A DNA stretch of 64,000 bases from positions 4,402,001 through 4,466,000 of the forward strand of contig CP082844.1 in assembly GCA_019930625.1 (NCBI GenBank), read 5' to 3'. A model generated the notes under the pieces. The model did no database searches and was not told where the DNA came from. It saw only the letters and a list, made by a program, of their open reading frames with translations. Source of the DNA: Nocardia asteroides (GTDB lineage: Bacteria; Actinomycetota; Actinomycetes; Mycobacteriales; Mycobacteriaceae). This document shows positions 1-64,000 of this stretch, piece after piece (positions within the stretch are counted from its first letter, which is position 1; every line of letters begins with the position of its first letter). The position numbers and the translations under genes are program-made.

Positions 1-342
1 ACGTGGCAGGACGTGGTGGCGATGGCGGCCGAACTCCCGGAGGTGGAGGAATCCACCTGGTGGCGCAGCCCGGCATTGAAGGTCGGCGGTAAAGGGTTCG
101 CCCGGTTGCGCAGCGAGGCCGAAGGCGGCCTCGCGCTGGCCTGCGATCTCGCCGAGAAGGAGGCGCTGCTGGCCTCCGGCGACCCGGCCTTCTACACCAC
201 ACCGCACTACGACGGCTACGCCTACATATTGGTCGACCTCGATCGCGTCGCGCCCGACCACCTGCGGGAACTGCTCGACGCGGCCTGGTGGCTCACCGCT
301 GCGGCGAAGCTGCGCAAGCAGCGGGAACGCGAAACCCGCTGA
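1..342 (+). CDS. MmcQ/YjbR-like DNA-binding protein, 5' end cut off by the window
   Basis: The frame is open from base 1, so the true start almost certainly lies upstream of the window. About 113 residues are visible. The order of features fits the small MmcQ/YjbR (CyaY-like fold) family: an N-terminal 'ELPEVEES' helix start, a Trp-rich strand, 'KGFARL', a central loop with 'TTPHYDGYAYILVDL', and a final amphipathic helix 'LRELLDAAWWLTA'. Family members are about 110-130 residues long and are presumed DNA-binding, but their role is not known. The gene converges on sigF with only 6 bp between the stop codons. The family call rests on pattern recognition. Confidence 0.75.
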   Translation, partial: TWQDVVAMAAELPEVEESTWWRSPALKVGGKGFARLRSEAEGGLALACDLAEKEALLASGDPAFYTTPHYDGYAYILVDLDRVAPDHLRELLDAAWWLTAAAKLRKQRERETR

Positions 343-348
343 GCCCGG

Positions 349-1212
349 TCATTCCCGGCTGGATTGCTCTCGCAAGCGGGCAAGCGTTTTCGCGAGGATG
401 CGGGACACGTGCATCTGGGAGATACCCATCTGCTGCGCGATCTGGGTCTGAGTCATCGATTCGAAGAATCGCATGGTGAGGATGCGCCGTTCCCGCTCGG
501 GCAGACCGGCCAGCAGCGGCCGGATCGCGACGTATTCCTCGACCCGATCGAACTGGGACTCCTCTTCGCCGAGGGTGTCCAGCAGTGAGGCGTCGGTGTC
601 GCGGCCGAGCGTTGCCGCGTCGATCGAACTCGGCTGGTAGGCGTTTCCCGCGATGACCGCCTGGGTCACCTCGTCCGGATCGACGTCCAGCTCCGCGGCG
701 ATCTCCTTCGCCGTCGGCGAGCGGCCGAGGGTTTGGGAGAGGCTGTCGATCGCGGCGCCGATGCGTAGGTGAGTCTCCTTGACCCGCCGCGGCACTCGCA
801 TCGCCCACGTGTTGTCGCGGAAGTATCGGCGGACCTCGCCCATGATGGTCGGCACCGCGAAGGACAGGAAATTCGAACCGCGCTCCACGTCGAAACGATC
901 CACCGCGTGCACCAAGCCGACCCGCGCCACCTGGGTCAGGTCGTCGAACGGCTCACCGCGTCCGCTGAACTTGCGGGCGATGTGGTCGGCGAGTGGAATG
1001 CATCGGCTGATCAGCTCCGCGCGCAGCGCGGTGTGCCGCGCTGTTCCGGGTTCGCTGGTGGCGAGCTGCTCGAAGAGCAGGCCGACGTCGTCGTAGCCTG
1101 GAACCGCGCTCGCCGCTTCCAGGGTTTCGCTCTCCTCGACGGCGTCCTCCGTGGTCAGCGTGTCGGAGTCGTCGTCGCGCTGTGCGTCGAGCACGGTGTC
1201 TTCGTCCGCCAC
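349..1212 (-). CDS. sigF: RNA polymerase sigma factor, SigB/SigF (group 3) family
   Basis: A 287-residue group 3 sigma factor. After an acidic, poorly conserved N-terminus of about 45 residues comes region 2 ('LADHIARKFSGRGEPFDDLTQVA', '...NFLSFAVPTIMGEVRRYFRD'), then region 3 ('SLSQTLGRSPTAKEIAAEL') and region 4 with its helix-turn-helix ('MTQTQIAQQMGISQMHVSRIL'). The family directs general stress, stationary-phase or sporulation transcription and is held inactive by an RsbW-type anti-sigma factor. That partner is encoded directly upstream, and its TAG stop shares one base with this GTG start, so the two are translationally coupled. A purine-rich ribosome site (GGGGGAAGG) precedes the start. 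I chose GTG because of this site and the overlap. The symbol is given by family. Confidence 0.93.
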   Translation of the reverse strand: MADEDTVLDAQRDDDSDTLTTEDAVEESETLEAASAVPGYDDVGLLFEQLATSEPGTARHTALRAELISRCIPLADHIARKFSGRGEPFDDLTQVARVGLVHAVDRFDVERGSNFLSFAVPTIMGEVRRYFRDNTWAMRVPRRVKETHLRIGAAIDSLSQTLGRSPTAKEIAAELDVDPDEVTQAVIAGNAYQPSSIDAATLGRDTDASLLDTLGEEESQFDRVEEYVAIRPLLAGLPERERRILTMRFFESMTQTQIAQQMGISQMHVSRILAKTLARLREQSSRE

Positions 1213-1634
1213 TACGCCTTCCCCCGGACCCGACGGAACTCGACCGTCGTCGGATATCCGGAAATCGTCGGGTCGAACGTATCCTGTGTGGCCTCCGCCG
1301 CGTCGGTGAGGGTGCGCAGCACGTGCCAGCCGAAGCTGCGCTGGTCGGGCAGCCCCGGCTTCTCCGCGATGCCCTCGACCCGGACGAGCAACTCGGTGTC
1401 ACCGACGGTGAACCGGCAGTTCAGGCTCGTTTCCGGGGCGGCGACAGCGATCAGGGTCGAGCAGACCTCGTCGACGGCCAGCCGGATGTCGGCCACCTCG
1501 TCCAGCGTGAATTCGCTGAGTAGGACGAGGGTTTCGGCGAGCCCACGCACGATGGGCAGTTGTGTCACCGATGCCGCCACCCGAATCTCCACCGGGGTGC
1601 TGTAAAGCCCCTGTTCCGCCGAAATGTTGATCAC
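1212..1634 (-). CDS. rsbW: Anti-sigma factor, RsbW/UsfX-type serine kinase-like ATPase
   Basis: A protein of about 140 residues with the HATPase fold of RsbW-like anti-sigma factors. The N box is '[14 protein letters not shown]', where the usual Asn is absent as in actinobacterial UsfX. A weak C-terminal part includes '[15 protein letters not shown]'. It should bind and silence the sigma factor encoded downstream and release it when antagonised by an anti-anti-sigma protein, which is not in this window. The start is uncertain: GTG at 1634 gives a protein starting VINISAEQG, while TTG at 1667 would add 11 residues. I prefer 1634 because a SigF-like -10 (GGGTA, 1646-1650) lies inside the longer version. 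The gene is divergent from rpe. Confidence 0.85.
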
Positions 1635-1644
1635 CCTATGCAGG

Positions 1645-1670
1645 CTACCCACTCCCGCGCTGGACAACCC
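1645..1670 (-). promoter_or_regulatory. Candidate SigF-dependent promoter for rsbW-sigF
   Basis: Reading leftwards there is a GGGTT element (1670-1666), a 15-nt spacer, then GGGTAG (1650-1645). Actinobacterial SigF promoters follow GTTT-N15-17-GGGTA, so the -10 fits well and the -35 is one base off. It would make the sigma operon autoregulated, as is usual in this family. The implied start of transcription is only a few bases before GTG 1634, giving a nearly leaderless message. Confidence 0.4.
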
Positions 1671-1694
1671 TGGGTACCGTTAGACTCCGGCGTT

Positions 1695-2387
1695 GTGTCC
1701 AACCCGACTTACCCGCGTCCGGCCGCTCCCATGATCGCCCCCTCCATCCTGTCCGCCGACTTCGCGCACCTCGCGGACGAAGCGGAGGCCGTCGCAGGCG
1801 CCGACTGGCTGCACGTGGACGTGATGGACGCGCACTTCGTGCCCAATCTCACCCTCGGCCTCCCCGTGGTGGAGAGCCTGCTGAAGGCGACCGACATCCC
1901 GTTGGACTGCCATCTGATGATCGAGGATCCGGCCCGCTGGGCGCCGCCGTACGCGGAGGCGGGCGCGCACAATGTGACCTTCCACGCGGAGGCGACCGAC
2001 GACCCGATCGCGGTCGCGCGCGACATCCGCGCCGCGGGCGGCAAGGCGGGGCTCTCGGTGAAGCCCGGCACGCCGATCGAGCCGTACCTGGAGATCCTGC
2101 GCGAATTCGACACGCTGCTGGTGATGAGCGTGGAACCCGGTTTCGGCGGCCAGTCGTTCATCCCGGAGGTGTTGCAGAAGGCGCGCATCGTGCGGAACCT
2201 GGTGGATGCCGGTGAGCTGCGGCTGCTGGTCGAGATCGACGGCGGCATCAACGCCGACACCATCGAGGCGGCCGCGGAGGCGGGCGTGGACTGCTTCGTC
2301 GCCGGGTCCGCGGTCTACAGCACCGCCGATCCCGCCGCGACCGTGCAGAAATTGCGCGGGCAGGCGGCCTCGGCGTGGGCGCGCTGA
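1695..2387 (+). CDS. rpe: Ribulose-phosphate 3-epimerase
   Basis: A 230-residue TIM-barrel enzyme that interconverts ribulose 5-phosphate and xylulose 5-phosphate in the pentose phosphate pathway and supplies the transketolase encoded 32 kb away. Diagnostic pieces are '[13 protein letters not shown]', the metal-binding '[10 protein letters not shown]', 'DCHLMIEDP', '[15 protein letters not shown]' and the phosphate-binding 'EIDGGIN...[12 protein letters not shown]'. I chose GTG 1695 because a -10-like TAGACT lies 9-14 bases before it and no Shine-Dalgarno is seen, which suggests a leaderless message. ATG 1731 would remove 12 residues and start right at the conserved domain. Confidence 0.95.
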
Positions 2388-2396
2388 AAAGGTCTG

Positions 2397-2864
2397 TCAG
2401 GCCCTGGTTTTGCGCGGGGCGACCGCGCGGATCGTCTCGATCACAACGCTGAGCGGCGGACGGCGGGCTCCTGCCTCGGGCGAGCGGATCCACACGCGGT
2501 ATCCGGTGCGCTCGTCGTCCGGCGAGGGCAGTACCACCTGGCTGCCCGCGCAGGCCACCGCCGCGTACAGGCGGAACAATTCGGCCGAGATCGGCGGCCT
2601 GAACGCGTCGGGCCCGGCGGGGCCGGTGAGGAAGGTCCAGTGCCTCGCGCGGGGGTGCTCGACGACCGGGCCGGCGATGCCGACCTGGACGAGTCGCCGC
2701 AACACCTGCTCGCCGAGTTCGGCGGGCATGGTGACGGCGCCGTAGTCGATGCCGATGTGCAGGAGAATGCGATGCGAACCGGGATCCATCGATACCGGCA
2801 GCTGGAATTCGCGGCGGTAGCGTTGGCAGCGAAGTTCCGGCGTCGAATCGAGAAATGTGGTCAC
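2397..2864 (-). CDS. Uncharacterised small protein, paralogue of the gene at 49124-49582
   Basis: A 155-residue soluble protein of unknown function. It is clearly homologous to the protein encoded at 49124-49582. Shared blocks in order are 'GAVTMPAELGEQV', 'GPVVEHPRARHWTFLTGP', 'AELFRL' and 'GSQVVLPSPDDERTGYRVWI'; the partner reads 'GAITMPARLGQEV', 'GPIISHPRSKRWTYLVRP', 'AELFRL' and 'GAQIALPSPADRSPCFRVWI'. The layout (strand-helix, GPV/I, RW-aromatic, LPSP, R-V-W) recalls small stand-alone actinobacterial domains sometimes labelled primase/polymerase N-terminal-like, but I see no catalytic motif and do not claim that activity. It stands alone here, convergent with rpe, in the place where mycobacteria carry ribD. 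GTG start. Confidence 0.7.
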   Translation of the reverse strand: MTTFLDSTPELRCQRYRREFQLPVSMDPGSHRILLHIGIDYGAVTMPAELGEQVLRRLVQVGIAGPVVEHPRARHWTFLTGPAGPDAFRPPISAELFRLYAAVACAGSQVVLPSPDDERTGYRVWIRSPEAGARRPPLSVVIETIRAVAPRKTRA

Positions 2865-3438
2865 ACCGCGCCCCCAACTGTGTCCGGCCCGAATTGTCCC
2901 ACTGTGTTCTCCGGCTTTCTCGAGGAGTGGACATCATGCGGCGGGCTGCGCGGTCCGTAGGCCGTGTGCCCTGGTACAGCGTCCGATCGAACTGCTCGTG
3001 CGGAAAGTTGAACGTGAGAAGTCAGCCGCATAACGATATCGCTTCCCACGTCTTCGACGCGCGGAATCTCCGTTATAGCAGTGTTTCGTTAGGGTATCGA
3101 CTATAAATCGGCAACCCCCCTTCGGGGTGAATTAATTCGCACAGTACAGCGAATTCCCTCGAATGATTACTTGAACCTGTGCCGCCCGGCGAGCGCGGCC
3201 GGTGTGGACATATTTCGTTCCATTCTCGATGGGACCGACCGGTTCCAGCATCCCCGGCGTGGCCTGCGGTCTGCTTTTCGCCGAGCACGCCGGAGTGTCA
3301 TCGCGTCGCGTGACCGGTCCGGGACGCCGCTGTCTCCTGCGACCGCGCGTCATTAGGGTGAGGAGACCAGGGAATAGCAGCCGGGCCCCGCGCTGTTCCG
3401 CAACCGGAAGACAACGACGCGACAGGGAGTCAGAGCAC
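2865..3438. other. 574-bp region without a supported gene, upstream of ribE
   Basis: No open frame here has convincing codon use. The stretch around 2990-3180 is clearly less GC-rich than its surroundings, with several AT-rich runs near 3070-3140. A short CCCC-TTC-GGGG hairpin is at 3117-3127 and is too weak to call a terminator. A TAGGGT hexamer at 3354-3359 could be the -10 of a ribE promoter. In M. tuberculosis, from memory, rpe is followed by ribG and other genes before the riboflavin synthase gene. None of those is present here. Confidence 0.5.
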
Positions 3439-4062
3439 ATGTTCACAGGCATCGTCGAGGAACTCGGCGAAATCGTCGCCAGCGAGCAGCTGACCGACGC
3501 CGCGCGGCTGACGATCAAGGGCAAGCTGGTGACCTCCGATGCCGGACACGGTGATTCGATCGCCGTGAACGGGGTGTGCCTGACCGTCGTGGAGGTGCTC
3601 GGCGGCGACTCGTTCACCGTCGATGTCATGGCGGAGACGCTCAACCGGTCCGGAATCGGCAAGCTGGACGTCGGTTCGAAAGTGAATCTCGAGCGCGCCG
3701 CCGCGTTGAACAGCAGGCTGGGCGGCCACCTGGTCCAGGGACATGTCGACGGCACCGGCACCGTGCTCTCGCGCACCCCGTCGGAGAACTGGGACGTGGT
3801 CCGGATCTCGCTGCCGGAGAACCTGGCCCGCTACGTCGTGGAGAAGGGTTCGATCACCGTCGACGGCATCTCGCTCACCGTCTCGGGACTCGGTGTCTCC
3901 GACGAGCCCGCCGAGACCGGCAGCCGGGACTGGTTCGAGGTCTCCCTGATCCCCACCACCCTCTCGCTGACCAATCTCGGCTTCGCCACCGTCGGCACCA
4001 CCGTCAACCTGGAAGTCGACGTGATCGCCAAATACGTCGAACGCCTCCAACAGCGCGGCTAG
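3439..4062 (+). CDS. ribE: Riboflavin synthase, alpha chain
   Basis: A 207-residue enzyme that dismutates two molecules of 6,7-dimethyl-8-ribityllumazine into riboflavin and the pyrimidine that ribH reuses. It has the two repeated lumazine-binding barrels typical of the family: repeat 1 opens with 'MFTGIVEELGEI' and contains 'SIAVNGVCLTVVEV', and repeat 2 opens with 'GGHLVQGHVDGTGTV' and contains 'SITVDGISLTVSGL'. The C-terminal trimerisation helix ('NLEVDVIAKYVERLQQ') is intact and the length is normal. ATG 3439 is chosen because the family begins MFTGI and an AGGGAG site lies about 10 bases upstream. First gene of the riboflavin cluster; ribBA follows after 203 bp. Confidence 0.96.
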   Translation: MFTGIVEELGEIVASEQLTDAARLTIKGKLVTSDAGHGDSIAVNGVCLTVVEVLGGDSFTVDVMAETLNRSGIGKLDVGSKVNLERAAALNSRLGGHLVQGHVDGTGTVLSRTPSENWDVVRISLPENLARYVVEKGSITVDGISLTVSGLGVSDEPAETGSRDWFEVSLIPTTLSLTNLGFATVGTTVNLEVDVIAKYVERLQQRG

Positions 4063-4265
4063 CCGGGACCGCCCGCTCGCCGAGTGCGCGGCGGCGAGCG
4101 CGATAGCCCCTTCCGGTTCCGGGGAGTTCCGGGATGGCGGAGCGTGCCGGCGTCTGCGACGCGATGGTGAGCATGGGAGGTCGCCGGACACGCAGCGCCG
4201 CGGGCGCCGCAAAACCAACCCAGTACTGTGGTGAGGCACCTATTTCGAGATGGAGCACAGCAGAC

Positions 4266-5510
4266 GTGACCAGGTTCGACAGCATCGAGCGCGCAGTCGC
4301 CGACATCGCCGCCGGTAAGGCGGTCGTCGTCGTCGACGACGAGGACCGTGAGAACGAGGGCGACCTCATCTTCGCGGCGGAGAAGGCCACTCCGGAACTG
4401 GTCGCCTTCATGATCCGCTACACCTCCGGTTACATCTGTGTGCCGCTCACGGGCGACGATTGCGATCGGCTCGGCTTGCCTCCGATGTACGCGATGAACC
4501 AGGACAAGCACGGCACCGCCTACACCGTCTCGGTGGACGCGCGCGAAGGCATCACGACCGGCATCTCCGGCGCCGATCGCGCCACCACCATGCGGCTGCT
4601 TGCCGACGCCGACGCCAAGGCCGACGATTTCACCCGGCCGGGGCACGTGGTGCCGCTGCGCGCCAAGGATGGCGGTGTGCTGCGCAGGCCCGGCCACACC
4701 GAGGCGGCCGTGGATCTTTCTCGGATGGCAGGCCTGCGTCCGGCGGGCGTGATCTGCGAGATCGTCAGCCAGAAGGACGAGGGCCACATGGCCCGCACCG
4801 AGGAGCTGCGCGTCTTCGCCGACGAGCACGAGCTGGCGATGATCTCGATCGCCGACATGATCGCGTGGCGGCGCAAGCACGAGAAGCACGTGGTGCGCGT
4901 CGCCGAGGCGCGTATCCCCACCGCGCACGGCGAGTTCATGGCCGTGGGCTATCAGAGCATCTACGACGAGGTCGAGCACGTCGCGCTGGTGCGCGGTGAC
5001 ATCAGCGACGGCGAGGACGTCTTGGTGCGGGTGCACTCGGAGTGCCTGACCGGTGACGTGTTCGGGTCGCTGCGGTGCGATTGCGGTCCGCAGCTGGACG
5101 CGGCGTTGGAGATGGTCGCGGCCGAGGGCCGCGGTGTGGTGCTGTACATGCGTGGTCACGAGGGGCGCGGCATCGGTCTGATGCACAAGTTGCAGGCATA
5201 CCAGCTGCAGGATTCCGGCCACGACACGGTCGACGCGAATCTGGAGCTGGGGCTGCCCGCGGATGCCCGCGACTATGGCACGGGCGCGCAGATCCTGGTG
5301 GATCTGGGTATTCGCTCGATGCGGCTGCTCACCAACAACCCGGCCAAGCGGGTCGGTTTGGACGGCTATGGTTTGCGGATCACCGAGCGGGTGCCGATGC
5401 CGCTGCGCGCCAATGCGGAGAACCTGCGCTACTTGCGCACCAAGCGGGACCGGATGGGGCACGACCTGATCGGCCTCGACGAGCTCGATCTCGGCGAGAC
5501 GGCGCACTGA
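4266..5510 (+). CDS. ribBA: Bifunctional 3,4-dihydroxy-2-butanone-4-phosphate synthase / GTP cyclohydrolase II
   Basis: A 414-residue fusion. Residues 1-205 form the RibB half, which makes the four-carbon precursor from ribulose 5-phosphate; the acidic metal site '[15 protein letters not shown]' and 'HTEAAVDL' are present. Residues 206-414 form the RibA half, which opens GTP; the zinc ligands are the Cys residues of 'HSECLTGD' and 'LRCDCGP', and the catalytic stretch includes '[13 protein letters not shown]'. Both halves look complete, so this one gene starts both branches of riboflavin synthesis. GTG 4266 is chosen over upstream in-frame codons because a GGAG site precedes it and family homology begins there. 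ribH follows 30 bp after the stop. Confidence 0.96.
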
Positions 5511-6020
<510 letters not shown>

Positions 6021-6022
6021 CC

Positions 6023-6523
6023 ATGCCGGTCGTCCGTATCTTCCGGAGGAACGCAGGCTCGGCCGCGGTGGCCGGCGATGCGCCCGAGTGGGAGTTCGAG
6101 GTGCGTCCCCGGCGCGCGGTGCGGACGGCCTGGGTCGTGGCGGTGCTGATCGCGGCCGCGTTCACGGCGGGCGGTCTCTTGCTGCGTACCGGGTCCACCG
6201 GTGTCAACTTCCGGGTCGCCGATCAGATCGCGATGATCGGGATCGGCGTACTCGGCGCCGCCGCGGTGCTGCTGCTGACCAGGCCGCGGGTACGGGTCGG
6301 GGCGCGGGGTGTGTCGGTGCGGAACGTTTTGGGCGACAACGACTTTCCGTGGGACTACATTAGAGGCGTCTCGTTCCCGGATCGAAAGTCGTGGGCCCGC
6401 CTCGAGCTGGTCGACGACGACTACGTGCCGATGCTGGCGATCCGCTCGAACGACAAGGAGCACGCGGCGCGGGCGATGGCTCGGCTGCGTGAACTCGGCG
6501 AGAAGTATTCCGGAAGCAAGTGA
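6023..6523 (+). CDS. Membrane protein with a C-terminal PH-like domain (Rv1417-type)
   Basis: A 166-residue protein with two hydrophobic helices at about residues 36-54 and 67-86, followed by a cytoplasmic PH-like (bPH) segment beginning 'RPRVRVGARGVSVRNVLG' and containing 'FPWDYIRGVSFPD'. The start lies 2 bp after the ribH stop, an order that from memory is conserved in mycobacteria (Rv1416-Rv1417). The function is unknown, and linkage to riboflavin genes alone does not prove a flavin role. The calls of two helices and PH-like fold are mine; no enzymatic motif is visible. Confidence 0.85.
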   Translation: MPVVRIFRRNAGSAAVAGDAPEWEFEVRPRRAVRTAWVVAVLIAAAFTAGGLLLRTGSTGVNFRVADQIAMIGIGVLGAAAVLLLTRPRVRVGARGVSVRNVLGDNDFPWDYIRGVSFPDRKSWARLELVDDDYVPMLAIRSNDKEHAARAMARLRELGEKYSGSK

Positions 6524-6591
6524 ACTGGTGAGGTACCCGCCCCGCCCCGACCGCTTCGCCAGGGCCGGAATGCTGGTTTAGCCTCGTCGGT

Positions 6592-7131
6592 ATGGAACCA
6601 GGCGCGTTCGTTCTCGCGGCGGCTTTCGCGGACGATCCGCTGATGACCTACTTCTGGCCGGGTTCGCCGCGCCGCCGAAAAGCGTTGCCGCTGTTCTGGG
6701 AGTCGCGCATCGCGTCGCGCAGGAAGAAGGGACTGGTCGACTTCGCGCACGACCAGGAAGGCACCCTCGCCTGCGTGGCGCTATGGGAGCCCGCGCACCT
6801 GGTGGCGCCGACAGTGAAGCCGGTGACCCTGCTACGAGCGTTGGGCGCGAGCACGGCGCGTGCGCTTGCCGCCGGGCGGCAGATGGAGCACGTGCGACCG
6901 GCCACGCCGCACCTGTACCTGGCCGCGATCGGGACGCTGCCCGGCGCGCAGGGGCACGGTATGGCGACCGCGTTGCTCGAGCGGCGGCTGTCGGAAGCAG
7001 AGCACGACTGTTTCCTGATCTCGAACACCAGCGGCACCGTGCCCTTCTACGAGCGATTCGGGTTCGAGCGGCAGGGGGAGCTGAGGATCGGCTCCGGTCC
7101 GGTGGTGTATCCGATGGTGCGTTCGAAGTGA
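6592..7131 (+). CDS. GNAT-family N-acetyltransferase
   Basis: A 179-residue protein with the core GNAT features in its second half: a beta strand 'LYLAAIGTLPGAQGHGMATALLE' carrying the acetyl-CoA-binding Q-G-H-G-M-A loop, followed by 'CFLISNTSGTVPFYERFGFERQGEL', the usual motif-B strand and 'FYERFGF' helix. The N-terminal half ('AAAFADDPLMTYFWP') matches the subgroup that acts on small molecules, but the substrate cannot be read from sequence. It stands 68 bp after the PH-like gene and converges on ggt. No strong ribosome site precedes the ATG. Confidence 0.88.
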   Translation: MEPGAFVLAAAFADDPLMTYFWPGSPRRRKALPLFWESRIASRRKKGLVDFAHDQEGTLACVALWEPAHLVAPTVKPVTLLRALGASTARALAAGRQMEHVRPATPHLYLAAIGTLPGAQGHGMATALLERRLSEAEHDCFLISNTSGTVPFYERFGFERQGELRIGSGPVVYPMVRSK

Positions 7132-7227
7132 CCTCGCCGTCGCGGCCGGCATGCCGATTCTCGACATGTCAAGCCTCGGATGGTGCTGGTCAACGGATAC
7201 CGCGACCTGTCCCGCTGTGGTAACCGA

Positions 7228-9180
7228 TCACTGGGTGTCGCCGAGGACGGCCCCTTCTCGGCGGGGGTCCGCGCCTCCGATCCAGCCGTCCGCGCCGTTG
7301 CGCTTGAGAGCGCTGAGGCCGCTGACCTGTGGTGCGACGGAGACCTGATGACCCAGCTCACGTAGTCGGCGCACGAGCGGGTCGTGGTCACCGTTGTCGG
7401 CGGCGTCGATCGCGGGGTGCTCACCGCCGATGCCGGTGGACGGGCTGTTCCCGGCGCCGAACGCGACCGCGGAGACCGCCTGCTGCGGGTCCAGACCCCA
7501 GTCGAACATGTTGACCAGCGTTTTCACCACGAACTGGATGATCACCGAACCGCCGGGCGAGCCCGCGACATGGGTGAGCTCGCCGCGCGAGCCGTCGGGG
7601 GCCTTGCCGAAGACCAGCGTCGGGCTCATCGAACTACGCGGGCGTTTACCGGGCTGGATCCGGTTGGCCACCGGCACGCCGTCGGCGCCCAGCGGATCGG
7701 CGTTGAAGTCGGTGAGCTGATTGTTCAGCACGAATCCGTCGACCACGTGGAACGAACCGAACGCCGACTCGACGGTGGTGGTCATCGCCGCGGCGTTGCC
7801 GTACCGGTCGACCACCGAGATGTGGCTGGTGCCGTGCTCGGGCGGCTGCGGGCCGACGCCCAGCGGCACGGGGCCGAAGTCACCCGGCTGCGCGGTGCCC
7901 ATGCTGCGGTTCGGATCGATCAGCCCGGCGCGCTGCCGCAAATAATCGCGGTTCAGCAGGGTTTGTGCCGAATTGCCCGGCAGCGGGATGAAATCGGTGT
8001 CGGCGACGTACTTGTTGCGGTCGGCGTAGGCGAGGCGTTCGGCCTCCGAGATCAGGTGCACGGCCTGCGGGTCGGGCTTGCCGCCGTTGCGGTCGATGTC
8101 GTCCGGCCGCATGGTGGCCAGGTCGAAGTTCTCCAGGATGCCCAGAATCGAGGCGACGGCGATGCCACCCGAGGAGGGGCTGGGCATGCCGCAGATCTCG
8201 TGCCCGCGGTAGCCCGTGCACAGTGCGGTGCGCTTCTTCGCCTGATAGCCGGACAAGTCCTCGACCGTCAGCTGGCCAGGAGTGCGCCCGCCGGAGGCTC
8301 GGTTCGCGGCCGCGACGATGTCCCGGGCGATGGCGCCGGTATAGAAGGCCTGCGCTCCCTCCGTGGCGACGGCGCCGAGCGTCTTCGCCATGGCCGGGTT
8401 GGTGAGCACGGTCTCTGCGGCCTTCGGGCTGCCGTCCGGGTTGAGGAAATAAGCCTTGGCGTCCTCGTCCGCCGCGAGGTCCTTCGCCGACTCCGCGATC
8501 TGCCCCGCGAGGCGAGGGCTGATCGGGAAGCCCTGATCGGCCAGTCCGATGGCGGGGTCGAACAGCTCGCGCCACGCGGTCTTGCCATGATCGCGGTGCG
8601 CGAGCTCGAGCATGCGCAGCACACCGGGCACGCCGATGGAGCGGCCGCTGGCCCGCGTGTTCGGCTTCGGCTCGGTGCGGTCGGTATCGCTGATCCAGCG
8701 CAGGTAGTTCTCGGTCGCCGCCGCCGGGGCCACCTCCCGGCCGTCGTAGGCGTCCACGGTCTTGGTGTTCGCGTCGTAGTAGAGCAGGAACGCGCCGCCG
8801 CCGATACCGGAGGCCTGCGGTTCGACGAGGCCCAGCACCGTTTGGGCCGCGATCAGGGCGTCGGCCGCTGTGCCGCCGTCGCGCAGGACCTCGCACGCGG
8901 CCTTGGTGGATACGGGGTTGGCCGTCGACACCGCGAAGGTGTGCGTGCGCACCGGCGTCATGTTCGAGCGATAGCCGGTCGCTATTTCCGGGTTGGTGCT
9001 CAGATCCTTGGTGCCGCTGCCTGCCGGGCCCGTCGCGGTGGACGTGACCGGTGTGCCGTTGGGAACCGTCGCGCAGACACCGCCCGCCTGGCTCTCCTCG
9101 GTCGAACAGGCGGTAGCCATTCCGATGGTGAGTGCGAACGCCGCCGCGGCGGCGACCCGAGTTCCTCGCTTGCGGCCCAT
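7228..9180 (-). CDS. ggt: Gamma-glutamyltransferase, predicted lipoprotein
   Basis: A 650-residue gamma-glutamyl transpeptidase precursor that cleaves glutathione and other gamma-glutamyl compounds outside the cytoplasm. Residues 1-25 are a lipoprotein signal ending in the lipobox 'MATAC', so the protein should be anchored on the outer face of the membrane. The large-subunit region includes 'GIGGGAFLLYYD' and 'GREVAPAAA'. Autocleavage should occur before Thr451 in 'HGTSHISVVD', which becomes the N-terminal nucleophile of the small subunit. Further on is 'SSMSPTLVF' and the C-terminal Gly-rich 'GSPGGSVIIQFV'. Full family length. It is not part of the mycobacterial backbone order here and is divergent from the HAD gene. 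Confidence 0.94.
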   Translation of the reverse strand: MGRKRGTRVAAAAAFALTIGMATACSTEESQAGGVCATVPNGTPVTSTATGPAGSGTKDLSTNPEIATGYRSNMTPVRTHTFAVSTANPVSTKAACEVLRDGGTAADALIAAQTVLGLVEPQASGIGGGAFLLYYDANTKTVDAYDGREVAPAAATENYLRWISDTDRTEPKPNTRASGRSIGVPGVLRMLELAHRDHGKTAWRELFDPAIGLADQGFPISPRLAGQIAESAKDLAADEDAKAYFLNPDGSPKAAETVLTNPAMAKTLGAVATEGAQAFYTGAIARDIVAAANRASGGRTPGQLTVEDLSGYQAKKRTALCTGYRGHEICGMPSPSSGGIAVASILGILENFDLATMRPDDIDRNGGKPDPQAVHLISEAERLAYADRNKYVADTDFIPLPGNSAQTLLNRDYLRQRAGLIDPNRSMGTAQPGDFGPVPLGVGPQPPEHGTSHISVVDRYGNAAAMTTTVESAFGSFHVVDGFVLNNQLTDFNADPLGADGVPVANRIQPGKRPRSSMSPTLVFGKAPDGSRGELTHVAGSPGGSVIIQFVVKTLVNMFDWGLDPQQAVSAVAFGAGNSPSTGIGGEHPAIDAADNGDHDPLVRRLRELGHQVSVAPQVSGLSALKRNGADGWIGGADPRREGAVLGDTQ

Positions 9181-9331
9181 GCCCGGACTCTAACGTCCAG
9201 CACCGACAGCCGCGCCGGTTTCCTTCCCACAGGCGAAATCCTCCTGGCCGCAGTGTGTGTCGCGATCGAGCCGGCCGGGATCATGTCACGTGGACCGGCG
9301 ATCCGGGGCGAACCGTCGGTAGGCTGGCCGG

Positions 9332-10021
9332 ATGGCGATCGAGGCGGTGCTGTTCGACTTCTCCGGCACCTTGTTCCGGCTGGAAGCCGACGAATCGTGG
9401 TACTCGGATCTGACCCGGCCGGACGGGCGGGCCTTCGACGTGGACGAGAAGGCCGAGATCATGCGGCGGATGACGGCGCCGGTCGACCACATCGCCGAAT
9501 TCGACGCCGAGGCGCAGTACGCGTGGGACAACCGGGACCTGGATCCGGCGCTGCACCGCAAGGTGATGATGACGGTGCTGCGCCAGTCGGGTGTGCCCAC
9601 CGACGAGGACGCCGAACGACTCTACGCACGGCTGCTCGATCCGCTGGAGTGGACGCCGTATCCGGACAGCGAGGCCGTTCTCGATCTCCTGGCGGCACAG
9701 GAGGTTCCGGTGGCGGTGGTGAGCAACATCCCGTTCGACATCCGTCCGTCGTTCGCTGCGCGCGGCTGGGACGGGCTGGTCGGGGCGTTCACCCTCTCCT
9801 ATGAGGTCGGCGCCATGAAACCCGATCCGGAGATCTTCCATGCCGCCTTGGGCGAACTGGGCGTGCCCGCCGAGGCGGCTCTGATGATCGGCGACAGCGC
9901 CGAGGCGGACGGTGGCGCCGAAGCCCTGGGCAGCCGATTCGCCCTGGTGGAGGCCCTGCCCACCGCCGAGCGTCCGGATGCGTTGCTGGCGGCCCTGCGG
10001 CGGCACGGTCTGGTGGAGTAG
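9332..10021 (+). CDS. HAD-superfamily (subfamily IA) hydrolase with a variant motif I
   Basis: A 229-residue haloacid-dehalogenase-like protein. Motif I is 'LFDFSGTLF': the nucleophile Asp9 is present, but the second Asp of D-x-D, the acid/base of phosphatases, is replaced by Ser11. Motif II is Ser in 'VVSNIPFD', motif III is Lys in 'GAMKPDPEIF', and motif IV is 'MIGDSAEAD'. Residues about 20-100 form the helical cap. The Ser substitution argues against a standard phosphatase, although some family members with this change keep other activities. The substrate is unknown. It is divergent from ggt across 151 bp. Confidence 0.88.
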   Translation: MAIEAVLFDFSGTLFRLEADESWYSDLTRPDGRAFDVDEKAEIMRRMTAPVDHIAEFDAEAQYAWDNRDLDPALHRKVMMTVLRQSGVPTDEDAERLYARLLDPLEWTPYPDSEAVLDLLAAQEVPVAVVSNIPFDIRPSFAARGWDGLVGAFTLSYEVGAMKPDPEIFHAALGELGVPAEAALMIGDSAEADGGAEALGSRFALVEALPTAERPDALLAALRRHGLVE

Positions 10022-10064
10022 CTCCTCGTCCGGACGATGCGCGCGCCCCGTCGGTTCTTTCGCC

Positions 10065-10112
10065 GAAGTCCGAGTTCGTCGAAGTCCGAGTTCGTCGAAG
10101 TCCGAGTTGTCC
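10065..10112. repeat. Tandem repeat, three copies of a 16-bp unit
   Basis: The unit GAAGTCCGAGTTCGTC occurs at 10065-10080 and 10081-10096 without mismatch, and a third copy at 10097-10112 differs only in its last four bases. The unit length is not a multiple of three, so the repeat is unlikely to be coding. This is one reason to start the following gene at 10193 rather than at the in-frame ATG 10037. Confidence 0.9.
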
Positions 10113-10192
10113 GGGATGTCACCGTGTTACCGTGCGATTCCGGCGTGTTCGTCCAGCGCGCCGGAACGTTCGGTACCAACGGGGGTACGGCT

Positions 10193-10618
10193 GTGAGCTT
10201 GGCGTTTTCGGGTGAGGAGCCGTCCATCGGTGTGGAAACCACCATGCCGGAGGCGGTTCGGGACGTGCGGGAAGCCGTCGCGGGTATGGCGGGATTCGGC
10301 CTGGCCTATCCGGTGCTCATGAATCTGACGCGCGGCGACGACGCGGCCGCCACGGCGTCCGTCCAGTTCTGCGTGGCCTGGGCTCTCGGTCTGCTCGTGC
10401 TCGGGTTCGCCGAGGGAGCGCACCCCGTGCGCCGCCTGACGATCACGCTCGCGATCCTGCAGGCCGTCGTCGGGTGCTGGGCGATCAGGGACCTGGCGAC
10501 CGTTCCGCCCGCCGTCGGCCTCGTCGCCGCCGGGTACTCGCTCGCCACCTCCGTAGCCGTCGTGCGCCTGCTGTGCCGCCCGGATGCCAAGGCCTGGTTC
10601 GGCGTCCGCGTACCGTGA
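10193..10618 (+). CDS. Small hypothetical membrane protein
   Basis: A 141-residue protein with about four hydrophobic helices: 'AGMAGFGLAYPVLMNL', 'FCVAWALGLLVLGFA', 'LTITLAILQAVVGCWAI' and 'VGLVAAGYSLATSVAVVRLL'. There is no recognisable domain and I do not know its function. GTG 10193 follows a G-rich stretch (GGGGG at 10181-10185), while the longer frame from ATG 10037 would run through a 16-bp tandem repeat with poor codon use. It ends 121 bp before uvrC and is probably a separate unit. Confidence 0.65.
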   Translation: MSLAFSGEEPSIGVETTMPEAVRDVREAVAGMAGFGLAYPVLMNLTRGDDAAATASVQFCVAWALGLLVLGFAEGAHPVRRLTITLAILQAVVGCWAIRDLATVPPAVGLVAAGYSLATSVAVVRLLCRPDAKAWFGVRVP

Positions 10619-10739
10619 GCCGTCCGGCAGCGCTGCCGTGGGCGGGTGGTAGTCGGCGGTCTCCGGGGTCTGTCGAGCCTCGCTCGGGCCGGATGGGCGG
10701 CGGACGAACTGTGTCCGACCGCGTCGATAGGCTGGATGG

Positions 10740-12749
10740 GTGGCAGATCCAGCGACGTACCGGCCCGCGCCGGGCACGATTCCCGTCGAACCCGGTGTCT
10801 ACAAGTTCCGGGACGCCCATCGGCAGGTCATCTACGTCGGCAAGGCCAAGAGCCTGCGCAGCAGGCTGAACTCGTACTTCGCCGACGTCGCCGGCCTGCA
10901 CCCGCGTACCAGGCAGATGGTCACCACGGCCGCGAGCGTCGAGTGGACGGTCGTCTCCACCGAGGTGGAGGCACTGCAGCTGGAATACAACTGGATCAAG
11001 GAGTTCGATCCGCGGTTCAACGTCCGCTACCGCGACGACAAGTCCTACCCGGTGCTCGCGGTCACTCTGAACGAGGAGTACCCGCGGTTGTTCGTCTACC
11101 GCGGCGCGCGGCGCAAAGGCGTCCGCTACTTCGGCCCGTTCGCGCACGCCTGGGCCATCCGCGAGACGCTCGATCTGCTGCTGCGGGTGTTCCCGGCGCG
11201 CACCTGCTCCAACGGAGTCTTCCGGCGGCACCATCAGATCGGGCGTCCCTGCCTGCTCGGCTACATCGACAAGTGCTCCGCGCCGTGCGTCGGGCGGGTG
11301 AGCGCCGAGGAGCACCGCGCGATCGTCGAGGACTTCTGCGACTTCCTCGCCGGCCGCACCGACCGCTTGGTCCGGGAGCTGGAGCGCCGCATGCACGAGG
11401 CCGCCGAAGACCTGGACTTCGAATCCGCCGCCCGGCTGCGCGACGACGTCCAGGCGCTGCGGCGCGCGCTGGAGAAGCAGGCGGTGGTGCTCGGCACGGG
11501 CACCGACGCCGACGTGATCGCTTTCGCCACCGACGAGCTGGAGGTGGCGGTGCAGGTCTTCCACGTGCGCGACGGCCGGGTGCGCGGGCAGCGCGGGTGG
11601 GTGGTCGACAAATCGGGTGACGCGGTCGACGTCCCGGAGGCGGGCGGCGAGCTCGCCGCGCTGGTCGAGCAGTTCCTCACCCAGTTCTACGGCGAGCAGG
11701 TGACGGTGGCCGAGCAGGCCGCCGACGAGCAGCCCGCCGCCGTGGTGCCCCGCGAAGTGCTCGTGCCCGAGCTGCCCGCCGACGTCGAGGAGGTCCAGCA
11801 GTGGCTGTCGGGGTTGCGCGGCTCGGCGGTGAAGGTGCGCGTGCCCCAGCGTGGGGACAAGAAGGCGCTCGCCGAGACCGTGCAGCGCAACGCGATGGAG
11901 GCGCTGGCCCAGCACAAGCTCAAGCGGGCGGGGGATCTGACGTCCAGATCCCAAGCGCTGCAAGAGATCCAGGACGCGCTGGAACTCGACTCCGCGCCGC
12001 TGCGCATCGAGTGCGTGGACGTCAGCCATGTGCAGGGAACCGACGTGGTCGCCTCGCTCGTGGTCTTCGAGGACGGTCTGGCCCGCAAGTCCGATTACCG
12101 CCACTACACGATCCGGGAAGCGGCAGGCGACGGCCGCTCCGACGACGTCGGCAGCATCGCCGAGGTGACTCGCCGCCGGTTCTTCAAATTGCGCCGCGAG
12201 CGCGACGCGATGGAGCAGGAAGACCTCGCCGCGACCGGAAGCGACGACGACGCGCTCGAGCTGATCTCCCGGCCGGGTATCGACCCCCGCACCGGACGCC
12301 CGCGCAAGTTCTCCTATCCGCCCAACCTCTACGTCGTCGACGGCGGCGCGCCCCAGGTCGCCGCCGCCGCGGAGGTGCTCGACGAGTTGGGCATCACCGA
12401 CGTCGCGGTGATCGGTCTGGCCAAACGGCTCGAGGAAGTATGGGTGCCCGGCGAGAGCGACCCGGTGATCCTGCCGCGCAACAGCGAGGCGCTGTATCTG
12501 CTGCAACGGGTCCGCGACGAGGCGCACCGTTTCGCCATCACCTTCCATCGCAGCAAACGCTCGCGCCGGATGACCGCCTCGGCGTTGGACTCGGTGCCGG
12601 GTCTCGGCACGGCGCGCCGGACCGCGCTGGTTACCCATTTCGGGTCGGTCGCCAAGCTGAAGCAGGCGACGGTCGAAGAGATCACCGAGGTGCCCGGCAT
12701 CGGGTTGGCGACCGCGAAAGCGGTCCTTGCGGCCCTCGAGTCCGAATAG
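10740..12749 (+). CDS. uvrC: Excinuclease ABC subunit C
   Basis: A 669-residue nucleotide-excision-repair nuclease that cuts damaged DNA on both sides of a lesion marked by UvrA/UvrB. N-terminal GIY-YIG nuclease: '[20 protein letters not shown]' with '[10 protein letters not shown]' (3' incision). A Cys-rich segment '[20 protein letters not shown]' follows near residue 160, then a UVR segment ('[17 protein letters not shown]'). The RNase H-like C-terminal nuclease includes '[22 protein letters not shown]' and 'VVDGGAPQV'. Two helix-hairpin-helix motifs close the protein ('[12 protein letters not shown]', '[13 protein letters not shown]'). GTG start. First gene of a block conserved with mycobacteria (uvrC, rapZ, yvcK, whiA). 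Confidence 0.97.
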
Positions 12750-12862
12750 TCAGTCGACAGTGCACCGGAAGATTCGGTTTCGCGTACGTTGTGTGTCTGC
12801 GGCCGATACCGAAACCGGTGCGCGATGATCGGAAGGCACCCCAGAGACGGATCCGGTAGGAC

Positions 12863-13843
12863 ATGACACGCGTCGAATCGAACAGCAGTGCGGGCAGTCC
12901 GCCGACGAGTGCGGGACGAGTGGCCTCGTCCGGCGCCGTCGGCGGAGCGAACTCGCAGGTCGAGGTCGTGATCGTCACCGGGCTCTCGGGCGCGGGCCGC
13001 GGCACCGCGGCCCGAGTGCTCGAGGACCTCGGCTGGTACGTGGCCGACAACCTGCCGCCCGAGCTGTTCGGGCGGATGGTCGAACTCGGTGCTTCCGCCA
13101 AGCCGCCGATCCGCCGCCTCGCGCTGGTCATGGACGTGCGCAGCCGGTTCTTCACCGGCGATCTGTCGGGGGTCACCGACCAGTTGCGAACTCTCGGCGT
13201 GCGCACCAGGGTCCTGTTCCTCGAGGCCTCCGACGACGTGCTGATCCGCCGCTTCGGCTTCGCGCGGCGCAGGCATCCGTTGCAGAGCGAGAGCAAGGAC
13301 GGCACGTTGTCGGCGGGTATCGCCGCCGAACGGGTGCGGCTGTCCGCCGTGAAGGCCGCCGCCGATGTGGTGATCGACACCACCGAGCTGTCCATCCATC
13401 AGTTGCACCGCAAGATGGAAGAGGCCTATGGCGGCGGCGCGCCGAGCGCGTTGCAGCTCACCGTGCAGTCCTTCGGCTTCAAGTACGGGGTTCCGCTGGA
13501 CGCCGACATGGTGTTGGATGTGCGTTTTCTACCCAATCCGCATTGGATACCGGAGTTGCGGGAACACACCGGTCAGGAGACCGTGGTCAGCGAGTACGTG
13601 TTGTCGCGCCCCGGCGCGGACGACTACCTGCGTACCTGCCACCACCTGGTCGAGCTGACCACGAACGGTTACCGCCAAGAGGGGAAGCGATACATGACGG
13701 TCGCAGTGGGCTGCACCGGAGGCAAGCACCGAAGCGTCGCGATTGCCGAGGCGCTCGGCGAGTTGATGAGCGAGGTCACCGGCGGGCCGGAGGAATCCGC
13801 CGACGTGGTCCGGGTGGTCCATCGAGACCTGGGGCGCGAATGA
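12863..13843 (+). CDS. rapZ: RNase adapter / nucleotide-binding protein RapZ (YvcJ family)
   Basis: A 326-residue P-loop protein. The Walker A region reads 'VTGLSGAGRGTAARVLEDLGWYVADNLPP'-like (written here only in part: GLSGAGRGT), with Arg in place of the usual Lys, as I recall for the mycobacterial homologue. A Walker B-like 'LALVMDVRSR' and the C-terminal 'VAVGCTGGKHRSVAIAEAL' are present. In enterobacteria RapZ hands a small RNA to RNase E; in Gram-positives the role is unclear beyond nucleotide binding. An extra 34 residues rich in Ser, Gly and Ala precede the conserved domain. The stop codon overlaps the next start as ATGA. Confidence 0.93.
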   Translation: MTRVESNSSAGSPPTSAGRVASSGAVGGANSQVEVVIVTGLSGAGRGTAARVLEDLGWYVADNLPPELFGRMVELGASAKPPIRRLALVMDVRSRFFTGDLSGVTDQLRTLGVRTRVLFLEASDDVLIRRFGFARRRHPLQSESKDGTLSAGIAAERVRLSAVKAAADVVIDTTELSIHQLHRKMEEAYGGGAPSALQLTVQSFGFKYGVPLDADMVLDVRFLPNPHWIPELREHTGQETVVSEYVLSRPGADDYLRTCHHLVELTTNGYRQEGKRYMTVAVGCTGGKHRSVAIAEALGELMSEVTGGPEESADVVRVVHRDLGRE

Positions 13844-14886
13844 CCGGCTGGGAATCGAATCCCAGCATCGTCGCGCTGGGTGGTGGACACGGCCTGTACG
13901 CGACACTGACCGCAGTGCGGCGGCTGACCAGGAAGATCTGCGCGGTGGTCACCGTCGCCGATGACGGCGGCTCCTCGGGCCGGCTACGCGCGGAGCTGGG
14001 GGTGCTGCCCCCGGGAGATCTCCGGATGGCGCTGGCCGCCTTGGCCGCGGACGCCGACGGCGTCTGGACCCGGACGGTCCAGCATCGTTTCGGCGGGACC
14101 GGCGCTCTGGCCGGGCACTCCGTGGGCAACCTGATCCTGGCCGGGCTCACCGAGGTGCTCGGAGATCCGGTCGCCGCGCTCGACGAAGTCGCCCGCATGT
14201 TGCGCATCACCGGACGGGTGCTCCCCATGTCGCCGATCGCGCTCGATATCGAGGCGGATGTCTCTGGGCTGGAGGCGGATCCACGGGTGAGCCGTTGCAT
14301 TCGCGGTCAAGTTGCCATCGCGACGACGCCGGGTAAGGTGCGGCGAGTGCGGCTGATTCCGTCCGATCCACCGGCCAGTCCGGAGGCGACCTCGGCGATC
14401 GAACACGCGGATGTCGTGGTCCTCGGCCCGGGATCGTGGTTCACCAGCGTGATTCCGCACGTCCTCGTCCCGGAACTACGGGAAGCACTGGTATACACCA
14501 GGGCACGGAAAGTGCTCGTGCTCAACCTCGCCGCGGAACCGGGGGAGACCGCGGGGTTCTCCGCGGAGCGGCATTTGCATGTGCTGTCCCAGCACGCGCC
14601 GGAATTCGTCGTCGACGAGGTGCTGGTCGACTCCGGCTCGGTCCCGGAAGGCCGTGAGCGGGAACATGTGGCCAGGGCTGCCGAACAGTTGCGGGCACGA
14701 GTAACCTTCTCCGATGTCGCCGAAGCGGGAACCGACCGGCATCACCCCGGAAAGCTTGCCGCCGCACTGGATCAACTGATCCGGCAACCTCGGCCGCAAA
14801 TGGCAGGGCTTCGAGTCGAGGGACGGCACATGGGTCAGGATGTGCGTTCCGGGTTGGGTGGAAAGGAGCGCGTCCCGTGGCGATGA
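13840..14886 (+). CDS. yvcK: YvcK/CofD-like protein (gluconeogenesis and cell-wall factor)
   Basis: A 348-residue protein of the YvcK/CuvA family, which binds UDP-sugars and supports growth on gluconeogenic carbon and cell-wall synthesis. It opens with the nucleotide-binding '[15 protein letters not shown]', followed by '[16 protein letters not shown]' and '[13 protein letters not shown]'. Later blocks are '[17 protein letters not shown]', '[25 protein letters not shown]' in part, and '[13 protein letters not shown]'. The ATG overlaps the rapZ stop by four bases and the end overlaps the whiA start by ten, so the three are translationally coupled. The long frame upstream of 13840 is a shadow of rapZ. 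Confidence 0.94.
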
Positions 14887-15860
14887 CAGCCGATGTGAAA
14901 GACGAGCTGAGCAGGCTCACAGTGTCGCAGGTGAGTTCCCGCAAGGCGGAACTGTCCGCACTGCTGCGTTTCGCGGGCGGCCTGCACATCGTCGGCGGCC
15001 GGGTGATCGTCGAGGCCGAGGTGGACATGGGGTCCATCGCGCGCAGGCTGCGCCGGGAGATCTTCGAGCTCTACGGCTACGGCTCCGATGTGCACGTGCT
15101 CGGCGCGGGCGGACTGCGCAAGACCTCCCGCTACGTGGTGCGCGTCTCCAAGGAGGGCGAGGCGCTGGCCCGGCAGACCGGACTGCTCGACGTTCGCGGT
15201 CGTCCGGTGCGCGGCCTGCCCGCGCAGGTGGTCGGCGGCAGCATCGCCGACGCCGAAGCCGCGTGGCGCGGCGCGTTTCTCGCCCACGGCTCGCTGACCG
15301 AACCCGGACGGTCCTCGGCGCTCGAGGTCAGCTGCCCCGGCCCCGAGGCGGCGCTGGCGCTGGTCGGCGCGGCTCGGCGGCTCGGCATCACCGCCAAGGC
15401 GCGGGAAGTGCGCGGCACCGACCGCGTGGTGGTGCGCGACGGTGAGGCGATCGGCGCGCTGCTGACCAGGATGGGCGCGCACGGCACCCGGATGGTCTGG
15501 GAGGAACGCAGGCTGCGCCGGGAGGTGCGCGCGACCGCGAATCGGCTGGCCAATTTCGACGACGCCAACCTGCGCCGGTCGGCGCGGGCGGCGGTCGCCG
15601 CGGCGGCTCGGGTGGAACGCGCGCTGGAGATCCTCAGCGACGACGTGCCCGACCATCTCGCCGCCGCGGGCAAGCTGCGTGTGCAGCACCGGCAGGCGTC
15701 GCTGGAGGAACTCGGCCAGCTCGCCGACCCCCCGATGACGAAAGACGCTGTCGCGGGCCGCATTCGGCGGCTGCTGTCGATGGCCGACCGGCGCGCCAAG
15801 GAACTGGGCGTCCCGGACACCGAGTCGGCCGTCACGGCCGAACTGCTCGACGAAGCCTGA
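14877..15860 (+). CDS. whiA: Sporulation/cell-division regulator WhiA
   Basis: A 327-residue DNA-binding protein with a degenerate LAGLIDADG homing-endonuclease fold in residues about 1-220 ('[19 protein letters not shown]', '[19 protein letters not shown]') and a C-terminal helix-turn-helix ('[21 protein letters not shown]', 'IRRLLSMA'). In Streptomyces it works with WhiB to start sporulation septation; in non-sporulating relatives it is tied to division and chromosome segregation. GTG 14877 has a clear AAAGGAG site; ATG 14883 is two codons later. It ends the uvrC-side cluster and is followed by a 13-bp-stem hairpin. Confidence 0.96.
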
Positions 15861-15887
15861 CCTCGGGCTTTCGGTGATTTCCGCGAC

Positions 15888-15918
15888 GATCCCCGCGACG
15901 CTGCCCGTCGCGGGGATC
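15888..15918 (+). terminator. Hairpin terminator after whiA
   Basis: A perfect 13-bp stem (GATCCCCGCGACG with its complement) closes a 5-nt loop at 15901-15905, 27 bp after the whiA stop. The flanking CCGC and GCGG can extend the stem past a 3-base bulge. There is no T-run, as is common for actinobacterial terminators. Confidence 0.75.
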
Positions 15919-16022
15919 GCGGAGTTCCCGGCTGCCGACTTTGGGTTGGTCGGGCGTCTGACCAGGCAACCCGTCCCGACGAAAGCCAGGTGCGTGTCGG
16001 CGGAGGCACAGCAGGGCGTTAG

Positions 16023-17090
<1,068 letters not shown>

Positions 17091-17095
17091 CGCGC

Positions 17096-18310
17096 ATGGC
17101 TGTCAAGACACTCGCGGATCTGCTCGGCGAGGGTGTCGAGGGTCGGGGCGTGCTGGTGCGCTCCGACCTGAACGTGCCCCTCGACGACAAAGGACAGATC
17201 ACCGATCCCGGCCGCATCATCGCCTCGGCGCCGACCATCAAGGCGCTCGCCGAAGCGGGCGCGAAGGTCGTCGTGACCGCGCACCTCGGCCGCCCGAAGG
17301 GCGAGCCGGACGCGAAGCTCTCGCTGGCGCCGGTGGCAGCCCGGCTCGCCGAGGAACTGGGCCGCAATGTGCAGCTGGCCGGTGACGTGGTGGGTCAGGA
17401 CGCGCTCGCGCGGTCCGAGGGCCTCACCGACGGCGACGTGCTGCTGCTGGAGAACATCCGGTTCGACCCGCGTGAGACCAGCAAGGACGACGCGCAGCGG
17501 GCCAAGCTGGCCGCCGCGCTGGTCGAGCTCGTCGGCGACGACGGCGCGTTCGTTTCCGACGGTTTCGGTGTGGTGCACCGTAAGCAGGCGTCGGTGTACG
17601 ACGTCGCCCAGCAGTTGCCGCACTACGCGGGCACGCTGGTCGCGGCCGAGGTCGAGGTGCTGGCCAAGCTGACCGAGAACCCCGACCGGCCGTACGCGGT
17701 CGTGCTCGGCGGTTCCAAGGTCTCCGACAAGCTGGCGGTCATCGAGGCGCTCGCGCCGATGGTCGACACGCTGGTGATCGGAGGCGGCATGTGCTTCACC
17801 TTCCTTGCGGCACAGGGCCTCTCGGTGGGCTCCTCTTTGCTGCAGGAGGAGATGGTGGACACCTGCAAGCGTCTGCTCGAGCAGTACGCCGACGTCATCC
17901 ACCTGCCGCGCGACATCGTGGTGGCCGACGCGTTCGCCGCGGACGCGGAGTCGAAAGTTGTTGCTGCACATGAGATCCCGGACGGCTGGCTGGGTCTGGA
18001 CGTGGGCCCGGACTCGGTGGACCGCTTCGCGGTACTGCTGACCGAGGCGCGCACCGTCTTCTGGAACGGGCCGATGGGTGTGTTCGAGTTCGAGAAGTTC
18101 GCCGCGGGCACCCGCGGGGTGGCCGAGGCGATCGTGACCGCGACCGGTAAGGGCGCGTTCACCGTGGTCGGCGGCGGTGATTCGGCCGCGGCCGTGCGCG
18201 CGCTCGGGCTGCCGGAGGACGGTTTCTCGCACATCTCCACCGGCGGCGGCGCGTCGCTGGAATACCTGGAGGGCAAGGAACTCCCCGGCATCGCGGTGTT
18301 GGAGGGCTGA
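17096..18310 (+). CDS. pgk: Phosphoglycerate kinase
   Basis: A 404-residue two-lobed kinase that makes ATP from 1,3-bisphosphoglycerate. N-terminal substrate lobe: '[14 protein letters not shown]', '[14 protein letters not shown]' and '[13 protein letters not shown]'. C-terminal nucleotide lobe: '[18 protein letters not shown]', '[13 protein letters not shown]', '[15 protein letters not shown]' and '[15 protein letters not shown]'. It follows gap by 5 bp and precedes tpiA by 2 bp, so the three glycolytic enzymes should be made from one message. ATG 17096. Confidence 0.97.
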
Positions 18311-18312
18311 GC

Positions 18313-19098
18313 ATGGCACGCAAACCGCTCATCGCGGGCAACTGGAAGATGAACCTCAATCACCTCGAGGCCATCGCCCTGGTGCAGAAGATCGCGTTCG
18401 CGCTGCCGGAGAAATACTTCGACAAGGTCGATGTGGCGGTGATCCCGCCGTTCACCGACCTGCGCAGCGTGCAGACGCTGGTCGAAGGGGACAAGCTCCT
18501 GCTCACCTACGGCGGTCAGGACGTCTCCGTGCACGAGGCGGGCGCCTACACCGGTGAGATCAGCGCGAGCATGCTCGCCAAGCTGGGCTGCACCTTCGTC
18601 GTGGTGGGGCACTCCGAACGGCGGCAGTACCACAACGAGGACGACGCCACCGTGCTGGCCAAGGCCAAGCAGGCGTTGAAGCACGGCATCACGCCGATCG
18701 TCTGCATCGGTGAGGGCCTGAACATCCGCGATGCCCGAACGCATGTCGAGTACAACCTCGAGCAGCTGCGTGGATCGCTGAAAGGCCTTACGGCGGAGCA
18801 GATCTCGAAGATCGTCATCGCCTACGAGCCGGTGTGGGCGATCGGCACCGGCAAGGTGGCCACCCCCGCCGACGCGCAAGAGGTCTGTGGCGCGATCCGC
18901 GGGGAGCTGGAGAAGCTCGCCTCGCCGGAGGTGGCTTCGGGGGTCCGCGTGCTCTACGGCGGGTCGGTGAACGCCAAGAACGTCGGAGAACTGGTCGCCC
19001 AGACCGATATCGACGGCGCATTGGTCGGCGGCGCTTCGCTCAAGGGTGACGAATTCGCCACCCTCTCCGCGATCGCCGCGGGCGGCCCGCTGCCCTGA
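18313..19098 (+). CDS. tpiA: Triosephosphate isomerase
   Basis: A 261-residue TIM-barrel enzyme that interconverts dihydroxyacetone phosphate and glyceraldehyde 3-phosphate. The Lys of 'GNWKMNL', the His of 'VVVGHSERR' and the Glu of '[12 protein letters not shown]' form the active site, and '[10 protein letters not shown]' binds phosphate. It is the last gene of the operon; a 15-bp-stem terminator begins 17 bp after the stop. In many actinobacteria secG follows directly. Here about 4.5 kb of accessory genes separates them. Confidence 0.97.
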
Positions 19099-19114
19099 CC
19101 TGGGCATCAGCGCA

Positions 19115-19149
19115 ACAGCCCGGTATCGCTTCCCGCGATACCGGGCTGT
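19115..19149 (+). terminator. Strong hairpin terminator after gap-pgk-tpiA
   Basis: A perfect 15-bp stem (ACAGCCCGGTATCGC and its complement) with a 5-nt loop at 19130-19134, followed by a GTCGTTTC stretch. It is the strongest hairpin noticed in the window. Confidence 0.85.
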
Positions 19150-19240
19150 GTCGTTTCGCCGACAGTGATCACGGGTGCTCGGCGGCCGGTGCTCGTGCGA
19201 TGATGGCCGAGCTCGATTCCGTGGCTCGACAAGGACTTTC

Positions 19241-19894
19241 GTGACTCTTCGCAAGCTGTACACCGCACTTCCGGTCGCGCTGGTCGCGCTGGCCACCCTC
19301 GTCGGCTGTTCCGACGATTCGTCGCACGATCACGATCACGCCCATCCCGGCGTGACATCCACCACCGCCGCCGCGGCGGTGCGACCGGAGCAGCAGGACG
19401 CGGGACACCGCAGGCTCAATCAGCTGGTGGGGGAGTGGAAGGGCGAGAAGTCGACCTTCGTCGCGGGCGGCACGGCGGACAACCCGATCAAGCGGGAGAT
19501 CGTCTCGCGCTGGGAGTGGATCGCCGAGACCGGCAACAACTTCCTGCGCGAGGAAGCCGAGGACATCCAGGGAAGCGCCGCCTACTACCGGCTCGGACTG
19601 CTCGGATTCTCGCCGACCGACAACCGCTACGAGTGGTCGACCGTCGACAGCATCACGCCGATGACGATGAGCTACAAGGGCGCCAAGGGAAGCGGCGGCG
19701 ACGCCGAAATCGTCATGGCCGGTGAATTCACCGATCCCGGCGTCCTCGGCGAGCAGTTCATCGGCAAGACGATCGCGATGCGAACCGTGATTCGGCTGGA
19801 GTCGGCCGACCGGGTGGTCATGGAAATCTCCTTCACGCCGCCCGGAGAAGCCGAGCGAGTCGCCGATCGCGTCGTGCTCACCCGGCGGAAGTAG
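19241..19894 (+). CDS. DUF1579-like lipoprotein with a His/Asp-rich N-terminus
   Basis: A 217-residue predicted lipoprotein: residues 1-23 form a signal ending in the lipobox 'LVGC'. The mature end is immediately His/Asp-rich ('SSHDHDHAH'), a likely flexible, possibly metal-binding linker. The remainder resembles the lipocalin-like DUF1579 family: 'RLNQLVGEWKGEKSTF', 'SRWEWIAETGNNFLRE', 'YYRLGLLGFSPTDNRYEWSTVD' in part, and 'MAGEFTDPG'. No known function. GTG 19241 puts the signal peptide at the N-terminus; the in-frame codon at 19175 would add 22 Cys/Arg-rich residues in front of it and is unlikely. It converges on the META-domain gene with 9 bp between stops. Confidence 0.8.
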   Translation: MTLRKLYTALPVALVALATLVGCSDDSSHDHDHAHPGVTSTTAAAAVRPEQQDAGHRRLNQLVGEWKGEKSTFVAGGTADNPIKREIVSRWEWIAETGNNFLREEAEDIQGSAAYYRLGLLGFSPTDNRYEWSTVDSITPMTMSYKGAKGSGGDAEIVMAGEFTDPGVLGEQFIGKTIAMRTVIRLESADRVVMEISFTPPGEAERVADRVVLTRRK

Positions 19895-19903
19895 TCCGCG
19901 CGC

Positions 19904-20686
19904 TCACTGCGCGTGCAGGACCAGGCCCGCGCCGTTGTCGTTGCGCAGGGTCAGCGTGCCGGCGTCCACCGTGGCGTTCGTCCCGCCGTCCAGAGCGTTC
20001 AGGACGGCTTGCTCGACCTCCATCACCTCCGGGGAGCACATCATCTTCGTGGTGGCGATCCGGAAAGTGATCTGCGCACCCGACACCTCGGCGCTGCCGG
20101 TCATCTGGTTGCACCCGGCGGCGCCGGAGACGCTGCCGTCCTCGGCGATGGTGAGCGTCGGCCGCGCTTCGTCGAGGGCGCGCGAGCGGACCTGGCTGTT
20201 GTCGGTGATGAGCGAGGTGACCAGCCAGGACGTGCCCTTGACGGGCTTGTCCGGCTGAGCGACCTTCTTGTCGAGCAAGGTCACCGTGCGGTCGGCACTG
20301 TGCAGGGTCAGGCGCGAGTCGTCGAGCCGCCAGCTGGGCTGAGAGTTCAGCAGGCCGCTGAGCCACTCGTCGGCGCCTCGCCGGTCGTCCTCGCAGGCCA
20401 TCAGCGTGGTGGCCAGGCCGGAGACGTGCAGAACGTGATCGTCGAGAGTTACCGCGCCGGTGAACTTGTTGCATCCCGCGTCGGCCGCCAGCCGCCCCTC
20501 GGTGAAGCTGATCGTCAGCGGCCCGCCGCCGGGAATCGGGGCGCCTTCGACGTTGGTCGAGAGGAAGGTGCGGCCCACCGGAGTCGGCTCGTCGGCGCCG
20601 CGGTCGGGTTCCTGGCCCGAGCAGCCCGCGATCGCGCAGAGAGCGAGCAGGACGACCGGTCCCAGTCGCACGAAGTGTGCCGCCAT
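19904..20686 (-). CDS. Lipoprotein with two META (HslJ-like) domains
   Basis: A 260-residue predicted lipoprotein with lipobox 'AIAGC' at residues 18-22. Two tandem META domains follow, at about residues 37-135 and 145-258. Each has the family's 'AGCN' core ('AADAGCNKFTGAV' and 'GAAGCNQMTGSA') and a following Met-x-Cys ('TTLMACE' and 'TKMMCSPE'). META/HslJ domains are linked to stress or heat resistance in enterobacteria; the duplicated form is common in actinobacterial envelope proteins and its role is not known. ATG start. It is divergent from the EamA gene across 298 bp. Confidence 0.88.
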   Translation of the reverse strand: MAAHFVRLGPVVLLALCAIAGCSGQEPDRGADEPTPVGRTFLSTNVEGAPIPGGGPLTISFTEGRLAADAGCNKFTGAVTLDDHVLHVSGLATTLMACEDDRRGADEWLSGLLNSQPSWRLDDSRLTLHSADRTVTLLDKKVAQPDKPVKGTSWLVTSLITDNSQVRSRALDEARPTLTIAEDGSVSGAAGCNQMTGSAEVSGAQITFRIATTKMMCSPEVMEVEQAVLNALDGGTNATVDAGTLTLRNDNGAGLVLHAQ

Positions 20687-20984
20687 GCGGCGATGCTACC
20701 GGCGATTCGTCCGCTGACCTGGATTGCGCCGGTCGCGACGGCCTGGCGAGGAGCCCCGAGAAGGATCTTCGCGGCGGGAAAACCGAAACTCATGGGATGA
20801 CTCGTCCGGTGTCGTATTAGTATCTGTGCGTGCACCGATGCTTCCCCATCACCCCGCCGCCCGCCTCCTGAGCGAGGTGTAGATATCCAGCGCGCCACCG
20901 TGCGGTGAGCGCGCTCTTTCGGCATCGCTGTGCACCTCGCGTCCGCGACCTCTATCCCTTTTCGTCGCAGGAGCGCGATCTTTC

Positions 20985-21929
20985 ATGTCCTCATCTGTCT
21001 CCACGCCCGCCCGTTCCGGGCTGGTCTACCTCGTCGGCGCCGGAATTCTCTGGGGCACCGGCGGTCTGCTCGGCACGTTGTTGCACCGGGCCACCGGTTT
21101 GGCGCCCGTCTCCGTGGCCACCTGCCGGCTCGCCGTCGGCGGGCTGCTGCTGATGATCCTGCTCGCGGGCACACGGCGGCCATGGCCGCGAAATGCGACG
21201 GCGTGGCGGCGGATCGGCGCCGTCGCCGTGCTCGCGGCGACCTTCCAGGCCGCCTATTTCGGCGCCGTCGCGGCCTCGTCGGTCAGCCTCGCCACGCTGA
21301 TCACCATCGGTACGTCGCCGGTGGTCGTCGCGGTGGTGGAGCACGTCACCGGAAGGCGGGCGGTGGACCGCCGCCGTGCGGCGACGATCGGCATCGCCCT
21401 GTGCGGGCTGGCATTGCTGGTCGGGGTGCCGACCGGAAACACAGGGACGGCCGGGTTGCTGGTCGGCGCGGCCCTCGCTGCGGTGGCCGCGACGGCGTTC
21501 GCGACCGTCACCGTGATCAACGCCGTGCCGGTTCCCGGGCTCGACGCGACGACCACCATCGCCCTCGGATTCACCGGTGGAGCGTTGCTGCTCGCACCCC
21601 TCGCGGCAACGAGCGGGCTGGGATTCGACCCGACGCCGGGCAGCGTCGCGCTGGTTGTTCTGCTGGGCCTGGCGCCGACCGCGGTCGCCTACACGTTGTA
21701 CTTCCGCGGACTGTCGGATTCCGGCCCGGGAATTGCCGCGGTGCTGGCTCTGCTCGAACCGCTTACGGGAGCGACGCTCGCGGCAGTCGTCCTGGGAGAA
21801 CGTCTCACCGCGCCCGGGGTGGCGGGGGCGGCATTGCTCATCGTGGCACTGCTGCTCGCCGCCACACCCGCGCGTCCGGCGGTCCAGGGGCCGGACTCGG
21901 CGGCGGAGCGGCGCCACGCCCGCGACTAA
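20985..21929 (+). CDS. EamA/DMT-family transporter
   Basis: A 314-residue, ten-helix membrane protein made of two repeated EamA halves. The first opens with 'GLVYLVGAGILWGTGGLLGTLL' in part and the second with 'GLLVGAALAAVAATAFATVT'. 'YTLYFRGL' and 'LEPLTGATLAAVVLGERLT' are characteristic late motifs of drug/metabolite exporters of the RhaT/RarD type. The substrate is unknown. ATG 20985 has a GGAG site 10 bases upstream. The MFS gene starts 10 bp after this stop, so the two exporters are likely cotranscribed. Confidence 0.9.
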   Translation: MSSSVSTPARSGLVYLVGAGILWGTGGLLGTLLHRATGLAPVSVATCRLAVGGLLLMILLAGTRRPWPRNATAWRRIGAVAVLAATFQAAYFGAVAASSVSLATLITIGTSPVVVAVVEHVTGRRAVDRRRAATIGIALCGLALLVGVPTGNTGTAGLLVGAALAAVAATAFATVTVINAVPVPGLDATTTIALGFTGGALLLAPLAATSGLGFDPTPGSVALVVLLGLAPTAVAYTLYFRGLSDSGPGIAAVLALLEPLTGATLAAVVLGERLTAPGVAGAALLIVALLLAATPARPAVQGPDSAAERRHARD

Positions 21930-21939
21930 GCTTCGGCGC

Positions 21940-23538
21940 GTGACCACTGCCGCGACGAGCCCGGGTTCCACCTGGGCGCCGCTGCGTTCGCCGGTGTACC
22001 GGGCGCTGTGGGTGGCGCAATTGGTGTCGAATCTCGGTACCTGGATGCAGACCGTCGGCGCGCAGTGGATGATGGTCGACCTGCCCAACGCGGCGGCGCT
22101 GGTGTCGTTCGTGCAGACCGCCATCACGCTTCCGGTGATGCTGCTGGCCATCCCGTCCGGCGTGATCGCCGATCTGGTGGACCGGCGCAGGCTGCTGCTC
22201 GGGGCGCAAACCACGATGGCGCTGCTCGCCACGGTCCTCGCTGTGTCCACGGCGACCGGGCACACCACCCCCGCCGTGCTGCTGACCTTGTTGTTCCTGC
22301 TCGGCTGCGGTCAGGCGCTGACCGCGCCGGCCTGGCAGGCGATCCAGCCGGAACTGGTTTCGCGCGAGCAGATCCCGGCGGCGTCCGCGCTGGGCAGCAT
22401 GAACATCAACCTCGGAAGGGCGGTGGGGCCCGCGCTGGCCGGTGCGCTGGTCTCGCTGTCCGGGCCGACGCTGGTGTTCGCGCTGAACGCGATGTCGTTC
22501 GCCGGGATCGTCGCGGTACTGACGGTCTGGCGCAGGCCGTCGGCCGACCGGCGCTTGCCCACGGAACGTCCGATGGCGGCATTGCAGGCGGGTACCCGGT
22601 TCATCCGGGCGGCGCCCGCGATCCGCCGGGTGCTGCTGCGCTCGATCCTGTTCATCGCGCCCGCCAGCGCGGTGTGGGCGCTGCTGCCGGTGATCGCTCG
22701 CGACCGGCTGGGGTTGTCGTCGTCCGGGTACGGCCTGATGCTCGGCGCCCTGGGCGTCGGCGCGGTGCTCGGCGCCGCGGCGCTGTCCCGGTTGCGGGCG
22801 TGGCTGACCCCGACACAGCGGCTCACCATCGCCGCGACCCTGTTCGGGGTGGCGACGGCGGGTACGGCACTGCTGCGCGTCGTTCCGGTGGTGCTGGTGC
22901 TGCTGGTGTTCGCGGGATTGGCCTGGCTGCTGGCGATGTCCACGATGAACGCGACCATGCAGCTGCTGCTGCCCGCCTGGGTGCGGGCGCGCGGGCTGTC
23001 GGTCTATCTGCTGGTGTTCATGGGCGGCCAGGCGATCGGCTCGCTGGTCTGGGGTCTGGTCGCCGACTCGATCGGCTCGGTGCAGGCGCTGTTGTGGGCC
23101 GCGTCGCTGCTGGCGCTCTGCGCGGTCAGCACCGTGTGGCTGCCCATCCGGAACGACCCCGAGATGCTCGACTTGACTCCCTCGGCGTTCTGGCCGGAAC
23201 CTCAGCTGGCGGTCGAGCCCGATCCCGACGACGGTCCCGTACTGGTCCTGCGCAGCTACGACGTGCCGCCGGAGAGCGTGGAGGAATTCCTCGCCGCCAT
23301 GGCCTTCGTCGGCCGGTCCCGGCAGCGCACCGGTGCGATGGAGTGGCGTCTCTATCGCGATGTCGGGGTGATCGACCGCTACGTGGAGGCGTTCGTGGTG
23401 CGGTCCTGGGCCGAGCACATGCACCAGCACCAGGTCCGGCTCACCGCCCAGGACCAGGTGCGAGAAGAGGCCGTCGCGAAGTTCGGCACCGCAGAGGGGG
23501 AGCAGGTCACCCACCTCGTCGCGGTCGAACGGCGCTAG
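21940..23538 (+). CDS. MFS exporter (MFS_3/EntS-like) with a C-terminal soluble domain
   Basis: A 532-residue transporter. Residues about 1-410 form a 12-helix major facilitator of the enterobactin-exporter-like (DUF894) type, with 'WVAQLVSNLGTWMQTVGAQWMM'-like opening (quoted in part: SNLGTWMQT), 'DLVDRRRLLLGAQ' as the loop 2-3 motif, and 'RAVGPALAGALV'. The last 105 residues are soluble: 'VLVLRSYDVPPESVEEFLAAM' and 'GAMEWRLYRDVGVIDRYVEAF' in part resemble an ABM/ferredoxin-like fold that this family often carries. The substrate is unknown. The start is GTG 21940; the longer frame upstream overlaps the EamA gene and is a shadow. Confidence 0.9.
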   Translation: MTTAATSPGSTWAPLRSPVYRALWVAQLVSNLGTWMQTVGAQWMMVDLPNAAALVSFVQTAITLPVMLLAIPSGVIADLVDRRRLLLGAQTTMALLATVLAVSTATGHTTPAVLLTLLFLLGCGQALTAPAWQAIQPELVSREQIPAASALGSMNINLGRAVGPALAGALVSLSGPTLVFALNAMSFAGIVAVLTVWRRPSADRRLPTERPMAALQAGTRFIRAAPAIRRVLLRSILFIAPASAVWALLPVIARDRLGLSSSGYGLMLGALGVGAVLGAAALSRLRAWLTPTQRLTIAATLFGVATAGTALLRVVPVVLVLLVFAGLAWLLAMSTMNATMQLLLPAWVRARGLSVYLLVFMGGQAIGSLVWGLVADSIGSVQALLWAASLLALCAVSTVWLPIRNDPEMLDLTPSAFWPEPQLAVEPDPDDGPVLVLRSYDVPPESVEEFLAAMAFVGRSRQRTGAMEWRLYRDVGVIDRYVEAFVVRSWAEHMHQHQVRLTAQDQVREEAVAKFGTAEGEQVTHLVAVERR

Positions 23539-23610
23539 GTCGGCACCCGGCGGCGCGGGCCCCGAGTGCCTGATTCGGTGCGATCGCACCGACCGCATAG
23601 ACTGTCCGGC

Positions 23611-23844
23611 ATGCGGATGTTCCTGGATATCCTCCTGATCATCACCAGCGTGCTGCTGGTGCTGCTGGTGCTGCTGCACCGCGCCAAGGGTGGAGGTCTG
23701 TCCAGCCTGTTCGGCGGCGGTGTGCAGTCCAGCCTGTCCGGGTCCACCGTCGTGGAGAAGAACCTCGACCGCGTCACCATCTTCACCGGCGTCATCTGGC
23801 TGATCGCCATCCTCGGCATCGGCCTGGAGATCAAGTTCGCCTGA
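23611..23844 (+). CDS. secG: Preprotein translocase subunit SecG
   Basis: A 77-residue protein with two membrane helices ('ILLIITSVLLVLLVLLHRAKG' in part, and 'VTIFTGVIWLIAILGIGLE' in part) separated by the conserved cytoplasmic loop 'GGGLSSLFGGGVQSSLSGSTVVEKNLDR' (key residues GLSSLFGG). SecG assists SecYE during protein export. Normal length for the family. ATG 23611 begins the first helix; the earlier in-frame start at 23566 adds a basic, non-conserved extension. In mycobacteria it closely follows tpi. Confidence 0.94.
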   Translation: MRMFLDILLIITSVLLVLLVLLHRAKGGGLSSLFGGGVQSSLSGSTVVEKNLDRVTIFTGVIWLIAILGIGLEIKFA

Positions 23845-24121
23845 TTCCGGCGGCCGCCGTCAGCACCGCCACGTCGAGCGCGAGTTCGGCCAGGACGACG
23901 GCGGGACAACTCGACCGAGCCGGCGCATAGCGCCGCGCCCTCACCCCCTGGCGAATGGTGGGTCGGCTGCCGCGCGCGGAAGGTTCGCTCCGTCTTGCGC
24001 GCGTTGCCCTCGGGGCAGGGTCGGCCGACGCGCGCGCGTACCGCTCGCGCCGTACCGGGTGGCGCAAGCGGTGGCCGCACATCGAGGCGCGCCTCGGAAC
24101 CCGAGCGCGCCTCCACCGGAA

Positions 24122-24970
24122 TCAGTCGACGCGCGGAACGCGACCGCCGACGTCGGTGAACCCGTAATACTCGGCGAGATCCGCTACCGGCCAGGGCAAT
24201 CCCGTGCGGGAGCGACGGCCCGCGTCGGTGGCGAGCGCGACGACGGCGCGGCCGGTGAAGCGCGGCGTCTGCGCGTCACCGAGGTCGAAGGTGCCCTCAC
24301 CGGGCAACGTGACCAGACGCCTGCCGGTGGCGTCGGCCGGAACCAATTGCAGCAGTTCGGTGTCGACGATGCCGGGCCAGAGCGAGACCACGGTCACTTC
24401 GGTGCCCGCGAGGTTGTGCGCCATGTCGGCGGTGAGCCGGTCCAGAGCGGATTTCGCGACGCCGTACACCGCGTTGTGCATGTATCGGCGTGCCCCTGGC
24501 GAGGAGATGTTGACGATCAACCCGCCCGACTCGATCAACAGCGGCGCCGCGAAAACGCTCGCCACGTAATGCGATCGGACCCCCACGTCGAACGACTCAT
24601 CCCATGCCGCCGGCGGCACCTCCCAGAACGGCTTGCCCAGCCAGCGGGCGGCGGCGGGCGAGTTGTAGACGTTGTTCACCAGGACGTCCAACCTACCGTG
24701 CTCGTCACGGATCAGCTCGAACAGCCGCTGCACCGCGTCGTCGTCGCGGTGATCGCACACGAACGGGATGCCGACTCCGCCCGCGGCATCGATTTCCGAG
24801 GCAGTGGCGTGTACGGTGCCGGGTAGCCGTCCCTGTGTCGCCGAGCGTCCGGTGACGAGCACCGTGGCGCCCGCCGCACCCAGCTCCAGCGCGATCCCCT
24901 TGCCGATGCCGCGGCTGGCGCCGGTGACCACCGCGACCTTGCCTTCGAGCCTTTCCGGTATTCCGTTCAC
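24122..24970 (-). CDS. Short-chain dehydrogenase/reductase (DHRS1-like)
   Basis: A 282-residue SDR. The NAD(P)-binding motif is 'VVTGASRGIGKGIALELG', and Arg in 'VLVTGRSA' suggests NADPH. 'LDVLVNNVYNSP' replaces the usual NNAG. The catalytic Ser is in 'VNISSPGARRYMHNAVYGVAKSA' (given in part: ISSPG), and Tyr and Lys are in 'YGVAKSA'. The C-terminal half with 'SLWPGIVDTELL' matches the DHRS1 subgroup. The substrate is unknown. It lies divergent from the alpha/beta hydrolase gene, with 54 bp between starts. Confidence 0.88.
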   Translation of the reverse strand: MNGIPERLEGKVAVVTGASRGIGKGIALELGAAGATVLVTGRSATQGRLPGTVHATASEIDAAGGVGIPFVCDHRDDDAVQRLFELIRDEHGRLDVLVNNVYNSPAAARWLGKPFWEVPPAAWDESFDVGVRSHYVASVFAAPLLIESGGLIVNISSPGARRYMHNAVYGVAKSALDRLTADMAHNLAGTEVTVVSLWPGIVDTELLQLVPADATGRRLVTLPGEGTFDLGDAQTPRFTGRAVVALATDAGRRSRTGLPWPVADLAEYYGFTDVGGRVPRVD

Positions 24971-25024
24971 GGAATCGGAACATTACCGTGAAGCGATAAC
25001 GTGTTCTAGGTTTTGGAGGTCCGA

Positions 25025-26014
25025 GTGGAGCTGACTCATCGGTTCGTGACGACCGACGGTATCCGTATGCACGTCGCCGAGCAGGGCGAGGGGCAGCCGG
25101 TGGTCTTCTGTCACGGGTTTCCGCACACCTGGTACATCTGGCACCGGCAGCTTCCCGCGATCGCCGCGGCCGGCTACCGCGCCCTGGCGCCGGACCTGCG
25201 CGGCTACGGGCGGACCGACGTCCCTGCCGACCTCGAGGCCTACACCAATCGCGCGGTGTGCGGCGACCTGCTCGCGCTGCTCGATGACATCGGCGCCGAA
25301 CGGGCGGTGTTCGTCGGCCTGGATTTCGGCGCGGCGCTGGTGTGGGAACTGGCGTTGCGCGCGCCGGAGCGGGTGCGCGGCGTCATCGTCCTGAACAATC
25401 CGTTCGCGCCACGTCCGCCGCGTGCTCCGTCACAGCTGTGGGCGAAGGCCGCGGCGCGGCACTTCTTGCACCTGCACTACTTCCAAACTCCGGGCGTAGC
25501 CGACGCGGAACTCGGCGCGCGGCCCCGGGATTTCCTGGCCCGCGTGTACTACGCGCTCAGCGCCGACTATCACTACCTGGACACCTGGCGTTTCCCGGCC
25601 GAGGGCACCGGCTACCTCGACGTGCTGCCGGAGGCGCCCGCACTGCCCTGGCAGTGGCTCGGCACGAACGAGTTGGACGTACTGGCAGCGGATTTCGAGC
25701 GCACCGGGTTCACCGGCGGATTGAACTGGTATCGCAGCCTGGACCGCAACTGGGAGCTCACCGCCGAGTACGCGGACGCGAAAGTCACTGTGCCCGCGTA
25801 TTTCCTGTACGGCGACCGCGACCCGGACATGGAAGGCTTCAGCGGACGTGACCCGCTGGCCACCCTGCGCGAGCACGTCGTCGATCTGCGCGCGGTGACC
25901 GAGATCGCCGGAGCGGGCCACCTCGTCCAGCTGGAGCGAACCGAGCAGGTGAACGCGTTGCTCACCGCTCATCTCGGCCACCTTGCCGCGCATCCCGCCG
26001 AGCTCCCGGCCTGA
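25025..26014 (+). CDS. Alpha/beta hydrolase, epoxide-hydrolase/dehalogenase-like
   Basis: A 329-residue alpha/beta hydrolase. The oxyanion motif is 'VVFCHGFPHTWYIWHRQ'. The nucleophile elbow reads 'FVGLDFGAALVWELA': an Asp sits at the nucleophile position where esterases have Ser, as in epoxide hydrolases and haloalkane dehalogenases. 'FLYGDRDPD' supplies the acid and 'GAGHLVQLE' the catalytic His. The Asp nucleophile and 'DLRGYGRTD' favour an epoxide hydrolase. GTG 25025 is chosen because GGAGG at 25015-25019 lies just upstream. Confidence 0.86.
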   Translation: MELTHRFVTTDGIRMHVAEQGEGQPVVFCHGFPHTWYIWHRQLPAIAAAGYRALAPDLRGYGRTDVPADLEAYTNRAVCGDLLALLDDIGAERAVFVGLDFGAALVWELALRAPERVRGVIVLNNPFAPRPPRAPSQLWAKAAARHFLHLHYFQTPGVADAELGARPRDFLARVYYALSADYHYLDTWRFPAEGTGYLDVLPEAPALPWQWLGTNELDVLAADFERTGFTGGLNWYRSLDRNWELTAEYADAKVTVPAYFLYGDRDPDMEGFSGRDPLATLREHVVDLRAVTEIAGAGHLVQLERTEQVNALLTAHLGHLAAHPAELPA

Positions 26015-26075
26015 AGCGAATCGCCTTCGGTCCCAGTGGCGTTCGTTGTCGGTGGGCACCGCTAATGTTCGGTGA

Positions 26076-26678
26076 ATGAGTTATAGCCTGAGCATCTACG
26101 TCGTCGAACTGGACAGGGTCAAGGGCGCCATCGGGTCCGGGGACGAGAAGCTCCGGCGCATGATCGGCGGCCGGTTCAAAGCCCAGCTGACCCACGACGA
26201 CGACTGGTTCGCCGACGAGATCGCCGGCGGCGCGCCCACCCGCTACGAGGCCGTGCGCGCCGTCATCGACGGCGGCCCGTTCGACCCGGCCTACGGTTTC
26301 CAGTACGGCTACGCCTACCAGACGATCTGCCAGTTCTACGGCCGCTTCGCCGACAACCGCTATTTCTCGGCGTTCCGTGGTCGCTGGCTCGACCACATCG
26401 ACGACGGGCTCGCCACGCTCGGCATCAAAGCGGTCAGCGTCCGCGCGTTCATGTACCACTCGCTGCCGCCTTCGCTGCCGCAACCGGACGAACTGCCCGG
26501 CTACGGCGAATGGACGCCCGAGCAGTGCGCGGAGGCGCTCGTGCAGTGGGAATCGACCACGCCACCGCAACGCGAAGAGGTTGATCACGAGGTCCTCGCC
26601 GCCATCGAGTCCTGCATCGAGTGGATCCGGGAGGCGCAGGCGCGCCCCGGCTGGGGGATCGCCGGGTTCTTCTACTGA
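26076..26678 (+). CDS. Hypothetical protein (DUF7691-like)
   Basis: A 200-residue acidic protein with no membrane segment. It has a regular structure of aromatic-rich helices: 'PFDPAYGFQYGYAYQTICQFYG' in part, 'FSAFRGRWLDHIDDGLA', and a late 'CIEWIREAQARPGWGIAGFFY' in part. It resembles a family of actinobacterial proteins of unknown function that I recall as DUF7691, and I am not certain of that number. ATG 26076 follows a short leader. It converges on the SRPBCC-like gene across 155 bp. Confidence 0.65.
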   Translation: MSYSLSIYVVELDRVKGAIGSGDEKLRRMIGGRFKAQLTHDDDWFADEIAGGAPTRYEAVRAVIDGGPFDPAYGFQYGYAYQTICQFYGRFADNRYFSAFRGRWLDHIDDGLATLGIKAVSVRAFMYHSLPPSLPQPDELPGYGEWTPEQCAEALVQWESTTPPQREEVDHEVLAAIESCIEWIREAQARPGWGIAGFFY

Positions 26679-26833
26679 GCCGCCGGGTCAGCGCATGCCG
26701 CCATGGCTTCAACTCATGCGGTGCGCATGCCGGGGGAACTGCCTGGCGGATCGAGTTCGTCCAGCGGCGTCGAGCGCACTCCGGGAGGCCGCTCGGCTCG
26801 CGATCGGGTGCAGTCCCGCGGAAGGCGCGAGGC

Positions 26834-27313
26834 CTAGCGGTATTCCTCGGCCAGCTTCGGGTAGTCCGACCACCGCGGCAGCGGCTCGAAGTCGAGATAG
26901 GCGGTGAGACGGTCGAGCAGGTACTGCCAGCGGGGGCCGATCGCCCCGGCATCGGCGGGGCAGACGTGGCGGCGGGTCAGTTCGACGGTGGTGACCACGC
27001 CGACCTGGCTCATCCGGACTTCGAGCAGACAGCCGTCGATGTGCACGACCAGTTCGTGCGGCGCTTGACAGTGGTCGACCCGCACCGCGACCGGGCCGGG
27101 AACAGGACCGTCGAACAAGTCGATGGTGAGGTTCCCGTTGCCGCCGGAGACGGCGCCGAGCCAGCGCGCGAGCTGGCCGCGCTCGGTGGCCGCCGACCAA
27201 ACGTCGAGCACAGGCTTGTGGAAGGAACGCAGGTAATGCAAGAGCACCAGGTCCCCGTCGGCCGTGTGCTCGTGCTCCGGTCGCACCTCGCCGAGCATGG
27301 ACATCGTGGTCAT
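26834..27313 (-). CDS. SRPBCC/START-like domain protein
   Basis: About 159 residues with the order of an SRPBCC (Bet v1/START) domain: 'LHYLRSFHKPVLDVWSAATERGQLARWLGA' at the N-terminus (key element VWSAATERGQLARWL) and a C-terminal helix 'WQYLLDRLTAYLDFEPLP'. Such proteins bind hydrophobic ligands in a helix-grip cavity, and many are of the AHSA1 type. ATG 27313 has an AAAGG site eight bases upstream; GTG 27346 would add 11 residues. It lies downstream of the fused E1 gene by about 50 bp (16 bp for the longer form) on the same strand, so cotranscription is likely. Confidence 0.75.
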   Translation of the reverse strand: MTTMSMLGEVRPEHEHTADGDLVLLHYLRSFHKPVLDVWSAATERGQLARWLGAVSGGNGNLTIDLFDGPVPGPVAVRVDHCQAPHELVVHIDGCLLEVRMSQVGVVTTVELTRRHVCPADAGAIGPRWQYLLDRLTAYLDFEPLPRWSDYPKLAEEYR

Positions 27314-27362
27314 CGCCATGTCCTTTCCGCTGCTGGTCACCGTCACCCTGACTGTATGTCCA

Positions 27363-29684
27363 CTATTCCCCGGCCGAATCGAATTCCCGCGAAGGCCGGG
27401 CCTCGGCGCGGCGCGGTTGCGCGACGGTCGCTCCGCTCAGCAGCCGCAGGGCCGCGGCCTCGATCCGGTCCTCGTCGAGCAGCACCGTCGCGGCGGCCGG
27501 ACCCAGCGGCACGAAACTGTCCTCGCTGGTGACGCGCGCGAGAAGCCCGGTGAAACCGGCGTCGATCACGGCCGCGCACACAGCCTCCGACACGCCACCA
27601 CTGCGACGGGTCTCGTCCACGACGAGGACCCGGCCGGTCGCGCGCGCGTGCCGCAGCAGATCACTCACCGGTAGCGGAGTCAGCCAGCGCAGATCGAGCA
27701 CACGCGCGTGGACGCCGTGCCGGGCCAGGCGGCGCGCCGCGCGCAGGCTCATCGGCACACCGTTGGCGAAGGTGACCAGGGTCAGGTCGGTCCCGTCGCC
27801 GTAGACGCGCGCGCGGCCGATTTCGACGTGATCGGACGTCGACGGGTGCGCCAGCCAGCCGTCGTCTCCTGGATGGTGCAGGTCGCGGGTGTGATAGAGC
27901 GCGATGGGCTCGAGGAACAGACACACCCTGCCATCCACTCGGGCAGCCGACACACAGGTGCGCAGCATCGCCGCGGCGTCGTCGGCGCGAGCGGGTGAGG
28001 CGAGCACGATACCGGGGATGTCGCGCAGCGCGGCCACCGAGTTGTCGTTGTGGAAATGACCGCCGAAGCCCTTCTGGTAGGCGTATCCGGCGATCCGCAC
28101 CACCATCGGGTTCCGATAGCGGCCGTCGGAGAAGAACGACAGCGTGGCCGCTTCGCCGCGGATCTGATCCGCCGCGTTGTGCAGATAGGCGAGGTACTGG
28201 ATCTCCGGGATCGGCACGAATCCGGCCAGCGCCGCGCCCAGCGCGGTGCCGAGGACGCTCTGCTCGTCCAGCAGGGTGTCGAACACGCGGCGCGCGCCGA
28301 AGGTCTTCTGCAACCCCTTCGTCACGCCGTACACACCCCCTTTGCGGCCGACGTCCTCCCCGAAGACGAGCACGTCGCGATCACGCGCGAGCAGACCGGC
28401 GAGGGTGTCGTTGACCGCTTGGGCGAAGGTCATCGGATCGCCTTGTGTGACAGCGCCGTTCGCGCTCACAGGACGAATGGCCGCCGGGCCCGGATGACCC
28501 GTGTCCGCGCGTTTGGTCTCGTCGATCGGAAGCGGGCCGGTTCTGAGCGCGTCGGCGCGCACGAGGGCGGGACGGGATGCAGCGATCGGTGCGATCACCG
28601 CCGCCGCGGAAGCGAGTTTCGGTTCCGCGGCGACGAGTTCGGCTGTCGTGGCGACGCGGCGGCCCGACTCGGTGTAAAGATGGAGCACGTCGGCGGGTGT
28701 GGCGACACCGGACTCGACCAGCAACCGTGCGGTCGCCAGGACCGGATCGCGGGCGAGGTCGGCGGCGATATCGGCCGGGCGGCGGTAGGCGGTTTCGACG
28801 TCGGATCCCGCGTGCGCGAGCAGTCGCACGGTCCGCAGGTGCAGGAACGCGGGCGCGCGGTTGTCCCTTACCCACCGCACGGCGGCATTCGCGGTGGTCA
28901 GCGCATCGAGGGCAGCGCAGCCGTCCGCATCGAAGTACGCCAGGCCCGGCCGGTGGCCGTAGGCCCGCTCGATCCAGTCCGGCGGCGTGGGAACACTGAT
29001 GCCGATGCCGTTGTCCTCGCAGACGAACAGGACCGGCACCGCGATCCCCTGGTGGGCGGTGTGAATCGCGGCATTGATGGCCCCGGCCGCGGTGGAATGG
29101 TTGGCCGACGCGTCACCGAAACTGCATATCACCACGGCATCGCAGGGCCATGGGCTCGCGACGCCGAGCCGTGCCGCGCGATCGATCGCGAACGCCAACC
29201 CGACCGCGCGCGGAAGATGGGAGGCGATGGTCGACGTCTGCGGGATGATGTTCGCGGCAGCGCTGCCGAGCACCTTGTGCCGTCCACCCGAGATCGGGTC
29301 CGCCGCCGCGGCGACCACGCCGAGCAGGACATCCCGGATCGGGTCGAGCCCGGGAACGCGCCGGGCGCGGTGCACGAAGAACGCGCCCGACCGGTAGTGC
29401 AGCAGAGCGGGATCGGTGGTCCGCGAGGCCGCCGCCAGCGCGGCATTGCCCTCGTGACCGGACGATCCGATGCTGTAGTAACCGCGCCGGGCGCTGCCGA
29501 GGCGGCGCGCCGCGAGATCGAGGTGCCTGCTCGTCGCCTGTGCTTCGAACAGTCGCAGGCACGCCGTGCCGGTGACCGCGCACCCGGGAGCGATCGGCTG
29601 ATCCGCCGGATGGCCCGGTCGCGGGACGAGTGCGGCGACGGCGGTGCGGAACCGCTCGTCCAGATCCACTGCCTGCTCGGTCAC
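27363..29684 (-). CDS. Fused alpha-keto acid dehydrogenase E1 (alpha and beta chains in one protein)
   Basis: A 773-residue protein joining two chains normally made separately. Residues 1 to about 400 are the E1-alpha domain: 'YYSIGSSGHEGNAALAAA' and the thiamine diphosphate motif 'FGDASANHSTAAGAINAA' followed by 'CEDNGIGIS'. Residues 418-773 are the E1-beta domain, beginning 'MTFAQAVNDTLAGLLARD' with 'VFGEDVGRKGGVYGVTKGL', 'FDTLLDEQSVLGTALGAAL' and 'RVTSEDSFVPLGPAA'. It should decarboxylate a 2-oxo acid (branched-chain or similar) on thiamine diphosphate. No E2 or E3 gene is in the window, so the partner is unknown. GTG 29684 is preferred; an earlier in-frame start at 29762 would add 26 unlike residues. 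Confidence 0.9.
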   Translation of the reverse strand: MTEQAVDLDERFRTAVAALVPRPGHPADQPIAPGCAVTGTACLRLFEAQATSRHLDLAARRLGSARRGYYSIGSSGHEGNAALAAASRTTDPALLHYRSGAFFVHRARRVPGLDPIRDVLLGVVAAAADPISGGRHKVLGSAAANIIPQTSTIASHLPRAVGLAFAIDRAARLGVASPWPCDAVVICSFGDASANHSTAAGAINAAIHTAHQGIAVPVLFVCEDNGIGISVPTPPDWIERAYGHRPGLAYFDADGCAALDALTTANAAVRWVRDNRAPAFLHLRTVRLLAHAGSDVETAYRRPADIAADLARDPVLATARLLVESGVATPADVLHLYTESGRRVATTAELVAAEPKLASAAAVIAPIAASRPALVRADALRTGPLPIDETKRADTGHPGPAAIRPVSANGAVTQGDPMTFAQAVNDTLAGLLARDRDVLVFGEDVGRKGGVYGVTKGLQKTFGARRVFDTLLDEQSVLGTALGAALAGFVPIPEIQYLAYLHNAADQIRGEAATLSFFSDGRYRNPMVVRIAGYAYQKGFGGHFHNDNSVAALRDIPGIVLASPARADDAAAMLRTCVSAARVDGRVCLFLEPIALYHTRDLHHPGDDGWLAHPSTSDHVEIGRARVYGDGTDLTLVTFANGVPMSLRAARRLARHGVHARVLDLRWLTPLPVSDLLRHARATGRVLVVDETRRSGGVSEAVCAAVIDAGFTGLLARVTSEDSFVPLGPAAATVLLDEDRIEAAALRLLSGATVAQPRRAEARPSREFDSAGE

Positions 29685-29777
29685 CGACCGATCATCTCGT
29701 AGATTCCGCCACCAGGTGGCATTATCTCTCGGCGTTTTTCCGGTAACGGCAGAGAGAAGCAAGCATATTTACGAGGA

Positions 29778-29811
29778 ATCGGGACCGACTCACGGACGAG
29801 TCGATCCCGAT
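29778..29811 (-). terminator. Hairpin terminator after the pentose-phosphate operon
   Basis: Arms at 29778-29791 and 29798-29811 pair over 14 positions with one mismatch and enclose a 6-nt loop. It lies 18 bp after the pgl stop, and in the leftward direction it is followed by TTCC and a T/A-rich run. It separates the tkt-pgl operon from the fused E1 gene. Confidence 0.65.
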
Positions 29812-29828
29812 CGGCGTCACCGGAACGC

Positions 29829-30584
29829 TCAGCGCACCGCGGACGCGGCCTCCTGATCCAGCAGCCAGGTGGTGGAGTCGATACCCGTCGCACCGGCGGC
29901 GGGCACGTCCACCGGGTCCGCGCCGCCGATGGCCGCGGCGACCGCCTCGGCTTTGGCCGCGCCGCCGACCACCAGCACGACGTGCCGGGTGCGGCGGACG
30001 GCGGGCAGGGTGAGGGTCACCCGCACCGGCGGCGGCTTCGGCGAGTTCGTGACGGCCACGACGAGCTCGTGCTCTTCGCGCACCGCGTCGGTGTGCGGGA
30101 ACAGCGAGTTGACGTGGCCCTCGCCGCCCATGCCGAGCAGGTGCAGATCGAAGGCGCCGTGGTCGGTGAGGTAGGCGTGCACCGTCGCGGAGTACTCGGC
30201 GGCGGCTTCCACCGGGTCGGGGTACTCGCCGTCGGAGGCGGCCACCGGATGCACCCGTGCCGGGTCGACCGGCACGTGGTCGAGCAGCGCCTGTCTTGCT
30301 TGCAGGTGGTTGCGCTCCGCGTCGTGCGCGGGCACGAAACGCTCGTCGCCCCAGAACACGTCGAGCCGGGACCAGTCGATGTCGCCGGGCGACTTGCGTA
30401 CCTGCTCGAGCAGGGCGATGCCGGTTCCGCCGCCGGTCAGCACCACCGACGCGGAACCGCGCTCGGCCTGGGCCGCGACGACGACCGAGACGAAGCGGGC
30501 CGCCGCGGCGGCGACCAGCGATTCGGTGTCCAGATGCACCTCGACGGTGTCGCTGGGGAACGGCGAATCGGTGTGCTCACTCAT
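29829..30584 (-). CDS. pgl: 6-phosphogluconolactonase
   Basis: A 251-residue enzyme that hydrolyses 6-phosphogluconolactone, the product of the zwf-encoded dehydrogenase. Family landmarks: 'VVLTGGGTGIALLEQV', 'DWSRLDVFWGDERFVPAHDAERN' in part, 'LLGMGGEGHVNSLFPHTDAV' and 'RVTLTLPAVRRTRHVVLVVGGAAK' in part. Last gene of tkt-tal-zwf-opcA-pgl. The ATG overlaps the opcA stop by eight bases and the gene is followed by a hairpin terminator. Confidence 0.95.
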   Translation of the reverse strand: MSEHTDSPFPSDTVEVHLDTESLVAAAAARFVSVVVAAQAERGSASVVLTGGGTGIALLEQVRKSPGDIDWSRLDVFWGDERFVPAHDAERNHLQARQALLDHVPVDPARVHPVAASDGEYPDPVEAAAEYSATVHAYLTDHGAFDLHLLGMGGEGHVNSLFPHTDAVREEHELVVAVTNSPKPPPVRVTLTLPAVRRTRHVVLVVGGAAKAEAVAAAIGGADPVDVPAAGATGIDSTTWLLDQEAASAVR

Positions 30585-31486
30585 AGATCACCTTCTCGAT
30601 CCCGGCCAGCGCCTCCGCGTAGATCTCGTCGGCGTCCAGCCTGCGTAGGTCTTCGGCGAGGCAGTCGCGGGTCTCCCTGCGCGCCAGCGCGATCCGTTGC
30701 ACCGGCTCGCCGGTGCGGGTCAACGTGGCGGTGCGGCCGGTCTGCGGTCGTTCGATCGCGATGGAGACGGTGGGGCGGTGCAGTTCCACCCGCAGCGGGC
30801 CGGTGCGGCGGCGAACGGGACAGTCGAGCCGGGCGGCCAGCCAGCCGGCCAGGATGTCCAGGGCGGGCTCGTCGCGCAGCCCGGAGACCGTGACGGCATC
30901 CACCGCCTCGAAGGGCGGCTCGTCCATGGCCGCCGCGAGCAACGCACGCCAGTACGTGATCCGGCTCCAGGCCAGATCGGTGTCACCGCTGGCGTAGGAA
31001 TGCAGCCGCTTCTTGATCGCCGCCTGGGGATCGGGCGCGAACGTGGCATCGGTGATGCGGCGGCCCGCCAAGCGCCCCACCGAATCCTTGGACGGGAACT
31101 CCGGGGCTCCGCGCGGCCACCACGCCACCACCGGAGTATCCGGCAAGAGGAACGGGGTGACGACGCTGCTCTCGTGGCTGACCAGCTTCGCCTTGCAGCC
31201 GCAGCACGATCACCTCGGCGGCCCCCGCGTCGCCGCCCACCCGGATCTGGGCGTCCAGCCGAGTGGCAGCCTCCCGGTCGCCACGCGCCAGCACCACCAC
31301 GCGACAGGGGTGCTCGCGGCTGGCTTCGTTCGCCGCGTCGATCGCCTGCTCGGCCTCGGAGCTGTCCAGCGTGCACACCACCAGCGTGAGAACGCGACCC
31401 ACGGTGATCACGCCGTTGCTCTCGCGCAGCTGCACGAGGCGCTTGGTGACCTCGCTGGTCTTGGTCTCGGGCATGTCGACGATCAC
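30577..31486 (-). pseudogene. opcA: opcA (glucose-6-phosphate dehydrogenase assembly protein), split by a +1 frameshift
   Basis: Two frames together make a protein of normal OpcA length (about 302 residues). The first part runs from GTG 31486, which overlaps the zwf stop as GTGA, through 'VIVDMPETKTSEVTKRLVQL', 'GRVLTLVVCTLDSSE' and 'GAAEVIVLRLQGE'. At about 31187-31188 the sequence has one base too many (GAAG where GAG would keep frame). The other frame then continues with 'LVSHESSVVTPFLLPDTPVVAWW' (quoted in part: ESSVVTPFLLPDTPV) to the stop at 30577. OpcA is needed for assembly or activity of the actinobacterial Zwf. The fault may be a real mutation, a sequencing error in the run of two T, or less likely programmed frameshifting. 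Confidence 0.85.
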
Positions 31487-33057
31487 GGGCGCCGCCATTC
31501 CCGCCCGGTGCGGGCGATCATCTCGTCGGCCGAGGCCGGACCCCAGGTGCCCGCCTCGTACGGTTCCGGCCTGCCGTCGGCGGCCCAGTGTTCGAGCACC
31601 GGATCCAGGATGCGCCACGACAATTCGACCTCCGCGTTCACCGGGAACAGCGACGGCACCCCGAGCAGCACGTCGAGGATCAGGCGTTCGTAAGCCTCGG
31701 GGGAGGACTCGGTGAACGCCTCGCCGTAGGTGAAGTCCATGTTGACGTCGCGCACTTCCATGCCGGAGCCCGGCACCTTGGAGCCGAACCGGGTGGTGAT
31801 GCCCTCGTCCGGCTGCACGCGGATGACCAGCGCGTTCTGGCCCAGTTCCTCGGTCATGGTCTGGTCGAACGGCAGGTGCGGCGCTCGTTTGAAGACCACC
31901 GCGATCTCGGTCACCCTGCGGCCGAGCCGTTTTCCGGTGCGCAGGAAGAACGGCACGCCCGCCCAGCGGCGGGTGTCGATCTCCAGGCTGATCGCGGCGT
32001 AGGTCTCGGTTCTCGAGTTCGGGTCGAAACCCTCCTCCTGCAGCAGGCCTGCCACATGCTCGCTGCCCTGCCAGCCCTCGGTGTACTGTCCGCGCGCGGT
32101 GGTCTCGTCCAGCGGTGCGATGAGCTTGGTCGCCGAGAGCACCTTGATCTTCTCGGCCTGCAACTGCTTGGGCTCGAAGCTGATCGGCTCCTCCATGGCG
32201 GTGAGCGCCAGCAGTTGCAGCAAGTGGTTCTGGATCACGTCCCGCGCGGCGCCGATGCCGTCGTAGTAACCCGCCCGACCGCCCAGGCCGATGTCCTCGG
32301 CCATCGTGATCTGCACGTGGTCGACGAAGTTGGCGTTCCAGATCGGCTCGTAGAGCTGGTTGGCGAAACGCAACGCCAGCAGGTTCTGCACCGTCTCCTT
32401 GCCGAGGTAGTGGTCGATGCGGAAGACCTGCTCCTCGGGGAACACCCCGTTGACCAGTGCGTTGAGCTCCTGCGCGCTGTGCAGGTCGTGCCCGAACGGT
32501 TTCTCGATCACCACCCGGCGCCAGGGTTTGCGGGCCCCGTCCGGCCCGGTCGTCTGCGCCAAGCCGCGCGCGCAGAGCTGATCGAGCACGACCGGGAACA
32601 TGTTCGGCGGGATCGACAAATAGAAGGCGTGATTGCCGCCGGTGCCGCGTTCCTTGTCCAGGGTGGTCAGGGTGTCGGCGAGCCGGTCGAACGCCGCGTG
32701 GTCGTCGAAGGTGCCCTGGACGAACCGGATGCCCTCCGAGAGCTGATCCCAGACCTCCTGGCGGAACGGGGTGCGCGCGTGCGCTTTCACCGCCTCCAGG
32801 ACGACCGCGGCGAAGTCCTCGTCGGCGTAGTCGCGGCGCGCGAAGCCGACCAAACCGAACGCCGGGGGCAGCAGCCCCCGGTTCGCCAGGTCGTAGATGG
32901 CCGGCATCAGCTTCTTCCGGGACAGGTCACCCGTGACGCCGAAGATGACCATGCTGCACGGTCCGGCGATGCGGGGGAGCCGGTTGTCCCGTTTCTCGCG
33001 CAGCGGATTCTGCCATTCGACGGTGTCGGGCCGATCCGCGGGCGCTGCCCCGGCCAT
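31483..33057 (-). CDS. zwf: Glucose-6-phosphate 1-dehydrogenase
   Basis: A 524-residue enzyme that commits glucose 6-phosphate to the pentose phosphate pathway and makes NADPH. The coenzyme fingerprint is 'MVIFGVTGDLSRKKLMPAIYDL' (in part GVTGDLSRKK); the substrate site with catalytic His is 'RIDHYLGKE'; 'VVIEKPFGHDL' and 'FFLRTGKRL' are also present. The family requires its partner OpcA in actinobacteria, and opcA directly follows with a 4-base overlap. The ATG lies 3 bp after the tal stop. Confidence 0.97.
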   Translation of the reverse strand: MAGAAPADRPDTVEWQNPLREKRDNRLPRIAGPCSMVIFGVTGDLSRKKLMPAIYDLANRGLLPPAFGLVGFARRDYADEDFAAVVLEAVKAHARTPFRQEVWDQLSEGIRFVQGTFDDHAAFDRLADTLTTLDKERGTGGNHAFYLSIPPNMFPVVLDQLCARGLAQTTGPDGARKPWRRVVIEKPFGHDLHSAQELNALVNGVFPEEQVFRIDHYLGKETVQNLLALRFANQLYEPIWNANFVDHVQITMAEDIGLGGRAGYYDGIGAARDVIQNHLLQLLALTAMEEPISFEPKQLQAEKIKVLSATKLIAPLDETTARGQYTEGWQGSEHVAGLLQEEGFDPNSRTETYAAISLEIDTRRWAGVPFFLRTGKRLGRRVTEIAVVFKRAPHLPFDQTMTEELGQNALVIRVQPDEGITTRFGSKVPGSGMEVRDVNMDFTYGEAFTESSPEAYERLILDVLLGVPSLFPVNAEVELSWRILDPVLEHWAADGRPEPYEAGTWGPASADEMIARTGREWRRP

Positions 33058-33060
33058 CGA

Positions 33061-34197
33061 TCAGCCGTTCCCGGTCGACGCCGACTTCAGCTCGTCGGTC
33101 GTGGCGGCAAGCAGCTCCTCCCAGGACTTCTCGAACTTGTCCACGCCCTCGCGCTCGAGCACCGCGAACACGTCGTCGAGGTCGATGCCGACCGCGGCGA
33201 GCCGGTCGAAGACCTCCGTGGCTTCGGCTGCCTTGCCGCTGACGGCGTCGCCACGGATCACGCCGTGATCGGCGACCGCCTCGAGTGTCTTCTCCGGCAG
33301 CGTGTTCACCGTGTTCGGCGCGACCAGTTCGGTGACGTACATCGTGTCGGCGTAGTCCGGGTTCTTCACGCCGGTCGAGGCCCACAGCGGCCGCTGCCGA
33401 TTCGCGCCGGACGCGGCCAGGGTCTGGTAGGTGGAGGTGTGCTTGCCGCCGTCGAACACGTCCTGGTACTCGGCGTAGGCGAGGTGGGCGTTGGCGATGC
33501 CCGCCTTGCCGCGCAGCGCTAGCGCCTCCTCGGTGCCGAGCGCCTCGAGCCGCTTGTCGATCTCGGTGTCGACGCGGGAGACGAAGAACGAAGCGACGGA
33601 ATGGATCTTGGCCGGGTCGTGGCCCGCGACCTTGGCCTTCTTCACGCCCTCGAGGTAGGCGCCCATCACCGCGCGGTAGCGCTGCACCGAGAAGATCAGC
33701 GTGACGTTCACGCTGATGCCCTCCGCGATCACTGCGGTGATGGCGGGCAGGCCCTCTTCGGTGGCGGGGATCTTGATGAACAGGTTGGGCCGGTCGACGA
33801 TCTTCCACAGTTCGACCGCCTGCGCGACGGTCCGGTCGGTGTCGAACGCCAGGCGCGGGTCGACCTCGATGGACACCCGGCCGTCCACGCCGTTGGTGGC
33901 CTCGAAGACCGGAGCGAACACGTCGCAGGCCGCGCGGACATCGTCGGTGGTGATGGTGCGGATCGCGGCGTCGGCGTCGGCGCCTTGCGCGGCAAGCTCT
34001 TTCAGCTGGCCGTCGTAGGCGTGGCCCTGGCTGAGCGCACCCTGGAAGATCGTCGGGTTGGTGGTGACCCCGACGACGGACCGGGTCTCGATCAGCTCGG
34101 CCAGGTTGCCGGACCGGATCCGGTCCCTGGACAGATCGTCGAGCCAGGCGGACACTCCCGCCGCCGACAAGGCGGCGAGGTTCTCGTTCTGAGCCAT
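33061..34197 (-). CDS. tal: Transaldolase
   Basis: A 378-residue class I aldolase of the long actinobacterial/cyanobacterial transaldolase type. It transfers a dihydroxyacetone unit between sugar phosphates. '[16 protein letters not shown]' and the Schiff-base Lys in '[16 protein letters not shown]' mark the family, with '[25 protein letters not shown]' in part and '[14 protein letters not shown]' near the middle. It lies 6 bp after tkt and 3 bp before zwf. ATG start. Confidence 0.96.
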
Positions 34198-34203
34198 GAG
34201 CGC

Positions 34204-36345
34204 TTATCCCTTCACGTTCTCGAGCGTGCGCTGCGCGGCGGCAACGACGGCTTCCGGAGTGAAGCCGAATTCGCGGAACAGGGTCTTGTAGTCGGCGGAG
34301 GCGCCGAAGTGCTCGATCGACACGATCTCGCCCGCGTCACCGGCGAACCGGTGCCACGGCATCGCGATACCGGCTTCGACGACGACGCGCGCGGCGACCG
34401 CGGGCGGGAGCACTTCGTCCCGGTAAGCCTTGTCCTGTGCGTCGAACCACTCCACACACGGCATCGACACCACGCGGGTGGCGATGCCCTGCTCTTCCAG
34501 CGTAGTGCGGGCGGCGACCGCCAGCTGGAGCTCCGACCCGGTGGCGATCAGGATCACCTGCGGGGTGCCGGTGGACGCCTCGGCCAGGATGTAGCCGCCC
34601 TTCGACACGCCCTCGTAGCTGGTGCCTTCCACGATCGGCAGATCCTGGCGGGTCAGCGCCAGCGCGGACGGGCCGTCCTGGTGCGGCGGCTCGGAAACCG
34701 AGAAGTGCGAGCTGTGCTCGGCGCTGTCGCGCTCCAGAATGGTGCGCCAGGCGTAGGTCGTCTCGTTGGCGTCACCCGGGCGGACCACGTTCAGGCCGGG
34801 GATGGCGCGCAGCGCGGCGAGGTGCTCGATCGGCTGGTGCGTCGGACCGTCCTCACCGAGGCCGATGGAGTCGTGGGTCCACACGTAGACCGCGGGCACC
34901 CGCATCAGCGCGGCCAGTCGGACGGCGGGACGCATGTAGTCGCTGAACACCAGGAAGGTGCCGCCGTACGGACGGGTCGGACCGTGCAGCGCGATGCCGT
35001 TGAGGATCGCGCCCATGGCGTGTTCGCGGACGCCGAAGTGCAGGGTGCGGCCGTACGGGTTGGCCTTCCACATGCCGGTGGAGATCGACTCCGGCCCGAA
35101 GCTGGGCTGGTCGGGCATGGTGGTGTTGTTGGATTCGGCCAGGTCGGCCGAACCGCCCCACAGCTCGGGCAGCACCGGCGCCAGCGCCGCGAGCACCTTG
35201 CCGGACGCCTTGCGGGTGGCCATGCCCTTCGGATCGGGTTCGTAGCTGGGCAGATTCGCGGTCCAGTTCTCCGGCAGCCGTCGCGCGAAGAGGCGGTCGA
35301 ACAGGGCCTTGTTCTCCGGGTTGGCCTCGGCCCACGTGTCGAAGGACTGCTGCCATTGCGCATGGGCCTGCTTGCCGCGCTCGACGGCCTTGCGGGTGTG
35401 CTCGATGACGGCGGGATCCACGTCGAAGCTCTTGTCCGGATCGAAGCCCAGGATCTTCTTGGTGGCGGCCACCTCGTCGCCGCCCAGCGCCGCGCCGTGG
35501 GCGGAACCGGTGTTCATCTTGCTGGGGGCCGGGTAGCCGATGATGGTGCGCAGCACGATGATCGAGGGCTTGCCGGTCTCGGCCTTGGCGGCGGCCAGCG
35601 CGTTTTCGATCGCGACGACGTCCTCGCCGCCTTCCACGATCTGCACGTGCCAGCCGTAGGCCTCGTAACGTTTGGCGACGTCCTCGGTGAAGGCGATGGT
35701 GGTGTCGTCCTCGATGGAGATCTTGTTGTCGTCGTAGATCACGACGAGGTTGCCCAGCTCCTGGGTGCCCGCCAGTGAGGACGCCTCGGAGGTGACGCCC
35801 TCCTCCAGGTCACCGTCGGAGGCGATGACGTAGATGAAGTGGTCGAACGGGCTGGTGCCGGGTGCGGCGTCGGGATCGAACAGGCCGCGCTCGCGCCGCG
35901 CCGCCATCGCCATGCCGACCGACGCGGCCAGACCCTGGCCGAGCGGGCCGGTGGTGATCTCGACGCCGTCGGTGTGCCGGAACTCGGGGTGGCCCGGGGT
36001 GAGCGAGCCCCACTTGCGCAGATTCTTCAGGTCGTCGAGTTCCAGGCCGAAGCCCGCCAGGTACAGCTGGATGTACTGGGTGAGGCTGGAGTGCCCGGCC
36101 GACAGCACGAACCGGTCCCGGCCGACCCAGCTCGGATCGCTGGGGTCGATGCGCATGGTGCGCTGGTAGAGCGTGTATGCCAGCGGCGCCAGGCTCATCG
36201 CGGTACCGGGATGGCCGTTGCCTGCGTTCTGCACCGCCTCGGCGGCCAGGACCCGGATGGTGTCGACGGCCTTGGTGTCCAGATCCGTCCAGTCGTCCGG
36301 GTGGTTCGGCTGAGTGAGGGCGCGGATGTCGTCTGTGATCGACAC
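34204..36345 (-). CDS. tkt: Transketolase
   Basis: A 713-residue thiamine diphosphate enzyme that moves two-carbon units between sugar phosphates. 'NAGNGHPGTAMSLAPLAYTLY' in part, the TPP motif 'IASDGDLEEGVTSEASSLAG' ending at 'YDDNKISIED', and in the Pyr domain 'FLVFSDYMRPAVRLAALM' and 'THDSIGLGEDGPTHQP' are all present. First gene of the operon. GTG 36345 is chosen because AGGAGA lies about 9 bases before it. It is divergent from ctaB across an unusually long 819-bp spacer. Confidence 0.97.
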   Translation of the reverse strand: MSITDDIRALTQPNHPDDWTDLDTKAVDTIRVLAAEAVQNAGNGHPGTAMSLAPLAYTLYQRTMRIDPSDPSWVGRDRFVLSAGHSSLTQYIQLYLAGFGLELDDLKNLRKWGSLTPGHPEFRHTDGVEITTGPLGQGLAASVGMAMAARRERGLFDPDAAPGTSPFDHFIYVIASDGDLEEGVTSEASSLAGTQELGNLVVIYDDNKISIEDDTTIAFTEDVAKRYEAYGWHVQIVEGGEDVVAIENALAAAKAETGKPSIIVLRTIIGYPAPSKMNTGSAHGAALGGDEVAATKKILGFDPDKSFDVDPAVIEHTRKAVERGKQAHAQWQQSFDTWAEANPENKALFDRLFARRLPENWTANLPSYEPDPKGMATRKASGKVLAALAPVLPELWGGSADLAESNNTTMPDQPSFGPESISTGMWKANPYGRTLHFGVREHAMGAILNGIALHGPTRPYGGTFLVFSDYMRPAVRLAALMRVPAVYVWTHDSIGLGEDGPTHQPIEHLAALRAIPGLNVVRPGDANETTYAWRTILERDSAEHSSHFSVSEPPHQDGPSALALTRQDLPIVEGTSYEGVSKGGYILAEASTGTPQVILIATGSELQLAVAARTTLEEQGIATRVVSMPCVEWFDAQDKAYRDEVLPPAVAARVVVEAGIAMPWHRFAGDAGEIVSIEHFGASADYKTLFREFGFTPEAVVAAAQRTLENVKG

Positions 36346-37164
36346 GACCGAGGTTCTCCTGACATTGGTTCGTCGACGGCGGGTGGGTTTCTGACGGCGA
36401 TGATCGCGCGGCAGCTACGGCGTGCGTACCGGATATACCCAACTACCCTAGATGTGCCCGATGACCGGCACACCATTAACCCTGTGTTGGTTTCGCGGGG
36501 CCGGTTGCGCTGCGTGTTCGCAGGTGGCGTTCCGTCGGTGGCCCGAGGGTCGGCGGCGTGTTCGCGGCCTTGCACGGCCGAGGTTCCAGCGGGGCCGGAT
36601 TCGCGGTTCGGTCGCACGCGCTTCGCTCCTCTCGAACGCGAGGCGCGCCGCGCACGTGCTCGAACGAGTCGCGGTCGATGGGCAAAGGTGCTGGTCAAGC
36701 GTTTGCTTCGGAGCCCTTGCGAAATGGTCGCGAAGAGTTGCCGGTGCAGGACCGTTCGGTGCGCCGAGTATTCGCCGGTCTCCCGAGCGCCCGAAAAGAA
36801 AAATTTCGCGCTCCGGAATGCGCCGCGTGTCGTGGGCGAGTTCGGCAGTCTCGGTCACCGCGAAGCGGACCGCCCTAGGGCCCCCGACAAGGGTGGCACC
36901 GGCGGGTCGAACGTCCCTGGCGAAGGCCGTGTCCCCGACGCGAGACGGGCAGTCGGGCGCGTCACATACGGGTCCCGTTGCGCGGGGGCGAGGGGAGGGG
37001 CGGGGGCGGCGGGGGTCTACCATCCTCTGTAGTAGTAGTCGCGCCGTACCGGTCGGATCGGGCGCCGGGGCGGACGGCAGTCCGGCACGGACACATCCGT
37101 AGCACCGGAACCAGCGCACTGCTGGTCGATGCCGGATGCGATGCACAGCGTGCGAGGAGAGACA
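36346..37164. other. 819-bp divergent spacer between tkt and ctaB
   Basis: No frame here has convincing coding character; the long leftward frame 36448-37203 is Arg/Pro-rich and unlike any family I know. The part next to tkt (36346-36500) is less GC-rich and probably holds the tkt promoter. The part next to ctaB holds a run of G tracts (36984-37015) and a TACCAT hexamer at 37018-37023. The ctaB ribosome site is GAGGAGAG at 37154-37161. Confidence 0.55.
36984..37015 (+). promoter_or_regulatory. G-quadruplex-capable tract upstream of ctaB
   Basis: Five G runs of 5, 4, 4, 5 and 5 bases (36984-36988, 36992-36995, 36997-37000, 37002-37006, 37011-37015) are separated by loops of 1-4 bases on the strand that reads like ctaB. 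TACCAT (37018-37023), a good actinobacterial -10, starts two bases after the last run, so the tract covers the -35 position. This meets the usual definition of a stable G4 motif. Folding has not been shown. Confidence 0.6.
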
Positions 37165-38154
37165 GTGCGGATTGGGCAACAGCCGGGTGGCGATGGTGCG
37201 CACGGCTCCTCCGCGACGGCGCTGGCCGACCGGTTCACGGGTCCCGGCCTACCGTCCCGGCTGATGCGACGGACACTGGCCTACATCGCGCTGACCAAGC
37301 CCAGGGTGATCGAGCTGCTGCTCGTCGCGACGATCCCGACCATGCTGCTGGCCGACCGCGGCGTCGTCGACATCCGGCTGATCCTCGCGACCCTTTTCGG
37401 CGGTTGGATGGGCGCGGCCAGCGCGAACACGCTCAACTGCGTCGCGGACGCCGATATCGACAAAGTCATGAAGCGCACTGCCAAGCGCCCGCTGGCCCGC
37501 GAGGCGGTGCCGACCCGCAACGCCTTCGTCTTCGGTGTGGTGCTTGGCGTCGGCTCGTTCGCCTGGCTCTGGTGGCAGGCCAACCTGCTCAGCGGCCTGC
37601 TCGTCGTCGCGACGATCCTGTTCTACGTCTTCGTCTACACCTTGGGCCTCAAGCGCCGCACGTCACAGAACGTGGTGTGGGGCGGCGCGGCGGGCTGCAT
37701 GCCCGCGCTGGTCGGCTGGTCGGCCGTGACCGGCGGCATCGGCTGGCCCGCCCTCGCGCTGTTCGGCGTCATCTTCTTCTGGACGCCGCCGCACACCTGG
37801 GCACTGGCCATGCGCTACAAGGAGGACTACCGCGCGGCGGGCGTGCCGATGCTCCCGGTGGTCGCCACCGAGCGGACCGTCACCAAGCAGATCGTCGTCT
37901 ACACCTGGCTGACAGTGCTCACCACCCTCGCCCTGGCGCCCGCGACCGGCGTCATCTACGCGGCCGTGGCGCTGGTGGCCGGAGCGTGGTTCCTGCTCAT
38001 GGCCCACCAGCTGTACGCGGGCGTGCGGCGCGGCGAATCGGTGAAGCCCCTGCGACTGTTCCTGCAATCGAACAATTACCTGGCCGTGGTGTTCTGCGGT
38101 CTCGCGGTGGACTCGGTGCTCGGCTGGGACACCGTCGGCAGCTTCTTCAGTTGA
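37165..38154 (+). CDS. ctaB: Protoheme IX farnesyltransferase (heme O synthase)
   Basis: A 329-residue, roughly nine-helix UbiA-family prenyltransferase that adds a farnesyl group to heme b for cytochrome aa3 oxidase. The first Asp-rich site is '[20 protein letters not shown]', and the second region includes '[21 protein letters not shown]' in part. '[14 protein letters not shown]' begins the domain. GTG 37165 is chosen because GAGGAGAG precedes it by four bases; ATG 37129 lacks a ribosome site. The product feeds CtaA, encoded at 53466-54449. The last 79 bp overlap the 3' end of the monooxygenase gene on the other strand. Confidence 0.95.
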
Positions 38155-39575
38155 TCGCGCCGACTGATCGCACCGACGTAGCCGTCGGGCCGCACGAGCA
38201 CCCGGGTGCCCTCGACCGCGGCATAGGCCGCGTGGGCGTGTCCGTCGACATCCACCACGTGCTGCCCTGACACCCGCGTTCCGGGGTGTACCACCGCATA
38301 CGCGTGTGGGTCCGCCTCCGCGGGCGCGCCGAACGACAGCACCGTCGCGTGCGGGCCGCGAAACAGGTCGAACAACCGGACGTGCCGACCTCCCTCGTCT
38401 TTCACCGGCGCGTCCGGAGCCCGGTCGCCCGCGGCCAGCGGCTCGCGCACGGCCGGATCGCGGTAGCTGATGTCCAACTGCTGAGTCTCCGGTCCGCGCC
38501 GCATCGCGTCCTCGTCGCCGTCGACGAGTTTGTCCAGCAGTTCGGAACTCAGGCCGAGCACCCTGGCGGCGACCGTCCTGCGCTCGGTCTCGTAGCTGTC
38601 CAGGAGCGTGTCGTCACCGGCGAGGGCGGCGGCCAGCTTCCATCCGAGGTTGTAGGCGTCCTGGATGCCGGTGTTCATACCCTGGCCGCCGGTGGGCGGA
38701 TGCGCGTGCGCGGCGTCCCCGGCGAGGAAGACCCGGCCGTCGCGGAACCTGCGCGCCAAGCGGACATTGGGCCGCCATACCGTCACCCAGGTCAGGTCGC
38801 TGAGCGTGACGACGTGGCGTCCGCAGTAGCGATCGGCGTAGGACTGCAGCAGTTCGAGACTCGGTGGCGCGTCCGCGCTCAGTGGCGCGGCGAACTGGAA
38901 GTGACGTCCGCCTGGCAGCGGAGACAGCGCGATGCCCCGCATCGGCTGGTCGGCGGCGGCGAACCAGTAGCCGAAGTCGTGGTCGAGCGCGTCGGCGCGC
39001 ACATCGCCGAGCAGCATCCGGATCGACTCGTCGGTCTCGCCCTCGAACGCGATGCCCAGCGTCTTGCGCACGGTGCTCCTGCCGCCGTCGGCGCCGACCA
39101 GGTACGCGGCGCGGACGGTCTCGCGGGCGCCGTCGCGCTCCAGCGTCGCCGTGACGCCGCTGTCGTCCTGGCCGAAGGTAACCAGGGCTGTTCCCAGCTC
39201 CACGGGTACGCCGAATTCGGCGAGCCGTTCGCGCAGGATGGCCTCGGTGCGGGACTGGCCGAGGACCCACCCGTTGGGGTAGGGGACGGCGGGGGAGGGC
39301 TCGACCGGCTCGCTCATCCTGCGCTCGGCGACGAACGTGCCGTCGAGGTACACGCGCATCACCGGCCCCGGCATCCCCGCAGTGTGCACCGCGTCCAGAA
39401 CTCCCAGGTCGTCGAAGACTTCCAAGGTGCGCGGCTGGATGCCGTCGCCGCGGGAGCCCGCGAAGAACGTGTCCGCCTTGTCGATGATCCGAACGGGAAT
39501 GTCCCGTCGGGCGAGATCGAGGGCGAGGGTGAGGCCGGTGGGTCCGGCGCCTGCGACGAGAACGAGCTGTGACAC
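38076..39575 (-). CDS. FAD-dependent aromatic monooxygenase (PheA/TfdB type)
   Basis: A 499-residue flavin hydroxylase. Three FAD motifs are seen: '[20 protein letters not shown]', the DG motif '[14 protein letters not shown]', and the GD motif '[20 protein letters not shown]'. Residues about 390-480 form the thioredoxin-like C-terminal domain of phenol-hydroxylase-like enzymes. The last 26 residues ('[20 protein letters not shown]' and on) are low-complexity and are encoded across the end of ctaB on the opposite strand. A likely role is hydroxylation of an aromatic or polyketide substrate. The divergent TetR gene probably controls it. GTG start with an AGAGGAG site. Confidence 0.9.
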
Positions 39576-39591
39576 GAGTAACTCCTCTATA

Positions 39592-39620
39592 TGAATTTTG
39601 ATTCACTGAATGCTGATTCA
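39592..39620. promoter_or_regulatory. Two tandem TetR-type operators
   Basis: The palindrome TGAAT-N4-ATTCA occurs at 39592-39605 and again, with identical arms, at 39607-39620; the centres are 15 bp apart. The second copy extends to CTGAAT-N4-ATTCAG (39606-39621). They lie between the divergent starts of the monooxygenase (39575) and tetR (39662) genes and overlap the likely monooxygenase -10 region. Two dimers bound 1.5 turns apart are typical of several TetR-family repressors. Confidence 0.75.
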
Positions 39621-39661
39621 GCATCGCTCTTGATACCTTTCGATGTCAAGGAGGTGAGCTG

Positions 39662-40264
39662 GTGTCGTTGAGTCGCAAGGAGAAGTCGGCCGAAACCGAG
39701 CAAGCGTTGAAGGCCGCGGCGCGGCGGTTGTTCGCCGAGCGCGGCTATCTGAACACCAAGATCACCGATATCACGGCGGCGGCGGGCCGGGCGGCCGGGT
39801 CGTTCTACAACCACTTCGCGAGCAAGGAAGAATTGCTCCAGGCATTGCTGAGCGATCTGGCCGCGGCAGGGGACGAGCGGGCGCAGGGGCCCGGCCACAA
39901 CCCGGACTTCGGCGACCCGGAGGCGGTCCGCTACCACGTCGCCGGGTATTGGACTTTCGCGCGGGAGCACGCGTCCGTGCTACGCGCGGTGAACCAGGCG
40001 GCTCTGGTCAACGACGAGTTCGCGCGCATGGTCGCGCAGTTCGGCGTGCAGCAGCGCGCGGACATCGCCGATCACGTGGCGGGTTTCGCCGACCAGGGAT
40101 TGCGGCTGCCGAGCACGGTCGATGCCAGCCTCGCGATGATGTTCCTGCTCGCGCAGAGCCTGCTGGCCGCGGTAGAGGAAGGCAATGTCGAACTGACCGA
40201 CGAGCAGGCCGTGGACGGGCTGACCCGCTTCATCTATCGCGGTCTCACCGGCCGCGACTACTGA
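39662..40264 (+). CDS. TetR-family transcriptional regulator
   Basis: A 200-residue regulator with an N-terminal TetR helix-turn-helix: 'ALKAAARRLFAERGYLNTKI', 'TDITAAAGRAAGSFYNHFASKEELLQ' (in part). The remaining 140 residues are the ligand/dimer domain. It is divergent from the flavin monooxygenase gene, and two tandem palindromes between them are the probable operators, so it likely represses the monooxygenase and itself until an aromatic ligand binds. GTG 39662 has a strong AGGAGGTG site. Confidence 0.9.
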   Translation: MSLSRKEKSAETEQALKAAARRLFAERGYLNTKITDITAAAGRAAGSFYNHFASKEELLQALLSDLAAAGDERAQGPGHNPDFGDPEAVRYHVAGYWTFAREHASVLRAVNQAALVNDEFARMVAQFGVQQRADIADHVAGFADQGLRLPSTVDASLAMMFLLAQSLLAAVEEGNVELTDEQAVDGLTRFIYRGLTGRDY

Positions 40265-40304
40265 CCGGGCGGCGGACGACCCGTCGGATCGCCCGCCGCC
40301 GGTC
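40263..40304. terminator. Possible bidirectional hairpin between tetR and qor
   Basis: GC-rich arms at about 40263-40279 and 40289-40304 can pair imperfectly across a short loop. They fill the gap between the two convergent stop codons (40264 and 40303). The stem has at least one bulge. Confidence 0.4.
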
Positions 40305-41268
40305 ACGGGAGCAGGACGATGGAACCGGTGGTCTTGCGGCCTTCCAGGTCGCGGTGGGCCTGTTCGGCGTCGGCGAGCGGGTAGGTCGCGCCGATCCGGA
40401 TGTTCAGCGTGCCCTTGGCGATGGCATCGAGGATGTCACCTGCGCGCCAGGTGAGCTCGGCGCGGTCGCGGGTGTAATGCGCCAGCGTGGGGCGGGTGAC
40501 GAAAAGCGAACCGGCCGTGCTGAGTCGTTGCAGGTCGAACGGCGGCACCGGACCGCTCGCGCCACCGAACAGGGCGAGCGTGCCGCGCACGCGCAGCGCC
40601 GCCAGGCTCGCCTCGAAGGTCGCGGCGCCGACGCCGTCATAGACCGCCGCCACGCCGACGCCGTCGGTGAGTGCGCGCACCTGGTCGGCGAGGTCGTCGC
40701 CATAGCGCAGCACCTCGGCCGCTCCTGCCGCGCTGGACAGCGTCTCCTTCGCGTCGGACGACACGGTGGTGATCACCCGCACGCCGCGCGCGGCGAGCAG
40801 TTGGGTGAGGATCAGCCCGACGCCGCCCGCGCCGGCGTGCACGAGCACCGTTTCCCCCGGCTCGGGCCGATAGATCGACTCGATGAGATAGTGCGCGGTC
40901 ATACCCTGCAACAGCGCCGAGGCGGCCACTGGCGGCTCGACGCCGTCTGGCACCGCGATGGCGACGGCGGCCGCGATCGCGACCTTCTGGGCGTAGCTGC
41001 CCGGCCCGGCGGCCCAGGCGACCCGGTCGCCGACCGCGAAGTCGCTGACGTTCGCGCCGACTTCGGCGACCACGCCGGTGCCCTCCGCGCCCGGGATGTA
41101 AGGGACATCCTGGGGGTAGCGCCCGGTGCGGATGTAGGTGTCGATGAAGTTGACGCCGATCGCCTGGGTATCGACCAGCAACTGGTCCGGTCCGACCTGC
41201 GGATCAGGCGCCTCCATGTACTTCAGGACCTCGGGACCACCGTGTTCGGAAACCTGAATGGCGCGCAT
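40303..41268 (-). CDS. qor: NADPH:quinone oxidoreductase (zeta-crystallin type)
   Basis: A 321-residue medium-chain reductase without the structural zinc Cys cluster. 'QAIGVNFIDTYIRTGRYP' marks the quinone reductase subgroup, with the NADPH loop 'VLVHAGAGGVGLILTQLLAARG' in part ('GAGGVG'), 'VITTVSSDAKETL', and the C-terminal 'NIRIGATYPLADAEQAHRDLEGRKTTG' in part. It likely reduces quinones by one or two electrons. From memory, M. tuberculosis carries qor (Rv1454c) at the same place near ctaB and ctaA. ATG start. Confidence 0.93.
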   Translation of the reverse strand: MRAIQVSEHGGPEVLKYMEAPDPQVGPDQLLVDTQAIGVNFIDTYIRTGRYPQDVPYIPGAEGTGVVAEVGANVSDFAVGDRVAWAAGPGSYAQKVAIAAAVAIAVPDGVEPPVAASALLQGMTAHYLIESIYRPEPGETVLVHAGAGGVGLILTQLLAARGVRVITTVSSDAKETLSSAAGAAEVLRYGDDLADQVRALTDGVGVAAVYDGVGAATFEASLAALRVRGTLALFGGASGPVPPFDLQRLSTAGSLFVTRPTLAHYTRDRAELTWRAGDILDAIAKGTLNIRIGATYPLADAEQAHRDLEGRKTTGSIVLLP

Positions 41269-41330
41269 GAGTTCCAGTTCTACACCCGAGCGGCGGGGCC
41301 CGCTTTCTACCGGCCGGTAAACTGCCTGCC

Positions 41331-41681
41331 ATGAGTACTGAAACCGCCACGACGCCGGTGAAGCTGTCGGGCGCCCTCGTGGAGTCCGTCAAGGGATTCG
41401 TCGCCGACCACGGCAAATCCGCCACGGCCGTGCTCCAGCCGATCGGTCGCGCGGGCGTCCGCGTCACGCTGGTCGGTTCCGACGGCGTCCTCGGCGACCG
41501 GGTCGTCTCCGACCTGGCGACCGCCAAGGCGCTGGTCGACACGATCGACGGTCTCACCGAGGCCGATGAATGGGATCGTGAACTCACCTCGATCGTCACT
41601 CCCCGCCAGGGCCACTGGGCCAAGATGGCGGGCTGGGTCGCCAAGCAGGCCCGTTTCCCCAAGGCGCGCAACGAGAAGTGA
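41331..41681 (+). CDS. Conserved hypothetical protein
   Basis: A 116-residue soluble protein. The sequence ('GALVESVKGFVADHGKSATAVLQP', in part; 'DLATAKALVDTIDGLTEADEWDRE'; 'HWAKMAGWVAKQARFPKARNEK') shows good codon use and an alternating strand-helix pattern, but I recognise no family with known function. ATG 41331, divergent from qor across 62 bp. The next gene starts 3 bp after its stop, so it is likely cotranscribed with the secreted cyclohexadienyl-dehydratase-like protein. Confidence 0.7.
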   Translation: MSTETATTPVKLSGALVESVKGFVADHGKSATAVLQPIGRAGVRVTLVGSDGVLGDRVVSDLATAKALVDTIDGLTEADEWDRELTSIVTPRQGHWAKMAGWVAKQARFPKARNEK

Positions 41682-41684
41682 TCG

Positions 41685-42491
41685 GTGCGTAACCGAGTGA
41701 TGACGCCGACCGGCCGCGTCGGCGCGGTTCTGGCCGTCGTATGCGCGGTCCTTGCCGGCGCCGCGGTTCCGGCGGCCGCGCGACCGGCGGAGATCTCGAC
41801 GGTGCTGCGCGCCTGCACGCCCGGCGACTATCCGCCGTACTCGATCAGGGACGACGAGGGCGGCTATCGCGGCGTGGACGTCGATCTCGCGCGGGGGTTC
41901 GCCACACTGCTCGGCCGCCCGATCGAGTTCGTGCCCGTGACGTGGGCGACGCTGCGGACGGACTTCGCCGAGCGGAACTGCGACCTCGCGGCCGGGGGAA
42001 TCTCCGACCTGCCGTCACGACGCGCGTTCGCGGACTTCTCGATCACCTACGGCACCGACGGAAAAGCGCCGATCACCCACCGTGCGAACGGCGCCGCCTA
42101 CGCGACCATCGCGGAGATCAATCGTCCCGGTGTTCGCGTGATCGCCAATCGCGGTGGAACGAACGAGGAGTTCGCGCGCAAGAACTTCCCCGACGCGCAG
42201 TTGACCTTGTGGCCGGACAACCTGACGATTTTCGGCGAGATCGAACAGGGCCGCGCCGAGGTGTTCGTCACCGACTCCGTCGAGGGCCGCTACCGCGTGC
42301 GCGAGCACCCGGACCTGCAAGTGCTGCACCCCGAAGCGCCGTTCGACTCATTCGGGAAGGTGTGGCTGGTACGCAAGGACGATCCGGTCCTGGCGACCGC
42401 CCTGGACGCGTATCTGGCGACCCAGCTCGCGACCGGCGCGGTGGACCGGCTGTTCGACCAGTGGATCGGACCCGGCGCTTCCGCCCCCTGA
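41685..42491 (+). CDS. Secreted solute-binding-fold protein, cyclohexadienyl dehydratase (PheC)-like
   Basis: A 268-residue protein with a signal peptide (hydrophobic 'VGAVLAVVCAVLAGAAVPAAA') and a type-3 solute-binding fold. It resembles secreted cyclohexadienyl/arogenate dehydratases more than amino-acid receptors: 'GDYPPYS', 'GYRGVDVDLARGFATLLG', 'DLAAGGISDLPSRRAFADFS', 'RVIANRGGTNEEFARKNFP' and 'DNLTIFGEIEQGRAEVFVTDS' all match the pattern I recall for Pseudomonas PheC. If active it would turn prephenate or arogenate into phenylpyruvate or phenylalanine outside the cytoplasm. No transporter genes flank it, which argues against an ABC receptor. GTG start. Confidence 0.78.
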   Translation: MRNRVMTPTGRVGAVLAVVCAVLAGAAVPAAARPAEISTVLRACTPGDYPPYSIRDDEGGYRGVDVDLARGFATLLGRPIEFVPVTWATLRTDFAERNCDLAAGGISDLPSRRAFADFSITYGTDGKAPITHRANGAAYATIAEINRPGVRVIANRGGTNEEFARKNFPDAQLTLWPDNLTIFGEIEQGRAEVFVTDSVEGRYRVREHPDLQVLHPEAPFDSFGKVWLVRKDDPVLATALDAYLATQLATGAVDRLFDQWIGPGASAP

Positions 42492-42620
42492 TCTTCCCTC
42501 AGCGGACCTCCCGGGATGCTTCGCGGGCGCGTTCTCAAACCCCATTGCGAACCGATCCCGCACGTACGCCATTGAGAAAATCGGTTGTCATAGCTCGTCC
42601 CAGCGAACAAGGTCTACGCC

Positions 42621-43148
42621 GTGAACATAGACTGGAACGCCGAGATACGTGCTCAACTCCAGACGCATTGGACGAGGCAGCTGCGCCCTCGGCTCGAGGG
42701 GCTGACTGACGAGGAGTACTTCTGGGAGCCGGTGCCTGGTATGTGGACCGTGCGCCCCGTCGACGGTCGGTTCGTCAGCGACTTCGCGGTCCCTCCGCCC
42801 GAGCCTGCGCCAGTTACCACCATCGCTTGGCGGCTGGGTCACGTGGTGTTCTTGCTGGAGGCAGGCCTGCATCGATTCGGCCACCCACCCATCGACTTCC
42901 AATCGTTCCGTTATGCCGGGACAGCGGAGGAGGCGCTGAGTCAACTCGATGACGCGTACCAGGCGTGGATCGACGGCGTCAGCGGTCTGGGCGTCGACGG
43001 GCTGGCTGAACCCGCGGGGCCTCCGAACAGCATGCTGGCCGACTGGTCGACCGCGGGAATCGTTCTGCACACACAGCGAGAGCTGCTACACCACGGAGCA
43101 GAGATTGCCCTGTTGCGTGACCTGTATCGCGCTGGCATGCGACGGTGA
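42621..43148 (+). CDS. DinB-superfamily protein
   Basis: A 175-residue protein with the four-helix DinB_2/YfiT-like layout: 'QTHWTRQLRPRLEGLTDEEYFWEPVP' in part, 'TTIAWRLGHVVFLLEAGL', and 'QRELLHHGAEIALLRDLYR', where His residues at the ends of helices could bind a divalent metal as in this superfamily. Some actinobacterial members use mycothiol or bacillithiol as thiol cofactor; the substrate here is unknown. GTG 42621 start. It is followed by 400 bp without a supported gene. Confidence 0.85.
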   Translation: MNIDWNAEIRAQLQTHWTRQLRPRLEGLTDEEYFWEPVPGMWTVRPVDGRFVSDFAVPPPEPAPVTTIAWRLGHVVFLLEAGLHRFGHPPIDFQSFRYAGTAEEALSQLDDAYQAWIDGVSGLGVDGLAEPAGPPNSMLADWSTAGIVLHTQRELLHHGAEIALLRDLYRAGMRR

Positions 43149-43550
43149 CTTCATTCCGGCGCCCACCAACACCCGGGTCTGTCCGGCCGACGTGAGGCAG
43201 AGCGTCTCAGACACGCCTCGGGGACCCGTTTGCAATCCGGCGGGTGAATGGATCGGCGGCCGTCACGATGGTCAGCATGACGGACACGGGAGAGCATTGA
43301 ACAGCGTCGATTCGGCGGACGCCCTGCCAGAAGACCTTTCCGCAAATCGGTGCTGGATGCCGGGCAGGGTCAGGTAGCAGGACACGATCCCCGTGGTGCA
43401 AGGCCGGTTCGGCAGTGCGGCATGTGGCAGTTGAGGGCGTGTCGGCACGGCATGACTGCTGTATTCGGCAACGTGTTTCGCCTTGCATCTGACGTAGGGT
43501 CAGGTTCTAACGTCGGCGACACCGGCGCAAGGTGCGTCGGTGGAAGTGAG
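43149..43550. other. 402-bp region without a supported gene, leader of the MerR-type gene
   Basis: No convincing frame. The last 70 bp hold the likely promoter of the MerR-type regulator. A GAGGC...GCCTC pair at about 43195-43219 could form a weak hairpin after the DinB gene. Confidence 0.45.
43483..43513 (+). promoter_or_regulatory. MerR-type promoter with a 19-bp spacer and internal operator
   Basis: TTGCAT (43483-43488) and TAACGT (43508-43513) are separated by 19 bp, the elongated spacing typical of MerR-controlled promoters. An inverted repeat CTGAC-N5-GTCAG (43489-43503) lies inside the spacer. It is 38 bp upstream of the ATG of the TipA-like gene, so autoregulation is likely. Confidence 0.6.
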
Positions 43551-44315
43551 ATGAAACGGATGGACCAGCCCGGAACCGAACGTGTATGGAAGGTCGGTGA
43601 ACTCGCGGCCGAGGCCGGACTGACGGTGCGGACGCTGCATCATTACGACCGTATCGGGTTGGTACATCCAGCGGAGCGGACCAGCACCGGCCACCGGCTC
43701 TACACCGCGGGCGATGTCGAGCGTCTGTACCAGGTGCTGGCCCTGCGTCAGTTGGGTTTGGGACTGGACCAGATCGGGGACCTGCTCGAGGGCGCCGTGG
43801 CGGTGTCGCAGGTGCTGTCTGCTCATCGCGACTTTCTGGCCGCGCAACTGGCCGCGACCCAGGACCTACACGCCTTGGTCGCGGCGCTGGCCGCCACGGC
43901 GGAGAGCAGGCCCGACGCATCCGCGGATCGCTTCCTCGAATTGATCAGGAGGACCGTCATGGTAGACGACACCTTCAAGGAGTATTTCACCGAGGAACAG
44001 CTGACGCAGCTCGCGCAGCGTCGGGAAAAGCTCGGTGAACAGCGCATTCAGCAAGTCGAAGCGGAATGGGGTGTGCTCATCCCCAAGGTCGACGCGGCGA
44101 TCGCAGCGGGAGTGGACCCGGCCTCACCCGAGGCGCAGAAATTGGCGGCGCAGTGGATGGAGCTGTTGGAAGGGTTCCACGGTGGTGACGCGGGTCTGCG
44201 TGACAGCCTGTACCGGATGCAGGCCGGCGAGGCCGACCGGATCGAGAGCGAGTTCTGCGGACCGTCACCCGCTCAGATCGAGTTCATCACTGCCGCGAAC
44301 GCGGCACGCCGATAG
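43551..44315 (+). CDS. TipA-like MerR-family regulator with a TipAS domain
   Basis: A 254-residue regulator. Residues about 9-80 are the MerR winged helix: 'WKVGELAAEAGLTVRTLHHY', 'DRIGLVHPAERTSTGHRLY', and 'LYQVLALRQLGLGLDQIGDL'. A coiled dimer helix follows, then from about residue 135 a TipAS-like effector domain ('FKEYFTEEQLTQLAQR', 'KVDAAIAAGVDPASPEAQ', 'WMELLEGFHGGDAGLRDSLY'). TipA proteins bind thiopeptide-type drugs and activate their own promoter. ATG 43551 has a GGAAG site; the open frame continues upstream without homology. A strong hairpin follows the gene. Confidence 0.92.
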   Translation: MKRMDQPGTERVWKVGELAAEAGLTVRTLHHYDRIGLVHPAERTSTGHRLYTAGDVERLYQVLALRQLGLGLDQIGDLLEGAVAVSQVLSAHRDFLAAQLAATQDLHALVAALAATAESRPDASADRFLELIRRTVMVDDTFKEYFTEEQLTQLAQRREKLGEQRIQQVEAEWGVLIPKVDAAIAAGVDPASPEAQKLAAQWMELLEGFHGGDAGLRDSLYRMQAGEADRIESEFCGPSPAQIEFITAANAARR

Positions 44316-44364
44316 CGGCTTCGGCAGCCGGCGTATCGATTGAGACGGGAGCAGCTGAGGTTAC

Positions 44365-44413
44365 GCACGGCGCCTGGTGTGCGGGAGAGTTTCTTGCGCA
44401 CCAGGCGCCGTGC
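44365..44413 (+). terminator. Hairpin terminator after the TipA-like gene
   Basis: A perfect 15-bp stem (arms 44365-44379 and 44399-44413, starting GCACGGCGCC) encloses a 19-nt loop, about 50 bp after the stop codon. The loop is long for a terminator, so another regulatory role is possible. Confidence 0.65.
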
Positions 44414-45020
44414 TCTGGATTCCGGCATGAGGATGTGGTCGGCAGGCTCCCTCAGTCCGACGAAATGCACGTCCACGACGTCGCTTTTACCGATACCAAT
44501 CGTTCGGGGGCACACTGACCGACGCCCGTATTCGCCGATGGACGGCGTCGGAATTCACCAGCACAGCCATGCTTTCCGCGTCGTCTCCCGGGGTGGTGTG
44601 GGGCTGTACCCAACACCGCGGCCGTCGCCGGACGAAGGCTGTGCGGCCGGAATCGCTGAGGCTTACCTGTTCAGACGACGCGAAACTCAGTGCAATCAAT
44701 CGACATCGGACGTTGACCTCTCGATCCGATACGGCCCGATCAGCGGCGCGAACGGCATCTGCCCGGCTTCCGGCCGGACGCCGGGGTTCAGGGGATTCCA
44801 CCCCACCTGAGAGCGACCGAGCCCGTGGTTGCCCGGTGCGGCGGGGTCGCTGATCGGTCCGACGAATTCGGCGTGAGCGTTCAGAGTTGGCCGATGAGCA
44901 GGTCACCGGCCAGGACAACGGCAGGTTGTGGCTCACGCCGTTGTGGTTGTTTGCCCAGGGCTGCTTGTTGCTGATTTCCTCTTGTCTTCGGCAAGAAGGT
45001 TGTTCGACGAGAGGGCGAAA
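44414..45020. other. About 600 bp without a supported gene
   Basis: Several short frames exist on both strands but none shows steady codon preference or a familiar motif. Base composition is more even than in neighbouring genes. It could be decayed coding sequence in an accessory stretch. The last part may include an N-terminal extension of the acetyltransferase if GTG 44928 is used. Confidence 0.4.
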
Positions 45021-45524
45021 TTGAAATTCGTGGAAAAAGTCCAGCGTGCGATCCGGCTGACCGAGGAGCTGAACATGCTCCGGTACGCCGATCAGAAGGC
45101 GATCCAGGAATGCTGGAGCGAACTCACCGGCCAGGCTGTCGAAGAGACTTTCCATCTCATCCCGCCGGTCTACTCCGATCACGGAGTCAACATCCGGATC
45201 GGCCGCAACGTCTTCGTCAACCAGGGCTGTCGATTCAATGACGTCGGTGGGATAGAGATCGGCGACGACGTGATGATCGGGCCCAGCGTCAGCCTGATCA
45301 CTTCGGGTCACCCGGTCGAACCGGCACAGCGCCGTACGGGGATAACCGCGGCGCCGATCCGGATCGAGCGCAACGTCTGGATCGGGGCCTCCGCGATGAT
45401 CATGCAGGGCGTGACCGTCGGTGAGAACGCGGTTGTCGCTGCCGGAGCCGTGGTCACCCGCGACGTGCCTGCGGGAACTTTGGTGGCCGGCGTGCCGGCG
45501 ACTGTACTCCGGCAGATCGCTTAG
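45021..45524 (+). CDS. Sugar O-acetyltransferase (maltose/galactoside acetyltransferase-like)
   Basis: A left-handed beta-helix acetyltransferase. Hexapeptide repeats begin with 'NIRIGRNVFVNQGCRFND' and 'GIEIGDDVMIGPSVSLITSGHPV', where the His is catalytic, and continue through 'IRIERNVWIGASAMIMQGVTVGENAVVAAG' in part to 'GTLVAGVPATVLR'. The usual N-terminal maltose-acetyltransferase block is short and divergent. I place the start at TTG 45021 because GAGAGGG (45009-45015) precedes it, giving 167 residues; GTG 44928 would give 198. The acceptor sugar is unknown. Confidence 0.83.
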   Translation: MKFVEKVQRAIRLTEELNMLRYADQKAIQECWSELTGQAVEETFHLIPPVYSDHGVNIRIGRNVFVNQGCRFNDVGGIEIGDDVMIGPSVSLITSGHPVEPAQRRTGITAAPIRIERNVWIGASAMIMQGVTVGENAVVAAGAVVTRDVPAGTLVAGVPATVLRQIA

Positions 45525-45946
45525 TCAGCTCGGCAACATCCGGACCTCGTACCACGAGCGGCCATCGGTGAAGTCTGACGTCATCGGCGAGCGGGCACGG
45601 CGGGCGCCTGGGTACGTCCGGCAAACCCACGCTATTGCCGGGATGAGGACGTTGTCTCCTACGTTGAAGCACGATTCGACTGGACTTGACAGGGGTTGCT
45701 CGGTCAGGGCTTTGTGGCTTCGATCAGGGTGCGGGTGGAGTGGGCGAGGAATGGGCGAGCGCTAGGTCACGACGCCGGTCTCGGTCGCGCTCGCGGTTCT
45801 CGCCCTGCTCGTCGCCCTGACGTGACTGCGGGCGCGAGCCAAAGGTAGCCCCGTCTCGACAGCGCCGCTTTGCCGCGTCCCGCCCTCGTCGGGGCAGAAA
45901 GGGCGTTCATGATGCACACGCTCGAGCTGTTCAGGGTTACCGCCGG
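45525..45946. other. 422-bp region without a supported gene
   Basis: It lies between the acetyltransferase and the Imm5-like gene, whose 3' ends face each other. A short hydrophobic reading frame near 45762-45820 is too small to support. No hairpin or repeat stood out. Confidence 0.4.
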
Positions 45947-46510
45947 TCAACGATCGGTCGCCAGCCGCCGCAGCGAGGCGTCCAGTTCCCGCCATAGCTC
46001 TCCCACGCGGCCGCGGCCACTCGAGGCGTGTGGGTAACGCATCAGGACGTTCACCACGATGGGCCCGGCCAGATCGGTCACTTTCCGGATGTAGTCGACG
46101 CCGACGTCACGGTCGTCGCCTGCCTCGAGTTCGAGCGCTCGAGCCGCGTGGGCGGCCGACATGAGGATGTGCCCGCCCTGGGTCGCCTTCGCCAGCGGGT
46201 GCAGGTACGCGGCCGCTCCCGCGTGACCGGCGGCGCTCGCCGCGTCGAACGCGGCGGAATGTCCCTCCTCTCGAGCTGCTTTTGCGGCCCGGTGCGCGTC
46301 CAGTGCGGTCACTCGAAGCGCCTTCGTCCGCTTGGCTCCGGCCGCGAACCTACGCGCCTCGTCGAGCACGGCCCGGGGGCGCGGGTCATCGGGACAGTCG
46401 CGCTCGAAGATCACCAGCACAGGCTCCGCACATGCCAGCGCGAAGGTCGTGACCTCGCGTAATTCGGCCATGCTGAGTTCGATGTTCAGATGCTCGTCAG
46501 CCGCACTCAT
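45947..46510 (-). CDS. Imm5-like putative immunity protein
   Basis: A 187-residue Ala-rich helical protein. The opening 'ELREVTTFALACAEPVLVIFERDCPDDPRPR' (key element ALACAEPVL...PDDPRP) and the later Ala/His-rich helices ('AAKAAREEGHSAAFDAAS', 'AGHAGAAAYLHPLAKA', 'HILMSAAHAARALELEAG') match the Imm5 family, proteins predicted to protect against polymorphic toxins. No toxin gene with a delivery domain is adjacent, so it is an orphan here. ATG start. Whether these act as true immunity proteins in Nocardia is not known to me. Confidence 0.75.
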   Translation of the reverse strand: MSAADEHLNIELSMAELREVTTFALACAEPVLVIFERDCPDDPRPRAVLDEARRFAAGAKRTKALRVTALDAHRAAKAAREEGHSAAFDAASAAGHAGAAAYLHPLAKATQGGHILMSAAHAARALELEAGDDRDVGVDYIRKVTDLAGPIVVNVLMRYPHASSGRGRVGELWRELDASLRRLATDR

Positions 46511-46737
46511 GACATTCGACAGTATCGTTGAACCGCCGGTTGGGACTTTCCGGCAACAATGGCAGGACAGTGCGGTAAAACCTTCAAAACGAGGGGAGGC
46601 TCAGCTGTCGACCGGCCCCCTGTCGGAGACCGGTCTGGTGACTTCGCCGCCACTGCCGGTCTCGTACCGCACAGTGTCGGGAACGCGCCCGCGTTGTCGG
46701 CACAACCGGGCGGCGTGGTGTCCGGCGGCGGTGCGAG

Positions 46738-47304
46738 TCAGTTCGGATGGTCGGCGCTGGTTCGGCGTGGATGCCCGAGGAGCGCTTTCCAGGCCGCCTG
46801 CCATGGGAAGTGGGGCAGACGCGCTTCCCCGGTGCCTCGCTCGTGCGGTTCACCCTCACCGATCACGATGGTTACGCCCCAATCGGACAGCTTGCGCAAC
46901 CCCTCCTGAATGGCGGGAAAGCTGATCTGCGCGCGATTCGAGTAAGGCACGCCCACGATCGGCAAACCCTTGCCGAGCCCTTCGACCAGCAGGCCGAGCA
47001 GAAGCGTATCGGATATGCCCGCAGCCCATTTCGCGATCGAGTTGCCGGTGAGCGGAGCGGCGATGATGCCGTCGGCGGGCGGCAGCACATCCGGCGTGCC
47101 GGGTTCCTTGTACTCGCTGCGCACGCGATAACCGGTTTGCGCCGCGATCGCGTCGGCGTCGATGAACCGCGTGCCGGATGGCGAGGCGATCACGCATGTG
47201 ACCCAGCCATCCGCTCGAGCCAGGGTGATCAACTTGCCGACATCACGTGCGGCGGGCGAGCCGGTCACCAGGGCGTACAGCACGGGATTTCCATTGGCGT
47301 CCAC
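46738..47304 (-). CDS. Flavoprotein (phosphopantothenoylcysteine-decarboxylase-like)
   Basis: A 188-residue flavodoxin-like protein: 'VLYALVTGSPAARDVGKLIT' for the phosphate loop, 'DGWVTCVIASPSGTRFID', 'PADGIIAAPLTGNSIAKWAAGISDTLLLGL' in part (the FMN-contacting 'APLTGNSIAKWA'), and 'GKGLPIVGVPYSNRAQI'. This matches the HFCD/PPCDC flavoprotein fold, but the usual His at the active site is not obvious, so the reaction is unknown. It reads in the same direction as the XRE regulator 171 bp upstream; such regulator-flavoprotein pairs recur in actinobacteria in my recollection. GTG start. Confidence 0.82.
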   Translation of the reverse strand: MDANGNPVLYALVTGSPAARDVGKLITLARADGWVTCVIASPSGTRFIDADAIAAQTGYRVRSEYKEPGTPDVLPPADGIIAAPLTGNSIAKWAAGISDTLLLGLLVEGLGKGLPIVGVPYSNRAQISFPAIQEGLRKLSDWGVTIVIGEGEPHERGTGEARLPHFPWQAAWKALLGHPRRTSADHPN

Positions 47305-47475
47305 GGGATCATGGTGTCACGCCCGCGTCGCGCGCATGGGGCGTGAAGTCGGCATGAACAGGGACGGCGTTCGCCGCAGTCGCGGCAGCGACGAGGACGC
47401 CCACCGCTCGCGCCGAGGCGATGAGCAGGCGCGGGTTTGTCGATCTAGTGTGTTTCGTCGGATTCGGGGGAGTTG

Positions 47476-48711
47476 TCAGGTGGGGACGGCGCCGATGCGT
47501 TTGGCGAGGCGGCCCAGGTCGCCGGTGGTGAGGTCGCGGCGGGCGGTGCGCATCATGTGGCCGACGAGTTCGCGGACGTGGGTCATGCCGCGGATTTGTT
47601 GGGGGGCGATGTGTTCGGCGCGCAGCAGGGCGTGCAGGGAGTTGCGGTAGTCGCGCCGGAGGGCGTGGGCGCGGCCGATTTCGACGAAGTATTGGGCTCG
47701 GCGGCCTTCGGCGGGGATTGTCTGGGGGTCGAGGGTGGGGGCGAGTTCGAGGACCTGTCCTGGTTCGCGACGTTCCATGGCTGCCGACATCTGCCACAGA
47801 GTGACGTTCGCGGCGTCGAACGTCGGGTTGCGCAGAGTCGCGGTTTCCGGGGGAACCTGAGCGAGGCGGGTCACTTGCTGGCGCGCTTCGTCCAAGTGAT
47901 CGCCCGGATCGCCACCGAGTGCGGCGGTGACGAGGGCGGCCTGTAGATGCAGCATGCCGTAGGTTTCGATTTCCCCCAGCGATCGCACATCCGAACCAAG
48001 GCGCTCGGCAACATCTGCCGCGCCGTCGAGAGCGGCTTTCAGTGAGCCTGGGCGCGACAAGAGGATTTGGCTTCGGGTGAAGGCGGCGGTCGCTGGACCT
48101 GATGTGCCACCGATGTTCGCGGTTGCGTACTCGATCTCCTGCGACGCTGTCCAAGCCAACGCCGGATATCCCCGCGCCTTCAAAGACGCGGCTGTCGTAT
48201 ATGCCGCCGCCGCGAGTACGTCCCACGCGACATCACGATCGGCTCCGGTCGAATCACGGGTGCGTCGATAGCAGTCGGTCAGCAAAGGAGGCAACAACGG
48301 TCCGAGCGCCGCGTAGTCGCACGCACGGCGCAGATGGGCGGCATGACGTGCTGTTGCGGCGAGGTCCTCGAGGCTGCGGGGCGGCGCAATCGGGGTGCTG
48401 TCGCCCCGGGTCCAGAGGGCGGTTTCGATAGCGGGCACTGCGGCATGGAATCCGGCCGACGACGGGTCGAACCGGTCGTCCTGGTCGCCGGTCAGGTCAC
48501 CGACCGCCACGCCGAGCGCCTGGGCGAGTGCGTGCAGAGTGCGCCGGGAGTCGATGGGACGCTCGCCGTTCTCGTACTTGGCGATGGCTCCCCGGCTGAC
48601 GCCGACGCGGTCGGCCAAGACTTGCTGCGAGATCCCCCGCCGTGCGCGAATGGTGCGCACTCGACGGCCGATGTACCGGCCTTCGTCGTCCTTCCGCAGA
48701 TCTTCGCTCAT
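47476..48711 (-). CDS. XRE-family regulator with a long TPR-like C-terminal region
   Basis: A 411-residue protein. Residues about 14-72 form a Cro/C1-type helix-turn-helix: 'GRRVRTIRARRGISQQVLADR' in part, 'VGVSRGAIAKYENGERPIDS', 'LHALAQALGVAVGDLTG'. The remaining 330 residues are helical and Ala-rich with repeated 34-residue-like units ('TIPAEGRRAQYFVEIGRAHAL', 'RNSLHALLRAEHIAPQQIRG'), as in actinobacterial TPR-containing regulators of the NsdA/abaA-like type. ATG 48711 has a GGAGAG site; the longer open frame upstream is non-homologous. It is divergent from the small-gene operon, with a 21-bp palindrome between them. Confidence 0.87.
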   Translation of the reverse strand: MSEDLRKDDEGRYIGRRVRTIRARRGISQQVLADRVGVSRGAIAKYENGERPIDSRRTLHALAQALGVAVGDLTGDQDDRFDPSSAGFHAAVPAIETALWTRGDSTPIAPPRSLEDLAATARHAAHLRRACDYAALGPLLPPLLTDCYRRTRDSTGADRDVAWDVLAAAAYTTAASLKARGYPALAWTASQEIEYATANIGGTSGPATAAFTRSQILLSRPGSLKAALDGAADVAERLGSDVRSLGEIETYGMLHLQAALVTAALGGDPGDHLDEARQQVTRLAQVPPETATLRNPTFDAANVTLWQMSAAMERREPGQVLELAPTLDPQTIPAEGRRAQYFVEIGRAHALRRDYRNSLHALLRAEHIAPQQIRGMTHVRELVGHMMRTARRDLTTGDLGRLAKRIGAVPT

Positions 48712-48764
48712 CGGCTCTCCCTCGCCGGGTGCTGATCGAAAACCCCATGCTAGACGCGTTGCCA

Positions 48765-48785
48765 GCTGTCCCGCACCGGGACAGC
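48765..48785. promoter_or_regulatory. Perfect 21-bp palindrome between the XRE gene and the small-gene operon
   Basis: Arms GCTGTCCCG (48765-48773) and CGGGACAGC (48777-48785) match over all nine bases around a CAC centre. On the leftward strand TAGCAT (48752-48747) is a good -10 for the XRE gene, and the palindrome covers its -35 position. The placement fits an autoregulatory operator for the XRE protein that could also control the divergent genes starting at 48927. Confidence 0.7.
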
Positions 48786-48926
48786 GCGGGTTTCGCTGCC
48801 CGCCAAGCTTTCTCGAGCACTCGCCCTGACACGGGCCGGCCATGCGCGCGGCGCGTCGGTGCGCCGCACATCGGTTGCGCTCGCCCGGTGGGTGCTCACA
48901 ACGAACGAGCAGGGGAAGGCAAAGTG

Positions 48927-49127
48927 ATGCGGGGAAAGCTTTTCGCGTGCGCGCGGTACGACATGTCCGTGGAACCGGACGCTGACGACATCGTGGCGCG
49001 GCCGGTCGCCGACTGGTACCAGCATGAGGTCGGCGCGAGCTGCGCAGCCGGTGTGGAGCTCGAGCCGGGTTCGACGCTATGGCTACTGGGTTGCGGCGCG
49101 TCGGCCGCGGCGGAGAGCGCGCGGTGA
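48927..49127 (+). CDS. Small hypothetical protein, first of a chain of overlapping small genes
   Basis: A 66-residue protein ('MRGKLFACARYDMSVEPDAD', 'ADWYQHEVGASCAAGVELEP', 'GSTLWLLGCGA'). It has three Cys residues and no signal peptide, and I know no family for it. The ATG has an AGGGGAAGG site. Its stop overlaps the next start as GTGA, which supports real translation. It is divergent from the XRE regulator, with a perfect palindrome in the 215-bp gap. Longer forms of this frame upstream of 48927 are not supported. Confidence 0.6.
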   Translation: MRGKLFACARYDMSVEPDADDIVARPVADWYQHEVGASCAAGVELEPGSTLWLLGCGASAAAESAR

Positions 49128-49582
49128 GCGAACCCGCCGATCCGGCGGCCGACACCCCGGTCAGCCGGTGTCGCTTCTACCGGCAGTGCGGACTCGCGGC
49201 GGCCGTGCAACCGGAGCTCGGGCGCATCATCGTGCCCGCGGGACGGGTGGGCGCGATCACCATGCCCGCTCGTCTCGGTCAGGAGGTGAAGGCGCTGATG
49301 CAGGTCCGGCGGGCGGCGCTGGGGCCGATCATCTCGCATCCGCGCTCGAAACGCTGGACCTATCTGGTGCGGCCGGACCTGCCCGACGAGGTCGGCTTGT
49401 TCGCCGAACTGTTCCGCCTGGACGTGTCGGTCGCCCGCTGCGGTGCGCAGATCGCGCTGCCTTCGCCCGCCGACCGGTCACCGTGCTTCCGGGTGTGGAT
49501 CGAACCGCCGCGCGACACGTTCCGGCCATCGGGCTCGGTCGTGGTCGCGGCGATTCGTCAGCGCACAGGGCGCCGGTGGTGA
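49124..49582 (+). CDS. Uncharacterised small protein, paralogue of the gene at 2397-2864
   Basis: A 152-residue soluble protein. It shares the block order 'GAITMPARLGQEV', 'LGPIISHPRSKRWTYLVRP', 'AELFRLDVSVARCGAQIALPSP' (in part) and 'CFRVWIEPP' with the protein at 2397-2864. Conserved His-Pro-Arg, Arg-Trp and Leu-Pro-Ser-Pro motifs suggest a defined binding or catalytic site, but none that I can name. GTG 49124 overlaps the preceding stop by four bases (GTGA), and its own stop overlaps the following start in the same way. It is the largest gene of the operon divergent from the XRE regulator. Confidence 0.72.
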   Translation: MSEPADPAADTPVSRCRFYRQCGLAAAVQPELGRIIVPAGRVGAITMPARLGQEVKALMQVRRAALGPIISHPRSKRWTYLVRPDLPDEVGLFAELFRLDVSVARCGAQIALPSPADRSPCFRVWIEPPRDTFRPSGSVVVAAIRQRTGRRW

Positions 49583-49803
49583 CCGCGCCGGACCAGCCGT
49601 CGCCACGGCCGGAGGAGAACGATGTCCACCTGTCGGTCCAATTCCATGATGTGCGTTTGGATTTCGCGGCCTGCGCGACCGCCGCCGCGTTGTTCGTCAA
49701 GGAATGGCGTTCCCGTCACTACGAGGATGCGGTGACGGTGCTGCCGGATGATCCGACCGGTCTACCTCGCCTGCCCAACGAGAGGCTGTTCCTCGACCCG
49801 TGA
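49579..49803 (+). CDS. Small hypothetical protein, third of the overlapping chain
   Basis: A 74-residue acidic protein ('VHLSVQFHDVRLDFAACATA', 'AALFVKEWRSRHYEDAVTVL', 'PDDPTGLPRLPNERLFLDP'). A strand-helix-strand pattern can be drawn but no family is recognised. The GTG start overlaps the preceding stop as GTGA, so translation is probably coupled to that of the 152-residue protein. The stop codon itself sits in a further GTGA context (see 49800). Confidence 0.6.
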   Translation: MTAPDQPSPRPEENDVHLSVQFHDVRLDFAACATAAALFVKEWRSRHYEDAVTVLPDDPTGLPRLPNERLFLDP

Positions 49804-49997
49804 GGGTGAGCGGGAGGTGCACGCGGCTGCGACTTCCGAGCGCCGAGGTGGACTCGGCGGGAAGTCGCGCTGCGATCGGTGTCTGGACAGTTGATCGGTT
49901 CCGGAACGTGGGTCGCGGCGCAGGCGGCGCGTTGGCCGGTTCAATCGTCGAAGACGGCAATGCGGATGTGCTGTCCTCGGCAAGGCTGTGCGATTAG
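49800..49997 (+). CDS. Possible fourth small gene of the chain (weak)
   Basis: A 65-codon frame starts with GTG overlapping the preceding stop as GTGA, the same joint as the two before it. Against it, the third-codon-position GC content (about 47 of 65 codons by hand count) is lower than in the certain genes, and the peptide has no recognisable feature. It may be chance. Confidence 0.25.
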   Translation: MRVSGRCTRLRLPSAEVDSAGSRAAIGVWTVDRFRNVGRGAGGALAGSIVEDGNADVLSSARLCD

Positions 49998-50190
49998 TGA
50001 GCGAGTCAGCGAATTATGTGCAACGTAATCAATCTGTAGGTCTCGCGCAGATGCAGCGCCTGCCCCACGCGGAGCGATACCCTGGAACAGGGGAATTCAA
50101 CGTCGAGGAGCGGATGTGAAACACCTACAAGGCAAGGACGCATCGTGCGAAGCCGCCGTTTGATCGACCACGGCTGATTCTGAGCTACCG
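49998..50190. promoter_or_regulatory. AT-richer leader before the kinase gene
   Basis: The stretch 50000-50045 is clearly richer in A and T than its surroundings and is the likely promoter zone of the kinase gene. With 49804-49997 it forms a 387-bp gap if the weak fourth gene is not real. No inverted repeat or strong ribosome site stood out; the kinase ATG has only a CTGAG stretch upstream. Confidence 0.35.
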
Positions 50191-52425
50191 ATGCGTGAGC
50201 CGATCGATCTGGCCGATGCGGCGGAACGGACCCGTGGGGCGCTCGCCGCCGTCGTGGCGCAGTTCGCAGAGGCTTGGGCGTCCGGATCTCCACCCGACCT
50301 GTCGGCCTACCTACCTCGGGACCGAGCCGAGCGGCGCACGATCCTGATCGAATTGATCAAGGTCGACCTCGAATATCGCTGGATTCGCTACGACTTCCCC
50401 AAGCGGCTGATCGACTACCGCGCGGAATTCCCCGAGCTGCGAAACGGGCCGTTTCCGGCCGACCTGGTCTACGAGGAATACCACGCCATGCGCCGCGGCG
50501 ATCGTGGAAGCGATGCCGCCGACCTGACCGCCACCGCCACGGCGGCCGCTGGTGAACTCGACCGGCTCACCAGCGACTACCGCAGCACGATGATCGCCCG
50601 CCCGGGTGCGCAAATCGCGCTCGACGCCATCGACGTCGGCGACCAGGTCGACGATTTCGACCTCCTGATGAGGATCGGGGTCGGTGCGTTCGCGCAGGTG
50701 TATCTCGCTCGCCAGCAATCGATGCAGCGACTGGTCGCGGTCAAGATCTCGCACAACCACGGCAACGAGCCGCAGACGCTCGCGCAGCTGGACCACGACT
50801 ACATCGTGCGCATCTTCGACCAGCGACTCATCGCCGACGGCGAACTGAAGCTGCTCTACATGCAGTACCTGCCCGGCGGAACACTGCTCGACGTGCTGCG
50901 CTTGTCGCGCGCGACGCCTCGGGACCGGCGTGGTGGGCAACTGCTGCTCGACGCCGTCGACAAGGTACTCGCCGACAAAGGCGAGGTACGGCCGACGGAA
51001 TCAGCCGTTCGCACCCGGATCGCCGCACTGACCTGGCCGGAGACCGTCGCATGGCTCGGCCGCCGACTCGCGGACGCGCTGCAGCACGCGTCCGAACGCG
51101 GGGTGCTGCACCGGGACATCAAACCCGCGAACGTGCTGTTGAGCGCCGAGGGAATTCCGAAGCTGGCCGACTTCAACGTCAGTTTCAGCGAACGGGTCAA
51201 GGGCACGAGCCCCTTGGCGTACTTCGGCGGATCACTGGCGTATATGTCGCCCGAGCAGTTGGCAGCCTGTCATCCCGACCTGCCCGGCACCGCCGCCGAC
51301 CTCGATACTCGAAGCGACATCTTCGCTCTGGCGGTCATGCTGTGGGAGTTGCTCACCGGACGCCGCCCCTTCGTGGACGAAATCTCCGCCGGCGAGTCGG
51401 AGACATCGCTGGCCCGCATGATCGAACTGCGGCGCAGACCCGTCGAGCCGAAGTTCCTCTCGGAGCTTCCGCCGGATTGCCCGGTCGCGCTGCGCCGCGT
51501 GCTGTTGAAGTGTCTGTCACCCGACTGTGCCGACCGCTACTCGTCCGGTTCGGAACTGGCGCAGCAGTTCGACCTGTGCCTCGAGGAGAGGGCCCGCGAT
51601 CTCGTCTATCCGCCGCCGAACAGCTGGCGGCTACGACTTTCCCGCTGGCCCACACCCGTCCTGTGGTTGTCGTCGCTGGTCGGCGTCGGCCTGGCCACGA
51701 TCTATATGGCCGCGCACGTGCAAGAACTGCTCAGAGAGCGCCTCTCGGATGCCACCAACTGGCAGCTCAACATGGGCGTCTACATTTTCGTTCTCATCGC
51801 AGGCCCGCTGTCCATCGTCATCTACGTATTCATGTCCCGTGATCAGCTCGCGGTTCTTCGCGGCTTGCGCGAGGGCAGACGCTACGACGACGCTCTGCTC
51901 GCGCGGGTGCGGGCGCGAACACTGTTCTGGGGCGATATGTGTGCGCTGAACACCTTCCAGACCGGGCTGACGGCCACCGTGACAGGGGTGTTCCTGTGCC
52001 TCTGGCTCACCGACCTTCCGGCGCGGCTGGTGATCCACGCGGCGATGACGGTTTTCATGGCAGCCGTCATCTCGGTCGCCTACACGTTCTTCCTGTCGAC
52101 CTTCTACATCGTCCGCTCCGTCTATCCGGTCTATCTGCGCTACAGCCGCCCCACGGCGCACGACTCCGGCCATATTCGCGCACTGCGTCGAAGAACCACG
52201 ATCTATCTCGCGGTCACCGCGTCCGTTCCGGTGGTCGGAGTGCTGGCCGGATTCAGCCTGCTCGAACCCGAGCAGGAGCTTCCGCTGGTGCGCGATTCGG
52301 TACTGGGCCTGTGCGCGGTCGGCGGACTCGCGTTCGTCGCCGTCTATTGGTTGTACCGGACGCTCGACGCCGACCTGCGCGCGCTGCAGCGGGTCGTCAG
52401 GAGGCCAGTGGCGGGCGTGCCCTGA
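50191..52425 (+). CDS. Membrane-anchored serine/threonine protein kinase with DFN in place of DFG
   Basis: A 744-residue protein. Residues 1-150 are a soluble N-terminal region whose 'TILIELIKVDLEYRWIRY' recalls the segment found before the kinase domain in planctomycete-type kinases. Residues about 154-465 are the kinase: Gly loop 'RIGVGAFAQVYLA' (162-170), Lys185 in 'VAVKIS', catalytic 'HRDIKPANVLL' (Asp309), metal site 'ADFNVSF' (Asp327, DFN not DFG), 'MSPEQL', and 'RSDIFALAVMLWELLTGRRPF'. From about 490 on there are roughly six membrane helices. There is no extracellular PASTA domain. An insert of about 30 residues separates the N- and C-lobes. It converges on pip with 16 bp between stops. 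Confidence 0.88.
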   Translation: MREPIDLADAAERTRGALAAVVAQFAEAWASGSPPDLSAYLPRDRAERRTILIELIKVDLEYRWIRYDFPKRLIDYRAEFPELRNGPFPADLVYEEYHAMRRGDRGSDAADLTATATAAAGELDRLTSDYRSTMIARPGAQIALDAIDVGDQVDDFDLLMRIGVGAFAQVYLARQQSMQRLVAVKISHNHGNEPQTLAQLDHDYIVRIFDQRLIADGELKLLYMQYLPGGTLLDVLRLSRATPRDRRGGQLLLDAVDKVLADKGEVRPTESAVRTRIAALTWPETVAWLGRRLADALQHASERGVLHRDIKPANVLLSAEGIPKLADFNVSFSERVKGTSPLAYFGGSLAYMSPEQLAACHPDLPGTAADLDTRSDIFALAVMLWELLTGRRPFVDEISAGESETSLARMIELRRRPVEPKFLSELPPDCPVALRRVLLKCLSPDCADRYSSGSELAQQFDLCLEERARDLVYPPPNSWRLRLSRWPTPVLWLSSLVGVGLATIYMAAHVQELLRERLSDATNWQLNMGVYIFVLIAGPLSIVIYVFMSRDQLAVLRGLREGRRYDDALLARVRARTLFWGDMCALNTFQTGLTATVTGVFLCLWLTDLPARLVIHAAMTVFMAAVISVAYTFFLSTFYIVRSVYPVYLRYSRPTAHDSGHIRALRRRTTIYLAVTASVPVVGVLAGFSLLEPEQELPLVRDSVLGLCAVGGLAFVAVYWLYRTLDADLRALQRVVRRPVAGVP

Positions 52426-52441
52426 CCGGCCGCTTGCGCGC

Positions 52442-53434
52442 CTATGTGGCGAACCGGGCGATCGCGCGCAGGACGGCGGCACCCATGGCCGAGCTGCCGG
52501 TGTGCCCCGAATCATCGATGACCTGCAGTTCGGATTCGGGCCATGCTCGGGCCAGCTGCCAGGCGGTGTACAGCGGGGCGCTCAGGTCGAGCCTGCCGTG
52601 GATCAGCACGCCCGGAATGCCCGTCAGCCGGTGCACGTCGCCCAGCAATTGCCCGTCCTCCAGCCAGGCCGCGTTGGCGAAGTAATGCGTGCAGATCCGG
52701 ACGAACGCCAGTCGCGCGGCGTCCGGCTTGGCGCTGTACTGGCCTGGGCTGCCCAGATTCTCGTGCGCGATCACCGCGTCCTCCCAGGCGCACCACCGCA
52801 GCGCGGCCGCCTCGCGGGTCGGGGCGTCGGGGCTTTCCATCAGTCGGCGATAGGCGTCGACGAGGTCGCCGTGACGGTCGGCGAGCGGAACGCCCGTGCG
52901 GAAGGTCTCCCACTGTTCGGGCAGCAGCCGGGCGAGGTCGCGGTAGAGCCAGTCGATTTCCTCCTGCCGGGTCATGGTGACCCCGACCAGTACGATCTCG
53001 CTGACCCGCAAGGGGTGGCGCTGCGCGTAGGCGAGGATCAGCGTCGCGCCCCAGGAGCCGCCGTAGAGCAGCCAGCGTTCGATACCGAGGTGTTCACGCA
53101 GCCGTTCCATGTCGGCGATCAGGTGCTGGGTGGTGTTGTGTGTCAGATCGACCGCGGGGTCGGAGGCGTGCGGCAGGCTTTCCCCACAGCCACGTTGATC
53201 GAACAGGACGATTCGGTATAACGCCGGGTCGAACGTCTTGCGCGATCCGCGCCCTCCGCCGCCGCCGGGACCGCCGTGCACCACCAACGCCGGTTTGCCG
53301 TCCGGGTTACCGCTGGTCTCCCAGTAGATCCGCTGGCCGTTCCCGACGTCCAGCAGTCCGCGGGAATACGGCTCTATCTCGGGAAAAGGCTGCGGTGCAT
53401 CGGATTGCGGGTCAGGCCTGGACACGATCGACAA
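52442..53434 (-). CDS. pip: Prolyl aminopeptidase
   Basis: A 330-residue alpha/beta hydrolase of peptidase family S33 that removes N-terminal proline. 'ALVVHGGPGGGGGRG' forms the oxyanion hole, 'VLFDQRGCGES' follows, the nucleophile Ser is in 'LLYGGSWGATLILAYAQ', the acid is in 'HGRLDLSAPL', and the His is in 'DDSGHTGS'. Length is normal. It lies 31 bp after ctaA on the same strand, but a hairpin in that gap suggests separate control. ATG start. Confidence 0.94.
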   Translation of the reverse strand: MSIVSRPDPQSDAPQPFPEIEPYSRGLLDVGNGQRIYWETSGNPDGKPALVVHGGPGGGGGRGSRKTFDPALYRIVLFDQRGCGESLPHASDPAVDLTHNTTQHLIADMERLREHLGIERWLLYGGSWGATLILAYAQRHPLRVSEIVLVGVTMTRQEEIDWLYRDLARLLPEQWETFRTGVPLADRHGDLVDAYRRLMESPDAPTREAAALRWCAWEDAVIAHENLGSPGQYSAKPDAARLAFVRICTHYFANAAWLEDGQLLGDVHRLTGIPGVLIHGRLDLSAPLYTAWQLARAWPESELQVIDDSGHTGSSAMGAAVLRAIARFAT

Positions 53435-53460
53435 CGCTACCGCCGAGTGCGGCGGTAGCG
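53435..53460 (-). terminator. Hairpin after ctaA, just before pip
   Basis: A 10-bp perfect stem (CGCTACCGCC at 53435-53444 with its complement 53451-53460) and a 6-nt loop lie 6 bp after the ctaA stop and end 1 bp from the pip start. It may end ctaA transcription or hide the pip ribosome site. Confidence 0.55.
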
Positions 53461-53465
53461 CTCGC

Positions 53466-54449
53466 TCAGGCGGCCTGCGTCGCGGCGTCCGCCTTCGGGA
53501 CGGCCACCCGCTCCCGGGTGTGCAACGAAGCCCACAGTGCGGCGGTGGCGGCGGTGCACGCCGCGGCCCCGCCCACGTGCACCACGACCAGCGCCGCGGG
53601 GACGTCGGTGAAGTACTGCACGACTCCGACCAGCGCCTGCGAGCAGACCACGCCGAGCAGCACGAACAGGCGGGTGCGCACGGCGGGCGTGATGCCCACC
53701 GCGAACAGGCCGAAGGCGAGCCCGACCAGCAGCGCGAGATACCCGACCAGCAGTTGGGAGTGCAGATGCACCAAGGTGACGATCTCGACCTGCAAGCGCT
53801 CCACCTGTCGCTCGATGCTCTTGTCGCCCGCGTGCGGACCGGCCGCGGTCACCAGAGTTCCCGCGATCAGCACCGCGGCGAGCGCGACCCCGGCGAGCAC
53901 GGTGAGCCAGCGCAGCGGCGCGGGCGCCCGCACGGTGTCGACGCCGTCGTCGGGTTCGCCGATCTTCGCGTACAGCACCACCGCGAGCCACACCATGACC
54001 ATGGACGCGAGCAGGTGGGTCGCGACGGTCCACCACAGCAGTCCGGTGCGCACCGTGATGCCGCCGATGATCGCCTGCACGACCGTGCCGCCGGGCATCA
54101 GCCACGCGTACACCAGCACCTCACGGCGGCGGCGCGCCCGGGTGACCGCGAGGACGATCAGCCCGGCGAACAGCGACACCACGAAGGTCAGCAGCCGGTT
54201 GGAGAACTCGACCGCCTGATGGATGGCCGGGACCTCCGACACCGCGACCGGCGTGAAGCTACCCGGGAAGCATTGCGGCCAGGTCGGGCAGCCCAGACCG
54301 GACGCCGTGACCCGCACGACGGCGCCGGTGACCGAGATACCCGCCTGCGTCAGGATGACCGCCAGTGCGGTCAGGAGCTGCGCCCGCAACGAGGGCAGCG
54401 GCAGCTTGTCGACGAGTCGCAGGAACGCGCGATACAGCACGTCGCACAT
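53466..54449 (-). CDS. ctaA: Heme A synthase (CtaA/COX15)
   Basis: A 327-residue protein with about eight membrane helices that oxidises the methyl group of heme O, the CtaB product, to make heme A for cytochrome aa3. Heme-ligand His residues lie in 'PAIHQAVEFSNRLL', 'WTVATHLLASM', 'VTLVHLHSQLLVGY' and 'LVVVHVGGAAA'. The Cys pair of the first outer loop ('GLGCPTWPQCFPG') is present as in class 2 enzymes. It follows the ABC permease gene by 57 bp, the same order as in mycobacteria. ATG start. Confidence 0.95.
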   Translation of the reverse strand: MCDVLYRAFLRLVDKLPLPSLRAQLLTALAVILTQAGISVTGAVVRVTASGLGCPTWPQCFPGSFTPVAVSEVPAIHQAVEFSNRLLTFVVSLFAGLIVLAVTRARRRREVLVYAWLMPGGTVVQAIIGGITVRTGLLWWTVATHLLASMVMVWLAVVLYAKIGEPDDGVDTVRAPAPLRWLTVLAGVALAAVLIAGTLVTAAGPHAGDKSIERQVERLQVEIVTLVHLHSQLLVGYLALLVGLAFGLFAVGITPAVRTRLFVLLGVVCSQALVGVVQYFTDVPAALVVVHVGGAAACTAATAALWASLHTRERVAVPKADAATQAA

Positions 54450-54506
54450 GGTAGCCCCGCCGGATCCGGGGGCAGCACCCGGTCTACTACCTTTTGTCGT
54501 TGAGCC

Positions 54507-55298
54507 TCAGTGGAAGCGGAACAGCCGGGTGGCCGCCACGCCCGCCACGAGGCCCCACACCGCCAGCACAGCCAGCCCCAGCCAGTCGACGCCGGTGTGC
54601 ATCGCGTTCTCCAGGGCTTCGGCCAGCGCGCCCGAAGGCACCAGCCGGGCGAGCACGCTCACCACGGCGGGCAGGTCGTCGGCCGCGAACACGATGCTGG
54701 CGACGCCGAGCATGACGAACCACAGGATGTTCGCCAGCGCGAGCACCACCTCGGCCTTGAGGGTGCCGCCCAGCAGCAGGCCCATCGCCGCGAAGGTCGC
54801 GGTGCCGAGCGCGATCACCGCCGCTCCCAGCAGTAGCCCGGCGGGTTCGGGCCGCCAGCCGAGCGCGAAGCCGATCACGCCGAGCAACACCGCTTGCAGC
54901 ACGACCACGATGAGCACGGCCGCGCTCTTGCCCGCGATGACGCCCCACCGCGGCAGCGCCGTCGCGCCCAGCCGCTTGAGCGCGCCGTAGCGCCGGTCGA
55001 AGCCGACCGCGATGGCCTGACCGGTGAACGCGGTGGACATGACGGCCACCATCATCACCGCGGGCACGATCTTGTCCACCCGGTGCGAGCCGAGGTCGCC
55101 GAACGGCAGCAGGCTCAGTCCCACCAGCAGGGTGATCGGGATGAACATGGTCAGCAGGAGTTGTTCGCCGTTGCGCAGCAACAGGATCAGCTCGAGCCGG
55201 GTCTGCGCGAACAGCATCGCCGCGCGGCTGCTCGGGCGCGGCCCGGGGGCGAAGGTGCCCGGCGCGAAACGGTTGGCGTTCCGGTCGTGCTCGCTCAT
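54507..55298 (-). CDS. ABC-2 type transporter permease
   Basis: A 263-residue permease with about six membrane helices: 'LLTMFIPITLLVGLSLLPFG', 'MMVAVMSTAFTGQAIAVGFDRRYGALKRLG' in part (the Phe-Arg-Tyr-Gly cytoplasmic element 'FDRRYGALKRLG' is typical), 'LIVVVLQAVLLGVIGFALGW' and others. It pairs with the ATPase encoded upstream; the start ATG 55298 overlaps that gene's stop by four bases. In mycobacteria the equivalent pair (Rv1457c-Rv1458c, from memory) lies at this place. The substrate is unknown, possibly an envelope or antibiotic-like molecule. Confidence 0.92.
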   Translation of the reverse strand: MSEHDRNANRFAPGTFAPGPRPSSRAAMLFAQTRLELILLLRNGEQLLLTMFIPITLLVGLSLLPFGDLGSHRVDKIVPAVMMVAVMSTAFTGQAIAVGFDRRYGALKRLGATALPRWGVIAGKSAAVLIVVVLQAVLLGVIGFALGWRPEPAGLLLGAAVIALGTATFAAMGLLLGGTLKAEVVLALANILWFVMLGVASIVFAADDLPAVVSVLARLVPSGALAEALENAMHTGVDWLGLAVLAVWGLVAGVAATRLFRFH

Positions 55299-56227
55299 CC
55301 GCGCAGGTCCCGTCCGGTCAGTTCCAAGAAGACGTCTTCCAGCCGGCGCTGGTCGATCCGGATGTCGGTGGCCAGCACGTTCATTCGCGCGCACCACGCG
55401 GTGACGGTCGCGAGCACCTGCGGATTGATCTCACCCTCCACCAGGTAGGTGCCCGGGGCGGTCTCCCGGGGCGCGAACCCTTCCGGCAGGGCGTTCGCCA
55501 GCAGCTCCAGGTCCAGTTTGGGCGGCGCGCAGAACCGCAGCTGCCCGGCCGCCCCGTGCGCGGTGACCTCGGCCGGCGTGCCCGAGGCGACGATGCGACC
55601 GTGGTCGATGATCACCAGCTGGTCGGCCAGCTGCTCGGCCTCGTCCATCATGTGCGTGGTCAGCACGACGGTCACCCCGTCGCGGCGCAGGGCATCGATC
55701 AGTTCCCAGACGATCAGCCGGGCCTGGGCGTCCAAGCCCGCGGTGGGTTCGTCCAGGAACACGATCTCCGGCCTGCCCACCAGCGCGCAGGCGAGGGCGA
55801 GCCGCTGCTGCTGCCCGCCGGAGAGGCGGCGGTAGGGCGTACGGCGGTTGTCTTGGAGGCCGAGGGTGCGCAGCAGCCAGTCGGGGTCGAGTGGATCCGC
55901 CGCGTAGGCGGCCACCAAGTCGAGCATTTCACCCGCTCGCGCACCGGGATAAGCGCCGCCGCCTTGGAGCATGACCCCGATGCGGGGACGCAGCCGTTCG
56001 GAATCGGAGATGGGGTCCAGGCCGAGTACGCGCACCGTGCCCGCATCCGGGGTGGCGAAGCCTTCGCACATCTCCACGGTCGTGGTCTTGCCCGCGCCGT
56101 TCGGGCCGAGCAGCGCCAGCACCTGCGCCGATTCGACCTCGAACGTCAGGCCGTCGACGGCTGTGGTGGAGCCGTACCGCTTGACGACGCCGTCCACGCT
56201 GACCGCCGGTCCGGAAGCTGTGGTCAC
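55295..56227 (-). CDS. ABC transporter ATP-binding protein
   Basis: A 310-residue ATPase of the DrrA-like drug or lipid exporter type. Walker A 'GPNGAGKTT' (41-49), Q-loop in 'IGVMLQGGGAYPG', signature 'LSGGQQQRLALACAL', Walker B 'IVFLDEPTAGLD', and the H-loop 'VLTTHMMDEAEQLAD' are all intact. The C-terminal 70 residues are the usual accessory tail ending in 'RRLEDVFLELTGRDLRG'. It overlaps the permease start by four bases and follows mptB by 73 bp. GTG start. Confidence 0.95.
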   Translation of the reverse strand: MTTASGPAVSVDGVVKRYGSTTAVDGLTFEVESAQVLALLGPNGAGKTTTVEMCEGFATPDAGTVRVLGLDPISDSERLRPRIGVMLQGGGAYPGARAGEMLDLVAAYAADPLDPDWLLRTLGLQDNRRTPYRRLSGGQQQRLALACALVGRPEIVFLDEPTAGLDAQARLIVWELIDALRRDGVTVVLTTHMMDEAEQLADQLVIIDHGRIVASGTPAEVTAHGAAGQLRFCAPPKLDLELLANALPEGFAPRETAPGTYLVEGEINPQVLATVTAWCARMNVLATDIRIDQRRLEDVFLELTGRDLRG

Positions 56228-56300
56228 GACTCCGCCTCGTCCGCGCTCGGCTGCGTCGCACCCGGTGGTGCTGTGTAGATGGCTCCCTCGCCACGCTCGG

Positions 56301-57983
56301 TCACGATGTCACACCGTAAGAGGTGGGCACCTGTGACGGAGCCGACACCCCCGTCTGCCCCCGCCACGGCAGCGAGTTGCGGGTGAGCGCGATGAACAGC
56401 ACTCCGACGATCACGGTGGCGATCGCGGCGCCCACGATCTGGAACACCTCCAGGTCGGCGCCGCGCGGCATCAGGATGACGCTCACGATCGCCGAGAACG
56501 CCACCGCCGGAACGCGGAACACCGGCCGGGTCGCCCACGCCGCCATCGGCACGATCGCCCACAGCAGATACCAGGGCTGAACCACGGGGAACAGCAGCAC
56601 GATCGCGCCGAGCGCCACGCCGAGCGCGCCGACCGGGTGCAGTCGCCCGGTGCCGGTGGCGACCAGCATGCGCACGGTGAAGAACCCCGCGACCACCGCG
56701 GCGATCGGCCGGGTGATGCTCAGCAGCGCGGTGGTGTGATCGCCGAGCCCGAGCAGCACACCGCCGAACCCGGTGATGATGCCGAGCACCGTCGGCAGCG
56801 ACATCCAGCTGCGGACGACGCTCGCGGTGTTCAGCGTGTAGATCCACCCGAAGCCGAGACCGCTCACCGAACTGATGAAAAGCGTTGTACCGATGGCGAT
56901 GGCGCCGAGCATGGCGGCCGCGACGGCGACCGTGCGCAGCGAGGCGCCCCAGCGCCGAGCCAGGGCCATGCCGACGAACCCGAGCACGATGATCGAGGTG
57001 AACTTGATCGTCGACGACAGGGTGATGATGATCGCCCCGCTGATCAGCCACGCATAGGCGCGGCCGTCGAACGGGTGGGTGTCCTCGATGGCACGCAGGC
57101 AGAACTCCAGGCCGGCCAGCATCAGGCCGAGCATCAGCGCGTCGTTGTGCACGCCGCCGACCAGATGGAACAGCACCAGCGGGTTGGCCGCGCCGAGCCA
57201 CAGCGCGCTCACCGGCGCGACGCCGCAGCGCACCGAGAGCCGCGGCAGCGCCCACACGATCAGCGCGACGCCGCCGAGCGCGAGCAGACGGTGCACCCAG
57301 ACCCCCGCGATGATGTTGTCGCCGGTGAGTTCGGCGATACCGCGGCCGACCCAGAGGAACAGCGGACCGTAGGGCGCGGGGGTGTCGCGCCAGATGGTCG
57401 GAACGTTGTTGGTGAGAACGTTGTCGATCCCGAGTCCCGCGACCGGGCCTTCCTCGTAGGGATCGATGCCGCGCGCGGCGATCTCGCTCTGCGCCAGATA
57501 GGAATAGACGTCGTTGCTGAACAGCGGCGGCGCCACACTGAGCGGGATGAGCCACAGCAGCAGCGTGCGGTCCAGCTGCGAGCGAGTCAGCCGGTGGATG
57601 GGGGAGCCGCCGATGCCGCCGACCGCGAACCGGCCCAGCAACAGCCAGGCCAGCACGACGACGACTGTGCCGGTCATGCACATGGCCAGCGAGCCGGTGT
57701 GGGCGCGGGCGAAGATGCCGAGCACGCGGACACCCGAGGTCGGATTCTGGTGCACCGGCTGCGCGCCGATGCCGAGCGCGCTGATCGCCATCAGCACCGT
57801 GCCGGTCGCGCCCATCAGGCGGATCCGGTCGAGCTGCGCGAGTTCCTTGCGGTCGAGACCGGGCACCTCCGACTCGTCCCGGTGCAGCACCGCGATCGTG
57901 TGATCGGCCGCGGGCACGTCGAGTCCGAGTGCCCGGCGCCCGAACGCCAGTGTCCTGCGCCGCGCGCCCTCCAGTACCGCCAC
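56301..57983 (-). CDS. mptB: Alpha-(1->6)-mannosyltransferase, MptB-like GT-C enzyme
   Basis: A 560-residue membrane protein with about 13 helices. It resembles the polyprenyl-phosphomannose-dependent mannosyltransferases that build the mannan core of lipomannan and lipoarabinomannan. Features include 'SNDVYSYLAQSEIAARGIDPY' in part (the acidic residue 'FSNDVYSYL' in the first outer loop is the GT-C catalytic element), 'YGPLFLWVGRGIAEL', 'GGVHNDALMLGLMLAG' and 'QPWYLLWAIVPMAAWA'. From memory, Rv1459c at the same position is MptB. GTG 57983 is chosen because the upstream part of the frame (to 58070) is not conserved and would leave only 7 bp to the divergent tetR start. Confidence 0.9.
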   Translation of the reverse strand: MAVLEGARRRTLAFGRRALGLDVPAADHTIAVLHRDESEVPGLDRKELAQLDRIRLMGATGTVLMAISALGIGAQPVHQNPTSGVRVLGIFARAHTGSLAMCMTGTVVVVLAWLLLGRFAVGGIGGSPIHRLTRSQLDRTLLLWLIPLSVAPPLFSNDVYSYLAQSEIAARGIDPYEEGPVAGLGIDNVLTNNVPTIWRDTPAPYGPLFLWVGRGIAELTGDNIIAGVWVHRLLALGGVALIVWALPRLSVRCGVAPVSALWLGAANPLVLFHLVGGVHNDALMLGLMLAGLEFCLRAIEDTHPFDGRAYAWLISGAIIITLSSTIKFTSIIVLGFVGMALARRWGASLRTVAVAAAMLGAIAIGTTLFISSVSGLGFGWIYTLNTASVVRSWMSLPTVLGIITGFGGVLLGLGDHTTALLSITRPIAAVVAGFFTVRMLVATGTGRLHPVGALGVALGAIVLLFPVVQPWYLLWAIVPMAAWATRPVFRVPAVAFSAIVSVILMPRGADLEVFQIVGAAIATVIVGVLFIALTRNSLPWRGQTGVSAPSQVPTSYGVTS

Positions 57984-58077
57984 GCAACGAAGCCTAGTTC
58001 CAGCGGCGGCGCCGCACCGCGCACGGACCCCGCTCGTTCCGGCCGGACCCGGCCCGCCCGCGGGGCACAATCGACGG

Positions 58078-58761
58078 ATGGTTTCGGAGTCCAGGCGGCG
58101 GATCGAGGTCGCCGCGTGCGGGCTGCTCGCGCGGCACGGATATCACGGGTTCGGTCTGAAGGCGTTGAGCGAGGCGGCCGAACTGCCGTACGGCTCGATC
58201 TACCACCACTTCCCCGGCGGCAAGGAGGAGATCGCGGTCGCGGCGATCACCGGGACCGGAGTGCTGACCGGCCGGATGATCCGGCAGGGGCCGACCGACG
58301 TGTTCGCCACCATGGGCACGCTGTTCGAGTTCATGGTCGCCAAGCTCGCGGACTCGGACTGGACCGACGGGTGCCCGATCGGGACGCCCGCGCTGGACGG
58401 CGGCAGTGACGTCGAGGCGGTGCGCTCGGCCTGCGTGCACGCATTCGACACGATGGAGCAGGCGTTCGCGGGGCTGCTCGCCGAGCTCGGCCTCGGCGGA
58501 GCGGACGCGGCCGAGCTGGCCACCACCGTGGTCGCCGCCTACGAGGGCGCCACGATCCTGGCACGGATCCGGCAGACGGACGCGCCGCTGCGCACGGTGG
58601 CCAAGTCGATGGAGCGGCTCATCCGGTCGACCTTCGCGGCGGCGGGGATCGGAGGCGCGCCGTCCGGGCCGGGCGGATCGGCGCCGACGGCCGAGCCCGG
58701 TGCAGCGGCCGCGGCCGGAAAACCACCGGAACTACCTGCCGAGCAGGGCGGTTCCGGGTGA
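58078..58761 (+). CDS. TetR-family regulator (LmrA/YxaF-like)
   Basis: A 227-residue regulator. The helix-turn-helix is 'EVAACGLLARHGYHGFGLKA', 'LSEAAELPYGSIYHHFPGGKEEI' in part, where 'YHHFPGGKEE' is the mark of the LmrA/YxaF subgroup. 'GCPIGTPALD' in the ligand domain is also typical. The last 40 residues are a Gly/Ala/Pro-rich tail. It is divergent from mptB and lies 40 bp before an alcohol dehydrogenase gene in the same direction; the palindrome in that gap may be its operator. ATG start. Confidence 0.9.
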   Translation: MVSESRRRIEVAACGLLARHGYHGFGLKALSEAAELPYGSIYHHFPGGKEEIAVAAITGTGVLTGRMIRQGPTDVFATMGTLFEFMVAKLADSDWTDGCPIGTPALDGGSDVEAVRSACVHAFDTMEQAFAGLLAELGLGGADAAELATTVVAAYEGATILARIRQTDAPLRTVAKSMERLIRSTFAAAGIGGAPSGPGGSAPTAEPGAAAAAGKPPELPAEQGGSG

Positions 58762-58770
58762 AGGCTTTGA

Positions 58771-58788
58771 CTAGAAAGAACGTTCTAG
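58771..58788 (+). promoter_or_regulatory. Palindrome between the TetR and alcohol dehydrogenase genes
   Basis: CTAGAA (58771-58776) and TTCTAG (58783-58788) form a perfect inverted repeat with a 6-bp spacer; nested in it is the 10-bp palindrome AGAACGTTCT (58777-58786). A TTGACT hexamer (58767-58772) overlaps its left edge and could be a -35. The site ends 13 bp before the dehydrogenase start, which suits repression. Confidence 0.6.
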
Positions 58789-58801
58789 CGACACTCGGAC
58801 G

Positions 58802-59821
58802 ATGAAGCGTCTGATGCTCTCCGGTCCCGGTGCGATGCGCTGGGAAGAACACCCCGAACCCGTCCTGAGCGACCCCGGCCAGGCGCTGGTACGGCCGGTC
58901 GCGCTGGCTACCTGCGACATCGACCCGGCCGTGCTGCGCGGTGCGTTCCCGCTGCCGGGGCCGTACCCGTTCGGGCACGAGGGCGTCGCGGAGGTGGTCG
59001 CGATCGGCCCGCAGGTCCGCGGCGTCGCCGTGGGCGATCTGGTCGTGGTGCCGTTCCAGATCTCGTGCGGCGCCTGCCGCCCCTGCGCGCGGGGCAGGAC
59101 CGGCAACTGCGCGAGCCATCCGCCGCTGTCCACCTTCGGGCTCGGCACCTTGGGTGGGCTGGACTGGGGCGGCCTGTGGGCCGATCTGGCACTCGTGCCG
59201 CACGCCGACGCCATGCTCGTCCGGCTGCCGTCCGGCGTCGACCCGGTCGTGGTGGCCAGCGCGAGCGACAACATCCCGGACTCCTACCGTGCCGTGGGGC
59301 CGCGACTGGCCGACGATCCCGGCGCGGAAGTGCTGGTGATCGGCGGCCCGGCCGCGCCCTCGATCGGCCTCTACGCGGCCGGACTCGCGGTCGCCCTCGG
59401 ATCCGCTCGCGTGGTGTATCTCGACGACTCCGCCGAGCGGTTGGAGATCGCGAAGTCGCTCGGTGCGGAGGCGATCGAAGGGCTGCAGGACGCGCGGGTC
59501 GGCCGGTTCCCCGTCACCGTGGAGGCGGCGGGCGGGGCGAAGGCGCTGCGCGCGGCGATCGGCGCGACCGCATACGACGGCTGGTGCACGAGCGTCAGCG
59601 TCCAGTTGCGGGACGTCGCCCTGCCGATCTTCGACATGTACTCCCGGTGCTGCACCTTTCACACCGGCCGCGCGCACGTCCGTCCGGTCATCCCCGAGAT
59701 CCTCGATCTCGTCGCGGCCGGTCGTTTCGATCCGTCGCTGGTCACCACGGCCACAGTCGCCTGGGACGAGGCGGTGGACGCGCTGCTGGAGACGCCGATG
59801 AAGCTCGTCGCCGTGCGATGA
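58802..59821 (+). CDS. Zinc-dependent alcohol dehydrogenase
   Basis: A 339-residue medium-chain dehydrogenase. The catalytic zinc ligands are Cys in 'LATCDIDPAV' and His in 'PFGHEGVAEV'; the structural zinc is held by the four Cys of 'ISCGACRPCARGRTGNCASH'. The coenzyme loop is 'VLVIGGPAAPSIGLYAAG', where the usual GxGxxG is altered, followed by 'VVYLDDSAERLEIA', whose Asp suggests NAD. It stands between a TetR gene and sufR and is not part of the mycobacterial backbone here. ATG start. Confidence 0.9.
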   Translation: MKRLMLSGPGAMRWEEHPEPVLSDPGQALVRPVALATCDIDPAVLRGAFPLPGPYPFGHEGVAEVVAIGPQVRGVAVGDLVVVPFQISCGACRPCARGRTGNCASHPPLSTFGLGTLGGLDWGGLWADLALVPHADAMLVRLPSGVDPVVVASASDNIPDSYRAVGPRLADDPGAEVLVIGGPAAPSIGLYAAGLAVALGSARVVYLDDSAERLEIAKSLGAEAIEGLQDARVGRFPVTVEAAGGAKALRAAIGATAYDGWCTSVSVQLRDVALPIFDMYSRCCTFHTGRAHVRPVIPEILDLVAAGRFDPSLVTTATVAWDEAVDALLETPMKLVAVR

Positions 59822-60129
59822 GCAGGGCTGTGACGAACGGCACTTCGCGGAATCGCCGCGGCAGGTGGGAGTCCCGGCGATCGCGCCGGATGCGAGGCGC
59901 CGCACGCTCCGTGTCTCGCTCACGTGCGCCGACCGGTGCTGGCCCCCGTTCCTTCTGCGCAGGTCAGCCGGAAAAGTTCCGCTCCGATTACCGGCATGCG
60001 AGGGTGGACACCTGTCCGAAGAGTGGAACCGGTCGGCTCCGGCACGCCGGATCGCCCGCCGGCCGAACAGCCCGCTGACTCAGGGCACCCTTATTAGATT
60101 TTAGGAACGAATTCCGCCACACTGATGTT
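59822..60129. other. 308-bp region upstream of sufR
   Basis: No supported gene. The last 40 bp are markedly AT-rich (60090-60105) and include an inverted repeat GGAA-N4-TTCC (60104-60115), 15 bp before the sufR start. This is the probable promoter and operator zone of the SUF operon. I did not find a clean ACACT-N5-AGTGT site; only one half (ACACT at 60119-60123) is visible. Confidence 0.5.
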
Positions 60130-60939
60130 GTGAAAACCGTGGGTTTGCGGAGGGACGACGCAGGAGCTGGTCGCAAGGTCGGCGCCGGGTCGGTTGCTGC
60201 GCCCGCGACGGTCGGCGGTGAAGGGCATACCCGAGCGGCCATCGTGCAGTTGCTGCTGGAAGAAGGGCCGATCACCGCTACCGCCATCGGGAACAAGCTG
60301 GGCTTGGCCCCGGCGGGCGTGCGCAGGCATTTGGACGCCCTGATCGACTCCGGTCAGGCGCGCGCGGGCCGATCGGCGCCCTGGCAGCAGAAAGGCCGCG
60401 GCCGCCCGGCGAAGCAGTACCAGCTCACCGCTGCCGGGCGAGGCCAGCTCGGCCACGCGTACGACGATCTGGCCGGAGCCGCCATGCGGCAGCTGGGGGA
60501 GATCGGCGGCGAACAGGCCCTCACCGAGTTCGCTCGCAAACGGGCACGCACTATCGTGGCCGGGATCGAACCGGTCGCTCAGCACACCCCGGATCAGACC
60601 GAGGCCAAAGCCGAGGAGATCGCCGAGGCGTTCACCGACGCCGGATTCGCCGCCACCACCCGCAAGGTGGGCGCGGGCGTGCAGATCTGCCAGCATCACT
60701 GCCCGGTGGCGCACGTCGCCGAAGAGTTCCCGCAACTGTGCGCGGCCGAACTCGAGGCGTTCCGGGAACTGCTCGGCACGCACGTGCAGCGGCTGGCCAC
60801 GATCGCCAACGGCGACTGCGCGTGCACCACGCACGTGCCGCTGCTCGTCCTGTCGGCCGACCGGACCGAAACGTCAGCACCAACCGCTGCACAGCCCGCA
60901 GCGGTACGAACGAACGACTCCGGAAGGAGTGCCGAATGA
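60130..60939 (+). CDS. sufR: SufR-type iron-sulfur transcriptional regulator
   Basis: A 269-residue regulator. After a 35-residue basic leader comes a winged helix ('[20 protein letters not shown]', '[23 protein letters not shown]' in part, '[16 protein letters not shown]'). The C-terminal half has Cys residues in '[20 protein letters not shown]' and '[11 protein letters not shown]' that can hold a [4Fe-4S] cluster. In cyanobacteria and mycobacteria SufR with its cluster represses the suf operon and lets go when the cluster is lost. Its stop overlaps the sufB start as ATGA, which ties it to the genes it should control. GTG start. Confidence 0.93.
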
Positions 60940-62372
60940 CGACGACCACCGACCAGGTGCAACCGCTCACCCAGGAAGAGGCCATTGCTTCGCTGGGCAA
61001 ATACGGTTACGGCTGGGCCGATTCGGATGTGGCCGGCGCCAGTGCGCAACGAGGTCTGTCCGAGGCGGTTGTCCGCGACATCTCGGCGAAGAAGAGCGAG
61101 CCGGAATGGATGCTCGAACAGCGGCTCAAGGCCCTGCGCATCTTCGACCGCAAGCCGATGCCGCTGTGGGGCTCCAATCTCGACGGCATCGACTTCGACA
61201 ACATCAAGTACTTCGTGCGCTCGACCGAGAAGCAGGCCGCGTCCTGGGACGAGCTGCCCGAGGACATCAAGAACACCTACGACAAGCTGGGCATCCCCGA
61301 GGCGGAGAAGCAGCGGCTGGTCTCCGGTGTCGCCGCGCAGTACGAGTCCGAGGTCGTCTACCACCAGATCCGTGAGGATCTGGAGCAGCAGGGTGTCATC
61401 TTCCTCGACACCGATACGGCGTTGAAGGAGCACCCGGAGATCTTCCGGCAGTACTTCGGCACGGTCATCCCCGCTGGTGACAACAAGTTCTCCGCGCTGA
61501 ACACCTCCGTGTGGTCGGGTGGCTCGTTCATCTACGTGCCGCCGGGCGTGCACGTCGACATCCCGCTGCAGGCGTACTTCCGGATCAACACCGAGAACAT
61601 GGGCCAGTTCGAGCGCACGCTGATCATCGTGGACGAGGGCGCGTACGTGCACTACGTCGAGGGCTGCACCGCGCCGATCTACAAGTCGGACTCGCTGCAC
61701 TCCGCGGTGGTGGAGATCATCGTGAAGAAGGGCGGCCGCTGCCGCTACACCACCATCCAGAACTGGTCGAACAACGTCTACAACCTGGTCACCAAGCGGG
61801 CCAAGGCCGAGGCGGGCGCGACCATGGAGTGGATCGACGGCAACATCGGTTCCAAGGTCACCATGAAGTACCCGGCGGTCTGGATGACCGGCGAGTACGC
61901 CAAGGGCGAGGTGCTCTCGGTGGCCTTCGCCGGCGAGGGCCAGCACCAGGACACCGGTGCGAAGATGCTGCACCTGGCGCCGCACACGTCCTCGACCATC
62001 GTGTCGAAGTCGGTGGCGCGCGGCGGCGGCCGGGCCTCCTACCGCGGCCTGGTGCAGGTGAACAAGGGCGCGCACGGCTCGAAGTCGACGGTGAAGTGCG
62101 ACGCGCTGCTGGTCGACACGATCAGCCGCTCCGACACCTACCCCTACGTCGACATCCGCGAGGACGACGTGACCATGGGTCACGAGGCGACCGTCTCGAA
62201 GGTCTCCGAGGACCAGCTGTTCTACCTGATGAGCCGCGGCCTCACCGAGGACGAGGCGATGGCGATGGTGGTGCGCGGCTTCGTCGAGCCGATCGCCAAG
62301 GAACTGCCGATGGAATACGCGCTCGAGCTGAACCGCCTGATCGAACTGCAGATGGAAGGAGCCGTCGGCTGA
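60936..62372 (+). CDS. sufB: Fe-S cluster assembly protein SufB
   Basis: A 478-residue beta-helix scaffold protein that with SufC and SufD (SufBC2D) builds iron-sulfur clusters. '[19 protein letters not shown]', '[20 protein letters not shown]', '[22 protein letters not shown]' in part, '[12 protein letters not shown]' with a conserved Cys, and '[22 protein letters not shown]' in part are all in place. The frame is continuous; unlike the M. tuberculosis homologue, as I recall it, there is no intein. ATG 60936 overlaps the sufR stop and has a GGAAGGAG site; the frame upstream is a shadow of sufR. Confidence 0.97.
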
Positions 62373-63550
62373 TGGCAGTGGAGAACGTTGCCGAAGCGGC
62401 CGAGGCCCGTACCCCCGCGGTCAACAAGGGTGAGGTGTTCACCTCCTTCGACGTCGACGCCTTCGAGGTGCCGTCGGGGAAGGACGAGGCGTGGCGGTTC
62501 ACACCGCTGCGCCGCCTGCGCGGCCTGCACGACGGCACCGCGGTCCGGGACGGCCACGCGGTCGTCGAGGTCGCCGCGGCCGAGGGCGTGACGGTCGAGA
62601 CCGTCGACCGTGCCGACAGCAGGCTCGGCGCGGGCGGCGTGCCGTCCGATCGCGTCGCGGCGCAGGCCTACTCCGGCTTCGAGCAGGCCACCGTCGTGTC
62701 GGTCGGCCAGGAGGTCGAGGTCTCCGAGCCGGTCACCATCACCATCACCGGGCCCGGCGAAGGCAAGACCGCCTACGGCCACCTCCAGATCCGGCTGGAC
62801 CGCTTCGCCAAGGTGACCGTGGTCATCGACCAGCGCGGCAGCGGAACCTACGCGGAGAACGTGGAATTCGTGCTCGGCGATTCGTCCAAGCTGACCGTCG
62901 TCGCCGTGCAGGACTGGGCCGATGACGCCGTCCACGCCACCGCCCACCACGCCAAGCTCGGTCGCGACGCCACGCTGCGGCACATCTCGGTCACCCTCGG
63001 CGGCGACCTGGTGCGCCTGACCGGCAACGTCCGCTACGAAGGCCCCGGCGGCGACGCCGAACTGCTCGGCCTCTACTTCGCCGACGCGGGCCAGCATTTC
63101 GAGCAGCGCCTGCTGGTCGATCACGCCGTCCCGAACTGCAAGTCGAACGTGTTGTACAAGGGTGCGCTGCAAGGGGATCCGCACTCGCCGAAGGGCGACG
63201 CCCGCACCGTGTGGGTCGGCGACGTGCTCATCCGCGCCGCCGCCGAGGGCACCGACACCTTCGAGGTCAACCGCAACCTGGTACTCACCGACGGCGCCCG
63301 CGCGGACTCGGTGCCGAACCTGGAGATCGAGACCGGCGAGATCGTCGGCGCCGGACACGCGTCCGCGACCGGCAGGTTCGACGACGAGCAGCTGTTCTAT
63401 CTGCGCGCCCGCGGCATCCCGGAGGACGCCGCCCGCCGCCTGGTGGTGCGCGGGTTCTTCCACGAGATCATCCAGAAGATCGCGGTGCCCGAGTTCCGGG
63501 AGCGGCTGGAGGCGGCCATCGAGGCCGAACTCGCCGCCATCGGCGCCTGA
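62372..63550 (+). CDS. sufD: Fe-S cluster assembly protein SufD
   Basis: A 392-residue partner of SufB. '[15 protein letters not shown]' near residue 35, the beta-helix core ('[21 protein letters not shown]' in part; '[19 protein letters not shown]'), and the family signature '[20 protein letters not shown]' in part, followed by '[23 protein letters not shown]' in part, identify it. The ATG shares one base with the sufB stop (TGATG). It precedes sufC by 37 bp. Confidence 0.95.
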
Positions 63551-63587
63551 TCAACGACCCCATACCTGGCAAAGGAATTCGAATTCG

Positions 63588-64000
63588 ATGACCACCCTGG
63601 AAATCAAGGACCTGCACGTCGAGGTCGCCAACCCCGACGAGTCCGGCGAGCCCATCAAGATCCTCAAGGGCGTGAACCTCACGGTGAGATCCGGTGAGAC
63701 GCACGCCATCATGGGCCCCAACGGCTCCGGCAAGTCCACGCTGTCCTACGCGATCGCGGGCCATCCGAAGTACACGGTGACCTCCGGCTCGATCACCCTC
63801 GACGGCGAGGACGTGCTGGCGATGTCGGTGGACGAGCGCGCGCGTGCCGGCCTGTTCCTCGCCATGCAGTACCCGGTCGAGGTTCCCGGCGTCTCGATGT
63901 CGAACTTCCTGCGCACCGCCGCCACCGCCGTGCGCGGCGAGGCCCCGAAGCTGCGGCACTGGGTCAAGGAGGTGAAGGAGTCGATGAGCGAACTGGAGAT
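63588..64000 (+). CDS. sufC: Fe-S cluster assembly ATPase SufC, cut off by the window end
   Basis: The first 137 codons of the SufC ABC-type ATPase, read by eye. The protein starts '[20 protein letters not shown]'; Walker A is '[17 protein letters not shown]'; then '[20 protein letters not shown]' and '[20 protein letters not shown]', which is the SufC Q-loop region with its 'MQYP' mark. Walker B and the signature motif lie beyond the window. SufC powers the SufB-SufD scaffold. ATG 63588 follows an AAAGGA site by about ten bases. Confidence 0.95.

Follow-up and report, generated by a model that had tools for sequence, protein, structure and literature searches.

In Streptomyces, WhiJ-BldB loci combine an XRE-DUF5753 regulator and a DUF397 protein with AbaA or IosA, and two reports describe many paralogous loci of this kind per genome (PMC10294661, PMC4255298). 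In Streptomyces venezuelae, WhiJ9 is an activator of iosA that acts from the region between iosA and whiJ9 and seems to be its own repressor; without BldB, which is related to the DUF397 proteins, iosA goes up approximately 750-fold at 14 h (PMC10294661). For the IosA model, the same report gives no similar solved structure. In this study, we examined a 64,000-nucleotide stretch of Nocardia asteroides DNA (hereafter the window), in which an XRE gene on the minus strand is divergent from an operon of three small genes, A-B-C, on the plus strand (table 1). We favour, with moderate confidence, a scheme in which the XRE protein controls, via a conserved palindrome, this divergent operon, whose main product, B, is predicted to have a primase-polymerase (Prim-Pol) fold without the catalytic residues.

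An earlier note on this DNA had stated that the set matches no such system known to its author. This was too strong, as the arrangement is the one seen in WhiJ/BldB/AbaA-type loci, except for the partner. As in Streptomyces, an XRE regulator adjoins small proteins and the loci are multiple per genome (PMC10294661, PMC4255298); B lies across an intergenic region from the XRE gene, like iosA from whiJ9, for which the reported promoter positions imply divergence (PMC10294661); and IosA (15 kDa, pI 10.3) and B (16.8 kDa, pI 10.9) are alike in size and charge. Some Nocardia B loci share further features, with DUF5753 in 27/69 divergent neighbours and a DUF397 gene on the divergent (B promoter) side at 27/86 B copies. 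The window regulator carries the XRE-type helix-turn-helix (HTH) of such loci (HTH_31), yet DUF5753, the C-terminal domain of WhiJ, is absent from it in Pfam; no DUF397 gene was called beside it, the next downstream gene being a flavoprotein (46738-47304); and AbaA-like HATPase_c has no Pfam match in A, B, or C. The divergent gene encodes instead a predicted Prim-Pol fold and is followed by C. The window cassette thus lacks three defining features of a WhiJ-BldB-AbaA locus and yet, on present evidence, may work like one; it can be classed as a variant of WhiJ-type multicopy regulatory loci in which a predicted dead Prim-Pol takes the effector's place. Among the best 20 matches of a literature search, judged by title, start of abstract and term counts and with subscription papers mostly outside its reach, no paper paired a Prim-Pol or primase with XRE, DUF397, WhiJ, or a regulator.

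Regulator, palindrome and small genes

The XRE gene, the palindrome, and the three small genes chained by GTGA overlaps were all as first described. The regulator also matches phrog_5823 over its full length (E 6.7e-58); its previous "TPR" label was not sustained, since the Pfam scan gave no TPR match in the protein. Nine orthologous loci (that of the window and L079-L086) share the order XRE, A-B-C. Within the divergent gap, the inverted repeat reads GCTGTCCCG-CAC-CGGGACAGC. Arms of at least 9 with a spacer of at most 8 arose in 51/2000 dinucleotide shuffles of the 212-bp gap, a chance rate of about 2.5%; conservation among orthologues argues against such an origin, GTCCCGC(A/T)nCGGGAC being found in 9/9 loci with this XRE. 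The palindrome is gone at L087, where another putative regulator replaces the XRE protein. Its 17-bp form has a single exact match in its own genome, the window site, and five more sites with one mismatch. These one-mismatch copies, at 375815-375831 of G000 and four other sites, are possible further XRE targets. The CTAGAC block beside the palindrome is a presumed promoter element.

Table 1. Features of the cassette and of a second B copy in the window
Feature	Position	Strand	Remarks
XRE (Cro/C1-type HTH) regulator, 411 aa	47476..48711	-	Pfam HTH_31, E 1.6e-14
CTAGAC block beside the palindrome, presumed promoter element	48750..48755	.	Inferred; in 9/9 loci with this XRE
Perfect 21-bp inverted repeat, likely XRE operator; core TGTCCCG-NNN-CGGGACA	48765..48785	.	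Conserved with this XRE
A, 66-aa leader or coupling frame, fast-evolving	48927..49127	+	Open frame in 9/9 loci
B, 152-aa protein (pI 10.9) with a predicted Prim-Pol fold lacking the catalytic residues	49124..49582	+	
C, 74-aa acidic protein, pI 4.7, motif LPRLPxERL	49579..49803	+	8-copy family in genome
B paralogue flanked by an rpe-like gene (by eye) and a Lum_binding (riboflavin-synthase-like) gene; no XRE neighbour	2397..2864	-	

The small genes differ in constraint. In 9/9 loci, A starts at a conserved ATG behind a conserved Shine-Dalgarno-like stretch of the CAGGGGA type, and its frame, open for 66-126 codons in eight different lengths, ends in the GTGA overlap with B. Omega, computed for five of the possible orthologue pairs, is 0.5-1.3 for A versus 0.10-0.22 for B, the latter denoting purifying selection; C is likewise under purifying selection (0.12-0.18). 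A is single-copy in its own genome and was matched in 4/148 genomes, its own included, and we accordingly do not retain it as a conserved protein component. We rather take A for a leader frame, seemingly translated yet free of constraint, in which translation itself, and not the product, would matter. The start of C overlaps the stop of B in the same nine orthologous loci; of the eight C copies of the genome, seven have a same-strand B copy within 1 kb upstream, and C follows B at 51/86 B copies examined. C is a second conserved component of the cassette. At L042, a C-like frame (4112-4321; 24% identical to the window C) stands upstream of B, not downstream, and adjoins a 71-aa small protein resembling, by eye, one at L045.

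The proposal that the four proteins form one unit therefore stands in part. The order kept in the nine orthologous loci, together with joint decay, speaks for XRE, palindrome, and B-C, which we consider very probably one unit; this unit does not include A as a conserved protein. B and C keep their order, as in the seven of eight C copies of this genome above; A was matched in 4/148 Nocardia genomes. The flavoprotein and a kinase (50191) had also been named as possible associates. The kinase was not found in the 12 kb covered at L086 and L087, both with B-C, and is present at L257 and L258, where the cassette is broken; the flavoprotein is present at all four of these loci, and at L259-L261 without XRE, B, C, or kinase. 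Since their presence is uncoupled from the cassette, both are neighbours and not parts.

Predicted fold and distribution of protein B

The AlphaFold model of B (pLDDT 91) resembles the Prim-Pol fold, and a profile chain via bridge proteins connects B to Pfam Prim-Pol (PF09250). The relation is distant: A, B, and C have no Pfam domain in a Pfam scan, and 74/74 B-family members leave Prim-Pol unmatched up to E 1, while the bridge proteins L137 and L138 score above the Pfam Prim-Pol cut-off. In catalytic Prim-Pol proteins, motif I is D-x-D/E and motif II a His. At the aligned positions of B, both the Asp pair and the His are absent; B carries T-M-P at 46-48, where Prim-Pol has its Asp motif, and at the His position the B family has W78 in 74/74 members, followed by a nearly invariant T79. 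Alignment A5, on the other hand, keeps D62 and D64 invariant, with the His in seven of eight rows. From the model and the alignments, B is thus predicted to be primase-shaped but devoid of the catalytic residues, and its role probably lies in gene control and not in DNA copying. Compared with the Prim-Pol/archaeo-eukaryotic primase superfamily (PF09250; pRN1 ORF904), B is alike in predicted fold and in a distant, bridged sequence relation; it differs in consisting of one 152-aa domain that lacks the catalytic Asp pair and His, and in its chromosomal regulator context. Another family, SCO3374 (NCBIfam NF040464), gives a weak partial match over approximately 40 residues to the 2397 copy (E 7.4e-4) and to L137 (E 1.8e-4), with scores of 19-21 bits against a curated cut-off of 110 bits; the window B has no match, and the name SCO3374 was not found in the literature searched, mostly outside subscription papers. 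NCBI gives many of the 120 listed B homologues the name "DNA-directed RNA polymerase subunit beta", which is supported by no analysis here and is likely a misannotation.

That B belongs to a family was correctly anticipated, with 20 copies in this genome (E <=1e-3) rather than two; the homologue noted at 2397-2864 was confirmed (E 7.4e-26), though on the minus strand. All 148 sampled Nocardia genomes have at least two B copies and ten have 20 or more; as at most 26 candidates were scored per genome, the high copy numbers may be lower bounds. In a 298-genome sample of the order, the B profile was matched in 52 genomes and 12/76 genera, with no match in other genera of Nocardia's family. The copy at 2397-2864, which has neither XRE nor C beside it, is found at the corresponding position in two further genomes (L159 and L175), which have three and two B matches in all; it may be an ancestral, housekeeping member.

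Pairing of B with XRE regulators

Outside the nine orthologous loci, the association with XRE genes recurs. From 82 stretches (81 of Nocardia, and L161 of another family) we obtained 87 B hits, whose nearest upstream neighbour of at least 90 aa was divergent within 1 kb in 69 cases, on the same strand in 17, and absent in one; the counts over 86 copies leave out a second fragment at L142. Because most of the loci come from the top-scoring B hits, and nine of them are orthologues at a single place, these counts are not independent. HTH_31 was matched by 40/69 divergent neighbours. Controls were 100 random genes out of the 334 others in these loci, of which the first 70 were scanned, and HTH_31 was not among the best 25 of 85 families that they matched. 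An HMM built from 14 neighbours matched 48/69 divergent neighbours (34/55 non-seeds) versus 0/70 controls. Genes were called by a simple procedure, which placed the XRE gene on the wrong strand at L192 and L193. Downstream of B, a DUF4254-like protein of approximately 142 aa occurs at 11/86 copies (L032 4633-5058, L098, L102, and others); ten of these eleven loci are without C, and eight have DUF397 on the divergent side.

We also inspected 60 loci with distant B or degenerate Prim-Pol proteins outside Nocardia, 32 from the same order and 28 from other orders of the class. A divergent XRE HTH was found at 13 of the 32 (L117, L124, L131-L135, L137-L139, L185, L192, and L193), spanning three further families (f7, f14, and f15), with five in genus g22 and five in g46 and g65; within approximately 1.5 kb, no XRE gene was found at the remaining 19, nor at any of the 28 loci from other orders (L194-L221). 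From these loci we take the XRE-B pairing to be older than Nocardia. Could B instead be an independent repeat-family protein, lying by happenstance beside numerous XRE genes and sharing no function with them? The large paralogue numbers and the 28/28 degenerate Prim-Pol loci of other orders without XRE nearby would suit this reading; it is, however, already disfavoured, and we regard it as very improbable, given the enrichment of HTH_31 and of the HMM matches over the controls, the divergent orientation, the recurrence in other families, and joint loss. Two further layouts were noted by eye. At L188, in another family, a gene looking like a DUF5753 regulator (53-730), missed by the XRE HMM, lies ahead of a degenerate Prim-Pol gene in the same orientation. 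At L179, an active-type Prim-Pol stands near a divergent XRE-looking gene (1225-1869 minus, 2450-3319 plus), with a small excisionase-like gene between; this layout hints at a mobile-element origin of the XRE-Prim-Pol pairing.

Possible roles of the cassette

Because the Nocardia cassettes show a plan like that of WhiJ9-iosA, we propose that the XRE protein would bind the palindrome and control both its own gene and the A-B-C operon. Translation of A would serve mainly to pass ribosomes on to B; B, which is basic, and the acidic C may act together, with B keeping a nucleotide- or nucleic-acid-binding surface. B, or B-C, would then be the output of the switch, as IosA and AbaA are for WhiJ-type regulators in Streptomyces, or B might feed back on the XRE protein.

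Three loci serve as natural experiments on this scheme. At L087, B (84% identical to the window B) and C are retained, and a gene in the XRE place encodes a 437-aa protein that has TPR and no more than a weak HTH match (E 0.023). L257 has lost the N-terminus of the XRE protein along with B and C, and L258 keeps C but has lost XRE and most of B. The decay of XRE and B together at the last two loci, as well as their pairing in four families, Nocardia's included, would also fit B as an anti-repressor or ligand sensor of the adjacent regulator, whose binding of a nucleotide or nucleic acid releases XRE from DNA. A parallel is the noncatalytic primase subunit PriX, which can bind NTPs but is related to PriL and not to Prim-Pol (PMC5700102). 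Yet the different putative regulator beside so similar a B at L087 implies that one fixed XRE-B contact is seemingly not needed, and many B copies are without XRE; we consider such a sensor rather unlikely, if worth keeping in mind.

Less probable still is a toxin-antitoxin-like module with XRE as the repressor, B or C as the toxin, and the other small protein or XRE as its antidote. XRE genes beside small DUF397 genes have been proposed as type II toxin-antitoxin pairs (PMC6262351, PMC10364602), and a basic B with an acidic C, as well as the patchy presence, would suit a pair. Nonetheless, for the Scr1/Scr2 pair the latter report does not bear out the prediction (PMC10364602), and A, B, and C have no convincing toxin family match in Pfam, NCBIfam, PADLOC, or PHROGs, the weak PADLOC matches of A to PDC-M18A (0.0096) and of C to Cas7_IIIh (9e-4) being taken as chance. 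Moreover, C is kept at L258 although most of B is lost, and the B copy at 2397-2864 stands without XRE or C.

Overall, we retain the scheme of XRE control over a divergent operon with B as its main product. More tentatively, and with less than even confidence, we suggest that a Prim-Pol lineage lost its catalysis and settled as the regular partner of XRE switches. It would be a pseudo-primase that senses nucleotides or single strands, stands divergent to XRE regulators in four families of the order and has multiplied to 20 or more copies in some Nocardia genomes; it would bring along operators and leader frames of its own, and C or DUF4254 as interchangeable partners downstream. Our analysis provides a predicted structure and a likely role for a gene family that numbers as many as 20 or more in a Nocardia genome. 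If the scheme is true, the fold of a replication enzyme would have been reused for gene control, and the question of the small partners at actinobacterial XRE loci gains, in B, a concrete and testable protein.
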